From Rhodothermaceae bacterium (GTDB taxonomy: Bacteria; Bacteroidota; Rhodothermia; Balneolales; Cyclonatronaceae): a stretch of 51,538 nucleotides of DNA. The stretch spans positions 1 through 51,538 of the forward strand of contig JAIVHB010000128.1 in NCBI GenBank assembly GCA_020201275.1, in the 5' to 3' direction. The position numbers were made by a program, and so were the translations under genes. How positions within the stretch are numbered: position 1 is the first letter of the stretch; each line of letters opens with the position of its first letter. Under the pieces are notes generated by a model. The model searched no databases and was not told the origin of the DNA. It saw only the letters and a list, made by a program, of their open reading frames with translations. Of this stretch, positions 1 through 51,538 are shown one piece after another.

Positions 1-1005
1 GGAATCCGCAGGGAGCACCAGGCCGTAAGAGAGCATGCCGGTATTTTTGACGTTTCCCACATGGGCGAATTTTTCATCAGCGGCGATAAGGCCGAAGCAC
101 TGTTGCAGCATATCACCGTTAACGATGTAAGCAAGCTTGTACCTGGCAAAGCCCAGTACAACGCCATGTGCTACCCCGATGGTGGTATCGTCGATGACCT
201 GATCGTTTACAAACTGGCCGACGACCGCTTTATGATGGTGGTGAACGCCTCCAACCGCGAAAAAGACCTTGAATGGGTGACGACCAATAACCCCATGAAC
301 GCCCTGGTTGAAGATCTTTCCGACGATATGTGCCTTCTTGCAGTACAGGGGCCGAAAGCCGAATCGATTCTGCAAAAAATTACCGGAACCCCGCTATCCG
401 AGATTTCTTTCTACACATTCGCCACCGGTCGCCTTGCCGGGTTTGACGGGGTGATCATCTCGGCCACCGGCTATACCGGAGAACGCGGTTTCGAACTCTA
501 TTTTGACCAAAGGGACGCTGATCCAAGGGCAATCTGGGCAGCCATCATGCACTACGGCGTGCCGGAAGGTCTTGAACCGGCCGGTCTGGGAGCACGCGAT
601 ACCCTTCGTCTCGAGATGGGTTACGCACTTTACGGCAACGATATTTCCCGGGATACCAATACCATCGAAGCCGGCCTCGGCTGGATCACAAAACTCGCAA
701 AGGGCGATTTTATCGGGCGTGAAATACTTGCGAAAGTCAAACAGACCGGACCTGCCCGCAAACTATGCGGGTTCGTAATGGCTGAAGACCGGGCCATACC
801 CCGACAGGGTTATGAGATTCTGAGCGAAAGCGGTGATGTGATCGGAGCCGTAACCAGCGGAACCCAGTCGATTACCAGCGGTGCAGGTGTGGGTATGGGG
901 TACGTGAAAACTGAATTTTCAGGGGAAGGCACCAATATTATGATCAGGGTGAGGAACCGCGATGTGCCCGCGGGTATCAAAAAACCACCCTTCATCAGGA
1001 AGTGA
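1..1005 (+). CDS. gcvT: Aminomethyltransferase, glycine cleavage T protein (5' truncated)
   Basis: This is the T protein of the glycine cleavage system. It transfers the methylene group from the aminomethyl-lipoyl H protein to tetrahydrofolate and releases ammonia, in the cytosol. The frame is open from base 1. The residues before the first ATG (position 61) continue the family N-terminus (EHxAVR, then AGIFDVSHMGE), so the gene begins upstream of the window and ATG 61 is internal. The folate-binding fold is followed by the C-terminal barrel domain with the usual GYVKTE and KPPF-type ending. The stop is 9 bases before comB, suggesting co-transcription. Only the first few tens of codons should be missing. 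The H and P proteins are not in the window. Confidence 0.96.
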   Translation, partial: GIRREHQAVREHAGIFDVSHMGEFFISGDKAEALLQHITVNDVSKLVPGKAQYNAMCYPDGGIVDDLIVYKLADDRFMMVVNASNREKDLEWVTTNNPMNALVEDLSDDMCLLAVQGPKAESILQKITGTPLSEISFYTFATGRLAGFDGVIISATGYTGERGFELYFDQRDADPRAIWAAIMHYGVPEGLEPAGLGARDTLRLEMGYALYGNDISRDTNTIEAGLGWITKLAKGDFIGREILAKVKQTGPARKLCGFVMAEDRAIPRQGYEILSESGDVIGAVTSGTQSITSGAGVGMGYVKTEFSGEGTNIMIRVRNRDVPAGIKKPPFIRK

Positions 1006-1014
1006 TCTGTAACT

Positions 1015-1734
1015 ATGGAATACACGGTTGATCTGTTTTTTAACTCAAGAGCCTTTGTCGAGGAAGAATTACGTGGTAAAACGGTTGTGGTGATTGATGT
1101 GCTGCGGGCCAGCTCAACCATACTCACTGCCTTGTCATACGGAGCGAAAGGCGTTGTACCCATCCGCGACCTGTCGGAAGCCGGCCCCTTTACCCGCAAC
1201 CTCGACCCTACCCGGTTTGTGATGTGCGGAGAACGCGACGGCGTTAAAATCGACGGCTTCCATTTCGGGAATTCCCCGCTTGAATTTCAGCCCGCCGATA
1301 TGGAAAACAAAACGGTAGTGCTTTCAACGACCAACGGAACCATGGCCATAACACGCGCATCGCTGGCCAAAAATCTGTATATAGCATCGCTGCTGAATGC
1401 CGGAGCGGTTGCCGAACACCTGAAAACCCTCGACCAGGACCTCTTTTTTATCTGTGCAGGATGGAAAAACCGGCTGAGCATCGAAGATATACTCTGCGCA
1501 GGGTACATCCTGAATGAACTGTTCGGCGGCAATCTGCCCGAAAGCACACGCGACGGTGCCCGGGTTGCCCACGGTCTGTATGTTTCATGTAAAGACCGTA
1601 TTACCGAGGTCGTTCAGGCATCGAACCATGCAGCCAGATTAAGGGATTTAAATTACGGCGCCGATATTGAATTTTGCTGTGAATTAAATAAATTTAATCT
1701 TGTGCCCGCCTTGCGTGAGGGAATAATCAAATAG
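1015..1734 (+). CDS. comB: 2-phosphosulfolactate phosphatase family protein (ComB-like)
   Basis: This 239-residue protein is a ComB homologue. Visible family signatures are DVLRASST (residues 28-35), CGERDG (71-76), GFHFGNSP (81-88) and TTNGT (105-109). The characterised reaction is Mg-dependent hydrolysis of 2-phosphosulfolactate to sulfolactate, known from coenzyme M synthesis and from sulfolactate-producing bacteria. No ComA or other coenzyme M gene is nearby, so the physiological substrate here is open. It lies between gcvT and ftsK with gaps of 9 and 3 bases, so it is probably part of one transcript. Family assignment is firm; the exact function is inferred. Confidence 0.9.
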   Translation: MEYTVDLFFNSRAFVEEELRGKTVVVIDVLRASSTILTALSYGAKGVVPIRDLSEAGPFTRNLDPTRFVMCGERDGVKIDGFHFGNSPLEFQPADMENKTVVLSTTNGTMAITRASLAKNLYIASLLNAGAVAEHLKTLDQDLFFICAGWKNRLSIEDILCAGYILNELFGGNLPESTRDGARVAHGLYVSCKDRITEVVQASNHAARLRDLNYGADIEFCCELNKFNLVPALREGIIK

Positions 1735-1737
1735 GAC

Positions 1738-4290
1738 ATGGCCCGTAAAAAAAAGAACGGAAATACCGGCGGTGGTGCGTTTATAACACCGGAGCGAAAA
1801 CTTGAGATAATCGGCGTTATCATTATGTCGATTGCCGTGCTGATTGCCCTGAGCATTGTCACCTACTCGCCAACCGATAATATTCTGATAAAAAACGCCT
1901 CAATCGGCGAACTTCTGAAGTTTGATGAGGGTACCGCCCTGCGTATAAAAAACGGGCTCGGGATTACCGGTGCATACCTCTCCTATTTTTTTGTATACAT
2001 CCTGTTCGGTTACCACAGCGCCATCCTTGCCGCCCTCACCTTGCTTTACGGCTGGTTCATTTTCCGGCATCACGATCTGTCGCGCCTGCACGGCACCGCC
2101 CTGCTCTATACCTGTGTGATGGCGCTTCTTGCGGCCATACTGGGCTGGATCGCCCTGGCCTTTGAAACCGATACCCACTCCTGGAGCGGCTTTGCCGGCC
2201 TTTCGTCGGCCAGGGTACTGAGCTACCTGACCGGCAAAGTGGGATCGTTTATCATCCTCGCATCACTCACTGTTATCTCAGCCCTTGTTATCGTAGACGG
2301 AAACATTCAGAATACCATCGACCGGTTTAAGAATGGTTTTGAACAGTTTAGGATGCGCCGCCAGGCGAAACGTGAACGCCGAGCAGCCGGCGATGAACTC
2401 AATAAGCAGGCAGCAGCCCGGCAACACGATCTTGACGATGTTGACGAAGGTGTAGGCGAGGTTGTGGTAAGCAGAACCCGAGGCAATGTGATCGAAGGCA
2501 CACCAGGACCCAAAAAATACCAGCTGGAGACTGAACGGGAAAAACCCAGCATTGACGAGATCATCGAAAAATCGAAAGAGCGAGACCTTACGCGGCATCA
2601 GCAGCAGCTTCTGGAAGAAGAAGCCATGAAAAATATGCCCTCGAGGGCTATCCTTGAAAAGCCTGGAGAGGGCGGTACAGGTGAAAAGACCGGCGAGGAT
2701 GATGTGGACGGACCGGAAATCTCCGTTTTTGTAGGCAAACAGGAAGAAGAAGCCGACGAGAAAGAGTTTGAAAAGCAGCAGCGGGCCAAAGAGATCCCGA
2801 TCATCAAATACCGGTTCCCGCATCCCGGCCTGCTCGATTCGCCCCCCAATGAGGGCAACGAGGTCGATTTTGACGAAATAAACGAAAACAAACTGATCAT
2901 TCTCGACAAGCTGAAGCGGCACAATATCGAGATAACGGCGATCGACGCCATCGTTGGCCCAACCGTCACCCTGTATGAACTGCAGCCTTCGCCCGATGTT
3001 AAGATCAGCCGCATTGAAAGCTATGCCAACGACCTGAAGATGGCCATGGCCACCCACGGGCTGCGCATCATCGCTCCTATTCCGGGAAAATCGGCGGTGG
3101 GCATCGAGGTGCCGAACCGCAAACGGGAAACCGTATTCATCAAAACGGTGATCGGATCCCGCAAGTTCATGGAAACCGATATGGACCTGCCGGTAGCCTT
3201 CGGCAAAACGATTGAAAACGAGATATTCATGCTCGACCTGGCCCGCCTCCCCCACCTTCTCATCGCCGGTGCAACCGGGTCGGGTAAATCGGTCGGGATT
3301 AATACCGTAATCACCTGCCTGCTCTACAAGTGCCACCCCGAAGACCTGAAATTTGTGCTCATCGATCCCAAAAAGATCGAACTTTCGCTTTACAGGAATA
3401 TTCAGAACCATTTCATCGCCACGCTGCCCGACGCCGAAGAGCCGATTGTAACCGACACCAGCCAGGTACTCGATGTACTGAACAGTGTCTGCAAGGAGAT
3501 GGACGAGCGGTATGAGCTTCTGAAAATGGGCGGCGTGCGCGATATCAAGGCCTATAACGCCAAAAAGAAAGCCGATCAGCTCGATATCGAACTCGGCCAC
3601 CGCCACCTGCCCTACATCATTGTGGTGATTGATGAGCTGGCCGACCTGATGATAACCGCCGGAAAAAGCATTGAGGAACCGATCGCGCGGATTGCCCAGC
3701 TTGCCCGGGCGGTGGGTATCCATATGGTGATCGCCACGCAGCGACCATCCGTTAATGTGATCACTGGTACAATAAAGGCCAATTTCCCGGCCCGGATCGC
3801 CTATCAGGTCGCGTCCAAAATAGATTCCCGCACCATCCTGGATACCATGGGAGCCGACCAGCTCGTTGGACGTGGAGATATGCTCTTCTCCAGCGGAGGG
3901 GCCGGCATGGTTCGTGTGCAGAACGCTTTCGTCTCTACAGAGGAAGTGGACCGTATCACGGCTTTCATCGGAAACCAGATGGGATACAAAAAACCATATT
4001 TATTACCGCCACCCGACACAGATAGCGGCCAGACTGCCGGTATCCTGGACAAGAGCGAACGCGACGACCTGTTTGAGGAGGCTGCCAAAGTGGTGGTTCT
4101 GCATCAGCAGGGTTCTGTATCGCTGCTTCAGCGAAAGCTGAAACTCGGCTACAACCGGGCAGGCCGCATCATCGACCAGCTCTACGCAGCCGGGATCGTG
4201 GGTCCCTATCAGGGAAGCACGGCACGCGAAGTAATGGTACAGGACGATGACGAACTCAGAACTATCCTGGAGGATATTGATGCGGTATAA
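1738..4290 (+). CDS. ftsK: DNA translocase FtsK/SpoIIIE
   Basis: This 850-residue septal DNA pump moves and resolves chromosome termini during division. The N-terminus has about four membrane segments (roughly residues 25-46, 75-110, 120-145 and 165-187). A charged, Glu-rich linker follows (about 200-350), then the RecA-like motor. Walker A is GATGSGKS at 511-518 and Walker B is VVIDELADL near 630. A C-terminal winged-helix gamma domain (about 775-840, with QRKLKLGYNRAGRIIDQL) would recognise orientation motifs in DNA. The linker is short compared with the enterobacterial protein. ATG starts 3 bases after comB. The 3' end overlaps the lolA-like gene by 11 bases. Confidence 0.97.
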   Translation: MARKKKNGNTGGGAFITPERKLEIIGVIIMSIAVLIALSIVTYSPTDNILIKNASIGELLKFDEGTALRIKNGLGITGAYLSYFFVYILFGYHSAILAALTLLYGWFIFRHHDLSRLHGTALLYTCVMALLAAILGWIALAFETDTHSWSGFAGLSSARVLSYLTGKVGSFIILASLTVISALVIVDGNIQNTIDRFKNGFEQFRMRRQAKRERRAAGDELNKQAAARQHDLDDVDEGVGEVVVSRTRGNVIEGTPGPKKYQLETEREKPSIDEIIEKSKERDLTRHQQQLLEEEAMKNMPSRAILEKPGEGGTGEKTGEDDVDGPEISVFVGKQEEEADEKEFEKQQRAKEIPIIKYRFPHPGLLDSPPNEGNEVDFDEINENKLIILDKLKRHNIEITAIDAIVGPTVTLYELQPSPDVKISRIESYANDLKMAMATHGLRIIAPIPGKSAVGIEVPNRKRETVFIKTVIGSRKFMETDMDLPVAFGKTIENEIFMLDLARLPHLLIAGATGSGKSVGINTVITCLLYKCHPEDLKFVLIDPKKIELSLYRNIQNHFIATLPDAEEPIVTDTSQVLDVLNSVCKEMDERYELLKMGGVRDIKAYNAKKKADQLDIELGHRHLPYIIVVIDELADLMITAGKSIEEPIARIAQLARAVGIHMVIATQRPSVNVITGTIKANFPARIAYQVASKIDSRTILDTMGADQLVGRGDMLFSSGGAGMVRVQNAFVSTEEVDRITAFIGNQMGYKKPYLLPPPDTDSGQTAGILDKSERDDLFEEAAKVVVLHQQGSVSLLQRKLKLGYNRAGRIIDQLYAAGIVGPYQGSTAREVMVQDDDELRTILEDIDAV

Positions 4291-4930
4291 TACACTGATT
4301 TTATTACTTTTCCTGATCGTTCCGGTGTGGGCTGCCGCTACCGGTGTTGCAGCAACCGGCGGGATGAATTTTCCGTTGCCCGGCGAAACAGATACCGGTC
4401 CCGGGCCCCTGCACGGGCAGGAAACCGGAATACAGGCCTCTGACAAAATTACCGAACTCAGGGCGCGGTTGTTCACCAGCGATACCGTGGTCACCACAGG
4501 AACCATCTGGATAGGCACAGTAAGCTACAAGGTGGTTACCGATCAGCAGCTGGTAACCGTTGATGGAAGCGTATCGAAGGTATACAACCGCCACCAGAAC
4601 AAGCTTATAATCAGTTTTTACGACCCTGAAGAGGACGATTTCGCCCCATCACGTTTTCTTGCCGGCACTCAGGAACGCTACGTCGTGCAGGAGGAGGACG
4701 GTGATGACGATACCATAATCACACTTACCTCCGACGATCCGTTTGAAATGTTCCGCATGGTGCGCATTTACCTGACCGAAAATGGCATTCCATGGCTCAT
4801 AACAGGCATCGACCAGACCGATAATGAATTTTCAACCCGGTTCGAAAGCGGTGTTTTCATTCCGGCCACCGAAGACCTGTTCGACATCTCCTGGCCCGGC
4901 AATGCCGAAATTGTAGACCTCCGCAACTGA
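4280..4930 (+). CDS. lolA: LolA-like outer-membrane lipoprotein carrier protein
   Basis: This is a 216-residue exported protein. I place the start at ATG 4280 rather than 33 bases upstream, because 4280 is preceded by a CTGGAGG Shine-Dalgarno and opens directly into a signal peptide (MRYNTLILLLFLIVPVWAA). The mature part has the LolA-type half-barrel pattern: a region around GTIWIGTVSYKVV, then a turn of the form V-DG-S--Y-R. LolA shuttles lipoproteins from the LolCDE complex across the periplasm. The position directly behind ftsK, overlapping it by 11 bases, matches the common ftsK-lolA order in bacteria and supports the call. Sequence similarity by eye is modest. Confidence 0.75.
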   Translation: MRYNTLILLLFLIVPVWAAATGVAATGGMNFPLPGETDTGPGPLHGQETGIQASDKITELRARLFTSDTVVTTGTIWIGTVSYKVVTDQQLVTVDGSVSKVYNRHQNKLIISFYDPEEDDFAPSRFLAGTQERYVVQEEDGDDDTIITLTSDDPFEMFRMVRIYLTENGIPWLITGIDQTDNEFSTRFESGVFIPATEDLFDISWPGNAEIVDLRN

Positions 4931-4936
4931 CAGCCG

Positions 4937-5953
4937 ATGAAGCGAAACACTCTGAACATCATCTTTGGGGTTTTAATCGGTGCATTGTTCATATGGTTGT
5001 CGCTCCGGAATGTGGTGGTTGACGAATTTGTTGAGATTTTTAGTGAAATTCAGCTTGGATGGGTTTTTCCATATCTGTTCATCGCCTTCGGAAGCATCGT
5101 TCTCCGTGCCGAGCGCTGGAGGATGCTCATGCAGAAAGAGAACAGGGTGCCAGGAAGGCTGAATGTGAACTCCGCCGTTGCCCTAGGCATGATGGTCAAC
5201 TACGCCATTCCCCGGCTGGGTGAAGTATCGAGAGCCGCATATGTAGCCCGAAAGGAGAAAATCAGCACATCCAACATTTTCGGTACCGTTGTACTGGAAA
5301 GGATTGTCGACCTGGTAACAATGATGTTCCTGTTACTCGTTGTTCTGCTGGTAACCGTCTCCGACAGCCAGACGCTTCGTTCCCTGTTCGGTGACGACAC
5401 CGTAAACCTTCTCCGGGTTTTTTACGATCCGGTAAATGCCATTCTTTTGATAACCGGGTTGTTACTCAGCCTCATTTTTGGTTACCGGATACTGAAGCAC
5501 CTGTTATCGGCAGCCAATCGTGAGAAAGCGCGTACATCCAGGTTCAGGAGCCTGATTGTAACCTTTGTTGAAGGACTGATCTCGGTTCGACATATCAAAA
5601 ACTGGCCCTGGTTTCTGCTGCTCACCGCGTTGATGTGGATTTGTTACATACTGATGAGCTATCTCCCCTTCTACGCATTTTCTCTGCCCGGCATCTACGG
5701 TCTTGGCTTCGGAGATGCCATTGCCGTAACGGCCATCGCCTCCATTGGTGTGGTTCTGCCCTCACCCGGCGGCGTGGGCACCTATCATTATTTCGTGAAA
5801 CAGACCCTTCTGGTACTGTGTGCCGTACCGGCCGCAACCGGGCTGGCCTACGCCGTTGTGACACATGGGGCCATGATGATTGTTATATTTACGACATCAC
5901 TGATTCTGCTGGTGATGAACCAGATTGTTGGCCGGCGAAAACCGGCAGAATAA
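4937..5953 (+). CDS. Flippase-like integral membrane protein (YbhN/UPF0104, LPG-synthase transmembrane-domain family)
   Basis: This 338-residue polytopic protein has about eight hydrophobic segments spread over its length. It shows the family features RAERWRMLM near residue 56, PRLGEVSRAAYVARKE near 92, and a conserved glycine/proline-rich loop (VLPSPGGVGTYHYFVKQT) near 275. The family includes the membrane half of lysyl-phosphatidylglycerol synthases (MprF) and free-standing proteins proposed to move lipids or glycolipids. No aminoacyl-transfer domain is present. It starts 6 bases after the lolA-like gene, so it is probably in the same operon. The substrate cannot be told from the sequence. 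Confidence 0.85.
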   Translation: MKRNTLNIIFGVLIGALFIWLSLRNVVVDEFVEIFSEIQLGWVFPYLFIAFGSIVLRAERWRMLMQKENRVPGRLNVNSAVALGMMVNYAIPRLGEVSRAAYVARKEKISTSNIFGTVVLERIVDLVTMMFLLLVVLLVTVSDSQTLRSLFGDDTVNLLRVFYDPVNAILLITGLLLSLIFGYRILKHLLSAANREKARTSRFRSLIVTFVEGLISVRHIKNWPWFLLLTALMWICYILMSYLPFYAFSLPGIYGLGFGDAIAVTAIASIGVVLPSPGGVGTYHYFVKQTLLVLCAVPAATGLAYAVVTHGAMMIVIFTTSLILLVMNQIVGRRKPAE

Positions 5954-5994
5954 ATCAGGTGACCATTCTCAGCTAACATTTACATGTTGCCTGT

Positions 5995-6002
5995 TAGTTT
6001 TG
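5995..6002 (+). promoter_or_regulatory. Putative -7 box TAGTTTTG upstream of the barrel/HU-SPOR/Tol operon
   Basis: An exact match to the TAnnTTTG -7 element known from Bacteroidota primary-sigma promoters lies in the 185-base gap before the operon that starts at 6139. No convincing -33 TTTG is seen at the usual spacing. The implied leader is about 125 bases. This is inferred from sequence only. Confidence 0.35.
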
Positions 6003-6138
6003 TATTTTAGCAGGAATTTGCAATAACTGTGCTTCCCGATCCATTTCATTTTACAGTACCGTTTTTTCAGAAACGGCATACTAAAAACAGTTAATTCAAG
6101 TTTGTTTGAATAATCACGAATCAAGCTAACCAAAAGAG

Positions 6139-7851
6139 TTGAAACGACTACCACTGCTTTCTCTCCTCTGTTTTATACCCATTCTTGCCGGTGCACAGGA
6201 CAGAACCACCCCTACATCCCTACTTCCGGATATTGACCCTCAGGATATTGAGATCCGCGGGGAATTCCGTGCGCGTTTTCCGGGCTTAAACCGGCAGCCT
6301 ATTCTCGGCTTCAACCCGACACCACGCGTGTTCCGGCTCGACCCAAACCGGATGCCTTTTATTGAGAACCCCGACCAGGTGGTTGCAACAGTCCAGGTTA
6401 CCAGGCTTGAAGCACCGGGTGGTCCGGCACCTCAGTATATCAGGTTTCCCCAGCAGGGGTACCTGCACAGCCGGTTCGGCGTAGGGCGCTACATCAGCCC
6501 GGAGGCCGATGTCTATGCCGGAGTCCCCCTCACGGAGAATACCTGGTTCCGCGGATCGCTGAATTACCACTCTTCCGACGGTCACCGCAACCGTGATGTA
6601 CAGCCCTCATCCTTCCGTTTCATGGACGCGACCGCCGGCATTCAGACCAGGCTTAGCAACAGAACAAAGCTTGGTGTTGATTTCTCCCTGTTAAGTGATT
6701 TCAATTACGGTATTCAGACTCCTCGCCCCGCATTTCCAGATCCCTTTTCAGATCCAACCGGAAATCCCCGGAAAACTTATAACGGATACTCGGCAGGAAC
6801 CGATTTCACCCATTTTTTCAATGCGTTCAGAAAGTTTGAGGGCGACATCTCATACAACTACTATAAAGTAAACTACAATTTTCCGAATGTTAACCTGGTG
6901 CGCTCCGAGGAACAGCGCCTGAAAGGGTCTGTTTATTACCAGTGGCCTGGTACATCGATAGGTTCCATATTCGGAATCGGTGCCTTTACCGATGCCGCAA
7001 AGCTGGTTAATACCCTCCGGGACGACACCAACTGGCATATTTCGGGTGTAAAGGGCAGCTGGGAGCAGCCGCTATCGTCCGGCATGAAACTAAACCTGAT
7101 CGGACGGGGATATTTTACCTTTGATGAAAAAGACGGAAACAAATTCTATGCCTATCCCGATGCCCGCGTTGAATTCTCAAGCGTTCCCAACCTGACACTG
7201 GTCGGCAGAATTGGCGGATATATCCTGAATAACGGTCTCAGGGGCTTGCATGAAACCAACCGGTTTGCAATGGAAGACAACGGACTGATCAACCAACGTA
7301 CCGTTTTCGGACTGGGTGAAGCCCGTTATGATTTCCTCGGATCTGCACAGATATATGCCGGTCTTGCATACTATATCTATGAAAACTACCAGTATTATGA
7401 GGATTTCCAGGATATCGGTTCACCCCTGTTTGGGGCGCTGTATGACGACGATACCCGGCGCCAGAAGCTCTACGGTGGATTCCGCTACATCAACCGCCCT
7501 TACGGATTTACGTTCTTCACCGAGGTTTACGTACAAAACACAAAACTCGACAGCGGTATCGAAGCACCGTACGCAGAAAAGCTTGGTATTACAGCCGGCA
7601 TGACGATCCGGCCGGTTAGCAAGCTGAATATTACCATCTGGTCGGACTATATCGGGAAAAGACCGTACAATCTTGATGGAAACAAGCTTGCGGGCTATTA
7701 TCTTCCCGGTGGCCGGATCGAATACCGTTTCACTGACGATTTTGGTCTTTATCTCAAAGTAAACAACATTCTCGACCAGGAATATGAGATCTGGAATGGT
7801 TATACAGAACGACTTTTCCAGGTCTATGGCGGGGTAACCATAAAACTCTGA
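6139..7851 (+). CDS. Outer-membrane beta-barrel protein, TonB-receptor-like barrel without plug
   Basis: This 570-residue protein starts at a TTG codon and opens with a signal peptide (RLPLLSLLCFIPILAGAQ). The rest is dominated by amphipathic aromatic beta strands. It ends with the pattern of TonB-dependent receptors: a segment LKVNNILDQEYEIWNGY, then a short strand ending in Leu. No clear plug (Secretin/TonB-box N-terminal) domain is visible. It may therefore be a reduced receptor-type barrel or an unrelated outer-membrane channel. It is followed after 1 base by the small HU-like gene and is the first gene of an operon that ends with an ExbB/ExbD/TonB set. This placement suggests an energised or septum-linked envelope role (inference). 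Confidence 0.72.
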   Translation: MKRLPLLSLLCFIPILAGAQDRTTPTSLLPDIDPQDIEIRGEFRARFPGLNRQPILGFNPTPRVFRLDPNRMPFIENPDQVVATVQVTRLEAPGGPAPQYIRFPQQGYLHSRFGVGRYISPEADVYAGVPLTENTWFRGSLNYHSSDGHRNRDVQPSSFRFMDATAGIQTRLSNRTKLGVDFSLLSDFNYGIQTPRPAFPDPFSDPTGNPRKTYNGYSAGTDFTHFFNAFRKFEGDISYNYYKVNYNFPNVNLVRSEEQRLKGSVYYQWPGTSIGSIFGIGAFTDAAKLVNTLRDDTNWHISGVKGSWEQPLSSGMKLNLIGRGYFTFDEKDGNKFYAYPDARVEFSSVPNLTLVGRIGGYILNNGLRGLHETNRFAMEDNGLINQRTVFGLGEARYDFLGSAQIYAGLAYYIYENYQYYEDFQDIGSPLFGALYDDDTRRQKLYGGFRYINRPYGFTFFTEVYVQNTKLDSGIEAPYAEKLGITAGMTIRPVSKLNITIWSDYIGKRPYNLDGNKLAGYYLPGGRIEYRFTDDFGLYLKVNNILDQEYEIWNGYTERLFQVYGGVTIKL

Positions 7852-7852
7852 T

Positions 7853-8047
7853 ATGGATAAAAAATTCAACAACGCATTCAGAGAAGCTCTCAGGAGCTCG
7901 GTAACAGAGGGGAAATCCGTTTCGATTTCCGGTCTTGGAACATTCAAACCGGTGCACATAAAGCAGCATGAAGCCGAAAATGAAGAGGGGCTTAAAGTGC
8001 TTATGCCACCCAGGGATACCATTGAATTTACACCGGAGGGCACCTGA
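7853..8047 (+). CDS. Minimal HU-fold DNA-binding-like protein
   Basis: This 64-residue protein is much shorter than canonical HU (about 90). It retains the HU core: an amphipathic helix (FREALRSSVTEGKSV), the signature SGLGTFKPV (residues 25-33), and an arm-like segment ending in PPRDTIEFTPE. The N-terminal helix pair and the C-terminal helix of HU are missing. The ATG is 1 base after the barrel gene stop. Its own stop overlaps the next ATG in TGATG, so translation is probably coupled. It most resembles the divergent HU branch seen beside SPOR proteins in Bacteroidota. DNA binding is plausible but unproven; a partner role with the next protein is inferred. Confidence 0.72.
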   Translation: MDKKFNNAFREALRSSVTEGKSVSISGLGTFKPVHIKQHEAENEEGLKVLMPPRDTIEFTPEGT

Positions 8048-9573
8048 TGGATAAAGTCAGTCATATTCAATTCGTTGAAGACCTTGCTGCAAAACTCGGT
8101 CTCACTGAGGAGGAAACGGTAAAGAAGCTTACAGAACTGATTCTGATCATCAAAATGGAATCGGAATCTGGTAAGATGATTATCGACGGACTCGGTATAT
8201 TTACCACTAAAGGCAAAATCCTCACCTTTATTCCAGACGAATCGTTTGAGCTCGAGATTAACCATAATTATGCCGGTATGATGCCGGTAGAAATCGAGGA
8301 ACCCAAACCTGGAACGGCCGCTTCATCTGCAAAAACCCAAAAAGAGGATGATAATACTGAAGAATCCGACGCTGTGACGGACGATTTTGAGGAGGAGGAA
8401 TTTGTTGATGTAATTGATGAACAGGACCCCTTCGATCTCGACGATGATGAAACCGGAACGGAATCAACCTCATCTTCGAAAAGCACAGGAGAAAAGAGCG
8501 GTGATTATACCAGTGACGCTGCTGAAAAAGCACGAAAGGCGGCACTTGAGGCAGAAGAGCAGAAAATAAAAGAAGATGAGGAAGAGCAAGAAGAAGCTGC
8601 CCGGAAAGCCGAACTCGAAGCTCAGGCGGAAGAGAAGAAAAAGGAAGATGCAACAGCGGCACTTGCAGCCAGGAAGGCCGGGGAATCAGAAAAAGCACGG
8701 GCTGAAGCTGGAAAAGTGAAAGCATTGGAAAAAGAAGCCGCTGAGAAGAAAAAGGCTGAATCAAAGGAGCGTGCAGAGACAGCTTCAGAAAAATCTGCCG
8801 ACAAATTATCTGGAAGCAGAGCTGCAACAGACGAAGAAATCCGTCCCGAATGGGTCGAACCGGAAGCAGAAACCGCTCAGAAAGTCCGCTCTGACGGGAA
8901 AAAACCCGCGATTAAAGAGATACCGGCATACGACCGGGCCCGTCCGGACAGCAATACAGGTACGATCATAGCCATACTTGTTGCTGCTGTTGTAGTAGTT
9001 GCCGGTGCACTCTATTTATTCGGGTTCCTCACCGTTTCAGAGCCTGCCACCACTACGTCTCCGGTTATTAGTGAGCAAACAGAAGTACCACCTGCTAGTA
9101 CAGATTTACCGGGAATCGAAGATACCGAGACCGGCATATCTGCCACTGAACAACTTGCTCAGGAAGAAGCTGCCAGGGATGTAACCGCACAACCCGCTCC
9201 AGCTGTGGATGATCAGCCTGCTGCTCCTTCTGCCGAAACGCAGCAAACACCTGCACCGGTACGCGAAACTGCTGCACCTGCTGCGTCTTATGGCCTGCGC
9301 GGCACCATGAACACTACAATGGCAAGACCTTACACCATTGTGGTTCATTCACTGACATCACGTACAGATGCAGAGCGGGAAGCCGCCGTAGTTGCAGAGG
9401 CCGGTTACAGAAGCACCTGGTTCAGGGTCGAACTGCCCAACGGAAGTGTCAGATGGAGAGTGAGCATCGGGCAATTTGCCAGCAGTGATGCCGCTGTTGA
9501 GGCCGCCAGACAGCTTCCGGAACCCTACTCAGCCAACAATTTCATCAGTCGTATCGAATCCTACAATCCATAA
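8047..9573 (+). CDS. HU-like domain / transmembrane / SPOR domain fusion protein
   Basis: This is a 508-residue single-pass membrane protein. Residues 1-75 form an HU-like domain (helices around HIQFVEDLAAKLGLTEEETV, then IDGLGIFTTKGKILTFIPDE). Residues 76-150 are very acidic. Residues 155-260 are an Ala/Glu/Lys-rich coiled coil. A transmembrane segment lies at about 305-328 (TIIAILVAAVVVVAGALYLF). It is followed by a Pro/Thr/Ala-rich periplasmic linker and a C-terminal SPOR domain (about 427-508). SPOR domains bind denuded septal peptidoglycan. The topology therefore puts the HU-like part in the cytoplasm and SPOR in the periplasm, a possible chromosome-to-septum tether (inference). The start overlaps the previous stop by 1 base. 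Confidence 0.87.
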   Translation: MDKVSHIQFVEDLAAKLGLTEEETVKKLTELILIIKMESESGKMIIDGLGIFTTKGKILTFIPDESFELEINHNYAGMMPVEIEEPKPGTAASSAKTQKEDDNTEESDAVTDDFEEEEFVDVIDEQDPFDLDDDETGTESTSSSKSTGEKSGDYTSDAAEKARKAALEAEEQKIKEDEEEQEEAARKAELEAQAEEKKKEDATAALAARKAGESEKARAEAGKVKALEKEAAEKKKAESKERAETASEKSADKLSGSRAATDEEIRPEWVEPEAETAQKVRSDGKKPAIKEIPAYDRARPDSNTGTIIAILVAAVVVVAGALYLFGFLTVSEPATTTSPVISEQTEVPPASTDLPGIEDTETGISATEQLAQEEAARDVTAQPAPAVDDQPAAPSAETQQTPAPVRETAAPAASYGLRGTMNTTMARPYTIVVHSLTSRTDAEREAAVVAEAGYRSTWFRVELPNGSVRWRVSIGQFASSDAAVEAARQLPEPYSANNFISRIESYNP

Positions 9574-9593
9574 ACATCTCAATATCCTCCAAC

Positions 9594-10334
9594 ATGTCCA
9601 TGCTCTTTACCCTTATGTATTCTTTTATTCTTCAGGCCACAACCGAACTGGCGGAGAATGATACCCTTGCCGCCATTACAACTGAACCTGAAGGTCAATC
9701 GTTCTTCCATATTCTGCTGCAGGGTGGATACATCATGATACCGATCGGTATTCTGTCGATTCTTGCGATCTTTGTTATAGCAGAACGCTGGAGAGTTCTC
9801 AACAACTCACAAATGGACAATGAAAAATTCCTCGGAACTGTCGAAGAAATGCTCAAAGAGGGCAGTACCCGCCAGGCCATCCGCTATTGCGAGGAAATGG
9901 ACAAGCCTCTGGCCAGAATCCTGAAACAGGGTATAAAACGGCTGGGCAGGCCCATACTGGATATAGAAGATGCCATAAAAAACGCGGGGAAGCGTGAGAT
10001 TCACATGCTCGAAAAGAAGATGGACTGGCTTGCCACCATTGCCGGTGTTGCTCCGTTGCTGGGTTTCCTGGGTACGGTTACCGGTATGATTCAGGCCTTC
10101 ATGGAGATTCAGTCGCTGCAGGGGAATGTTAACCCGAGTGTACTGGCCGGCGGTATATGGGAAGCCCTCATAACAACCGCAGCGGGTCTTGCCGTAGGTA
10201 TTTTTGCCTTTTTCTTCTATAACTACCTCATCAGCCGCATCAACCGGATGGTATTTGACCTTGAAGTATCTACCACCGAATTCATTGAACTCCTCCAGAA
10301 ACCTGCACCCAAGAAAGAAACCGTACTGCGATGA
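9594..10334 (+). CDS. MotA/TolQ/ExbB proton channel family protein
   Basis: This 246-residue inner-membrane protein has an N-terminal segment, a first clear TM at about 42-66 (GYIMIPIGILSILAIFVIAERW), a cytoplasmic helical region, and two further TMs at about 140-160 (ATIAGVAPLLGFLGTVTGM) and 183-210. The GVAPLLGFLGTVTGMIQAF stretch is the family hallmark of the pentameric channel that, with ExbD/TolR, turns proton flow into force on a TonB/TolA partner. The stop overlaps the next gene by 4 bases. Choosing TolQ over ExbB is not possible from sequence alone. The SPOR neighbour favours a division/Tol-like role; the TonB neighbour favours transport. Confidence 0.93.
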   Translation: MSMLFTLMYSFILQATTELAENDTLAAITTEPEGQSFFHILLQGGYIMIPIGILSILAIFVIAERWRVLNNSQMDNEKFLGTVEEMLKEGSTRQAIRYCEEMDKPLARILKQGIKRLGRPILDIEDAIKNAGKREIHMLEKKMDWLATIAGVAPLLGFLGTVTGMIQAFMEIQSLQGNVNPSVLAGGIWEALITTAAGLAVGIFAFFFYNYLISRINRMVFDLEVSTTEFIELLQKPAPKKETVLR

Positions 10335-10738
10335 ATTTCCGCCCGCTAAATGAAGTCCGCAAGCCGTTGTCTGTCTTTTCCCTCTCATCCCTGACCGATA
10401 TCGTGCTTCTGCTGCTGATTTTCTTCCTACTAACGTCGTCCTTTGTCTCCAATTTCGGCATCAGGGTGAATGTGCCCAGGGCTGATACCAGTGCACAGAC
10501 CCAGCCACAGTACATCAATGTTACGGTGACCAAAGAGGGGGATTTCTATGTGGGTGGCGAGCAGGTGAGCAAATCGCTCCTTGCCGTGGCCATCAGAACC
10601 GAGTTTCAGAAAAATCCACAGGGCACACTTGTGCTTCGGGCCGACAAGGATGCAATAATTGACAATGCCGTGTTCGTTATGAACATTGGAAAAGCACTCA
10701 ATATGAATATCATGATGGCCACAGAACGGGGTATCTGA
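10331..10738 (+). CDS. ExbD/TolR family biopolymer transporter
   Basis: This 135-residue protein has one N-terminal TM (about 20-42, LTDIVLLLLIFFLLTSSFV). It carries the essential membrane Asp (D23) that is protonated in ExbD/TolR motors. The periplasmic domain follows with the usual pattern LVLRADKDAIIDNAVFVMNIGKAL. It overlaps the exbB/tolQ-like gene by 4 bases (ATGA) and precedes the TonB-like gene by 4 bases. It acts as the rotor/clamp partner of the upstream channel in the inner membrane. Confidence 0.92.
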   Translation: MNFRPLNEVRKPLSVFSLSSLTDIVLLLLIFFLLTSSFVSNFGIRVNVPRADTSAQTQPQYINVTVTKEGDFYVGGEQVSKSLLAVAIRTEFQKNPQGTLVLRADKDAIIDNAVFVMNIGKALNMNIMMATERGI

Positions 10739-10742
10739 TCCT

Positions 10743-11567
10743 ATGAAACGAAGAAAGCTAACTCAGGAAGAAAAGTTTGGCCTTACCACAACTGTAGGTG
10801 CCCATATTTTTCTTATTCTCATTGCCATACTCATCATCACCCGGCCGGTTGAAGACGATCGCATAGCTTTCATTGAAATAACCCTCGGGGAATTCCGTGA
10901 CGGAACCCTGGCTGAATTCAGCCAGGAGCAGAATCCGGTGGTCGCCACGCGTCCAAGGCCTACACCCGTGCAGGCTGAAATACCCCGGCCGGAACCCGTA
11001 AGGGAGCAACAGGAACAGGTTGAACGGCAGGAAACGGCCAAACCGGTCGAATTACCGGAACAGACCCAGGATATCCAGGAAGAGGTTGTAGCCACACCTG
11101 AAACCCGGCAAATTGACCCAACTGTTGTTATCAGGGAAGAAAACCGGGAAGAACAGGTAGTAAGGCCGGAAACTCCCGTAAGAGAGGCTGAAACCGAACG
11201 GGAGGGGGCACTTACCAGCGGCGACATTCGTGGGCGCACAGGCAATATTGAGGCCGATCAGGGTACCGGGCGCGATTTGGACCGTTCTGCGCCTTTTACC
11301 CTTGAATGGGAAGGCGACATAGAACGTGCTCCCCTTCAGCAACCACTGCCCAATTACACGGCAGAAGTGGAAGCTATTATCACGGTAAGGTTTGAAGTGC
11401 GCCCCGATGGTACCGTTGGCCGGATCACTCCTATACGGCGTATGAGCCCTGAGCTTGAACGTGAAGTAAACAGGACACTCCGTTCATGGCGTTTCTCCAG
11501 ATTGCCGGGTGGCCTGCCCCAGGAACCTCAGTTCGGGGTTATCACATTCCGCTTCGTGCTTGAATAA
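10743..11567 (+). CDS. TonB/TolA-like energy transducer
   Basis: This 274-residue protein has a single N-terminal TM (about 17-38). A long Pro/Glu/Arg/Gln-rich periplasmic spacer (about 55-185) follows, then a C-terminal TonB-type domain (about 195-274: AIITVRFEVRPDGTVGRI, then LRSWRFSRLPGG, then GVITFRFVLE). It would couple the ExbB/ExbD motor to an outer-membrane or peptidoglycan partner. The barrel at the head of the same operon is an obvious candidate. The stop lies only 2 bases from the convergent glycogen phosphorylase stop, leaving no intergenic room for a terminator. Confidence 0.9.
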   Translation: MKRRKLTQEEKFGLTTTVGAHIFLILIAILIITRPVEDDRIAFIEITLGEFRDGTLAEFSQEQNPVVATRPRPTPVQAEIPRPEPVREQQEQVERQETAKPVELPEQTQDIQEEVVATPETRQIDPTVVIREENREEQVVRPETPVREAETEREGALTSGDIRGRTGNIEADQGTGRDLDRSAPFTLEWEGDIERAPLQQPLPNYTAEVEAIITVRFEVRPDGTVGRITPIRRMSPELEREVNRTLRSWRFSRLPGGLPQEPQFGVITFRFVLE

Positions 11568-11569
11568 TA

Positions 11570-14074
11570 TCAGGCCTGTTTTTTTTCCCGCCTCTTTATG
11601 GCCTTCTCACCTGACTTATCGATCTCGCACCCCCATATTTCGGTGGCATATTCATAGATAGTTCGATCTGATGAGAACTTTCCGATACGGGCAGTATTGT
11701 AAATCGCCTTTTTGAACCACTCCTGGGGTTTCCTGTATAACGCTTCCACTTTTTTCTGCGTGTCGGCATAGGCTTCGAAATCGGCACAAACCATGAAATA
11801 GTCGCCTCCATCGGTTAATGCATGGACGATACTGTGAAACAGGTTTGGGTTTTCCGGACTGAAAAAGCCATCCCTGATCTGATCAATAGCCTGCTTCAGC
11901 TCTTTGTTGGCATTCAGATAGTCCCATGGGTTGTATCCCTCCTTGCGAAGACGTTCGATTTCATCGACAGTAAGGCCGAATATGAAGATGTTGTCATCAC
12001 CTACTTCTTCCTTTATCTCGATATTGGCACCGTCGAGCGTACCAATGGTTATAGCGCCATTCAGGGCAAATTTCATATTTCCGGTACCTGATGCTTCCAT
12101 TCCGGCGGTTGAAATCTGTTCTGAAAGATCGGCGGCCGGTATGAGGCGTTCCGCCAGCGAGACACTGTAATCAGGCAGGAAAACACACTTCAGCTTGTCG
12201 CCCACTTCATGATCATTATTGATAACATCTGCGATGGAGTTGATCAGCTTGATGTGCATTTTGGCCATTGTATAGCCCGGTGCCGCTTTACCGGCGAACA
12301 GCACGGTTCTCGGCTGGAACGGGGCATCGGGGTTAGCCTTGATCCGGTTATACAGCACAACCGTATGCAAGGCAGCCATCAGCTGGCGTTTGTACTCATG
12401 TATCCGCTTGATCTGAATATCGAAGATGGAATCAACATTCAGGCGGATCCCCATTTTCTTATCAACAAACGCGGCAAGTCTTTTCTTGTTTTCCTTTTTG
12501 ATACCGGCGAATGCTTTCACAAACGCCTTGTCATCGGCATACTTGTCGAGTTGCTTCAATTCATAGAGCGCATTCACCCAACCATCGCCAATTTTATCGG
12601 TTATGAGATCCGACAGTTTCGGGTTACACTGTTTGAGCCAGCGCCGTGGGGTTATGCCGTTTGTTTTATTGGTGAATTTCTCGGGCCACAGCTCATAAAA
12701 ATCCCGGAATATTGTCTTAATGATCAGGTCGGAATGCAGCTGTGCAACACCGTTCACCTTGTGCGAACCAACAATACCAAGGTTGGCCATTTGCACGCTT
12801 GGTTGCTCGCCTTCGCTGATGATCGACATTCTGCGAACCCTGCTCAGATCGTCACCAAATTTGTCGTGCACTGTATTAAGGAAACGCTTGTTGATTTCAT
12901 AGATGATCTGCAGATGCCGCGGCAGCAATGAGCGTACCAGCGATACCGGCCAGCGTTCCAATGCTTCCGGCAGCACCGTATGGTTGGTGTATGCCATCGT
13001 TTTGGTTGTGATGCCCCAGCTGGTATCCCAGTCGAGTCCTTCCTCGTCCATCAGCAACCGCATCATTTCAGGGATCGCAAGATTGGGGTGAGTGTCGTTG
13101 CACTGTACAGCCACTTTTTCGGGTAATTTTGTCAGGTCACTGTTGCTCTTCTTAAAACGCTCCATAATATCCTGCAGCGTGGCCGACACAAGAAAATACT
13201 CCTGCTTCAAACGCAACTCCTGCCCGACAAATATCTTGTCGTTGGGATACAGGATCCGGGATATGTTCTCATGCAACTCCATATCGCGGACAGCCTCGAT
13301 GTAATCGCCCTGGTTAAACCGGCTTAGATCTAGTGAGGTTGTGGATGTAGCTTTCCATAGCCTGAGATTATTAACGACCTCATTTTTATACCCAGGTACC
13401 GGCATATCATGGGCCAGGGCAAATACATCCTGGGTATCGACCCAGCGAAACCGAAGATCGCCCTTTTCATCGGTGTAGGGTACCGAACGGCCATGAAATT
13501 TCACCCTTCGCACAAGTTTTGCCCGCGGACGGTCCCACGGAAATCCGTACTGAAGCCAGTTATCGGGCTGTTCAACCTGATATCCGTTCACAATCTGCTG
13601 ATGGAAAATACCGAAGTCATAACGAATACCATAGCCGTATCCTGCAATGCCAAGAGTGGCCATGGAATCGAGAAAGCATGCAGCAAGCCTGCCGAGACCA
13701 CCGTTTCCGAGTGCCGCGTCCTGTTCGGTTTCCCTGATCTGATCATAATCAAGGCCCAGTGATTCGAGGGCTTCCTTGGTTTCATCCATCATACCAAGGT
13801 TTATCAGCGCGTTGTCGAGCAATCTGCCGATCAGAAACTCCATTGAGATGTAATACACCCGTTTGGAATCATCTCTATAGTATCCCTGCTGTGTTTTGAG
13901 CCATTTGTCATGCAACCTGTCGCGCACCGATAGCACCACACTTTTATAGATGTCCCAGTCAGATGCCGAGTGTTCATCGCAGGCCAAAGTAAACCGCAAA
14001 TGGTTTGATATATCTCTCTTGATGGACTCTACGTCCATACCTGTCCGCGTAATTGATTCTGTAATTTTCGACAT
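11570..14074 (-). CDS. glgP: Glycogen/starch (alpha-glucan) phosphorylase
   Basis: This 834-residue GT35 enzyme cleaves alpha-1,4-glucan with phosphate to give glucose-1-phosphate in the cytosol. Family signatures run the full length: YYISMEFLIGRLLDNALINLG near residue 75, NGGLGRLAACFLDS near 125, NTMKFAL-type PLP site (SGTGNMKFALNGAITIGTLDG) near 665 with the pyridoxal-phosphate lysine in GNMKF, and the glucan-site segments QCNDTHP and YTNHTVLPEALE. It is complete and monocistronic as far as visible, with about 120 bases before ispE. It belongs functionally with the branching enzyme and MalQ genes further along the window. Confidence 0.97.
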   Translation of the reverse strand: MSKITESITRTGMDVESIKRDISNHLRFTLACDEHSASDWDIYKSVVLSVRDRLHDKWLKTQQGYYRDDSKRVYYISMEFLIGRLLDNALINLGMMDETKEALESLGLDYDQIRETEQDAALGNGGLGRLAACFLDSMATLGIAGYGYGIRYDFGIFHQQIVNGYQVEQPDNWLQYGFPWDRPRAKLVRRVKFHGRSVPYTDEKGDLRFRWVDTQDVFALAHDMPVPGYKNEVVNNLRLWKATSTTSLDLSRFNQGDYIEAVRDMELHENISRILYPNDKIFVGQELRLKQEYFLVSATLQDIMERFKKSNSDLTKLPEKVAVQCNDTHPNLAIPEMMRLLMDEEGLDWDTSWGITTKTMAYTNHTVLPEALERWPVSLVRSLLPRHLQIIYEINKRFLNTVHDKFGDDLSRVRRMSIISEGEQPSVQMANLGIVGSHKVNGVAQLHSDLIIKTIFRDFYELWPEKFTNKTNGITPRRWLKQCNPKLSDLITDKIGDGWVNALYELKQLDKYADDKAFVKAFAGIKKENKKRLAAFVDKKMGIRLNVDSIFDIQIKRIHEYKRQLMAALHTVVLYNRIKANPDAPFQPRTVLFAGKAAPGYTMAKMHIKLINSIADVINNDHEVGDKLKCVFLPDYSVSLAERLIPAADLSEQISTAGMEASGTGNMKFALNGAITIGTLDGANIEIKEEVGDDNIFIFGLTVDEIERLRKEGYNPWDYLNANKELKQAIDQIRDGFFSPENPNLFHSIVHALTDGGDYFMVCADFEAYADTQKKVEALYRKPQEWFKKAIYNTARIGKFSSDRTIYEYATEIWGCEIDKSGEKAIKRREKKQA

Positions 14075-14198
14075 AATTGCTTTTAATAAAATGTTTACTA
14101 CTGCTGTTGAAATGGTAAGTTTTTAAATACGTTTCACGGCATTATACGGCATCGTTGCCATCAGGCACGGGCTGGAATCTGTTGCAATGGAACCATTA

Positions 14199-15077
14199 CT
14201 ATCTTCGATAAACGCCGATATCCGGCTTAAACCCTGGTCCTGTGATGTTGGTTTTATAGTTGTTCTGCACAAAATAGTGATAAGCGTCCAATGCTACGAA
14301 TTCTTGTTCAAAAAAACCAAAGACCGAAGAGCCGCTTCCGCTCATGGAGGCAAATACGGCCCCCATGTCGTAAAACTGATCTTTCATGTTACCAATCAGG
14401 GGGAATCGAGGTATTACAGCCGGCTCAAGATCATTGTCGATAAGGTACCGCCATTCATCCGGGTTGAATCCGGTAAGAATTTTTTCCAGGCTGATGTCGG
14501 GCGTTCCTGTTGGCATACAGTGTGCATAAGCTTCGGCAGTACTGCTTTCAAAACCCGGGTAGACGGTTACTATCCAGGCCCGCGGCTGAATGGGGAGGAA
14601 TTGCAGTGTGGTACCCGTTCCCGTTCCTATTCCTGTTTTACCAGCTATCATAACAGGGATGTCTGAACCAAGCGCTGCTCCGATACCGGTCAGTTCCTCA
14701 TCGCTCAGACCGGCCTGTTCCATTTTGTTCAGTATTCTGAGCATGGCTGCAGCATCCGCACTTCCTCCGCCAAGACCGGCCCCGAGCGGGATTTTTTTTT
14801 GCACCTGCACCCGGTAATGATTTCTGGTTCCTGTCGCCTTTCTGAAAGCTTCTGCGGCCCTCACAATCAGGTTGTCTTTACCGGCAGGTATTTCCAGGCC
14901 TTCGCTTGTTACTGTGGTTACCGAGTCATGGCTTACCTCGAGCTGATCATTCCAATCGATGAAGCAGAACCCGGTCTCAAGTTCATGGTAACCGCCGGGC
15001 ATGCGCCCGATCACTTTAAGGCCCAGATTGATTTTCGCGCAGGCTGTACTAACCCAAACATCCTTTTCTTGTGTCAT
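14199..15077 (-). CDS. ispE: 4-(cytidine 5'-diphospho)-2-C-methyl-D-erythritol kinase
   Basis: This 292-residue GHMP kinase phosphorylates CDP-methylerythritol in the MEP isoprenoid pathway. Visible are the N-terminal AKINLGL substrate motif (14-20), the GHMP glycine-rich ATP loop PLGAGLGGGSADAA (97-110), SDIPVMI with the catalytic Asp near 140, and the C-terminal MSGSGSSVFGFF motif. The start overlaps the end of the CCA-type gene by 4 bases (ATGA), so the two are probably translated from one minus-strand message. Confidence 0.95.
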   Translation of the reverse strand: MTQEKDVWVSTACAKINLGLKVIGRMPGGYHELETGFCFIDWNDQLEVSHDSVTTVTSEGLEIPAGKDNLIVRAAEAFRKATGTRNHYRVQVQKKIPLGAGLGGGSADAAAMLRILNKMEQAGLSDEELTGIGAALGSDIPVMIAGKTGIGTGTGTTLQFLPIQPRAWIVTVYPGFESSTAEAYAHCMPTGTPDISLEKILTGFNPDEWRYLIDNDLEPAVIPRFPLIGNMKDQFYDMGAVFASMSGSGSSVFGFFEQEFVALDAYHYFVQNNYKTNITGPGFKPDIGVYRR

Positions 15078-16495
15078 AACGTCTCCTTAAGAATCTCATC
15101 CTTGATTTTTTGCGCATATTCTTTTGCGGCTTCGGGCGTATTTGGAATTTCCCCCTCCAGAATGGCCGCTTCAATTGCATTTTTGATCTTCCCGACACCG
15201 GGGCCGGGCTTCATTGAGAACATCTCCATGATCTCCTGCCCGCCTATCGGCGGCTTCCAGTTCCTGAGCTTGTCTTTTTCATCAACCTCGCGGATTCTCT
15301 GCTCCACCCGGTCGAAATTGGCCAGAAACTGTTTTACTTTTCTGTCGTTTTTACTGGTAATATCAGCCCTGCAGAGCATCATCAGATCATCAATATCGTC
15401 ACCGGAATCCACTAAAAGCCTTCTGATGGCACTGTCGGTTACCTCTTCACTGACCAGGGCTATGGGCCTCAAATGAAGCTTCACAAGTTTCTGAACGTAC
15501 TTCAGGCGGGAGTCGAGTGGCAGGCCCAGGCGCCGGAAAATGCGCCGGGTCATAACGGCACCCACCGCATCGTGGCCGTGAAAGGTCCAGCCGTGCTCTT
15601 CTGAAAACCTCTGGGTTGCCGGCTTGCCGATATCGTGCATTATTGCCGCCCAGCGCAGCCACTGATTTTCGGTAACCCGGCTGATGTTGTCGAGTACCTG
15701 AAGCGTGTGCCAGAAATTGTCTTTATGGCGTACCCCCTCAATTTCCTTCACGCCATGCAGTTCAACCAGTTCGGGAAAAATATGAGTGAGAAGGTCTGTT
15801 TCGAACAGTATGCTGAAGCCTTTCGATGGCACCGGGCTCAGCACGATCTTGTTCAGTTCATCGATTACACGCTCTTTCGAAACGATTCCGATTCGTTCGG
15901 CCATTTCCTTCATGGCCGCAAGTGTATTCTCTTCAATATCAAAATCGAGCTGGGCTGCAAACCTGGCTGCACGCATCATCCGCAACGGATCGTCGTTGAA
16001 GGTGATACCCGGATCCACCGGTGTTCTGATGGTTTTGTTCGCCAGATCGGTGAGCCCGCCAAACGGATCGATAAGCTCACCGTAATTCTGCTCATCAAGC
16101 GACCACGACATTGCATTTATCGTAAAATCCCTGCGGCGCTGATCGTCTTCCATGGTCCCGTCTTCAACCACAGGTTTACGCGATTCGCGGCTGTAGCTCT
16201 CTTTTCTTGCCCCTACAAACTCAAGGTCCATGCCTTTGTGGTTTATATGCGCCGTACCGAATTGCCGGAATGTGCTGATCTGCTTCGCTTTGAGTTCAAC
16301 CCCGACGGCGGCAGCCAGGTCTATTCCCGATCCGATCGTTACAAAATCGATATCGGTTCTCTTCTGCCCATGCAGGCGCCCGAGGTAGTAATCTCTCACA
16401 TACCCGCCTACCACATAGGCGGGTTGCTTCAAGGCCGAAGCTGCCTTTGAAACAATTTTGAAAATTGAGCTGTGTTTCCTGTCTATATCTTGCAA
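15074..16495 (-). CDS. cca: CCA tRNA nucleotidyltransferase / poly(A) polymerase family with HD domain
   Basis: This 473-residue class II nucleotidyltransferase has the GGYVRD motif at 30-35, the metal-binding DID at 48-50, the RRDFTINAM motif near 120, RMMRAARFAAQL near 175, and a C-terminal HD domain (HTLQVLDNIS near 265, IMHDIGKP near 290). The HD domain is typical of bacterial tRNA CCA-adding enzymes with phosphohydrolase activity. The family cannot be split reliably by eye into CCA-adding, A-adding or poly(A) polymerase types, so the symbol carries that caveat. It heads the pair with ispE and is divergent from the cation transporter at 16592. Confidence 0.9.
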   Translation of the reverse strand: MQDIDRKHSSIFKIVSKAASALKQPAYVVGGYVRDYYLGRLHGQKRTDIDFVTIGSGIDLAAAVGVELKAKQISTFRQFGTAHINHKGMDLEFVGARKESYSRESRKPVVEDGTMEDDQRRRDFTINAMSWSLDEQNYGELIDPFGGLTDLANKTIRTPVDPGITFNDDPLRMMRAARFAAQLDFDIEENTLAAMKEMAERIGIVSKERVIDELNKIVLSPVPSKGFSILFETDLLTHIFPELVELHGVKEIEGVRHKDNFWHTLQVLDNISRVTENQWLRWAAIMHDIGKPATQRFSEEHGWTFHGHDAVGAVMTRRIFRRLGLPLDSRLKYVQKLVKLHLRPIALVSEEVTDSAIRRLLVDSGDDIDDLMMLCRADITSKNDRKVKQFLANFDRVEQRIREVDEKDKLRNWKPPIGGQEIMEMFSMKPGPGVGKIKNAIEAAILEGEIPNTPEAAKEYAQKIKDEILKETL

Positions 16496-16503
16496 ACCGT
16501 CTT

Positions 16504-16511
16504 ATCTTTGG
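16504..16511 (+). promoter_or_regulatory. Putative -7 box TATCTTTG for the cation transporter gene
   Basis: An exact TAnnTTTG match lies in the 96-base divergent gap between the CCA-type gene (minus) and the transporter starting at 16592. The implied leader is about 75 bases. No strong -33 TTTG is visible at the usual spacing. Confidence 0.38.
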
Positions 16512-16591
16512 TTCCGATAAAATAAAACAAAAAGCGATGCTATTCAGATGATTGCATTGAATTATTTACGCTTAAATCCTGCGCGGCCGAT

Positions 16592-17533
16592 TTGAAGACA
16601 AAGAAGTTCGATCTTAGCAGGCAGGCCATCACCATAAGCCTTATGGTTTCGTTTGTCTCGTTCATGGCAAAAGCCGCCGGATACCTGCTCACAGGTTCAA
16701 ATACGGTACTGTCGGATCTCGCAGAATCGGTTGTTCATCTTCTGGCTGTCTCTTTTGCAATGTACGGTGTTTATCTGCGAAGTAAACCAGCCGACAACAA
16801 ACACCGCTACGGACATGAACGGATCAGTCTCCTTACGGTTGGTGCTGAAGGTTTGGTTATTGTTCTTGCAGGACTTACAATTATTTATCAGTCGGTAAAA
16901 AACCTCCTCTTCGGCCTTGAGATTACACACATCTTCGAAGGCATACTGTTCATGAGCGCTGCGGCACTGATCAACCTCGTACTGGGGCTGTATCTTGTGA
17001 AGACCGGCAAAAAAGAGCAAAACATGATCGTATACAGCAACGGCAAACACACTCTTACCGACGTGTATACAAGCGCCGGGGTAGTGCTCACCCTTCTGCT
17101 CATATCCCTCACAGGATGGATGATCCTCGATGCCATTGTTGCCGTCGGGGTTGCCATATTCATCATGTATGAGGGTAAAAAGCTGGTCAGCTACTCTCTG
17201 GATGGAATCATGGACAGTGTTGACCCCGAAGCCGATCTCATCATCAGGAATGTGCTCGACGGAGAGATACCCATGCATATCAGAGGCTGGCACAATCTCA
17301 GGCACCGAACAACCGGCAATGTAACCTGGATAGAATTTCACCTTCTGTTCGACAAGGATATTGACCTCCAGACAGCTCACGATGAAGCTACTACGCTCGA
17401 AAAATCGCTGATGAGCGCCATTCGCGGGGATGTTATTGTCACCATCCACCTGGAACCCGAACAGACTCATGCCAAATCGCACCAGGTTTTAAAAGGGATT
17501 CAGAGAAATCCCGATCTTGAAGACTATTTCTGA
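16592..17533 (+). CDS. Cation diffusion facilitator family transporter
   Basis: This 313-residue member of the CDF family exports divalent metal ions (Zn, Co, Fe, Cd, Mn) against proton across the inner membrane. About six TM segments occupy residues 12-190. Metal-site motifs are SDLAESVVHL near 45 and HTLTDVYTS near 150 (HxxxD). A C-terminal cytoplasmic ferredoxin-like domain (about 205-300) ends with VIVTIHLEPE. The start is a TTG; no ATG gives a better N-terminus. Metal specificity cannot be assigned. The tail HAKSHQVLKG is not His-rich enough to predict it. Confidence 0.92.
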   Translation: MKTKKFDLSRQAITISLMVSFVSFMAKAAGYLLTGSNTVLSDLAESVVHLLAVSFAMYGVYLRSKPADNKHRYGHERISLLTVGAEGLVIVLAGLTIIYQSVKNLLFGLEITHIFEGILFMSAAALINLVLGLYLVKTGKKEQNMIVYSNGKHTLTDVYTSAGVVLTLLLISLTGWMILDAIVAVGVAIFIMYEGKKLVSYSLDGIMDSVDPEADLIIRNVLDGEIPMHIRGWHNLRHRTTGNVTWIEFHLLFDKDIDLQTAHDEATTLEKSLMSAIRGDVIVTIHLEPEQTHAKSHQVLKGIQRNPDLEDYF

Positions 17534-17643
17534 TCATACTGTACGGCTGTAAACTGAAATCAGATTTTAACATTGTATTATCTTAAATTAGATATTATCA
17601 TCATCCCTGTTTTGAATACCAAACAGCTTAACTGAATTCTGGA

Positions 17644-18078
17644 ATGGAATTACCGAAGCGATGGATGCTTGCCACCGATGGTTCAAAATATGCGAACCTT
17701 TCGGTTGAGTATGCGGCACAGTTATACAACTTTATGGATCCCAAGCCCGATGTGCTCATAATAAATGTGATACCCGAGCCCGGCAAATCTCCGGGCAACG
17801 AAACGGATCTGGCTGTTTTAAAAGAGAAAGAGCGCGGGAAACAAATACTGCGCGAAGCGGTGCAGCGGTTTATCGATGCAAGCGGAAGCGCTGATACAGT
17901 ACGCACCATGGTGGCTATGGGAGAATCGAGGGAAGTTATCATTAAGATCGCCGAGGGCAACAAAACAGACCATATTATCATGGGCGGGGCCGATTTTCGG
18001 TGGACCGACGTAATATCAGGTGGCGTGAGTAACTACGTACTCCATCATGCCAAGTGCCTTGTTACACTGATTAAATGA
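17644..18078 (+). CDS. Universal stress protein (UspA family)
   Basis: This 144-residue single Usp domain starts with PKRWMLATDGSKYANLSVEYAAQL, where the family Asp of the nucleotide pocket is D13-like (ATDGS). It ends with IIMGGADFRWTDVISGGVSNYVLHHAKCLVTLIK-type strands, given here only as the family outline. The ATP-binding G-2X-G-9X-G(S/T) motif is degenerate: a GG pair precedes and SGGVSN follows, so nucleotide binding is uncertain. It stands alone between the transporter and a convergent gene. Confidence 0.85.
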   Translation: MELPKRWMLATDGSKYANLSVEYAAQLYNFMDPKPDVLIINVIPEPGKSPGNETDLAVLKEKERGKQILREAVQRFIDASGSADTVRTMVAMGESREVIIKIAEGNKTDHIIMGGADFRWTDVISGGVSNYVLHHAKCLVTLIK

Positions 18079-18212
18079 ACTGCGCCCCGGCAATACTGCA
18101 TACATCGCGTTAATGGGCTACCTTCTGTTTCGTAGTTTGGTTCTCAGTCATAACCCCAGCTATATTAAGAAGCACTACAGTTGAAATCTGTTTCTGCCAG
18201 GCCGGTAGTCGG

Positions 18213-19208
18213 TTATCCCTCAATTTCGGAATGGTCGCCAAGGTGGGCCGCTCCTTTAAAACCCTTTACCTGCGCATAGCTTCCGATCGATGAATTTTTA
18301 AGTTCCGCACCGTCGATTCGCGCATTATCCTGAACAATGGTGTAACCGAGGGTGCTGTTGTTCACCTCGGTCCCTTTTTCAAGGCTCACATGCGGACCTA
18401 TCCGGCTGTTTCTGACAACAACGCCTTCCGGGATGTAAACCGGTTCAGTGATCTCCGAACCACTTACGTCGCCCATTACCCTGTGTTTTTCTTTTTCCAG
18501 AATAACACTGGTGGTTTCCAGCCAGGCCGGGATGGTGCCGCAGTCGAGCCATTCGTCAACAGTGGCGGCCTTGAACACTTTTCCCGCTTTAAGCAGGCGG
18601 TCGATGGCATCGGTAAGCTGGTATTCCCCGCCATGGCCGGTAATCTTATTGTCGAGCAGGTACTTGATCTCCGACCGCAACGCGGCGCCGTCTTTGAAAT
18701 AATAGACCCCGATGATGGCCATCCGGGAGATGGGTTCGCTTGGTTTTTCCACAAATCCGGTGATTTTCTCCCCTTCATGCAGGGCTACACCGAAACGGGA
18801 CGGATCTTCGACCTCTTTGAGCCAGATCACACAGTCTGCATCATCCACAGTAACCTTGCCTTCGGTATCGAACAGGGTGTCGGCAAAAACGACAATGACC
18901 TCATCTTCAAGGTACTGCTCGGCGCAATATACGGCGTGAGCGGTACCCAGGGCCTCATCCTGGCGGGTAAACGAGGCCTTCGCATTGTTCCGTTCGGCCA
19001 TGTCGGCCAGTTTTTGCCTGATCTCATCACCGAAATCGCCAAGTACGAATACGATCTCATCGATGGTACGGTCAAGCGTTTTTGAGAATGTCTGAATAAT
19101 ACGTTCAATTATCATGGTTCCCGCTACAGGCAGCAGCGGCTTGGGAGTGGTATTGGAGTGAGGGCGCAGGCGTGTTCCACGTCCGGCCATGGGGATAATT
19201 AATTTCAT
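18213..19208 (-). CDS. Sugar-phosphate nucleotidyltransferase with left-handed beta-helix tail
   Basis: This 331-residue protein has an N-terminal nucleotidyltransferase domain carrying the signature GRGTRLRPHSNTTPKPLLPVAG (residues 9-30, with the NTP-binding GxGTRLRP and catalytic PKP). A C-terminal hexapeptide-repeat region follows (about 255-325: VYIPEGVVV, SRIGPHV, then SSIGSYAQV). It is related to glucose-1-phosphate thymidylyl/uridylyl/adenylyl transferases. Its middle sequence looks more like the RmlA/RfbA-like long family than GlgC, so I do not call it ADP-glucose pyrophosphorylase despite the glycogen genes nearby. Product nucleotide is unknown. It is divergent from the Mur ligase, sharing a compact promoter region. 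Confidence 0.85.
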   Translation of the reverse strand: MKLIIPMAGRGTRLRPHSNTTPKPLLPVAGTMIIERIIQTFSKTLDRTIDEIVFVLGDFGDEIRQKLADMAERNNAKASFTRQDEALGTAHAVYCAEQYLEDEVIVVFADTLFDTEGKVTVDDADCVIWLKEVEDPSRFGVALHEGEKITGFVEKPSEPISRMAIIGVYYFKDGAALRSEIKYLLDNKITGHGGEYQLTDAIDRLLKAGKVFKAATVDEWLDCGTIPAWLETTSVILEKEKHRVMGDVSGSEITEPVYIPEGVVVRNSRIGPHVSLEKGTEVNNSTLGYTIVQDNARIDGAELKNSSIGSYAQVKGFKGAAHLGDHSEIEG

Positions 19209-19248
19209 CGGACCTCTGTATTCTTTATTTATCGATTAATTTCTGTGT

Positions 19249-19256
19249 CAAAGATA
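19249..19256 (-). promoter_or_regulatory. Putative -7 box TATCTTTG for the nucleotidyltransferase gene
   Basis: The minus strand reads an exact TAnnTTTG element 41 bases upstream of the start codon at 19208. It is back-to-back with a plus-strand box 11 bases away. Confidence 0.4.
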
Positions 19257-19267
19257 GGAGAACTTGC

Positions 19268-19275
19268 TATTTTTG
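19268..19275 (+). promoter_or_regulatory. Putative -7 box TATTTTTG for the Mur ligase gene
   Basis: The plus strand reads an exact TAnnTTTG element about 80 bases before the TTG start at 19357. The upstream half of this promoter would overlap the divergent minus-strand promoter. Confidence 0.38.
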
Positions 19276-19356
19276 TACGATAATTTATACTGAATTTCCA
19301 TTCCCCCGGCGAATCACCAACAATAACTGCTGTACGGCGAAACTGTTTCCTATCAT

Positions 19357-21012
19357 TTGAAAGCATACTATACAGGCATCGAGCTGCTTTTAATCATAAT
19401 CGCCCTGGCGGTATTATGGCACTCCTGGTTCAGGGCGCGCTATTTTTTCCAGGTGATGCAGCAGAACGGCTATCACATCAACGAATATGCGGGCTGGCTC
19501 AGGAAGAACTGGGCCGGCAAGCTTATCGGCAATGCCCATTCCATCATTATTCCCATTTTTCTGATTGAGATGTTCGGCAACCGGCTAACCATGACGGCCA
19601 CCACCGTACTCCTTTTCATTTTTGTGCTCTTCCTGTTTCTGCCCGGCAGGCGTGAATATGCGGGAGTGCAGAAAAAGCCGGTTGTATTTACCCCCCGCCT
19701 TATACGACTGGCCATTCCGGTGGCCATTTTATACCTGTTTTTCCCCTGGTTGGGGTATATCCAGGCGATGCGGATGGCCTTCCCCACCCCCGATGCACTA
19801 ATCCTCACCTTCAGTTTCATCCTGGCCGACCTGCTCATCCCCTTCTACATCCTTCTGGCTTCGGTACTGATGCATCCGGTTGAGAAATACATACAGAACG
19901 GATTCAAAAAAAAGGCCCGGCGAAAAATACTTTCAATGCCGGAGCTGAAAGTGGTGGCCATTACCGGCAGCTACGGAAAAACGTCGACCAAGTTCATCAT
20001 CAAAACACTGCTTGAAGAGCGTTTCAACGTCTGTTTTACGCCCGGCAGCTACAATACACCCATGGGCATCTGCAAGGTGATCAACAACGACCTGAATGCA
20101 CGCCACCAGGTATTGGTGCTGGAAATGGGGGCCCGGTATGAAGGCAACATCGCCGAACTCTGCGAGATTGCACAGCCGGATGTGTCCGTTGTTACAAATG
20201 TGGGCAAGGCCCACCTGGAGACCTTCGGCAGTGTTGAGACAATCGCCCACACCAAGGCGGCCATTGTGCGCCATCTAAAACCCGGCGGCACCGCAATATT
20301 GAATGCTGATGATCCGCTGGTTACTGCTATGGCAGGCCGCAAAGATATAACGGTGCTCCTGGCAGGAATTGAAAACGGAGAGTTCAGGGGCAGCGATATC
20401 AGTTATGATGACAGTGGCTGCCGGTTCACCGTTGAAATGCCCGGCAATGAGAAGATCGAAATAACCACCGGTTTGCTGGGCATCCATAATGTGCAGAACA
20501 TGCTTCTCGGCATAGCCACAGGCTACGCGTTCGGCATCCGGGCAGCTACACTGCAGGTAGCGGCTCGCAGGGTTGAAGCGGTCGAGCACCGGCTGGAGCT
20601 GAAACGTGCTAACGGTATTCTCATTATCGACGATGCGTTCAACTCCAATCCCACCGGGGCCAGGAATGCCGTAGATGTGCTCTCAAAATTTCAGACCGGC
20701 CGCAGGGTTATCATAACACCGGGCATGGTTGAGCTAGGCGAACACGAAGAACACGAAAACCGGAATTTCGGGCGGCATATCGGTCGTGCGGCACTCGATC
20801 TGGTTATATTGGTGGGGCTGGAGCGTACGCGGCCGATCGTTGAAGGCCTGCATGATGCGGGGTATCCGGATGATGATATCCGGGTGGTTGCCACCCTTTT
20901 TGAGGCACGTGAATTGATGGCCGGCTACGTAAAAGACGGGGATGTGGTACTTTTTGAGAATGACCTGCCGGATATCTACAACGAAATTCCCCCAAAAAAG
21001 GCAGTCCGGTAA
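19357..21012 (+). CDS. Membrane-anchored Mur ligase family protein (MurF-like)
   Basis: This is a 551-residue protein with a TTG start. Residues 1-175 are mostly hydrophobic, with about five or six TM segments. The remainder is a Mur-type ATP-dependent ligase: central domain P-loop GSYGKTS at 204-210, VLVLEMGARYEGNIAELCEI near 250, VTNVGKAHLETFGS near 285, and the C-terminal MurF-like ligand domain (DDAFNSNPTGA near 425). Soluble MurF adds D-Ala-D-Ala to UDP-MurNAc-tripeptide. It normally starts with a UDP-binding MurF domain, which the membrane segment replaces here. It may be the cell's MurF or a membrane-bound relative acting on a different acceptor. Confidence 0.83.
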   Translation: MKAYYTGIELLLIIIALAVLWHSWFRARYFFQVMQQNGYHINEYAGWLRKNWAGKLIGNAHSIIIPIFLIEMFGNRLTMTATTVLLFIFVLFLFLPGRREYAGVQKKPVVFTPRLIRLAIPVAILYLFFPWLGYIQAMRMAFPTPDALILTFSFILADLLIPFYILLASVLMHPVEKYIQNGFKKKARRKILSMPELKVVAITGSYGKTSTKFIIKTLLEERFNVCFTPGSYNTPMGICKVINNDLNARHQVLVLEMGARYEGNIAELCEIAQPDVSVVTNVGKAHLETFGSVETIAHTKAAIVRHLKPGGTAILNADDPLVTAMAGRKDITVLLAGIENGEFRGSDISYDDSGCRFTVEMPGNEKIEITTGLLGIHNVQNMLLGIATGYAFGIRAATLQVAARRVEAVEHRLELKRANGILIIDDAFNSNPTGARNAVDVLSKFQTGRRVIITPGMVELGEHEEHENRNFGRHIGRAALDLVILVGLERTRPIVEGLHDAGYPDDDIRVVATLFEARELMAGYVKDGDVVLFENDLPDIYNEIPPKKAVR

Positions 21013-21077
21013 TAAGCAATCGAAGCTGAGTAGTCCGGAATACGCATTAAATAAGCCGGTTCCTGCTTATCTCGTCA

Positions 21078-22310
21078 TTATTCGTACCTGAGCGATTCGG
21101 CCGGCTGAATTTTTGAAGCACGTACGGCCGGGTACCAGCTGGCCAAAATGCATAGCAGCAGGCTGCCACCGATAATCATTAGCAGATCCGACCATACGAA
21201 TACCACAGGGTAGGCACTGATGATGAACGACTCTGCACCTGCCAGTTTTATGAGGCCGTATTCTTTCTGAAGCCAGCTTATCAGCAGGCCCAGCGCCCCA
21301 CCCAGCCCGCATCCGATCAGGCCTACATAGATGCCCTGCCTGAGGAAAACCGCCTTGATATCGGATTTTTTGAATCCGTACGACATCAGAAGCCCGATAT
21401 CGCGCGTTTTCTGGATCACGATCATGGTTAGTGATCCAACGATGTTGAGCACGGCCACAAGTACAATTAGCATCAGAATAAAATAGGCGGCCCACTTTTC
21501 CAGGTTCATCACATCATAAAGGGGTTTCTGGAGATCGTACCATGTTTTCACCCGGAAATCCGGCCCAAGCGCAGCCTGAAGTTCCTCTTTTACCTCAGCA
21601 GCTCTGTCGTGCATATTCAGCTTGATGTCGATGCCGGTCACAGCGCTCCTGGTATTGAATATGCGCTGGGCCGCTTCCAGCTCAATAAACACCAGCGAAC
21701 CTTCGAAAACCCTGTCCATCGAAAAAGCACCGCGCACATTGAAATTGTAGGTCCTCGGTGCTGTAAACTGCGTGAGCGAGCGTTGAATAGCCTGTGCGCT
21801 GAGCAGGCCCACATCGTCGCCCACGGTAACCCTGAGCTGATTGGCCAGCTGTTCGCCGATCAGCATTCCCGGACGGCGGTCGCTCACCCCGAGGCTCAAA
21901 CCTCCGCTGGTAAGGTTCCGGCCCATGTCGACCATGCGGGTGTGAATATCGGTATCAACACCCCGTACAACAACAACCTTGTAACTGCCCCCACGGTGTG
22001 CTATCAGGGATTTACCCTCAACATAGGGGCTGATCAACATAATTTCGGGATTGCCGTCAAGTATTTCCGCCAGCCTGCCGTCTGGTGTAAAAGTGGTCTC
22101 AACCGCCGACTCAATACGAATATCAGGGTCGTAGGCCAGCAGCATATCCTTCATCAGGTCGAAAAAGCCATTGAATACCGACAGCACGATGATTAGCATG
22201 GCGGTGCCGATAGTGACCCCTGTTATACTAATCAGGGTCAGCGTTGATATGAGCGTAACTTTTTTTCTGGAGAAAAGATAACGCCGTGCTATTAGGTTTT
22301 TTGCGTTCAC
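21078..22310 (-). CDS. LolC/LolE-type ABC transporter permease (FtsX-like)
   Basis: This 410-residue inner-membrane permease belongs to the lipoprotein-releasing class. I prefer the GTG at 22310, which gives a MNAKNLIARRYLFSRKK-type N-terminus as in LolC/LolE, over an ATG 81 bases upstream that would add 27 unlike residues. One N-terminal TM (about 20-45, with TGVTIGTAMLIIVLSVFNGF) is followed by a large MacB-like periplasmic domain and three C-terminal TMs (about 285-400). The GLLMSYGFKKSDIKAVFLRQG motif is the FtsX cytoplasmic loop. The ATPase partner LolD is not adjacent. It would work upstream of the LolA-like carrier encoded at 4280. Confidence 0.87.
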   Translation of the reverse strand: MNAKNLIARRYLFSRKKVTLISTLTLISITGVTIGTAMLIIVLSVFNGFFDLMKDMLLAYDPDIRIESAVETTFTPDGRLAEILDGNPEIMLISPYVEGKSLIAHRGGSYKVVVVRGVDTDIHTRMVDMGRNLTSGGLSLGVSDRRPGMLIGEQLANQLRVTVGDDVGLLSAQAIQRSLTQFTAPRTYNFNVRGAFSMDRVFEGSLVFIELEAAQRIFNTRSAVTGIDIKLNMHDRAAEVKEELQAALGPDFRVKTWYDLQKPLYDVMNLEKWAAYFILMLIVLVAVLNIVGSLTMIVIQKTRDIGLLMSYGFKKSDIKAVFLRQGIYVGLIGCGLGGALGLLISWLQKEYGLIKLAGAESFIISAYPVVFVWSDLLMIIGGSLLLCILASWYPAVRASKIQPAESLRYE

Positions 22311-22417
22311 GCCGGAATATACGGCGATCGGGCGATATGCCGGGTGCATCATTTTGTCATATCTCGCAAAAAATTCCTTATTTTCAGACAAATACCATCA
22401 TTAACCAGGGATCACGT

Positions 22418-24613
22418 TTGGGAAAACTAACTTTAAACAAACAAGAGCTAAAAGCCCTTGTTGAGGGGTATCACGGTGACGTTTTTTCTGTGCTGGGTAT
22501 TCACCGGGTTGTAAACAAAAAAAAGGAAATGCTGCAGGTAAGAACACTGCAGCCCGACGCGAAAACCGTAGCTGTTCTCGGTGCATCAGGTAGTTCTACA
22601 GCCCTGAGTCAAATCGAGGGGACGCCTGTTTTCGAAGGCCTTTTTGAAACGGATGCCATACCGAACGATTACAGGCTCGACATAGAATACAGCAACGGAT
22701 CAAACCGTGTAATCCGCGACCCATACAGCTTTACCCCGCTTATCAGCGATTATGATCTTCAGCTCTGGGGGGAAGGCAACCACTCAAAGGCCTATGAATT
22801 CATGGGTGCCCACATAAGGGAGCTGAACGGCAGCACGGGTGTGCATTTTGTAGTCGCAGCCCCATCGGCGGCAAGGGTTAGTGTGGTAGGAAGTTTCAAT
22901 AACTGGGACGGGCGTTGCCACGTAATGCGCAAATATGTGGACCAGGGGATTTGGGAAATATTCATCCCCGGCCTTGAGGATGGTGAACAGTACAAGTACG
23001 AAATAAAACCCCACGGTTTTGGTCCGCCGTTCCTGAAGTCGGATCCATACGGATTTTATTACGAAAAAAGGCCGAAAACGGCTTCTGTAATCAAGAATAT
23101 CAATACATTTACATGGTCGGACGACACCTGGATGAAGAAGCGCTCACCAGGCCGCGACAAGCCGGTTTCGGTATATGAACTCCATCTCGGATCCTGGAAG
23201 CGCCACATCACAGACAATTCCTTCTACACCTACCGAGAACTGGCTGAGCACCTCATCCCCTATGTACTTGATCTGGGGTACACGCATATTGAGTTGCTTC
23301 CGATTGCCGAGCACCCTTATGATCCATCGTGGGGATATCAGATAACCGGTTATTTTGCGCCAACCAGCCGTTTTGGTAATCCGGAAGATTTCATGTTTTT
23401 CGTTAATGAGTGCCACAGGAACGACCTTGGAGTGATCATAGACTGGGTGCCAGCACATTTCACAAAAGATGACCACGGCCTGCGGGAATTCGACGGCACC
23501 CACCTGTACGAGCATGCCGATCCCAGGCAGGGCGAGCACAGGGACTGGGGAACAAAAATTTTCAACTTCGGGCGTGTAGAGGTAAAAAACTTCCTTTTGT
23601 CGAACGCGCTGTTTTGGCTCGAAAAATACCATATCGACGGGCTGAGGGTCGATGCGGTAGCCTCCATGCTCTACCTTGATTACTCCCGCGAAGCCGGCGA
23701 CTGGGTACCCAACAAATTCGGCGGGCGCGAGAACCTTGAGGCTATCGAGTTCCTGAAGAAGTTCAACGAGCTGGCCCATAAGGAGTTTCCCGGAGTAACT
23801 ACCTTTGCCGAGGAATCGACCTCCTGGCCAATGGTTTCGCATCCCACGTACCTTGGCGGGCTTGGCTTCGACTACAAATGGAATATGGGCTGGATGAACG
23901 ATACGCTCAAGTACATCGAAGTTGATCCTCTCTACCGTAAGTATCACCATAATCAGCTCACCTTTTCGCTGATCTACGCTTTTTCCGAAACTTTTATCCT
24001 CCCCTTTTCGCACGATGAGGTCGTTCATCTCAAAAAGTCGATGCTATCGAAGATGCCGGGCGACAACTGGCAGAAATTTGCCAATCTGAGATTACTGATG
24101 GGCTATCAGTATTGCCATCCCGGGAAGAAGCTCTTGTTTATGGGAAGCGAATTCGGGCAGTGGGGTGAGTGGAATTGTGAGCAGGAGCTCGACTGGCCAT
24201 TGCTGCAGTATGAGACCCATCAGGGCATAAAAAAAACGGTACAGACCCTGAACCAGATCTATAAATCCGAAAAGGCCCTTCATCAGCTCGATTTCGACTG
24301 GAGCGGTTTCAAATGGCTCGACTTTTCGGATGTGGACCAAAGTGTGATATCATTTATCCGTTTTGCAGAAAACCGCGACGATTTTGTGATATGTGCATTC
24401 AACTTCACACCCCGCACCCACCATGATTACATATTTGGTGTACCTCGTCACGGCAGTTACAAAGAGATATTCAACAGTGATGATCCCGGCTTCGGCGGCA
24501 GTGGTGTTATCAATACCGACATACACTCAACCGATGGTGAGTGGCACGGCGAACCGGCCCACATTTCTGTAAGTCTGCCTCCGCTGGGCTGCATCATTAT
24601 TAAACCTCAATAA
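22418..24613 (+). CDS. glgB: 1,4-alpha-glucan branching enzyme
   Basis: This 731-residue GH13 enzyme makes the alpha-1,6 branches of glycogen. The TTG at 22418 is preferred: it is preceded by CCAGGG and gives the N-terminus GKLTLNKQELKALVEG. An ATG at 22286 would add 44 unlike residues that overlap the divergent permease gene. An N-terminal CBM48 pair (about 20-230, including VSVVGSFNNWDGR) precedes the (beta/alpha)8 domain with the nucleophile region DGLRVDAVASM, acid/base TFAEESTSWP and transition-state FSHDEVVH. A C-terminal beta domain follows. malQ begins 24 bases downstream, so the two form a unit. Confidence 0.96.
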   Translation: MGKLTLNKQELKALVEGYHGDVFSVLGIHRVVNKKKEMLQVRTLQPDAKTVAVLGASGSSTALSQIEGTPVFEGLFETDAIPNDYRLDIEYSNGSNRVIRDPYSFTPLISDYDLQLWGEGNHSKAYEFMGAHIRELNGSTGVHFVVAAPSAARVSVVGSFNNWDGRCHVMRKYVDQGIWEIFIPGLEDGEQYKYEIKPHGFGPPFLKSDPYGFYYEKRPKTASVIKNINTFTWSDDTWMKKRSPGRDKPVSVYELHLGSWKRHITDNSFYTYRELAEHLIPYVLDLGYTHIELLPIAEHPYDPSWGYQITGYFAPTSRFGNPEDFMFFVNECHRNDLGVIIDWVPAHFTKDDHGLREFDGTHLYEHADPRQGEHRDWGTKIFNFGRVEVKNFLLSNALFWLEKYHIDGLRVDAVASMLYLDYSREAGDWVPNKFGGRENLEAIEFLKKFNELAHKEFPGVTTFAEESTSWPMVSHPTYLGGLGFDYKWNMGWMNDTLKYIEVDPLYRKYHHNQLTFSLIYAFSETFILPFSHDEVVHLKKSMLSKMPGDNWQKFANLRLLMGYQYCHPGKKLLFMGSEFGQWGEWNCEQELDWPLLQYETHQGIKKTVQTLNQIYKSEKALHQLDFDWSGFKWLDFSDVDQSVISFIRFAENRDDFVICAFNFTPRTHHDYIFGVPRHGSYKEIFNSDDPGFGGSGVINTDIHSTDGEWHGEPAHISVSLPPLGCIIIKPQ

Positions 24614-24637
24614 CAGAAATATTTTAGCTGCTAACAC

Positions 24638-26185
24638 ATGTTCAAACGATCAAGTGGGATACTCCTACATCCTACATCATTCCCATCAGACTACGGGATC
24701 GGCGATCTTGGCCTTGAAACAAAAAAATTCATCGATTTTCTTGAAAAATCGGAGTTGTCGGTCTGGCAAATCCTTCCGCTGGGGCCTACCGGATACGGCT
24801 ATTCGCCATACGCCTCATATTCGGCTTTTGCGGGTAATCACTATCTGATAAGTCCGGATATACTGCACGAGAAAGGCCTCCTTACCCGGGATGAACTCAA
24901 GCGCGCCATGCTGCCATCGCTTGATAAAGCAGACTATGAAACGGCGTTCACGAACAAAAGTGAACTCTTCAGCATTGCGTGCAGCCGTTTCTACGAGCGC
25001 AAAGACAAGCAGGAGATGCAGAAACTCAAAAAATTCAAAAAGGAAAATGAATTCTGGCTTGATGACTATGTTCTGTTCATATCATGTCTTGAGCATTACG
25101 GTTTCCAGCCCTGGAACACCTGGGATGCAAGCCTTGCAAAACGTGAACCTGAAACCATAAAAAAGGCAAAAAAAGAGCACAAAGACCGCATTAATTACCA
25201 CTACTTTGTGCAGTTCGAGTTCTTTGACCAGTGGATGAAGATCAGGGAATACGCAAACAGCAAAGACATTATAATTGTTGGTGACATTCCGATTTTTGTG
25301 GATCACAACAGCTCGGACGTTTGGGCAAATTCACAGTATTTCGAGGTGGACAGCCGCGGGAAAAGGAAACTTGTAGCCGGTGTGCCTCCCGATTACTTCA
25401 GCGAAACCGGCCAGCTTTGGGGTAATCCGTTGTATAAATGGAAAGCCCTGAAAAAAGACGGGTACAACTGGTGGCTCGAGCGTTTCAAACAGATGTTCTA
25501 TCTGTTTGATGCCATCCGGGTTGATCATTTTCGCGGATTTGATGCCTACTGGGAAGTAAAGGCCGATGCTAAAAATGCCATGAAGGGGCGCTGGGTAAAG
25601 GGACCCGGCGAGGATCTGTTCGATACCATTCAGGAAAAAATCGGGACTCTGCCCATCATAGCCGAAGACCTTGGCGTTATTACCCATGAAGTTGTAAAAT
25701 TACGCGACAAATACAATTTCCCCGGCATGAAGATTCTCCAGTTCGCTTTTTCCGATAATGCGGGCAACAGCTTTCTGCCCCACAATTATCAAACCAGTAA
25801 CTGCATCGTCTACACCGGCACTCACGACAACGACACCACGCGCGGATGGTACAATTCGGCCTCGGAAAAAGAACGCCACCATGTCCGCGAGTATACCCGT
25901 TCTGACGGAAGTGCCATACATACCGAATTAATTCACACGGCGATGATGTCGGTTGCCACAATGGCCATATTTCCCATGCAGGACCTCCTTGGGCTGGGGA
26001 ACGAGCACAGAATGAACTATCCCAGCACTGTAACCAATAACTGGTTATGGCGCTACAAGCGCGGAGATCTCGCCAGGATCGACATGAACTGGCTCAGGTG
26101 GCTGGTGAACCTGACCAACAGGAATCCCAGGTTGAATCTGTCGGATGCCAACCTTACCACACTCGAAACCGAGGAGCCAAATTAA
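24638..26185 (+). CDS. malQ: 4-alpha-glucanotransferase (amylomaltase)
   Basis: This 515-residue GH77 enzyme disproportionates maltodextrins. Landmarks are GILLHPTSFPSDYGIGDLG at 7-25, the conserved QILPLGPTGYGYSPYASYSAFAG (family form, near 42-64), the catalytic Asp in DAIRVDHFRGF near 290, the acid/base Glu in IIAEDLGVIT near 340 and YTGTHDNDTTRGW near 390. It sits 24 bases after glgB and before the GT5 half-protein, forming an alpha-glucan cluster. Confidence 0.96.
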   Translation: MFKRSSGILLHPTSFPSDYGIGDLGLETKKFIDFLEKSELSVWQILPLGPTGYGYSPYASYSAFAGNHYLISPDILHEKGLLTRDELKRAMLPSLDKADYETAFTNKSELFSIACSRFYERKDKQEMQKLKKFKKENEFWLDDYVLFISCLEHYGFQPWNTWDASLAKREPETIKKAKKEHKDRINYHYFVQFEFFDQWMKIREYANSKDIIIVGDIPIFVDHNSSDVWANSQYFEVDSRGKRKLVAGVPPDYFSETGQLWGNPLYKWKALKKDGYNWWLERFKQMFYLFDAIRVDHFRGFDAYWEVKADAKNAMKGRWVKGPGEDLFDTIQEKIGTLPIIAEDLGVITHEVVKLRDKYNFPGMKILQFAFSDNAGNSFLPHNYQTSNCIVYTGTHDNDTTRGWYNSASEKERHHVREYTRSDGSAIHTELIHTAMMSVATMAIFPMQDLLGLGNEHRMNYPSTVTNNWLWRYKRGDLARIDMNWLRWLVNLTNRNPRLNLSDANLTTLETEEPN

Positions 26186-26310
26186 CCTTTATAACAAGCT
26201 TGTAAATAGTTATATTTCGAGATTGTAAACATCACTCTGATGTGCCGGACAAGAATTCTGAGATTCCCACCCGGAACCGGTACTGACAACAGGAAAAACT
26301 GCCATACCTT

Positions 26311-27111
26311 ATGAAGATTTTATATGCTGCGGCGGAAATATCGCCCTTCGCCAAGATGACAAATACCGCCGATCTTATGCGTTTCCTGCCGGCTTCACTT
26401 CAGGACAAAGGGTTTGAAATCCGCATATTGCTGCCAAAATACGGCTCCATTCACGACCGAAGAAACAGACTTCACGAGGTAATCCGCCTATCGGGTATTG
26501 AAGTAAAGGTAGCCGACAATGTGGAAAGCATGCGGATCAAGGTGGCCAGCATACCCAATGCGAAACTTCAGGTCTACTTTCTCGATAACGATACCTATTT
26601 CAAGAGAAAAGGCCTGTTTCGTGATGCAAAAGGCAATTTCTATGATGATAATGCCGAGCGTCTGATCTTCTACAATAAAGGAATCCTCGAAACCGTAATT
26701 AAACTCGGGTGGAAACCTGATTTCATACACTGCCATGACTGGGCTGCCGGATTTGTACCTGTTTTCATGAAAGAAACCTACAAAGACCAGGAAATTTTTA
26801 AAAACACCAAGATCATCTATAATCTGCACAGCCCGGTAAACGAAGGAATTTTCAATGAGGATTTCATTGATCTCGCCCGACTTCCCGAGGGATTTGACAA
26901 AAGCCGGGTAATGACCGGAGACAAGGTCGACTTCATACGTGCCGGTCTGTCGTATGCCGACCACGTTGTAACCAGCAACGATATCAGTGGTGAATTTGAT
27001 GATCTTTTTAAAGAGTTGAACATTACGCCCACTAAAATCCAGGGTTCTCCGTTCGATATGTCAAGCAAGTTTGCTGATTACTACAACAGCCTTGCACCCG
27101 TGAACGACTAA
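26311..27111 (+). CDS. Half-length GT5 'glycogen/starch synthase' (N-terminal catalytic domain only)
   Basis: This 266-residue protein aligns by eye to the N-terminal Rossmann domain of GT5 glycogen synthase (MKILYAAAEISPFAKM, FDNDTYF-type, then PDFIHCHDWAAGFVPVFMKE, YNLHSPVNEGIF). It stops before the whole C-terminal GT1-like domain. The KxGGLADV ADP-glucose motif is replaced by KMTNTADLM (residues 15-23). Full GlgA is about 480 residues. Half-length relatives with the same altered motif occur in Bacteroidota beside DUF4270 genes, as here, so the truncation looks like a family trait, not a recent break. Glucosyl transfer is doubtful; a glucan-binding or regulatory role is possible. Confidence 0.82.
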   Translation: MKILYAAAEISPFAKMTNTADLMRFLPASLQDKGFEIRILLPKYGSIHDRRNRLHEVIRLSGIEVKVADNVESMRIKVASIPNAKLQVYFLDNDTYFKRKGLFRDAKGNFYDDNAERLIFYNKGILETVIKLGWKPDFIHCHDWAAGFVPVFMKETYKDQEIFKNTKIIYNLHSPVNEGIFNEDFIDLARLPEGFDKSRVMTGDKVDFIRAGLSYADHVVTSNDISGEFDDLFKELNITPTKIQGSPFDMSSKFADYYNSLAPVND

Positions 27112-27138
27112 TTTTCCCAAACCAAATATATTTTCAGA

Positions 27139-28371
27139 TTGAGAGTCTCCGTAACACGACTACTAACCATTGCGGCCATCATCCCGGCTGCATTCCTGTT
27201 TATCTCCTGTGAAGATTCCGGTACTGTCGGATCATCATTTTCCGGATCGAATCAGATTATTCAAGTCGATACACTCCGGATCGATGCCATTACCCCACTG
27301 GATTTGCCCACATTTTCAGGTGAACTTATAAATTTTTCGGCCGGTCAGTACGACGACCCCCTGTTTGGCTCGTTCCGGGCTACAGCGATTATCATGCCGG
27401 GTTTATCAACTGCTGAACGCGTAATCGGATCCGGCGATGAACTCTATTTGGTACTGTACCCTACAACCGTGTATGGCGACTCCACATCAACCGCTGCATT
27501 CGACCTGATAGAAATCGGAGAGCGATGGCGCGGAACCAACTGGACACTGGATGACCGTCCGGTTTTAACCGGTAATGTAATCGGCAGTTTTGAGGTAGGT
27601 CCAGATGCCGATTCAATAGCTGTTCCGATCGATAGAGACTGGATATCTAACTATTCAACATTCATCCCCGAGGTGGAAGGCCAGGACCGTGATTCCACCT
27701 TCCGTGCCAATATATTCGGGTTTGCCATTGTGCCTGCCGGGGGTAATAAAATAGTCGGTTTCAGCGCATCTCAAACTGACGATGAGTCCTTCACCAATCT
27801 GGTCAGCTCCTATCTCTATCACATACCGGAACTGAGCGAGGGTGGTTGGAGAATTTCAAGCAGATCGTGGGCATACAGTCTTGAACATGATTTTTCCACA
27901 GCAACAGTTCCCATGCCTGAAAATGCCACCCCGGTTCTTAATACATTCAAAAATGCATTTCAGCTTGATTTCCGGATAAATGAAGATATTCTTGGTACAA
28001 AAAATATTTCCAGGGTTGAAGCGGTTCTCTACGAAGACACACTTTCTCTACAGAACAGCCTTCCCGAATTTCATAACCGGCCTGAAAGCAACAGAACCTT
28101 TATTTACCGGCTGGAACCCGGGGAGCAGAATTTTTTGGTACTCCGTAACCCGAACGACAATATTTTCAGAAACAACGCCGACGCTTCATACCGCTTTAAT
28201 CTGCTTGGTTATACCAACGATATACTATTTGGTACACCACAACAGTTAACTTTCGTGGCCACTTCAGGTTCGAATAACGGGCTGATTTACCCGAACCTTA
28301 TCTATAACACTCTTGAGCCCGTTTTTTTCCCGAAAATCATCGTAACCAAGCTAATCCCCGAGTCATTGTGA
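27139..28371 (+). CDS. DUF4270-like lipoprotein
   Basis: This 410-residue exported protein has a TTG start and a signal sequence ending in a lipobox-like FISC (Cys about residue 24). The mature part is beta-rich, with a YDDPLFGSF motif near 72 and alternating small strands, as in the Bacteroidota DUF4270 family. Its place straight after the GT5 half-protein is the usual neighbourhood of that family. It likely sits in the outer membrane, facing either the periplasm or the outside. No enzyme motif is seen. The stop overlaps the start of the next gene, so translation is coupled. Confidence 0.72.
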   Translation: MRVSVTRLLTIAAIIPAAFLFISCEDSGTVGSSFSGSNQIIQVDTLRIDAITPLDLPTFSGELINFSAGQYDDPLFGSFRATAIIMPGLSTAERVIGSGDELYLVLYPTTVYGDSTSTAAFDLIEIGERWRGTNWTLDDRPVLTGNVIGSFEVGPDADSIAVPIDRDWISNYSTFIPEVEGQDRDSTFRANIFGFAIVPAGGNKIVGFSASQTDDESFTNLVSSYLYHIPELSEGGWRISSRSWAYSLEHDFSTATVPMPENATPVLNTFKNAFQLDFRINEDILGTKNISRVEAVLYEDTLSLQNSLPEFHNRPESNRTFIYRLEPGEQNFLVLRNPNDNIFRNNADASYRFNLLGYTNDILFGTPQQLTFVATSGSNNGLIYPNLIYNTLEPVFFPKIIVTKLIPESL

Positions 28372-29660
28372 TGCGTAAACTCTTCCCAATTGTTGTTTTT
28401 GTAATGCTATGCATGGTTTCTGTTGCCGGTGCACAGGATCAGTATGAGAATTCCTCTGTCTATTCTTCAATAGGTTTGGGCAACCCGCTTGATTTCAGGT
28501 CATCTTCAGGTGCTTCTATGGGTATGAATGGCGTTGGTATCTGGAGTTTTAACACGATCAACAATTCAAACCCCGCACATTGGGGTGGCAGCTTTTTCAC
28601 TATGGCTACGGCCGGGCTGTCGCTGAAAAATTTCTCAGCATCCGACAATTTCGGGGATCAGAAGAACACCATGATCAATTTCAACCAGATACAGGTTGTA
28701 TTACCCGTATGGCGTGAAGTGATCGGTGTTTCAATATCCATTCAGCCATATACAGAATCCCGTTTTTCGTTCTTTGAAGAGGGTATCATACAGGCTGCCG
28801 ACAGCCTGGGCTATGTAATTGACCGCCGTGGCGACGGCGGCCTCAATAAACTCGAGATCGGCATCGGTGCCCGTATTACCAACTGGCTGCTGGTCGGATA
28901 CGCTCCGTCGCTGGTTTTTGGATACTATGAAAACAGAAACGTTACCCTTTTCAACAGACCTGGTTTTTCCGATGTCAACTATACCGTGGGAACGCGTCAT
29001 AAAGGTTTCGGAAACCGATTCGGTATCCTCGCTTCGCACGCAGGGCTTCTGCGTTCAAATGACAGGATAGTACTGGGATCTACCGTCAGTCTGCCTGTCA
29101 GACTCAACTCAAGGCGAAAAATGACTACCCAGGTTATTACTGGATTTCCGCCACAAAGAAAAACCCTTGAACTGTTCTCCGAAGATTACTACGGCAAAGG
29201 CTTGACCGAATTACCTGTGGAAATGAATACAGGCCTTACGTATTATTTGAATTCAACATTATTAGTTGCCAGTGAAATAATGTATCAGAACTGGGGCGAT
29301 TATAAAAATTTCGAAGGCAGTACGGAAGATTTTCTCAAAGACAGAACCAAATACAGCCTTGGTCTGCAGTACGATGCGCGCCGTCGTGGCGAATCCGGTT
29401 TTATCAATAATTTTATTTATCGCTTAGGTGTCTCTTACGACGACGGGCACCTTTCCCTGAATAATACCAGTATTGAAACAGTTATGATCTCTGCCGGCAT
29501 CAGCATTCCATCCGCCTTTTTCGGATCATCGATCGATATAGGTTTCGATTATGGTATAAGAGGCACCCGATCGAACGATTTGGTGCAGGAGAAAATTTTT
29601 GGGCTACGTGCTTCGTTTAATCTTTCAGAACTCATGTTCCTTCAGAGAAGATTACAATAA
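28368..29660 (+). CDS. Putative outer-membrane beta-barrel protein
   Basis: This 430-residue protein has a signal peptide (RKLFPIVVFVMLCMVSVAGAQ, first part). Many aromatic beta strands follow, including YSSIGLGNPLDFRSSSGASMG near the start, as in FadL/OmpP1-like or PorV/PorQ-like barrels. The start is either GTG 28368 or the adjacent ATG 28371. It overlaps the DUF4270-like gene. The C-terminus LSELMFLQRRLQ lacks the classic terminal Phe. Its function is not recognisable; the DUF4270 neighbour suggests a paired outer-membrane role. Confidence 0.7.
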   Translation: MMRKLFPIVVFVMLCMVSVAGAQDQYENSSVYSSIGLGNPLDFRSSSGASMGMNGVGIWSFNTINNSNPAHWGGSFFTMATAGLSLKNFSASDNFGDQKNTMINFNQIQVVLPVWREVIGVSISIQPYTESRFSFFEEGIIQAADSLGYVIDRRGDGGLNKLEIGIGARITNWLLVGYAPSLVFGYYENRNVTLFNRPGFSDVNYTVGTRHKGFGNRFGILASHAGLLRSNDRIVLGSTVSLPVRLNSRRKMTTQVITGFPPQRKTLELFSEDYYGKGLTELPVEMNTGLTYYLNSTLLVASEIMYQNWGDYKNFEGSTEDFLKDRTKYSLGLQYDARRRGESGFINNFIYRLGVSYDDGHLSLNNTSIETVMISAGISIPSAFFGSSIDIGFDYGIRGTRSNDLVQEKIFGLRASFNLSELMFLQRRLQ

Positions 29661-29675
29661 GAGAAGATTACAGTA
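29644..29675 (+). repeat. Tandem 16-nt duplication across a stop codon
   Basis: Two 16-base units, AGAGAAGATTACAATA and AGAGAAGATTACAGTA, lie head to tail at 29644-29659 and 29660-29675 with one mismatch. The first unit encodes the last residues of the barrel gene and carries most of its TAA stop. Confidence 0.9.
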
Positions 29676-29697
29676 ACAGTCACTTAGTTATATCACA

Positions 29698-30999
29698 ATG
29701 AAAAAAGCAATCATTCTGATGGTGGTAATTCTCGGGGCCACATCTTACGGGTGGGCACAGCCATATGGTTTACCTGCCGATGCAACCTGGTCAATATTTA
29801 ACGAGAACTTTCGGAATAACGATTTTGAAGGTGCTCTTCCCTTTGGCCGTTGGCTGATATTCAACAGGGCAAAAACGCTTGAGGGATACCCGCAGTACAG
29901 GGGCGACCGCAATTTCGACCGTATGATCAAGGTCTATGAACATATGGCTGAGAAGCAGTCTGATCCTGCATTAAAGACGGCATATCTGGATTCAGTAAAC
30001 CAGCTCTATACTACGGCGCTCGACATTTTTACAGCCGACGAGATTGATCATTTCAGTTGGAAACGTAACCAGGCGAGGTTTTTGCAGTCAAATGCCGATA
30101 TTATTGAAAGTGCCAACGATAAAGCTATTGACATCTACCTGGGGCTTTTTGAAGAGAACACCGAACGTTTTGTTCAGGAGGCCGATGGCTGGTATGTAAA
30201 TTTTATCGCACGTTCATACATGGGTTCCGACAGGGAAAAGACGCTCGAGATCATGAAAATTTCTGAACCCTATGCCAACCCTGCTCTGCTTGATAATTTC
30301 GAGCAGATCCGCGATGAACTGTTCCGGGATCCCGACGAACGAATCGTTTATCTCGAAGGAGTTCTTGAATCACGCCCTGACGATCTTGAACTGCTTGATG
30401 AGTTGATGGGGCTCTATGAAAGAACAAACAACCAGGCAAAGCTGCGTAATACTGCGGTACGTCTCTACGAATTAAATCCCAGCTACCATAATGTTATCAG
30501 AATGGCTGAGGCATCTAAGTCTAATGCCGAATACCGGAACGCTATCCGCTATTTCCGTGAAGCGATCACAAAAACCGACAATTCTGATAACCTAAAAAGA
30601 GCCAACATCGAATTGGCCAACAACTATCTGAACCTCGGCGAGTTTCAGCAGGCACGTGATTTTGCTCGCAGGGCATCACAAATTGACCCCAACTGGGGCG
30701 AACCCTATGTGAAAATAGCAGAAATTTACGGTCAGGTCATAACCAATTGCGCCGGTGGAACCCTCGAGAGAACCGATAAGGTTGTTTACTGGCTGGTACT
30801 CGATTACCTTGATAAGGCAAGAAGCGTAGACCGCAGCTATGCCAATACAGTAACACAAATGTACCGCTCATATCAACCGGTTACTCCGACCGTTGAAGAG
30901 AAATTTTATCAGGGCTGGAATGTTGGCGATAAAATCCAGGTGAACAGTTCACTCAGAGAGTGCTACGGCTGGATAGGCGAAACCACAACCGTTCGTTAA
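29698..30999 (+). CDS. Exported tetratricopeptide-repeat protein
   Basis: This 433-residue protein has a cleavable signal peptide (KKAIILMVVILGATSYGWAQ) followed by all-helical repeats. TPR-like pairs are clearest in the second half, for example ANIELANNYLNLGEFQQARDF near 305 and WGEPYVKIAEIYGQV near 340. It would be periplasmic or surface-attached. Such repeat proteins usually act as scaffolds. It follows the barrel gene by 37 bases and may be the last gene of the 22418-30999 cluster. The specific partner is unknown. Confidence 0.8.
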   Translation: MKKAIILMVVILGATSYGWAQPYGLPADATWSIFNENFRNNDFEGALPFGRWLIFNRAKTLEGYPQYRGDRNFDRMIKVYEHMAEKQSDPALKTAYLDSVNQLYTTALDIFTADEIDHFSWKRNQARFLQSNADIIESANDKAIDIYLGLFEENTERFVQEADGWYVNFIARSYMGSDREKTLEIMKISEPYANPALLDNFEQIRDELFRDPDERIVYLEGVLESRPDDLELLDELMGLYERTNNQAKLRNTAVRLYELNPSYHNVIRMAEASKSNAEYRNAIRYFREAITKTDNSDNLKRANIELANNYLNLGEFQQARDFARRASQIDPNWGEPYVKIAEIYGQVITNCAGGTLERTDKVVYWLVLDYLDKARSVDRSYANTVTQMYRSYQPVTPTVEEKFYQGWNVGDKIQVNSSLRECYGWIGETTTVR

Positions 31000-31447
31000 C
31001 ATCTGAATCTGATTAATTGTCAACGTTTTTTTGGAAGTGGCAGATCCTGGTTCAGGTCTGCCACTTTAGTTTCAGCCTGACCTGTACCTTATATGTATCT
31101 GCATCATTTTACATCAAATCAGAATTCAGGTGGGAGTTATAATTCTCTTTTTTTGATACGGTTCATCGTTTTCGCTGTATTTAACCGCTTTTTATTGGTA
31201 TATTAATCATCCCGAAGATGTTAAATGAAGGCGGAACATATTTTTTCAAACAGGGTCGAATTTCTCATAGGAATTCAATAGTTTAAAATAACCAACCGGC
31301 GCTACATTCATATCAAGCCTGCTTCAAGTCCGGGGGCACTGTCATAGGCAAACCCTTTCTCCATACCGGCGTGGCCGGTTACGTGATCATCAGCAGGTTA
31401 CAGTACGATTAATACACGCGTAAATCAGCTCAATTTCAAATTGATTC
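31000..31447 (+). other. 448-base gap: 3' hairpin and long rho leader
   Basis: I see no convincing gene here. A strong stem-loop lies at 31035-31066 (listed separately). The remaining roughly 380 bases are AT-rich with short T runs. A possible 37-codon ORF near 31090 has no conserved features. The region presumably holds the end of the repeat-protein transcript and the promoter and leader of rho. Rho genes in other bacteria are autoregulated by attenuation in their leaders, so regulatory content is plausible but not shown. Confidence 0.5.
31035..31066 (+). terminator. Strong two-step hairpin after the repeat-protein gene
   Basis: Outer arms AAGTGGCAGA (31035-31044) and TCTGCCACTT (31057-31066) pair perfectly over 10 bp. 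Inside, CCTG/CAGG (31046-31049/31053-31056) closes a 3-base loop, with one bulged T. A T7 run precedes, not follows, the stem, so it is not a textbook intrinsic terminator on the plus strand. Confidence 0.5.
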
Positions 31448-32683
31448 ATGAGTAATCAAAAAAACAGAGGTTCGTCCAGGCGTAAAAAGCGTGGAAAACA
31501 AAAACCACATCAAAAAGCCAGGGGCGGACAGGGTACTTCACAAGCCCCCGATTTTTTAGAGAATCGGCACGTGACCCACGGAGGCACCTACTCCGGCGTT
31601 ATTGAAGTGAATGAAAACGGTTACGGTTTCATCAGGAAGCTGAACCATGATTTCTCCAAAACACCGAAGGATCCTTTTGTTTTACCTACCCTGGTACGCA
31701 GAATGTATCTGAAAATGGGGCTGGAACTTGAGGGTGAACTCGAAAAAGACCAGCGTGGCAACCTGCGGGTACTCACGGTAGACAAGGTGAACGGCAAACC
31801 CATCGAAGAGTGGATGAAAGCCAGACGTTTTGAACTGCAGACTCCCATAATGCCGATCGAACAGATCAAACTTGCTCACAGTGAAGACAGTGCAGACCTC
31901 AGGGTAATCGATCTAATCGCCCCGATCGGTATGGGGCAGAGAGCCCTTATCGTGGCACCACCCCGAACCGGTAAAACCGTTCTACTGAAACAGATCGCCG
32001 GAACCATCGACGAATTCTATCCCGAAATATGTCTTGCCGTACTGCTTGTGGATGAACGTCCGGAAGAAGTAACCGACTTCATGAGAACAACCAAAGGGCA
32101 TGTGTTTGCATCCTCAAACGATAAGTCGACCGAAAGTCACACCCGCATATCGGAACTGGCATTGGGCTTCGTCAAGAGAAAAGCTGAGATGGGCCAGAAT
32201 GCTGTTCTGCTCATCGACTCACTTACCCGGATGGGGCGGGCCTACAATGCGGCACAGACCAACTCCGGCCGTACACTATCCGGTGGACTCGACATAAGGG
32301 CGCTGGAAATTCCGAAGCGTATATTTGGATCGGCCCGCAAGATTGAAAATGGCGGATCACTCACCATAATCGCGACCTGCCTTGTCGAAACAAACTCCCG
32401 CATGGACGACCTTATCTTTGAAGAATTCAAAGGCACGGGCAACATGGAACTGGTACTCGACCGAGATCTTGCAAACGATCGTGTATTTCCTGCCATCAAC
32501 ATAGCCGCATCCGGAACACGCAACGAAGACCGGTTTATTGAAGAGTCGATGGAAGAGAGGAACGTAATCAGGCGCTACCTCCTCAGAAAAACCCCGAAAG
32601 AGTCGATGATCAGCCTGCTTCAGGTCCTGAGACGCACGAAGAGCAATCAGGAACTTCTGGACCAGATCGCGACGTTTGCCTGA
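31448..32683 (+). CDS. rho: Transcription termination factor Rho
   Basis: This 411-residue hexameric RNA helicase ends untranslated transcripts. After a short basic, low-complexity N-terminus (about 1-45, rich in Lys/Arg/Gln/Gly) comes the cold-shock-like RNA-binding region (about 46-125). The ATPase core has P-loop APPRTGKT (170-177), Walker B VLLVDERPEEVTD near 200, Q-loop SLTRMGRAYN near 260 and R-loop region GGLDIRALE near 280. The N-terminal insertion is far shorter than in Bacteroides-type Rho. It is monocistronic after a long leader and followed by hairpins. Confidence 0.97.
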   Translation: MSNQKNRGSSRRKKRGKQKPHQKARGGQGTSQAPDFLENRHVTHGGTYSGVIEVNENGYGFIRKLNHDFSKTPKDPFVLPTLVRRMYLKMGLELEGELEKDQRGNLRVLTVDKVNGKPIEEWMKARRFELQTPIMPIEQIKLAHSEDSADLRVIDLIAPIGMGQRALIVAPPRTGKTVLLKQIAGTIDEFYPEICLAVLLVDERPEEVTDFMRTTKGHVFASSNDKSTESHTRISELALGFVKRKAEMGQNAVLLIDSLTRMGRAYNAAQTNSGRTLSGGLDIRALEIPKRIFGSARKIENGGSLTIIATCLVETNSRMDDLIFEEFKGTGNMELVLDRDLANDRVFPAINIAASGTRNEDRFIEESMEERNVIRRYLLRKTPKESMISLLQVLRRTKSNQELLDQIATFA

Positions 32684-32743
32684 TTAGTTTTGAGTAGTGA
32701 GACCGGGATTTTTTGCTACAGGGCACTTTTAAATCTTTTAAGC

Positions 32744-32779
32744 ACCGGCTGAGTCGAGGCAAGCCTCAACTCAGCCGGT
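32744..32779. terminator. Long hairpin after rho
   Basis: CCGGCTGAGT (32745-32754) pairs with ACTCAGCCGG (32769-32778). After one mismatch, GAGGC/GCCTC extends the stem to a tight loop. No T run follows, in line with weak U-tracts seen in this phylum, so termination is inferred from position and stability. Confidence 0.6.
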
Positions 32780-32818
32780 TTAAAGGGAATGAACTCACAT
32801 CATAGCAAAGTCCGGATT

Positions 32819-32840
32819 GGGGGCTTTGAGTAAAGCCCCC
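32819..32840. terminator. Second hairpin between rho and the rhodanese gene
   Basis: GGGGGCTTT (32819-32827) and AAAGCCCCC (32832-32840) form a perfect 9-bp stem with loop GAGT. It lies between convergent genes and could serve either strand. Confidence 0.6.
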
Positions 32841-32892
32841 ACGTGCTTCGACTTCGCTCCACTCCGTTCCGCTGTGCTCAGCATGACGTGGG
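32838..32892. repeat. Dispersed-repeat-like motif in a CCCACGT/ACGTGGG stem
   Basis: CCCACGT (32838-32844) pairs with ACGTGGG (32886-32892). The loop on the minus strand begins GTCATGCTGAGCACAGCG and continues to GAGCGAAGTCGAAGC. This resembles the GTCATxCTGAGC...GCGAAG intergenic repeats found in many bacterial genomes. A related CCGCTTCGCTCC core occurs at 39814-39826. Confidence 0.55.
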
Positions 32893-32910
32893 TGGTCAAT
32901 GTCTCACTAC

Positions 32911-33224
32911 TCAATACTCCTTCATCTCCCGGTCGATCTCCCTCGCCCACTGATTGATGCCGCCGAGCAGGTTTTTCGGATTTTTAAAACCGTATTCATC
33001 GAGAATTTTCACGGCATCCACACTTCTTTCGCCGGTGCGGCAATGTACGATAACCTCCACATCCTTTTTGTCTTCGATCTCGTACATCCGGTTTTCAAGT
33101 TCCGGCAGGGGAATGATGAAGCCATTCAGATTAGAGAGAACTCCTCCCTCACATCCAGAATAAAAATCTCATCCCCGTTATTCAGTTTTTCACGTAGTTC
33201 CTGTACGGTAATATCGGCGGTCAT
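32911..33224 (-). pseudogene. Rhodanese-like domain protein, frameshifted
   Basis: The minus strand encodes a single rhodanese domain in two frames. From ATG 33224 it reads MTADITVQELREKLNNGDEI, then FILDVREEF, and reaches a stop at 33126-33128. In another frame from about 33135 it resumes as SNLNGFIIPLPELENRM, then VIVHCRTGERSVDAV with the active-site Cys loop CRTGERS, and ends at 32911. Intact relatives have about four more residues (of the EYQI type) at the junction, so a net loss of about 10 bases around 33136-33138 would explain it. The gene is either a recent pseudogene or the sequence has an error there. Its 3' end lies inside the inverted-repeat segment. Rhodaneses carry sulfur as a persulfide. 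Confidence 0.8.
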
Positions 33225-33229
33225 ACACG

Positions 33230-33982
33230 TTATTTGATTTCGTATCGATCCAGTTTAAATTGTTCGCCAAGGTAGAGTTTTTTAGCCTCCTCATCTTCGG
33301 CCAGATAATCGGCTGTTCCCTCTTTCAGGATCCGGCCTTCAAACATCAGGTAAGCCCTGTCGGTAATGGCAAGGGTTTCGTGTACGTTATGGTCGGTGAT
33401 AAAGATTCCGATATTTCTCTGCTTAAGTTTGTAGACTATTTCCTGAATATCTTCAACGGCAATCGGATCGACGCCAGCAAACGGCTCATCCAGAAGAATG
33501 AATTTTGGATCTGTGATGAGTGCCCGGGCAATTTCAGTGCGCCTGCGCTCGCCGCCCGACAGGTTATATCCCCTGCTTTTTGCAACTGTTTGAAGATTGA
33601 ATTCCTCAATCAGCCCGTCGGCCTTTTCCCTGATTACGCTTCTCGCGAGTGATGTGTATTCGAGTACGGCCTCCAGGTTCTGCCTCACTGTGAGATTTCT
33701 GAAAACACTGGCTTCCTGGGCAAGATATCCTATGCCGAGTCTGGCCCTCTTAAACATGGGCTTTGTGGTAATATCCAGGTCGTTAAGGTAGATGGAACCC
33801 TTCTCGGGACGTATAAGCCCTATGAACATGTAGAATGTGGTGGTTTTGCCCGCGCCATTCGGGCCGAGCAGGCCTACAATCTCCCCCTGCTGCACACTTA
33901 TAGATACATCGGAAACCACTACCCGTTTTCGGTAGCGTTTGAGCAGATGCCTGGAATGCAGTATCTGTGGTGTGGTTTCCAT
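33230..33982 (-). CDS. lptB: LPS export ABC transporter ATP-binding protein
   Basis: This 250-residue ATPase powers LPS extraction through LptFG. I choose ATG 33982 ([13 protein letters not shown]) over an ATG 45 bases upstream, because the added residues are unlike the family. Walker A is GPNGAGKT at 40-47. The LptB-specific stretch [18 protein letters not shown] is near 85, the signature is LSGGERRR, Walker B is [13 protein letters not shown] and the H-loop is ITDHNVHE. It begins only 5 bases after the rhodanese start on the same strand, so the two may be cotranscribed. Other lpt genes are not in the window. Confidence 0.95.
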
Positions 33983-34046
33983 TCGGGTGCAGAGTTTATC
34001 TTGACAGGGAATTAATAAGCATAACAATGTGCCGGATCAAAAGTTA

Positions 34047-34054
34047 CAAATTTA
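34047..34054 (-). promoter_or_regulatory. Putative -7 box TAAATTTG for lptB
   Basis: An exact TAnnTTTG match on the minus strand lies 65 bases upstream of the chosen lptB ATG, in the gap after purQ. No clear -33 TTTG at standard spacing. Confidence 0.38.
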
Positions 34055-34150
34055 CTGCGTGAACGGGCCGGCAGTGCCCCTCAACAGATTAAGGGCTGAT
34101 ATACCCCTGAATGTGCCAGTAGCAGTACCTGTGATGATTACTTTTGCCGG

Positions 34151-34852
34151 TCATACAGATATCATGTGTTCAATGATGGATTTGAATATGAACTGCCCGT
34201 CTGCTGATCCCAGTTCCTTTTCGACAGCCCTTTCCGGGTGGGGCATCATTCCAAGCACATTGCGGTTTTCATTGCAGATTCCTGCAATATTCAGGGCGGC
34301 GCCATTCGGGTTGAACGCGTCGTCGACCTCACCGGTTGCACTGCAATAGGTGAAAACAATCTGCCCGTTCCCGCGCAGGCGGTCGAGAGTTTCCTGGTCG
34401 GCAATGTAATTGCCTTCACCATGGGCGACCGGGATGCGCAGTATAGTACCTTCGGGAATCGCCGATGTAAACGGTGTATCGGAGTTCTCCGTCTTCAGGT
34501 TTACATATTTACAGGTAAAGCGCAGCTGGCGGTTGTGAAGCATGGCGCCCGGCAACAGACCGCTCTCAAGCAGGATCTGGAAACCATTGCAGATACCGAT
34601 TACCAGCCCGCCCTTATTGGCAAAATCAACCACCGCCTTCATGACCGGCGAGAAACGGGCAATTGCACCCGACCTCAGGTAATCTCCGTAGGAGAAGCCT
34701 CCCGGCACAACAACTACATCTACATCGCCAAGGTCGTGCTCTTTGTGCCAGATGAAGCGCGTTTCGTTGCCCATAACATGCTTTAGGGCATGATAGGCAT
34801 CGTGGTCACAATTTGAACCGGGGAAAACGAGTACTCCGAACTTAACCGACAT
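34151..34852 (-). CDS. purQ: Phosphoribosylformylglycinamidine synthase subunit PurQ
   Basis: This 233-residue class I glutamine amidotransferase supplies ammonia to PurL in purine synthesis. It opens [20 protein letters not shown], has an oxyanion/nucleophile motif [17 protein letters not shown] with Cys88, and the His/Glu triad partners in [11 protein letters not shown] near 210. It is full length. It follows purS by 65 bases that contain three tandem 24-nt repeats. purL is not in the window. Confidence 0.96.
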
Positions 34853-34864
34853 ACATCATCCTTT

Positions 34865-34928
34865 CTTAATCACGCTTGTTGTGCTCCACTTCATCATGCT
34901 TGTTTTACCACTCTTAATCACGCTTGTT
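34865..34928 (-). repeat. Three tandem 24-nt repeats from the purS 3' end to the purQ start
   Basis: On the minus strand the core AACAAGCGTGATTAAG occurs at 34913-34928 and 34865-34880, with a variant AACAAGCATGATGAAG at 34889-34904. The spacing is exactly 24 bases. The first unit contains the last purS codons and its TGA; the last ends at the purQ ribosome binding site (AAAGGA). Because 24 is a multiple of three, each unit repeats an in-frame Gln-Ala-stop. Confidence 0.92.
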
Positions 34929-35178
34929 TTGCCGCGGCTTTGAGTTCAATCTCATAGTCTTCCATCACCTCATTAACGAGCAGCTTCTCACAGGCATTTC
35001 GGGCAATGCCGCGGGCCTCCTGCTCATCGGCTGCCTCTATGTTAAGATCAACTACTTTACCGATCCTGACATCCGAAATTCCGCTGAATCCGATATTTTT
35101 CAGTGCGCCGAACGACGCCTTACCCCTTGGATCGAGTATCGATTTTTTAAGGGTTACATAAATTCTTGCGTGATACAT
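34918..35178 (-). CDS. purS: Phosphoribosylformylglycinamidine synthase subunit PurS
   Basis: This 86-residue protein bridges PurQ and PurL in the three-subunit FGAM synthase. It matches the family along its length (KKSILDPRGKASFGALKNIGF near 12-32, IGKVVDLNIEA near 41, EARGIARNACEKLLVNEVMEDYEI near 55-78). Its C-terminal Ala/Lys tail (ELKAAAKQA) is encoded by the first of three 24-nt repeats. The purS-purQ order is standard. Confidence 0.95.
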   Translation of the reverse strand: MYHARIYVTLKKSILDPRGKASFGALKNIGFSGISDVRIGKVVDLNIEAADEQEARGIARNACEKLLVNEVMEDYEIELKAAAKQA

Positions 35179-35225
35179 GATGATTTTTTGAGGTTTTGTG
35201 GAAAGAAGTGAATTTAGCTCGATTT

Positions 35226-36158
35226 TTACTCAGCTGCCACCCTTCTTATGGTATCCGAGATCAGTTCCGCAATATCTGCCGGTTTTTTATTTTCCGAATC
35301 TATCCATCGAATGAATTTCCACCTTCCCAACCAGGTCAGCTGGCGCCTTGCATACCTTCTGCTGCCGGTTTTTATGTCGGCAACCATCTCTTCGTGGCTA
35401 CATTCGCCTTTCAGATAGCGGATTGCTTCACGGTAGCCTACGCTCTGCAGTGACTGCAGCCCCGGATCATAGCCTTTATCCAGTAACTGTCTCACTTCAT
35501 CGACCAGGCCGGCACCTACCATGCGGTCAACACGCGTATTGATCCTCGCATGTAATACCGGTCTTGGCATGTTCAGGCCGAATACAAAACGGTCGCGGCC
35601 GGGCAGCGGCTTCTTAACGCTGTGAAAGGAACTGAAAGGCTTCCCGGTCTGCATCCAAACATCGAGAGCCCTGTAGATACGGTGGGGGTTCAGGCCGTCC
35701 ATGGACGCTGCATAGGCAGGATCCACCTTCTTAAGCCTGTTGTACAGCCCCTGAAGGCCCGCCTCCGATTCCTCCTGCTGCAAAAGGGCCATATTCTCCT
35801 GATTGCGCGATGGCAGGTTGTCCATCGGAAAAATGAGCTCCTGCAGGTGCAGTGTGCTTCCTCCCGCTATCAGAACCGGCTTGCCGGATGCCAGGATTTC
35901 CTGCTCCCAGTTGGCAGCACGACGGGCAAACTGTCTGGATGAATCCTCTTCTGCGGGGTCGAGTACGGAAATGTTATAATGCCTGACATCGGCAAGAACT
36001 TCAGAGGATGGTTTATCGGTACCGATATCAAGATACCTGAAACACTGCCTCGAATCAGCCGAGATTACAGGGCAGGACCACATTTTTGCCAACTCAAGGG
36101 CTACATTCGTCTTCCCTGATGCGGTTGGACCGGTTATGAAAACTCTGGTTTCTACCAA
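35226..36158 (-). CDS. miaA: tRNA dimethylallyltransferase
   Basis: This 310-residue enzyme transfers a dimethylallyl group to A37 of tRNAs reading UNN codons. P-loop is GPTASGKT at 10-17, followed by SADSRQCFRYLDIGTDKPS near 34 (family-conserved DSRQ-Y-DIGT-KP). The tRNA-contact stretches LIAGGSTLHLQELI near 97 and RARRQLTWLGRWKFIRWID-type ending (starting RRYARRQLTW) are present. It begins 6 bases after the PorV-like gene on the same strand. Confidence 0.96.
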   Translation of the reverse strand: MVETRVFITGPTASGKTNVALELAKMWSCPVISADSRQCFRYLDIGTDKPSSEVLADVRHYNISVLDPAEEDSSRQFARRAANWEQEILASGKPVLIAGGSTLHLQELIFPMDNLPSRNQENMALLQQEESEAGLQGLYNRLKKVDPAYAASMDGLNPHRIYRALDVWMQTGKPFSSFHSVKKPLPGRDRFVFGLNMPRPVLHARINTRVDRMVGAGLVDEVRQLLDKGYDPGLQSLQSVGYREAIRYLKGECSHEEMVADIKTGSRRYARRQLTWLGRWKFIRWIDSENKKPADIAELISDTIRRVAAE

Positions 36159-36164
36159 ACAGCG

Positions 36165-37256
36165 TCAGTTTCGGCCTGCAAGCCGGCCCATGGTGAAGTT
36201 AACGGATATTCTGTGGGTAAATCCAAGATCGGAGCTGACCCCGGCAAAACTGGCAAACCCGTAATCGAGGTTGAATGCCCCAAACTGAAGGCCGGCACCC
36301 AATGTTGGTGATATAATTATGGATGAATTCTGATCTGTCGCAAAATCGGTAATACCGGCCCGGAGATAGACTGCGTTGCGATAACCAACTTCAGCACCGA
36401 GGTGGGGTTCAATACTGACAGGACCGGCATTGATGTAGAACGCCCTGCGGTTTTCAAAGCGAAGGTCGGTGTCGGTGGCAACAAGCAGGCGGAAGTTCCC
36501 GAAATTAAAATAGCGGCCCACACCAATTTTCACAGTAGGCCTTATCAGCTCATTCTCGCCGGACGGAACCACATCGCCGAACTCATCGGCAAGCGGCTGC
36601 AGCCGGTCGGCATCTACCGTCCAGAATTTCATCATGGTGGTGATGTCTATAAGGTTCACGCCAAAGTGGTAATCATTCCACTGGTAAAGCAGGCCGGCAT
36701 CGATACTGTAACCCCAGGCGTTGGCGAACGGGCCCAGCCGGCTATGAACAACTTTTGCCGAAACACCCCACTGAAGCTGCTCGCTAAACGGGTTGGCGTA
36801 GGATAGGAAAAAAGCCATGTCGGAGGCACTGAATTCGGTGATGTAATCTGCGGGATTGTCACGAGGCCGGTTCCGCTCCCTGTCCCATGCGTTAAGCGTG
36901 TTTTTAATACGGTCAACACCCTGCCTGAAAAAGCTCACCGCCAGGGCTGCATCGGATCCTGGAAGGCGAAATGCCACAGCACCGTAATCGTATCCCACTA
37001 TGCCGTTGAAGCGCTCCGAGTGCATATAGGCCACTTCAGTGGATGTTATCCTGGTAAGCCCGGCCGGGTTCCAGTAGCCTGAAGTTACGTCCCCGGTAAT
37101 GGCAACCTGTGCACTGCCCATGCCTAGTGCACGTGCACCCCCGCCAACCGACAGAAAGTCGCCGCCGAACGATACACCAAGGAACCCCTGCCCGTATGAG
37201 GGAACAGCAAGCATGGCGAGCGCCAGAACAGATAGTACCGCAGATTTAATTCTCAA
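36165..37256 (-). CDS. PorV/PorQ-like outer-membrane protein
   Basis: This 363-residue exported barrel has a signal peptide (RIKSAVLSVLALAMLAVPSYG). The family's hallmark start of the mature region is GGGARALGMGSAQVAITGDV with YWNPAGLT (about residues 38-68). PorV proteins serve in the type IX secretion system of Bacteroidota; broader relatives (UPF0164) occur where T9SS is absent. No other T9SS gene is in the window, so secretion function is not implied. The C-terminus is a strand ending before a short polar tail. It is upstream of miaA with a 6-base gap. Confidence 0.82.
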   Translation of the reverse strand: MRIKSAVLSVLALAMLAVPSYGQGFLGVSFGGDFLSVGGGARALGMGSAQVAITGDVTSGYWNPAGLTRITSTEVAYMHSERFNGIVGYDYGAVAFRLPGSDAALAVSFFRQGVDRIKNTLNAWDRERNRPRDNPADYITEFSASDMAFFLSYANPFSEQLQWGVSAKVVHSRLGPFANAWGYSIDAGLLYQWNDYHFGVNLIDITTMMKFWTVDADRLQPLADEFGDVVPSGENELIRPTVKIGVGRYFNFGNFRLLVATDTDLRFENRRAFYINAGPVSIEPHLGAEVGYRNAVYLRAGITDFATDQNSSIIISPTLGAGLQFGAFNLDYGFASFAGVSSDLGFTHRISVNFTMGRLAGRN

Positions 37257-37602
37257 TGACTCAACAGTTTCAACAGATTTCGGATCACGTCTTATTTTTT
37301 ATAAGGACGCAATATAATTAAAAAGGCGGACGCAATTATAACATTTGGATCATAATCGGTACTCATCCAAAACGCCATTGCCATTTGAATAGTATCGGAT
37401 CTCACCGAACAACCTGGGTCTGAATACGAACTGACCGGCATGATCTGGTGAACAAAAACTGCCGGAACACCAATGTAAACTCAGCGGTTTATTCTTAATA
37501 AATTCATGAATAAACTGTATAATTGGTTACTAACTAAACAATCTGTACCTCGTTACGCACTTTCTGGCAGCTCTGACAGCCACGAGGGTTTACCCGCCAA
37601 GT
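37257..37602. other. 346-base divergent promoter region
   Basis: The gap separates the PorV-like gene (minus) from the M20 peptidase (plus). I see no gene. A direct repeat GGACGCAAT occurs at 37305-37313 and 37328-37336, and a small CTTAT/ATAAG hairpin lies at 37291-37305. No exact TAnnTTTG box is found; near matches (for example TATAATTG on the minus strand) exist. It probably holds both promoters. Confidence 0.45.
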
Positions 37603-39114
37603 ATGCTCAGCGTTCTCTACATTATCGTAACAGCTTTTATTGTACTTGTTCTGGCCCGAACAATTCTCTACACCGGCAGAAACCGTTTTATTCAACCCGT
37701 TGAAAAAGACGACATTCCGATAGATGATGCCGTTCGGCGTCTCAGCAAGGCGATCCAGTTTGAAACCGTATCGACCCAGTCGCCCGTCGACATCAACGGT
37801 GAGGCGTTCAGGGAGATGCACAAATTTCTGAAAAAGGAGTTTCCTCTTGTTCACAGCCATCTGAAGCGGGAGGTGATCAACAATTACAGTTTGCTTTTCA
37901 CCTGGGGGGGATCCAATTCGCAACTCAAGCCTGTGATGCTCACCAGCCACCTCGATGTGGTGCCTGTGGAACCCGGAACCGAAAGCGATTGGGAACACCC
38001 TCCCTTCGGCGGCAATATAAGCGACAGCTACATCTGGGGGCGCGGTGCCATGGATGTTCAGTGCGGTGTTCTGGCTATTCTCGAGTCGGTTGAATGGCTG
38101 ATCGCCAACGGATACCAGCCTGAATGTACCATCTATCTCGGCTTCGGTCACGATGAAGAGATCGACGGTGAGTTTGGGGCATCATCAATCGGACAAATCC
38201 TGAAAGAACGTGGTGTTGAACTCGATTTTCTTCTGGACGAGGGCCTTCCCATTGTGGAAGAGATGATGGATATGCTCAAGGGGCCGGTGGCTCTGGTTGC
38301 CATTGCCGAAAAAGGGTACCTTAGTGTTGAGCTGTCGGTAGCGTCGGAGGGCGGACATTCGTCTGTTCCACAGGGTATCACTTCTATTGCCATTCTTTCT
38401 GAGGCCATCCACAAGCTTGAGAAGAATCCGATGCCTGCCCGTATCGACGGGCTGGTGAAGGAGATGTTGCAGTCGCTCGGGTCGCACATGTCGATTGTAT
38501 ACAGGATTGTGATGGCCAATATCTGGCTGTTCCAGCGTGTGATCAAAGATCACCTTATAAAACTTCCTGAAACCAGTGCCGTGATGCGTACCACCGGCGC
38601 GGCCACCATCTTCGAATCGGGGATGAAGGAGAACGTATTGCCAACACAGGCCCGGGCAGTCATCAATTTCCGGCTGCATCCCTCCGATTCCATCGCCGAT
38701 GTGATTGACCATGTGAGAAAAACCATCAACGACCCGAGAGTGCGAATCACAAAGATGCACGGGCATATTGAACCCTCGCGCCTGTCGGATGTTAATTCGG
38801 AGAGCTATAAAAAACTGCGCCGGACAATCCGCGAGGTTTTCCCGGATGTGACCGTGTCGCCGGCACTCATGATCGGTGCCACTGATGCACGCCACTATGC
38901 CGGCCTGACTTCCAATATATTCCGTTTCCTGCCACTTAGAGCCAATCGCAGCGATCTGGACAGGGTTCACGGTACCAACGAGCGGCTTTCGATCGGCAAC
39001 TATGAAGAAATGATTCAGTTCTACATACAGCTGCTGCGGAATACATCGGTCATCAAAACAGGACCCGGCCCTGTTCGCACTGAAACAATTGAGGTGACAA
39101 CCGATGTCGTCTGA
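37603..39114 (+). CDS. Membrane-anchored M20 metallopeptidase (PM20D1-like)
   Basis: This is a 503-residue zinc hydrolase with one N-terminal TM (about 3-24). Active-site landmarks are TSHLDVVP (H116), GRGAMD with bridging D151, and DEEIDGEFGA with the Glu pair near 185. DEGLP lies near 214 and the distal histidine in DRVHGTNE near 465. A dimerisation lid occupies the middle (about 230-400). The segment around 280-310 contains a second hydrophobic stretch. Length and order match PM20D1/carboxypeptidase-S-like members, some of which hydrolyse N-acyl amino acids. The substrate here is unknown. The 3' end overlaps the next gene by 11 bases. Confidence 0.88.
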   Translation: MLSVLYIIVTAFIVLVLARTILYTGRNRFIQPVEKDDIPIDDAVRRLSKAIQFETVSTQSPVDINGEAFREMHKFLKKEFPLVHSHLKREVINNYSLLFTWGGSNSQLKPVMLTSHLDVVPVEPGTESDWEHPPFGGNISDSYIWGRGAMDVQCGVLAILESVEWLIANGYQPECTIYLGFGHDEEIDGEFGASSIGQILKERGVELDFLLDEGLPIVEEMMDMLKGPVALVAIAEKGYLSVELSVASEGGHSSVPQGITSIAILSEAIHKLEKNPMPARIDGLVKEMLQSLGSHMSIVYRIVMANIWLFQRVIKDHLIKLPETSAVMRTTGAATIFESGMKENVLPTQARAVINFRLHPSDSIADVIDHVRKTINDPRVRITKMHGHIEPSRLSDVNSESYKKLRRTIREVFPDVTVSPALMIGATDARHYAGLTSNIFRFLPLRANRSDLDRVHGTNERLSIGNYEEMIQFYIQLLRNTSVIKTGPGPVRTETIEVTTDVV

Positions 39115-39631
39115 CGAACAACAGGAATTAAGTGGTTATTCCGTTTGGCTTACCTTCGGCCGCGCCGAAAAAGGACTGTCAAAGCTGATAAACCGACTTT
39201 CACACCGTTTTAACACCCCCGTATTCAGGCCGCACATAACCCTGGCCGGGCAGATTAACACCGGAAGCCGTTTACTACTTGAAAAGACATCTTGGCTGGC
39301 CTCCGTCACAGATCCTTTCAAAGTGCGCTGTTACAGGTTCGGCAGCGAAGAATCCTTTTTCAAAACCCTCTACCTTGAGGTAAATCTCAGCACACCGCTC
39401 CGGGATCTACGTAATCTCACCGAAAAACACATCCCACTTGCCAGTCCTGTATTTCTGCCGCACATCAGCCTTGTTTACGAATACCTTGATCACAATACCC
39501 GCAACCGGGCTATTGCCGACCTCGATGCCATCCTCCCCCTTACCGCCGATGTAACCGCCCTCACAATCATAAAAACAGAAGGCCCCGTATTCAATTGGCA
39601 CACCGTCAAAGAATTCGAACTGGGCAACTAA
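39104..39631 (+). CDS. 2H phosphoesterase (cyclic phosphodiesterase / RNA ligase-like)
   Basis: This 175-residue protein carries the two HxT/S motifs of the 2H superfamily: PHITLAG (H44, T46) and LPHISLVY (H120, S122). Spacing fits cyclic phosphodiesterases that open cyclic nucleotide or ADP-ribose 1'',2''-cyclic phosphates, as well as 2'-5' RNA ligase-like enzymes. The overlap with the M20 gene (11 bases) suggests translation coupling. A pair of hairpins follows. The exact substrate is not assigned. Confidence 0.85.
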   Translation: MSSDEQQELSGYSVWLTFGRAEKGLSKLINRLSHRFNTPVFRPHITLAGQINTGSRLLLEKTSWLASVTDPFKVRCYRFGSEESFFKTLYLEVNLSTPLRDLRNLTEKHIPLASPVFLPHISLVYEYLDHNTRNRAIADLDAILPLTADVTALTIIKTEGPVFNWHTVKEFELGN

Positions 39632-39684
39632 CGCAAAGCAACCTTCAAGAGTTTAGCATGGCGGAGTAATATATGAGAGTGGCT

Positions 39685-39726
39685 GCGGGTACCGTGATAC
39701 CCGCACAGCAGCAGCAGTGCTGCTGT
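39685..39726 (+). terminator. Double hairpin after the 2H phosphoesterase gene
   Basis: GCGGGTA/TACCCGC (39685-39691/39698-39704) is followed directly by ACAGCAGCA/TGCTGCTGT (39705-39713/39718-39726) with loop GCAG and then TTTG. Both stems are perfect. Their position 50-90 bases after the stop fits transcription ending here. Confidence 0.6.
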
Positions 39727-39773
39727 TTTGGGGTGAATATACCATAACTTGTATTGGGTGCTTTTAACGGGAA

Positions 39774-39846
39774 CGGGGCATTTTCTGCCCCGGCGATCAA
39801 CTCTGCAAGGTCCTCCGCTTCGCTCCGGACTCTTGCAGGATGATCG
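39774..39846 (-). terminator. Hairpins after the GNAT/nitrilase gene
   Basis: A long imperfect stem (CGATCA/TGATCG, CTGCAAG/CTTGCAG, GTCC/GGAC between 39794 and 39846) begins just past the minus-strand stop at 39849, with a CCGCTTCGCTCC loop. A second perfect stem CGGGGCA/TGCCCCG (39774-39780/39786-39792) follows. They are likely the end of the minus-strand transcript. Confidence 0.6.
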
Positions 39847-39848
39847 GC

Positions 39849-40922
39849 TTACTTCTCTTCTTCTTTGAAGCCGGGGTAGACGGCTTTGCCGTCGGTTATG
39901 GGCTTGAAGGTGGTGGTGTAGAGATCTTTGCGGCGGTCGCGCAGAGGGGTTACGGTGCCGTTGAACCGGGTTCTGCGAAGTACTTCGAGGTCGACATCGG
40001 CGAGGACGATCATCTCGGCATTTTCGTCGGTAATTGCTGCGATTCCGTCTCTTGAGAAGGGGAAATCGGACGGGGTGAATATGGCCGACTGGCCATACTG
40101 TATATCCATGTTACCGACTGAAGGGATGTTGCCGGTGGTTCCGGCCATAGCCACATATACCTGGTTTTCGATGGCCCGGGCCTGCGAACAGATGCGGACC
40201 CGCGTAAACCCGTGACGCTCGTCGGTGCAGTAGGGCACAAAGATGATCTGGGCTCCCTTATCGACCATAAAACGAGTCAGTTCAGGGAATTCGACGTCAT
40301 AGCAAATGTTGATACCGATACGTCCGCGGTCGGTATCGAACACCTTGGGCTCCGATCCGGGCTGCACGCCCCACCAGCGCCTTTCGCTGGGCGTGATGTG
40401 GATCTTGTACTGCGATTCGACTGTGCCGTCGCGCCTGAACAGATAACTGACGTTATACTCGTACACCGTCATTTTGTCGGCGTGTTCATGGTAATTGGGA
40501 AGTCTGCCGCCAATCAGAATCCTTTTCAGGTTCAGGCGGGCACAAAGTTCTTTCCGGGCTTCATACAAGCGCCGGCCAAGTTTCATCTGCCTGTGCTGGG
40601 GGTCGACCATCACTTCGATGCCATACAGGGTATCCCCTTCCGGATCGTGGTTACGGATGTAGCCCTCGTCGGCAATCTCATTCCAGCTGTGCGCATCGGA
40701 ATACTCATCGAGATCGAGGATGAGGGAACTGCTTGATGCCACCAGTTTACCCTCATAGATTATGCCAATCTGGCCCTCCTGAAACTGGTATAGTTGCGAT
40801 TCAAACTGATCTATTGTGGTGGGCTCCATGCCCGTGAAGCATCGCTCCTGAAGGCTGCTGAGTTCCGGGAAATCCTCAATTTCGAGAGGACGGAGTTCGA
40901 TGCTGGGATTGTTGTTTGTCAT
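39849..40922 (-). CDS. GNAT acetyltransferase / carbon-nitrogen hydrolase fusion with internal deletion
   Basis: This protein is 357 residues; intact members of this fusion family are about 510. Residues 1-150 form a GNAT domain with the acetyl-CoA loop HRQMKLGRRLY (110-120) and the family segment GGRLPNYHEHADKMT (138-152). The sequence then jumps to the second half of a nitrilase domain (YNVSYLFRRDG, then KIHITPSERRWWG with the likely catalytic Lys173, and GINICYDVEFPE with Cys207). About 150 residues are missing. They include the start of the nitrilase fold and its catalytic Glu. The join near 40466 keeps the frame. Hydrolase activity should be lost. It could be a real deletion derivative or an assembly collapse. 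Confidence 0.85.
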   Translation of the reverse strand: MTNNNPSIELRPLEIEDFPELSSLQERCFTGMEPTTIDQFESQLYQFQEGQIGIIYEGKLVASSSSLILDLDEYSDAHSWNEIADEGYIRNHDPEGDTLYGIEVMVDPQHRQMKLGRRLYEARKELCARLNLKRILIGGRLPNYHEHADKMTVYEYNVSYLFRRDGTVESQYKIHITPSERRWWGVQPGSEPKVFDTDRGRIGINICYDVEFPELTRFMVDKGAQIIFVPYCTDERHGFTRVRICSQARAIENQVYVAMAGTTGNIPSVGNMDIQYGQSAIFTPSDFPFSRDGIAAITDENAEMIVLADVDLEVLRRTRFNGTVTPLRDRRKDLYTTTFKPITDGKAVYPGFKEEEK

Positions 40923-41182
40923 TGAAGGATATTGATTGGTCGCCGATTCGAAATCACTAATTTACAAAACATGATCCACTATCGGGGGATTTTTTACATC
41001 CCGGACGTTCGCGCCCGTCCGGACAGGTGATCCATACCGGATCCGGTTTCCGTTTAACAGCATATCTCAATTTGCTATTCGTAAAAAATAGATCCATTTT
41101 TCGGCCAACTGAAACAGAATTTCTGAACCTCCAATTACCGGACAATCAACCCTTCGGGCCGGCACAGAACTAACTACATCAT

Positions 41183-42787
41183 ATGCCTGAAGACAAATCG
41201 CAAAATGGCCGCGCTACACGGCGTATTGCTGCCATCGACCTTGGCACCAACTCTTTCCATGCGGTGATTGTAGATATTTACCCTGACGGAAGTTTCAGTA
41301 CAGTCGACGCTCTCAAGGAGATGATCTTTCTTGGCAAAGACGGCGTGGGAAGAATGCTCTCGCACAGCGAAATGGATCTGGGTATCGACACCCTCAAAAA
41401 GATAAAAACCCTGTGCGTGCACCAGAATGTTGAGAATATACTCGCCTATGCCACCAGTGCCATCAGGGAGGCGGAGAATGGGGGCGTGTTTATTCAGCGC
41501 GCGATTGATGAAGTGCAGATCAAGATAATGGCCATTCCCGGCATCAAAGAAGCCGAGCTGGTGGCCTACGCGGTTCAGCATGGGATGCAGCTGGGCAACA
41601 CTCCGCACCTGATTATGGATATCGGGGGCGGGAGCACGGAATTTATCATAGCCGACAATAAAGAGATTTTCTTCAAAGACAGCAAAAAACTGGGCGTTTC
41701 GCGCATGACCGCAGATTACCTCAAGCACGATCCGGTTACTAAAAGTGAGATACGCCTCCTTTCCACCTATTACCATAAACGCCTGGCGGATATCAGGATG
41801 GGGATGGAACTGTATCCAGCCGATGTACTGATCGGCTCATCGGGTACCATGCAGAACATTGCCTCCATGATTGCCGCTATGAAGCACCTCAGCACCTCGG
41901 TTACCCTGAATGAGTTCGAATACAGTGCCGAGGATTTTTTCAGATTTTATGATTCATTCATCAGGCTCAACAAAAAAAAGCGGCTTGATGTACCCGGTCT
42001 TGATACCAAAAGGGCTGATTTTATTGTCGCCGGTATGATACTGGTCAAAAAGGTGCTTGAGGAGTTTAAAATCAGCCGCATTAAAACATCAGTCCAGGCC
42101 ATGCGGGAGGGCATCATTGTGAGCTACATCCGCCAGGAGATGAAAAACCTGCAGCTTCTGGCCGATTATCCTGATACGCGCAGACGCTCCGTTTTCGAAT
42201 TACTGCGCAAATGCCGCTGGCATGAGTTGCATTCATCGCACGTAAGCAACCTGGCTCTGAAACTGTTCGATCAGACTATAAAATGGCACAAACTCGGGTA
42301 CCGGGAAAAAGAGCTGCTTGAATATTCTGCATTGCTGCACGATATAGGATATCACATATCTCACCGTAAGCACCACAAGCATTCGCTCTATATCATACTG
42401 AATGCCGATCTGAAAGGCTTTTCTCAGGATGAAATTGAGATAATGGCACATGTTTCGAGATACCACAGGCGTTCGACCCCAAAAAACCGCCATCAGCTTT
42501 ACTCTGAACTCACCTCCTCGCAAAAGAAACTTGTGAAAACACTATCCGGTTTCCTGAGGGTGGCCGATGGCCTTGACCGCAGCCATTACCAGAATGTAAC
42601 AGACCTTCGTGTTGAAATCGGATCGAATGTACGCATCTACATCAAAACAATAGCCGATCCTGAATTGGAAATCTGGGGAGCCCTGAGAAAAAAGGAACTG
42701 TTCGAGGTTATTTTCGGGAAGAAGCTGGAGATTATTCCTGTTGACATTCTTGAGCCCAAGGGGAAGCGGGGGGGTAGTGAGAAATAA
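41183..42787 (+). CDS. Ppx/GppA phosphatase with C-terminal HD domain
   Basis: This 534-residue protein would remove phosphate from polyphosphate or pppGpp. The ASKHA-fold N-terminal part has AAIDLGTNSFHAVIV (16-30), IMDIGGGSTEFIIAD near 147 and GSSGTMQNIASM near 220. The C-terminal part (about 345-440) is an HD domain: HVSNLALKLFDQT, LLHDIGYHISHRKHHKHS, then SRYHRRSTPK. The exopolyphosphatase versus GppA choice cannot be made by eye. A run of heptamer repeats starts on the last base of its stop codon. Confidence 0.92.
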   Translation: MPEDKSQNGRATRRIAAIDLGTNSFHAVIVDIYPDGSFSTVDALKEMIFLGKDGVGRMLSHSEMDLGIDTLKKIKTLCVHQNVENILAYATSAIREAENGGVFIQRAIDEVQIKIMAIPGIKEAELVAYAVQHGMQLGNTPHLIMDIGGGSTEFIIADNKEIFFKDSKKLGVSRMTADYLKHDPVTKSEIRLLSTYYHKRLADIRMGMELYPADVLIGSSGTMQNIASMIAAMKHLSTSVTLNEFEYSAEDFFRFYDSFIRLNKKKRLDVPGLDTKRADFIVAGMILVKKVLEEFKISRIKTSVQAMREGIIVSYIRQEMKNLQLLADYPDTRRRSVFELLRKCRWHELHSSHVSNLALKLFDQTIKWHKLGYREKELLEYSALLHDIGYHISHRKHHKHSLYIILNADLKGFSQDEIEIMAHVSRYHRRSTPKNRHQLYSELTSSQKKLVKTLSGFLRVADGLDRSHYQNVTDLRVEIGSNVRIYIKTIADPELEIWGALRKKELFEVIFGKKLEIIPVDILEPKGKRGGSEK

Positions 42788-42856
42788 GACATGAGACATC
42801 AGAAATAAGACATCAGACATCAGACATGAGACATGAGACATGAGACATCAGACATT
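42787..42856. repeat. Ten tandem heptamers (AGACATN)
   Basis: Ten consecutive 7-base units fill 42787-42856. Nine are AGACATG, AGACATC or AGACATT. The third is AGAAATA. The array starts with the last A of the ppx-type gene's TAA and ends about 30 bases before the convergent membrane-protein gene. Only the last base of the unit varies (G/C/T). Confidence 0.95.
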
Positions 42857-42887
42857 AGATTTATACTCGCCGTTGTTGCTGGCTAAT

Positions 42888-43406
42888 TTAGTTTCGGCTG
42901 ATGTGATTGTGTGGCCTTTTCAGATCTGTACTTAGTGCGGGATCATTTTTTTCTGCCTGCCTTTTTGCTCTACGCACTTCACCTTTCTTTATGCCGAAGC
43001 GGGCGCCAAGGGCGGATGAAGCCATAAGCACTATAGCAAGGATGAGAAGGCTGCGCTGAAAACTGAACTTTTCGGTGAGTTCGCTCAGAACTACTGTAGG
43101 GATTATCAGAAGGAATGCCGTGAGATAGGGAAACAGGTGGAACAAGGCCGTTTTGCCGGTAAACCGCCGCGCCAGCACGAAACTGACATTCATGAAAATC
43201 AGCCCGTAACCCGCCAGCACCAGCGTACCGATCCAGTCGGGCCTTTCGGTATAGAAGAGAAAGGTGTTTGTTAACATGTAGATGAGCACCCCTACCACCA
43301 GTGCGCCGGATGTATAGGCGAAAGCCCGGCCTGTTACGCGTTTTTTTTCCGTCTCAATCACTACAGGGAGGCTCAGGGCGTGGGGGGGTTGGTACGGGAA
43401 ATCCAT
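42888..43406 (-). CDS. Hypothetical small polytopic membrane protein
   Basis: This 172-residue protein has about four TM segments (roughly 27-48, 57-80, 88-108 and 115-135). A basic C-terminal tail follows (KKGEVRRAKRQAEK near 142-155). The ATG at 43406 overlaps the end of the EnvC-like gene by 34 bases. A GTG at 43361 (VIETEKKRVTGRAF) would avoid the overlap, and neither start has a strong ribosome site. I do not recognise the family. Position suggests it is the last gene of the TPR/DUF4292/EnvC group. Confidence 0.65.
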   Translation of the reverse strand: MDFPYQPPHALSLPVVIETEKKRVTGRAFAYTSGALVVGVLIYMLTNTFLFYTERPDWIGTLVLAGYGLIFMNVSFVLARRFTGKTALFHLFPYLTAFLLIIPTVVLSELTEKFSFQRSLLILAIVLMASSALGARFGIKKGEVRRAKRQAEKNDPALSTDLKRPHNHISRN

Positions 43407-44734
43407 TTTTCCGGATCGATGTTCGTTTCACCATCGCGGATCATAAAAAAAACGGATGAACCCATTGAAGAATTATCGTCTCCGCCACGGCCGATAATAT
43501 CTCCGGCGCGCACATAGGATTGCGGCCTTACAGTAACACCGGTCAGATTGCCATAGGCGGTCTTGTAGCGGCCGTGATTGACCACAACCATGGTATCAAA
43601 TCCGTTCAGGGGCATCACAATGGAGACAAATCCATCGTGTACAGACCGGACAGTACTCAACGGTTCGGTGGCAATTTCGATTCCTTCGCTCGGAATCTCC
43701 ACACGGTAAACGGGATGCACTTTTTTGCCGAATCTGACGGAAATGGCGCCATTGTCGACCGGCCAGGGTAATTTTCCCATCTGTTGGGTAAACGCCTGTT
43801 CAAGCACATCAAGCTCCGCCGACGATGGACCCGCGGCCGGACGAATCGGAGTCGAATACCGGGCCACCTCGACTTCCCGCCTGCGTTCATCTTCAATTTT
43901 TTCGGCTTCAGCGAGCTTTTTAAGACGTTCTTCTTCAAGCAGGCGAATCCGTTCCTCCTCGGCCCTTCTCACCCTGTTTTCTTCCGCCAGCAGGGTATTC
44001 AGGGTTTTGTTGAGGTTGTTTATCTCATCAAGTGTTCGCTGCATTTTCTGCTGCAGGTTCTCCCTGTCCTGCCTGAGGGTGGTAATATTTTTCTCCTGCT
44101 GCTGCCTGTTGTTACCCATGCGCTGACGCTGACGCTGCTCTTCGGCCAGGTTCTGGTCGTTACGCTCACGGGCTGTTACCAGGTCATTGCGTTTGCTTTG
44201 CAGCTCATCCTGCAGTTCTGCGATCCTGTCGGCCTGACGTTGCCGGTGTTCACTGAATTTACGCAGGTAATGGCTTCTCACCAGCAGCTGGTTCATTGAA
44301 TTGGATGTGATGAGCATCACAAACTGGGGGGTGCGCCCGTGCTTGTACAGGTAGGTGAGTGTCTTTTTGTACTCCTCCATCAACCGCTCGAGTTCGTCCT
44401 GATTTTCGCCTATCTGTTTTTCGATGATGCCGAGTTCACTCCTGATCTGCGAGCGCTGGGCAGTGAGATTATTGATCACCTGATCGCGCAGGGTGATCTC
44501 CCGCTCCAGCGACTGAAACTGCCGGTACACATCCTCATAGCGTGTTTCGGTCTGCCTGATCTCGGTTTCAAAAGCCAGAAGCTGATTCTGAAGCTGCTCG
44601 AGCGTATTCCGGGTATCGCTCTGCTCTTTCTGCAGATCCCGCAGAAGTTTGTCGAAATTCTGACCGCTCACAGCCCCCGACATAAGAACCGTCATCAAAA
44701 AGCCAGCTGATAAGAACCGGAATAGTGCCTTCAT
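43373..44734 (-). CDS. EnvC-like murein hydrolase activator (degenerate LytM/M23 domain)
   Basis: This 453-residue exported protein has a signal peptide, a long Gln/Glu/Arg-rich coiled coil (about 28-290) and a C-terminal LytM/M23 fold (about 325-445). The zinc ligands of active M23 enzymes are absent: the HxxxD site reads EGIEIAT and the final HxH is replaced by SVFFMI. This is the EnvC/NlpD pattern, in which the domain activates amidases at the septum instead of cutting peptidoglycan itself. It follows the DUF4292-like lipoprotein gene with a 4-base overlap, a conserved order in Bacteroidota. Confidence 0.88.
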   Translation of the reverse strand: MKALFRFLSAGFLMTVLMSGAVSGQNFDKLLRDLQKEQSDTRNTLEQLQNQLLAFETEIRQTETRYEDVYRQFQSLEREITLRDQVINNLTAQRSQIRSELGIIEKQIGENQDELERLMEEYKKTLTYLYKHGRTPQFVMLITSNSMNQLLVRSHYLRKFSEHRQRQADRIAELQDELQSKRNDLVTARERNDQNLAEEQRQRQRMGNNRQQQEKNITTLRQDRENLQQKMQRTLDEINNLNKTLNTLLAEENRVRRAEEERIRLLEEERLKKLAEAEKIEDERRREVEVARYSTPIRPAAGPSSAELDVLEQAFTQQMGKLPWPVDNGAISVRFGKKVHPVYRVEIPSEGIEIATEPLSTVRSVHDGFVSIVMPLNGFDTMVVVNHGRYKTAYGNLTGVTVRPQSYVRAGDIIGRGGDDNSSMGSSVFFMIRDGETNIDPEKWISRTNPPTP

Positions 44735-45501
44735 ATTCTGATTATCGTTATATCGGTTGGTATGCCTATGTCAAAATCGAGGTTGTTTTTGTCCAGCTCC
44801 AGCGACTGTGTTACCAGGTGGATTACCGACTTACCGTCTTCACTGAATATCCTGATTGTCCTTGGTAGTTTATACCCGCCTAACCCGGCATAGTTCTCGA
44901 AAAAAAAAGTCGAGAATATTTCTGGGTCATCAGCGCTAAAGATAATCTGTTCAACAAGATAGTTCAGTTTGCTGAAGATAACGGTTTTTCCGTCAAAAAA
45001 AACCAGTTTGTACCGTTTTTCATCCTCAAGTACCGTTTGCACCTCTCCGGCATGCAGTACGGGATCAATAAAGTCGATCAGGTTGAACGCAGAGAATCCG
45101 TTCAGCAGCAATTCATGTGACCGGGCGATATCCGATTTCCAGGCCTGTTTTTCAATACGGTCAAATATAAGAACAGAGTCCCGGTCGGCATATATGCGCC
45201 CGCCCTCGATTCCCAGGTTGTTGCGGATGCTGATGAGTGTACGGTTTCTGTCGGAGATAAAGCTGACCGAAACCCGCTCGCTCACACCCGGACGACTTAT
45301 TTGCGCGCGGGCTCTGCCATCGATGCTGCTGATGGATTTGCCCGCATTGGGGGAATTTGCCAGAATTATTGCCGGATCGGCATCCGACACGCTAAACCCT
45401 GCCGGATCAACGGTCAGCATTCTGGCAGGCGTACAGGACCAGATCAGCGCGAGCAATGCGACGAGGGGGATCAGCCACTTTGATGTCCGGTCAGTTTGCA
45501 T
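44731..45501 (-). CDS. DUF4292-like lipoprotein
   Basis: This is a 256-residue lipoprotein. ATG 45501 is chosen over an ATG 99 bases upstream because it opens straight into the signal sequence WLIPLVALLALIWSC with a lipobox Cys at residue 23. The mature part resembles Bacteroidota DUF4292, a LolA/LppX-like half-barrel (LVFFDGKTVIFSKLNYLVEQI near 175). It overlaps the TPR gene by 11 bases and the EnvC-like gene by 4. The TPR-DUF4292-EnvC order is typical of the phylum. The function is unknown; a carrier or tether role at the outer membrane is plausible. Confidence 0.78.
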   Translation of the reverse strand: MQTDRTSKWLIPLVALLALIWSCTPARMLTVDPAGFSVSDADPAIILANSPNAGKSISSIDGRARAQISRPGVSERVSVSFISDRNRTLISIRNNLGIEGGRIYADRDSVLIFDRIEKQAWKSDIARSHELLLNGFSAFNLIDFIDPVLHAGEVQTVLEDEKRYKLVFFDGKTVIFSKLNYLVEQIIFSADDPEIFSTFFFENYAGLGGYKLPRTIRIFSEDGKSVIHLVTQSLELDKNNLDFDIGIPTDITIIRI

Positions 45502-47239
45502 CCAATTTTTCTCTGAGATGATCGCGGGTGTGATCGCTGTCGAGTGCCTTCTGCCACCAATTTCTGGCCTCATCCATATCGCCAAGCTTTTCGTACACAT
45601 CGCCCATGTGCTCCATTACTGTAGCACTGGCCTGGCCCGTTTCGATGGAAGCTGCGATGTGTTCACGGGCCTTTTCAAAGTCACCCATTTTATAATAAAT
45701 CCAGCCAAGCGTATCGAGGAAGGCGGGATTGCCGGGTCTCATTTCAACGGCCTTCCTGGCCATATCTTTGGCATCGTCAAGGCGGAGCCCCCGTACCGAC
45801 AGATAGTAGGCATAATTGTTCAGGGCAACATCATTCTCGCTGTTGTACTCCAGGGCACGGTCGTACGCTTTTTCCGCCTCCGGCCAGTTGTCGAGTGCGG
45901 AATAGGTATCGCCGATCGTACCATGGATATCGGAGCGCAGTTCACGCCTTGCCGGAACATCGGCTGCACGTTCGAGCCACCCAAGTGCCTCCTGCTTCTG
46001 GTCGTTCATTGAGTACGCCAGACCGGTAAAAAAGAGGATGTAGACGTCGTCTGGAATCATCTGATCGCCTTCGATTCCGGCATTGATCGCCTCCTCGTAG
46101 AGCCCTTCGCCAAACAAAATCTGCACCCGGCGCTGCCAGGCCATCTCGTTCTCCGGCATCAGTTCGGTAGTTTTGTTCAGTGCTGCTATCGTTTTCTCAT
46201 TATCGCCGGCAAGAATGTAGAAATCGGCAGCCAGGGCATGTCCAAGGCCATAATCGTTGTGTTTTTCATTGAGCAGATCAACCAGCCTGGATGCATTGCG
46301 CTTAAGCGGCTCGCTGGTCGGATCCCTCTGAAAACGCGCCACCAGATACTGCACCACCTCGGCCTTGATGTCGGGATTGATCAGATCGTCGGCCACCAGG
46401 GTTTCCAGCAGTTTTCCCGCCTCATCCCATTCCTCACCGGCAGCATGGATGTCGGACATGGCCAGGATGGTCTCCGGATCCCGGGGGTTTCTGTCGAGGG
46501 CGTCTTCGAGCACTTTCAGGGCTGAAACTTTGTCATCATCCTCAAGATAGAGCTGGCTGAGCGCCTTTAAAGTGGCCATGTTGTCGGGCTCATATTCGCG
46601 CATCTGTTCAAGGATGTTGATGGTTGAATCGCGCATGCCAAGCGCGTAAAAATTGCGGTATTTCTGGTAGAGCAGATTGAAATCCGGGCCCGTACGGTGC
46701 CGGATTATATTATATGTTTCATTGCTTTTCAGGTGATGCCCCTGATTGGCCTGCTCCTGGGCCAGCATATAGAGTATATCCAGATCGTTCGGATAGTATT
46801 CAAGCGTTTTCTCAAGTTCATCGAGTGTGGCCTGATTGCGGCCGGCAGATTTGTAGATATCAACCAGGTTCAGCCTGTACCATTTATTAGCGGGCTCCAG
46901 CTTCACCGCTTCGGCTCCGTATTGGGCCGCATTAACCATGTCGCCGGTGTTGAAATAGGCTTCTGAAAGTGAGTAATAGACCCCGGAACTGGGCTCCATA
47001 AATTGAATGGCTTCGGAGAGGTAGGTTATGGCTTCCTCGTAATTTTCGAGTTCAAACTCGGTAATACCGCGCATGAACAGGGAACGGCCTTTGGCTTTAT
47101 CTTCAGACGAAAGTTCCTTTGCCGGCGGATCGGGACGCACCTGCTGCGCCTGCAGAACTTCCGCGGTACCAATTGCGGCCAGGAGCAGGGCCAGAACAAA
47201 TCCGGCGGTAGATATTCGCATCATTCGGTAAAATTTCAT
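45491..47239 (-). CDS. Exported tetratricopeptide-repeat protein
   Basis: This 582-residue protein has an N-terminal signal sequence (about 12-30, STAGFVLALLLAAIGTAEV) and a dozen or so TPR units across the rest. Clear ones are GRSLFMRGITEFELENYEEAI near 52, LAYSMNDQKQEALGWLERA near 400 and ALNNYAYYLSVRGLRLDDA near 485. The last is the usual TPR pattern of periplasmic or lipoprotein repeat proteins. It heads the group with the DUF4292-like and EnvC-like genes. It probably scaffolds outer-membrane or cell-wall machinery (inference). Confidence 0.88.
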   Translation of the reverse strand: MKFYRMMRISTAGFVLALLLAAIGTAEVLQAQQVRPDPPAKELSSEDKAKGRSLFMRGITEFELENYEEAITYLSEAIQFMEPSSGVYYSLSEAYFNTGDMVNAAQYGAEAVKLEPANKWYRLNLVDIYKSAGRNQATLDELEKTLEYYPNDLDILYMLAQEQANQGHHLKSNETYNIIRHRTGPDFNLLYQKYRNFYALGMRDSTINILEQMREYEPDNMATLKALSQLYLEDDDKVSALKVLEDALDRNPRDPETILAMSDIHAAGEEWDEAGKLLETLVADDLINPDIKAEVVQYLVARFQRDPTSEPLKRNASRLVDLLNEKHNDYGLGHALAADFYILAGDNEKTIAALNKTTELMPENEMAWQRRVQILFGEGLYEEAINAGIEGDQMIPDDVYILFFTGLAYSMNDQKQEALGWLERAADVPARRELRSDIHGTIGDTYSALDNWPEAEKAYDRALEYNSENDVALNNYAYYLSVRGLRLDDAKDMARKAVEMRPGNPAFLDTLGWIYYKMGDFEKAREHIAASIETGQASATVMEHMGDVYEKLGDMDEARNWWQKALDSDHTRDHLREKLDAN

Positions 47240-47259
47240 GAAATAGTAGGTTGAACGGG

Positions 47260-47267
47260 CAAAGATA
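47260..47267 (-). promoter_or_regulatory. Putative -7 box TATCTTTG for the TPR/DUF4292/EnvC group
   Basis: An exact TAnnTTTG match on the minus strand, 20 bases upstream of the TPR gene's ATG, implies a very short leader. No standard-spaced TTTG at -33. Confidence 0.4.
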
Positions 47268-47306
47268 GTACCATAACGTCAGAAATCCGTATTGTGTGCC
47301 CAGAAT

Positions 47307-48104
47307 TCACAATTTTTGACGCCACGCGGCAAGTGACCTGAACGAAGGCAGCATCCGCGGCCCGTACCAGCTGAACCACTCACCATCCACAGTGAGAATC
47401 TTTGGTATGCGTAATTGATCGGCCAGTTCTCTAACGTGCTTTTTCCTGAACGGGTAGGGTTCACTGCTCAGCAGAATTACCTGAGGGGCCAGTTCGCCTA
47501 TCTGCTCTTCAGTGAGCTGCGGATAGCGTTTCATACCGGCACAGACGTTTTGAAGGCCGAACAACTGCATCACATCGTGGATGTAGGTGTCGCCGCCCGC
47601 AGCCATCCAGGGATCCCGCCAGATCATGTAGAGTGCTCTGAGAGATTCCATACCACCACGCCCGGGAATCTCCTTCCGGATATCATTTACCAGTGTGGCA
47701 GCCTGCCCCGACCTGCCAAGTGCATCCCCAATCCGCAGCATCTCCTGCAGGGCTTCATCCACCGTCGTTATATCTGTAACAAGAACGTCGGTAAAATTGC
47801 TGATGGCATCCACATCCTCTTTTCTGTTCTCCTCGCGGTTAGTGATAACAATGGCCGGTTTCAGGGCTTTGATCTTGTGAATCCGCGGGTTTTTCGTACC
47901 CCCGATGATTTCAACGCCGCCGGCCTCCCCTTCCGGATGTATGCAGAAGCGGGTGCGGCCCACAAGACGGTGACCCAGCCCAAGATGAAAAACCAGTTCG
48001 GTAAGGCTGGGTACGAGGGAGATAATCCCCCCGGGCTGCCGAACCGACGTGGACTGGTCACCAGCCTGATTACCTGTTGAGTGCGTATCGGTTTTTGAAG
48101 ACAT
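47307..48104 (-). CDS. Helical-backbone metal receptor (BtuF/FhuD-like substrate-binding protein)
   Basis: This 265-residue protein has the fold pattern of ABC-type cobalamin/siderophore-binding proteins: IISLVPSLTELVFHLGLGHRLVG near 27, then GGTKNPRIHKIKALKPAIVI near 68, then a two-lobe helical backbone. The N-terminus is polar with no signal peptide or lipobox, which is unlike a periplasmic receptor. No permease or ATPase gene is adjacent. It may be cytoplasmic, as in some annotated cobalamin-binding relatives, or its start may be misplaced. The ligand is not assigned. Confidence 0.8.
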   Translation of the reverse strand: MSSKTDTHSTGNQAGDQSTSVRQPGGIISLVPSLTELVFHLGLGHRLVGRTRFCIHPEGEAGGVEIIGGTKNPRIHKIKALKPAIVITNREENRKEDVDAISNFTDVLVTDITTVDEALQEMLRIGDALGRSGQAATLVNDIRKEIPGRGGMESLRALYMIWRDPWMAAGGDTYIHDVMQLFGLQNVCAGMKRYPQLTEEQIGELAPQVILLSSEPYPFRKKHVRELADQLRIPKILTVDGEWFSWYGPRMLPSFRSLAAWRQKL

Positions 48105-48148
48105 CCCGAATTTTTATCCTGTTCTGCCTGTGAGTTTTACCATTCCTG

Positions 48149-48925
48149 TCAAAAGTTTTTAATGATAGAGGCCACACGGCCCGCATAGCTGCTTCCAAAA
48201 AGGTTGGTGTGCACCAGCAGTGGATACAGGTTACAGATATCCACACGCTGTTCGTGGCCCTTGCAGAGCGGCCAGGCCTCATTGTAGGATGTATAAAATG
48301 CGCGATCGTAACCACCAAAAAGTTTGGTAAAGGCTATTTCCATTTCACGATGGCCGAAATAGACGGCCGGATCGATAATGACCGGTGTGCCATCGCGATC
48401 GCACAGATAGTTGCCTCCCCACAAATCGCCGTGGAGCAATGCGGGCGGTTCGTCGGGAAATATTTCACCAAGCCGTGCGAACAGGTTGTCAAAATTGCGT
48501 GCCAGGCCCGGCTGAAGCAGGCCTGAGTCGATGGCCGCCTTCATCTGGGGCATCAGGCGTTCGTGGGAGTAGAACGATGCCCAGGTTTTGTGAGGGGTGT
48601 TCGACTGGTACAGACTTCCCGGCCGGCTGTTTTCAATATATTCGAGCAATAGCCACGACAGGCTGCCATCGTCTGTTTTATCGTGCCCTTTCACCTCCGG
48701 CACACGGATGCCCCTGCAGGCCTCCCTCAGTAGAGAGAGTCCCCGCGCCTCTGCTTCAAACATGGCATACAGGGAGCCGTCGTTGGTTTTAAGGAAATAA
48801 GGCCGGCTGTCGGCCAGTTCGATGCGGTAAGCTGCATTTATACTTCCACCGCTCTCGGATGAAACCCGCCTAACCGGACTTCCGAGCAACGACGCTATCT
48901 GTCTGCTGATGGCTTCCTGTATCAT
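48149..48925 (-). CDS. Fructosamine kinase family protein
   Basis: This 258-residue APH-fold kinase phosphorylates protein- or sugar-bound ketoamines, aiding removal of glycation. ATG 48925 (MIQEAISRQIASLLGS) is preferred over an ATG 48 bases upstream. Landmarks are SGGSINAAYRIEL near 25, a Lys in PYFLKTNDG, the catalytic loop LLHGDLWGGNYLCDRDG and the metal-binding IDPAVYFGHREMEIAFTKLFGG (start of that segment). It overlaps the phosphatase gene by 56 bases, and fructosamine kinase next to a low-molecular-weight phosphatase is a recurrent pairing suggesting a deglycation unit. Confidence 0.9.
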   Translation of the reverse strand: MIQEAISRQIASLLGSPVRRVSSESGGSINAAYRIELADSRPYFLKTNDGSLYAMFEAEARGLSLLREACRGIRVPEVKGHDKTDDGSLSWLLLEYIENSRPGSLYQSNTPHKTWASFYSHERLMPQMKAAIDSGLLQPGLARNFDNLFARLGEIFPDEPPALLHGDLWGGNYLCDRDGTPVIIDPAVYFGHREMEIAFTKLFGGYDRAFYTSYNEAWPLCKGHEQRVDICNLYPLLVHTNLFGSSYAGRVASIIKNF

Positions 48926-49451
48926 GATCCGATTTATCAACATGGGGTTCCAGATGGTCAAGCAAAGCTTCACAGCTGCGTTTCACAATCCGGAACACGT
49001 TTTCAAACCCCTCCATCCCGCCGTAATACGGGTCGGGCACCTCACCGTTTTCCGGAACCGGGTCAAACTCCCTGAGCAGTCTGATTTTTGAGGCCGATGA
49101 ACTCTGATGATCAAGAGCGCGGATTTGTACCAGGTTCTCCCGGTCCATGGCAACGATCAGATCGTATTCTTCCAGATCGCGGCGTTCAAACCGGCTGGCT
49201 TTAGAAAGAAGCCTGATGCCATGATCTTCGGCCACTTCACGGCTTCTGCTGTTTGCAGGCTCACCTATGTGATAGGCCGAGGTTCCGGCAGAATCGATCA
49301 TAAAGTATGCCTGAAGGCCACGTTCATTAACAAGGTGTTGAAAAACCCCCTCAGCTGTTGGACTGCGGCAGATATTGCCCAGGCAAACAAAAGTGACTTT
49401 AAACGGATGTTGACTGGTAATTCGTCTTTCGGGATGTACTGGGGATGTCAT
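48870..49451 (-). CDS. Low-molecular-weight protein tyrosine phosphatase family
   Basis: This 193-residue phosphatase has the P-loop CLGNICRS (C23, R29, S30), the general-acid loop PDPYYGG near 130 and a typical fold between. A charged C-terminal tail (beyond about 165) exceeds the usual 150-160 residues and encodes the overlap with the kinase gene. It may act on phosphotyrosine or on a sugar phosphate from the kinase step (inference from pairing). A promoter-like TAnnTTTG box lies 18 bases upstream. Confidence 0.93.
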   Translation of the reverse strand: MTSPVHPERRITSQHPFKVTFVCLGNICRSPTAEGVFQHLVNERGLQAYFMIDSAGTSAYHIGEPANSRSREVAEDHGIRLLSKASRFERRDLEEYDLIVAMDRENLVQIRALDHQSSSASKIRLLREFDPVPENGEVPDPYYGGMEGFENVFRIVKRSCEALLDHLEPHVDKSDHDTGSHQQTDSVVARKSG

Positions 49452-49864
49452 TGAATACTTTAATTAATCAAATGTATGGTCATACGGCGTGTAATCGCGG
49501 TTAACCCTGTTGAAGAAGCCGCATGCGGAAGCGTTTATGGTGCCTCCGGCAATGACCTCAAGTAATACATAACGCAGATAAGGTGCAAGTGGTACCCGCT
49601 TTACCGCCAGGAACCCGTTACCCTGAGAGGCTGAAGTTCACGATCGCGGGCCCGGATATCGATGAGCAAATTAGCCGCCACGGATGCCCTTAACAGGCAG
49701 TATGGAGAATAAACAGGGCGGTATAGTTCAACGTGAATAGTGAAGTTTTCTCGCCTGTTTGCCGGGTGTATCAACACCTCTGATACGATACTATAGCAAA
49801 GGATATAGAGAAAATTTGTATATTGTGGACTTATTTTTATCCGGCCCCGGCTACAAAAGCAAGT
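49452..49864. other. 413-base divergent region before ileS
   Basis: I find no gene. Features are a CCGCATGCGG palindrome at 49519-49528 and a GGTGT/ACACC hairpin at 49765-49778. A near match to the -7 element (TATATTGT) lies about 40 bases before the ileS ATG. No T-box-like structure is recognisable. It should contain the ileS promoter. Confidence 0.45.
49469..49476 (-). promoter_or_regulatory. Putative -7 box TACATTTG for the phosphatase/kinase pair
   Basis: An exact TAnnTTTG match on the minus strand ends 18 bases before the phosphatase ATG at 49451, giving a leader of only about 11 bases. Confidence 0.35.
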
Positions 49865-51538
49865 ATGGAAAAAAAGTTCAAGGAAATAAAACAGGCAGAC
49901 TTTCCCAGCATCGAACTCGAGATTCTGAAATGGTGGGAAAAGCATAAAATCTTTCAGGAAAGCCTCGATACAAGAGATGAGGGCATTCCTTTTACCTTCT
50001 ATGAAGGTCCGCCAACGGCTAACGGCAAACCTGGCATCCATCATGTTCTGTCGCGCACGGTAAAAGACCTTTTCTGCAGGTACAAAACGATGAAGGGTTT
50101 CTGTGTGAACCGCAAGGCTGGCTGGGATACCCACGGGCTGCCGGTCGAAATCGAGGTCGAAAAAGAGCTTGGGCTCAATGGCCGATCACAGGTCGAAGAA
50201 TACGGCATCGACAAGTACAACAAGCTCTGCAGGCAAAGTGTTCTCCGCTACAAAGACCAGTGGGACAAGCTCACCACCCGCATGGGTTACTGGGTCGATT
50301 TGAGTGATCCCTACATCACTTTTAAGAACGAATACATCGAATCGGTCTGGTGGGCGCTTAATGAGCTCTACAAAAAAGACCTCATCTACAAAGGGTACAA
50401 AATTCAGTGGTATTCGCCTGGCAGCGGTACCGTACTCAGTTCCCATGAAGTGAGTCTTGGGTACAAGGAGATTCAGGACCCCTCCGTATTCATAAAATTC
50501 CGGCTGGATGAAGCCGAAGACACGTTTTTCCTTGCCTGGACCACCACGCCCTGGACCCTGATCTCCAACATGCTGCTGGCTGTGCACCCGGATATCAGTT
50601 ACGTTTTGATACGACATACCACCGGCAATGGCGATACCGAACATCTTATACTGGCCGAATCGCTGCTTGGCAAAGTGATCGACGGCGAATACGAGGTCAT
50701 CAAAACGATAAAAGGATCGGAGCTGGTTGGCAAAACCTACAAACCGGTATTCGACTATGCCGTTAATAAATATGGTAAAGAAGAGGCCTGGAGGGTTGTA
50801 TCAGCCGATTTTGTAACCCTTGAAGACGGTACCGGCATCGTACACCTGGCTCCGGCCTTCGGCGCCGACGACTACGACGTATCAATGAAGGAGGGCGTGC
50901 CACTTTTCAACCCCGTAACCAATGAGGGTTGCTTCGACGAGACCATAACCGAATACAGCGGCCTCTGGTTCAAGGATGCCGACAAGCAGATCATTCGTGA
51001 CCTCAAAGAGAGGGGCCTGCTCTACAAGCACCTCACCTATCTGCATAACTATCCTCACGACTGGCGCAAAGGCACACCGCTGATGTCGTACCCGGTCGAA
51101 TCCTGGTTTATCAGAACCACCTCGGTAAAAGACCGGATGGTAGCGCTGAACAAAAAGATCAACTGGAAACCGGAGAGTACCGGGACCGGACGTTTCGGTG
51201 TCTGGCTCGACAATAATGTAGACTGGGCAATCTCGCGGCAGCGTTTCTGGGGAACCCCCCTTCCCATCTGGGTAAGCGATACCGATCCGGACTACGTCGA
51301 ATGTATCGGAAGCATCGAAGAACTGCGTAAAAAAGCGGGCATTCCCGCAGGTATAGAACTGGATCTCCACCGGCCCTTTATAGACACCATTACCTGGAAA
51401 GCGCCAAACGGCGGTACGATGCGCCGGATTCCCGACCTGCTCGATGTATGGTTCGATTCGGGTGCCATGCCCTTTGCCCAATGGCACTATCCGTTTGAAA
51501 ACAAGGACATCTTCAAAGAGAGCTTTCCGGCCGATTTT
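49865..51538 (+). CDS. ileS: Isoleucine-tRNA ligase (3' truncated by window end)
   Basis: The frame is open from ATG 49865 to the last base (558 codons seen; the full protein is usually above 1,000). It charges tRNA-Ile with isoleucine. The class I signature is GKPGIHHVLSRT (residues 55-66; a PGIHH form of HIGH). The editing domain has WTTTPWTL near 225 and GTGIVHLAPAFGADDY near 320. VDWAISRQRFWGTPLPIW occurs near 458 and DVWFDSG near 530. Positions that bear zinc-binding Cys in many bacteria are replaced (YSPGSGT, DWRKGTPL), as in Bacteroidota enzymes. The KMSKS loop lies beyond the window. Confidence 0.97.
   Translation, partial: MEKKFKEIKQADFPSIELEILKWWEKHKIFQESLDTRDEGIPFTFYEGPPTANGKPGIHHVLSRTVKDLFCRYKTMKGFCVNRKAGWDTHGLPVEIEVEKELGLNGRSQVEEYGIDKYNKLCRQSVLRYKDQWDKLTTRMGYWVDLSDPYITFKNEYIESVWWALNELYKKDLIYKGYKIQWYSPGSGTVLSSHEVSLGYKEIQDPSVFIKFRLDEAEDTFFLAWTTTPWTLISNMLLAVHPDISYVLIRHTTGNGDTEHLILAESLLGKVIDGEYEVIKTIKGSELVGKTYKPVFDYAVNKYGKEEAWRVVSADFVTLEDGTGIVHLAPAFGADDYDVSMKEGVPLFNPVTNEGCFDETITEYSGLWFKDADKQIIRDLKERGLLYKHLTYLHNYPHDWRKGTPLMSYPVESWFIRTTSVKDRMVALNKKINWKPESTGTGRFGVWLDNNVDWAISRQRFWGTPLPIWVSDTDPDYVECIGSIEELRKKAGIPAGIELDLHRPFIDTITWKAPNGGTMRRIPDLLDVWFDSGAMPFAQWHYPFENKDIFKESFPADF

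Follow-up and report, generated by a model that had tools for sequence, protein, structure and literature searches.

Six genes in the 51,538-nucleotide contig JAIVHB010000128.1 of a Rhodothermaceae bacterium (the whole stretch analysed, hereafter the window) encode, in this order, a receptor-type barrel, a short HU protein, an HU protein joined through a membrane helix to a SPOR domain, and an ExbB-ExbD-TonB-like motor set, and much of the phylum Bacteroidota has kept this set linked. We regard the operon as a candidate for the machine, so far missing, that draws the outer membrane inward when the cell divides. As far as the accessible text of a 2025 survey of force transducers goes, Bacteroidetes have no identifiable tol-pal loci, how the outer membrane is constricted or stabilised in such Bacteroidota is an open question, and PorE is proposed as a putative tether between outer membrane and peptidoglycan, with further systems expected (PMC12204202). 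In our own searches TolB_N was matched in 0/60 relatives and 9/198 phylum genomes, with positive controls. The literature that we searched on HU-CCDC81/SPOR, on SPOR with ExbB in Bacteroidetes, on Tol-Pal in Bacteroidota and on essential-gene screens contained nothing on this operon. A phylum dominant in gut and marine environments thereby gains a defined, widely conserved gene set with named parts and testable predictions.

All six genes lie on the forward strand. The barrel gene (6139-7851) starts with TTG and encodes 570 residues with a signal peptide. It is followed by HU1 (7853-8047; 64 residues), an N-terminally short HU domain resembling HU-CCDC81_bac_1, which overlaps by one base the HU2-TM-SPOR gene (8047-9573; 508 residues). 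The latter comprises an HU2 domain of HU-CCDC81_bac_2 type lacking a DNA arm (8047-8304), a long acidic linker, a single transmembrane helix (8965-9021) and a periplasmic SPOR domain (9328-9519). Then come the ExbB/TolQ-type proton-channel subunit, of an operon-specific lineage (9594-10334), the ExbD/TolR subunit with its membrane aspartate (10331-10738) and the TonB/TolA-like force transducer (10743-11567), made of an N-terminal transmembrane helix, a linker and a TonB_C-type C-terminus (11370-11561; PF03544). The gaps from barrel to transducer are exactly 1, -1, 20, -4 and 4 bases, and the open reading frames bear out the tight packing described in an earlier note on this DNA. Pfam recognises HU1 (PF00216), SPOR (PF05036, 2.4e-08), MotA_ExbB (PF01618, 1.2e-32) and ExbD (PF02472, 2.6e-22). 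It returns no match for the barrel or for the window's own HU2, whereas the HU2 orthologues in G019 and G028 exceed the cut-off of PF18175 (HU-CCDC81_bac_2, the companion model HU-CCDC81_bac_1 being PF18174). The identities that the earlier note gave to the HU-TM-SPOR, ExbB/TolQ and ExbD/TolR genes hold on these matches.

Gene-order conservation, set beforehand as the test that could refute that note's reading, extends beyond close relatives: it is seen in the order and in the class, and also in several of the phylum's families. In 34 Balneolales loci from whole genomes, the succession FtsK, LolA-like, YbhN, barrel, HU1, HU-SPOR, ExbB, ExbD, TonB runs without a break as far as the retrieved sequence extends, the exceptions being two HU1-HU2 fusions. 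A barrel scan of named genomes gave 80 named loci, nearly all from Balneolaceae or Balneolales and from genera that include Fodinibius, Gracilimonas, Balneola and Rhodohalobacter, from which we assign the window to the order Balneolales. The six-gene order is complete in 67 of them, and the other 13 comprise ten contig ends, two mergers of HU1 and HU2 (a tandem in L150 and a single-HU hybrid in L207) and, in L173, an ExbD reading frame that is split. Median gaps across loci are 3, -4, 14, 2 and 5 bases. The same order is found in class Rhodothermia and in three families of the phylum (f19, f35 and f36), HU1 and HU2-SPOR being one gene outside the class. Because the order is kept in all the same-order loci examined and in these distant families, the linkage is more than chance would produce. 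The phylum-level genomes compared are probably Bacteroidota proper, since they give strong PF18175 matches and one locus has a neighbouring gene for type IX secretion (PorP/SprF).

The set of six, although its order is kept, is not closed. In 20 of the 21 loci examined in class Rhodothermia and the other families, the barrel gene is immediately preceded by a gene of about 1000 codons that reads in the same direction. Ten of its products align along their length and share a signal-peptide end, and two of the products were confirmed as TPR proteins. A profile built from the upstream proteins detected the barrel with its TPR neighbour at another 20 loci of the phylum, some of them in Flavobacteriaceae-like genomes. 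In the Balneolales-centred genomes the gene is unlinked, with one full-length copy in 39 of the 41 searched. The copy in the window's own genome (G000:C173:7860-10808) has strong TPR matches and lies with GTPase/CBS genes on one side and a gene for EPSP synthase on the other. On this evidence, a secreted TPR protein of about 1000 residues belongs to the set as its seventh component. The TonB-like gene, on the other hand, accompanies the others in just 2 of the 12 loci from class Rhodothermia.

Such departures could mean that the locus is a loose and ancient envelope neighbourhood kept by co-expression, made of two sub-machines, a TPR-barrel pair at the outer membrane and HU-SPOR-ExbB-ExbD-TonB at the inner membrane. 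The pair indeed stays together where HU-SPOR has moved away, as in the Flavobacteriaceae-like genomes, so that the parts need not form a single permanent complex; the occasional absence of TonB fits as well. However, the whole set recurs, tightly spaced, in three or more distant families in addition to the two orders or classes studied, and the barrel has a conserved tail that calls for a partner. We consider this explanation quite unlikely.

That tail is N-terminal in the barrel protein. The structural model has about 105 disordered residues (pLDDT mostly below 50 in the N-tail) followed by some 22 strands over residues 108-569 (pLDDT 83.7), and every one of its best PDB matches is a TonB-dependent receptor, in keeping with the receptor-type barrel that the earlier note had recognised and that Pfam misses. 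No plug family (PF07715) was matched in 42 barrel members at E 0.01, so that the protein is, on its predicted fold, a TonB-dependent-receptor barrel without a recognisable plug. The predicted disordered tail (residues 25-90; 6211-6408) is nonetheless its most conserved part, with a mean majority-residue fraction of 0.71 versus 0.36 for the barrel, and it contains a strand, DIEIR (6244-6258), that resembles a TonB box and may act as one; in other families EIEVV, EIVVT, EIEIV, SLSIY or TFEVE are aligned with it. Since the tail is conserved yet unstructured, it points to a binding partner, for which the operon's own TonB-like protein would be the natural candidate. Alternatively, the tail might be a reduced plug that occupies the barrel lumen.

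The motor that would act on this barrel is of a lineage of its own. An orthologue of the operon ExbB (above 300 bits) is present in 54 of 60 relatives, and none of the 41 high-quality genomes among them (completeness of 90% or more, contamination of 5% or less) lacks it. The relatives also carry one divergent second ExbB. The GTxxG motif is present in 75/75 Balneolales and the aspartate motif in 68/72. That second copy belongs to an exbB-exbD-exbD motor set with no TonB adjoining, and TonB_C is matched at five other places in the genome. A tree was built from 28 operonic ExbBs and five second copies, the latter all from Balneolales; it separates the two groups with 100/100 support, and its operonic branch divides by host groups. 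Because the tree separates the copies, and the second motor and the other TonB_C matches lie elsewhere, the operon motor is, to judge by its phylogeny, a dedicated and ancient lineage apart from the general Ton motor. Horizontal acquisition of the operon was considered and rejected, the ExbB tree tracking host groups. The NCBIfam models for TolQ and ExbB both fall below their cut-offs, and the second ExbB likewise prefers tolQ.

The label TonB-like given to the last gene of the operon was right as to architecture, with an N-terminal transmembrane helix and, in most relatives, TonB_C over the cut-off; the window's own protein falls just short of PF03544 (23.6 bits alone against a cut-off of 24.6, or 24.6 with the frame's neighbours counted). 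The motor-box [ST]xxxH, which holds the TonB/TolA histidine of the transmembrane helix, is found in 44/70 Balneolales, 2/2 Rhodothermia and 3/11 other phylum transducers.

The same data bear on another possibility, namely that the operon is a dedicated TonB-dependent transport system in which the barrel moves a housekeeping substrate, or a lipid or protein, with its own ExbBD-TonB, HU-SPOR being merely co-expressed or used for positioning. The fold of the barrel is that of TonB-dependent transporters, the TonB-box-like strand is N-terminal and the C-terminus of the transducer is of TonB rather than TolA type by family score. Such a transporter would however do without a plug, and it would sit in a core locus present once in every high-quality Balneolales genome, unlike nutrient transporters, in genomes that already hold a general motor and other TonB_C proteins. 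Moreover, we know of no role for SPOR or an HU tandem in TonB transport. We thus find transport unlikely to be the function.

The two HU genes bear on what the machine would do in the cytoplasm. Burroughs and colleagues reportedly described, in 2017, Bacteroidetes proteins of the form HU-CCDC81_bac_1/bac_2-TM-SPOR. The operon has the same HU-HU-TM-SPOR order, its HU2 matching PF18175 and its HU1 resembling PF18174, but in Balneolales and Rhodothermia the gene is split in two. What is new relative to those proteins is the linkage to a barrel, a motor and a TPR partner. Although the window's HU1 reaches only E 0.13 against HU-CCDC81_bac_1, among 30 orthologues seven match that model at E 0.01 and 11 match HU domain 1 of eukaryotic CCDC81, and 20-22 of 24 fused homologues match both bacterial CCDC81 models. 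HU1 and HU2 are fused in L039, L041 and L150 as well as across the phylum, and a natural HU1-HU2-SPOR fusion exists in some members of genus g5. Since HU1, HU2 and SPOR form one gene in other Bacteroidota families, the two HU genes here are a split form of the known tandem HU-CCDC81-TM-SPOR protein. That HU1 is a stray fragment was rejected on its conservation in 30 orthologues and its fusion to HU2. In two Flavobacteriaceae-like genomes, a 4HBT thioesterase gene comes after HU-SPOR; the 4HBT superfamily also includes ybgC of tol-pal operons.

The earlier note saw in HU1 a minimal HU protein, and it does hold an HU domain, but an incomplete one whose first element is helix 2 (positions 23-82 of the 90 in the profile) and which lacks the RNP arm tip. 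Of 78 HU1 sequences only one has the R/K-N-P arm tip, and HU2 has no arm in its predicted structure. Median net charges are 0 for HU1, about -8 for HU2 and -26 for the linker. The L150 tandem is confidently predicted (pLDDT 88.8, pTM 0.80), and its closest PDB folds are microtubule-inner proteins of axonemal doublet microtubules, followed by single-chain IHF. The matched axonemal chains are probably CCDC81 proteins, a view helped by the fitting of CCDC81b models into the axonemal inner junction (PMC11961760). With arm tip and arm absent and a neutral to acidic charge, we read the HU tandem as a putative protein-docking module rather than a DNA binder. The model of the earlier note, of the Burroughs type, had the HU tandem bind DNA and SPOR bind septal glycan, coupling nucleoid to septum as the operon's main role. 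It can appeal to HU superfamily membership, to the single transmembrane helix between the HU and SPOR parts and to FtsK directly upstream in Balneolales, but the loss of helix 1 and of the arms, the charges and the axonemal best folds make it improbable. The link to nucleoid DNA thus finds no support here, even if some DNA binding by the tandem would be conceivable.

The rest of the joint envelope machine that the note had envisaged is favoured by gene order, by the fusion of HU1 with HU2-SPOR and by the separate motor lineage. The operon could thus be a dedicated, proton-driven, trans-envelope machine, similar to Tol-Pal, that couples septal peptidoglycan to the outer membrane, a reading to which we give an even chance. 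The ExbB/ExbD motor, of TolQR type, would drive the TonB/TolA-like transducer, which would grip the TonB-box-like tail of the plugless barrel and in this way pull on the outer membrane itself rather than gate import, with the long periplasmic TPR protein as a partner. The cytoplasmic HU1/HU2 tandem and the periplasmic SPOR would together span the membrane as a single protein or, in the window, as a unit of two chains. The SPOR family binds denuded septal glycan, through which HU-SPOR could place the machine at the septum or sense it there, the HU tandem offering a docking site for proteins on the cytoplasmic side. Septal localisation, contact between tail and TonB, and a role in constricting or tethering the outer membrane are what we infer from these parts. 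If true, a TonB-dependent-receptor barrel would here be a handle for force and not a transporter.

A Tol-like role is suggested by the dedicated TolQR-type motor, the TonB/TolA-like transducer, the TPR partner and SPOR, and also by core conservation, by FtsK upstream in Balneolales and by the 4HBT gene of the two genomes above. Like Tol-Pal (TolQ-TolR-TolA-TolB-Pal-CpoB), the operon joins a TolQR-type motor and a single-TM transducer in one operon, and both have a TPR partner, a link to septal glycan (SPOR, by family knowledge) and housekeeping conservation. It differs in the absence of TolB_N among the 60 relatives and of Pal within the operon, where Pfam finds no OmpA/Pal domain, in having a receptor-type barrel as its outer-membrane partner, and in the HU-CCDC81-SPOR protein. 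With the Ton system (ExbB-ExbD-TonB and its transporters) it shares the motor, a TonB_C-like transducer and a TBDT-type barrel with a TonB-box-like strand, but not a recognisable plug, and its motor lineage and its constant linkage to HU-SPOR in Balneolales set it apart. The more specific claim, that the operon together with the unlinked TPR gene is the missing Tol-Pal equivalent of Bacteroidota, with a TonB-type motor, a plugless barrel as outer-membrane anchor and a septal-glycan/HU-CCDC81 coupling, is one that we advance tentatively and think somewhat doubtful. Counting against a machine like Tol-Pal are the unlinked HU-SPOR of Flavobacteriaceae-like genomes, the scarcity of TonB-like genes at Rhodothermia loci, the patchy motor-box histidine and the lack of a Pal-like peptidoglycan-binding lipoprotein in the operon. 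PorE, in the accessible text of the survey, is the published rival for the tethering role: it is proposed to fill the same gap in the same phylum, but it is an unrelated lipoprotein fusion with no motor described in its locus there (PMC12204202). The vWA force transducers of the same text, also reported in Bacteroidetes and Rhodothermaota, likewise combine a tolQR-like motor, a transducer and a TPR gene in one locus, but their transducer is a vWA protein, and barrel, HU and SPOR do not figure in them (PMC12204202).

The operon is preceded, on the same strand, by neighbours conserved in Balneolales (1738-5953), namely FtsK (1738-4290), a LolA-like gene (4247-4930) and a YbhN/LPG-synthase-TM gene (4937-5953), an association that does not imply membership of the machine. 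Between the last of these and the barrel lies a 185-bp gap (5954-6138, forward strand), the likely promoter region. The Bacteroidota-type promoter pattern had 0 matches in the window, where about 1 was expected. The gap holds a sigma-70-like match (5979-6008), and the end of the TonB-like gene a terminator-like hairpin with a T-run (11558-11585, forward strand), each in a number that is at chance level for the region; the two fit a single transcription unit.

The window's own genome does encode the proposed seventh component outside the window: a secreted TPR protein, roughly 1000 aa long and present in one copy (L247:7836-10814, on contig C173 of G000), is the orthologue of the gene that immediately precedes the barrel gene in other parts of the phylum, and in Balneolales this TPR gene is unlinked to the operon. 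Among the Balneolales upstream neighbours, the LolA-like gene (window 4247-4930) overlaps the end of FtsK with its 5' end, and a match to LolA is found in only some of its orthologues (best 1.6e-06).

At the other end of the operon, no TonB-like gene was detectable 3' of ExbD in most loci of class Rhodothermia (L101, L102, L104-L106, L108-L110, L139). One Balneolaceae MAG has two reading frames in place of a single ExbD (L173:5894-6297), a split that is a frameshift or an assembly error.

In one Balneolales MAG (L207:10503-11501), the HU pair is replaced by an apparent single hybrid HU domain, fused to TM-SPOR, that looks HU1-like at its start and HU2-like at its end. Balneolales HU1 (window 7853-8047 and orthologues, alignment A3) also matches HU domain 1 of eukaryotic CCDC81 in 11 of 30 members (best 3.1e-07), which is of interest for how that ciliary family arose.

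A 4HBT thioesterase gene comes after HU-SPOR in Flavobacteriaceae-like genomes (L127:9886-10401, L137:9831-10346); the ybgC of tol-pal operons belongs to the same superfamily.
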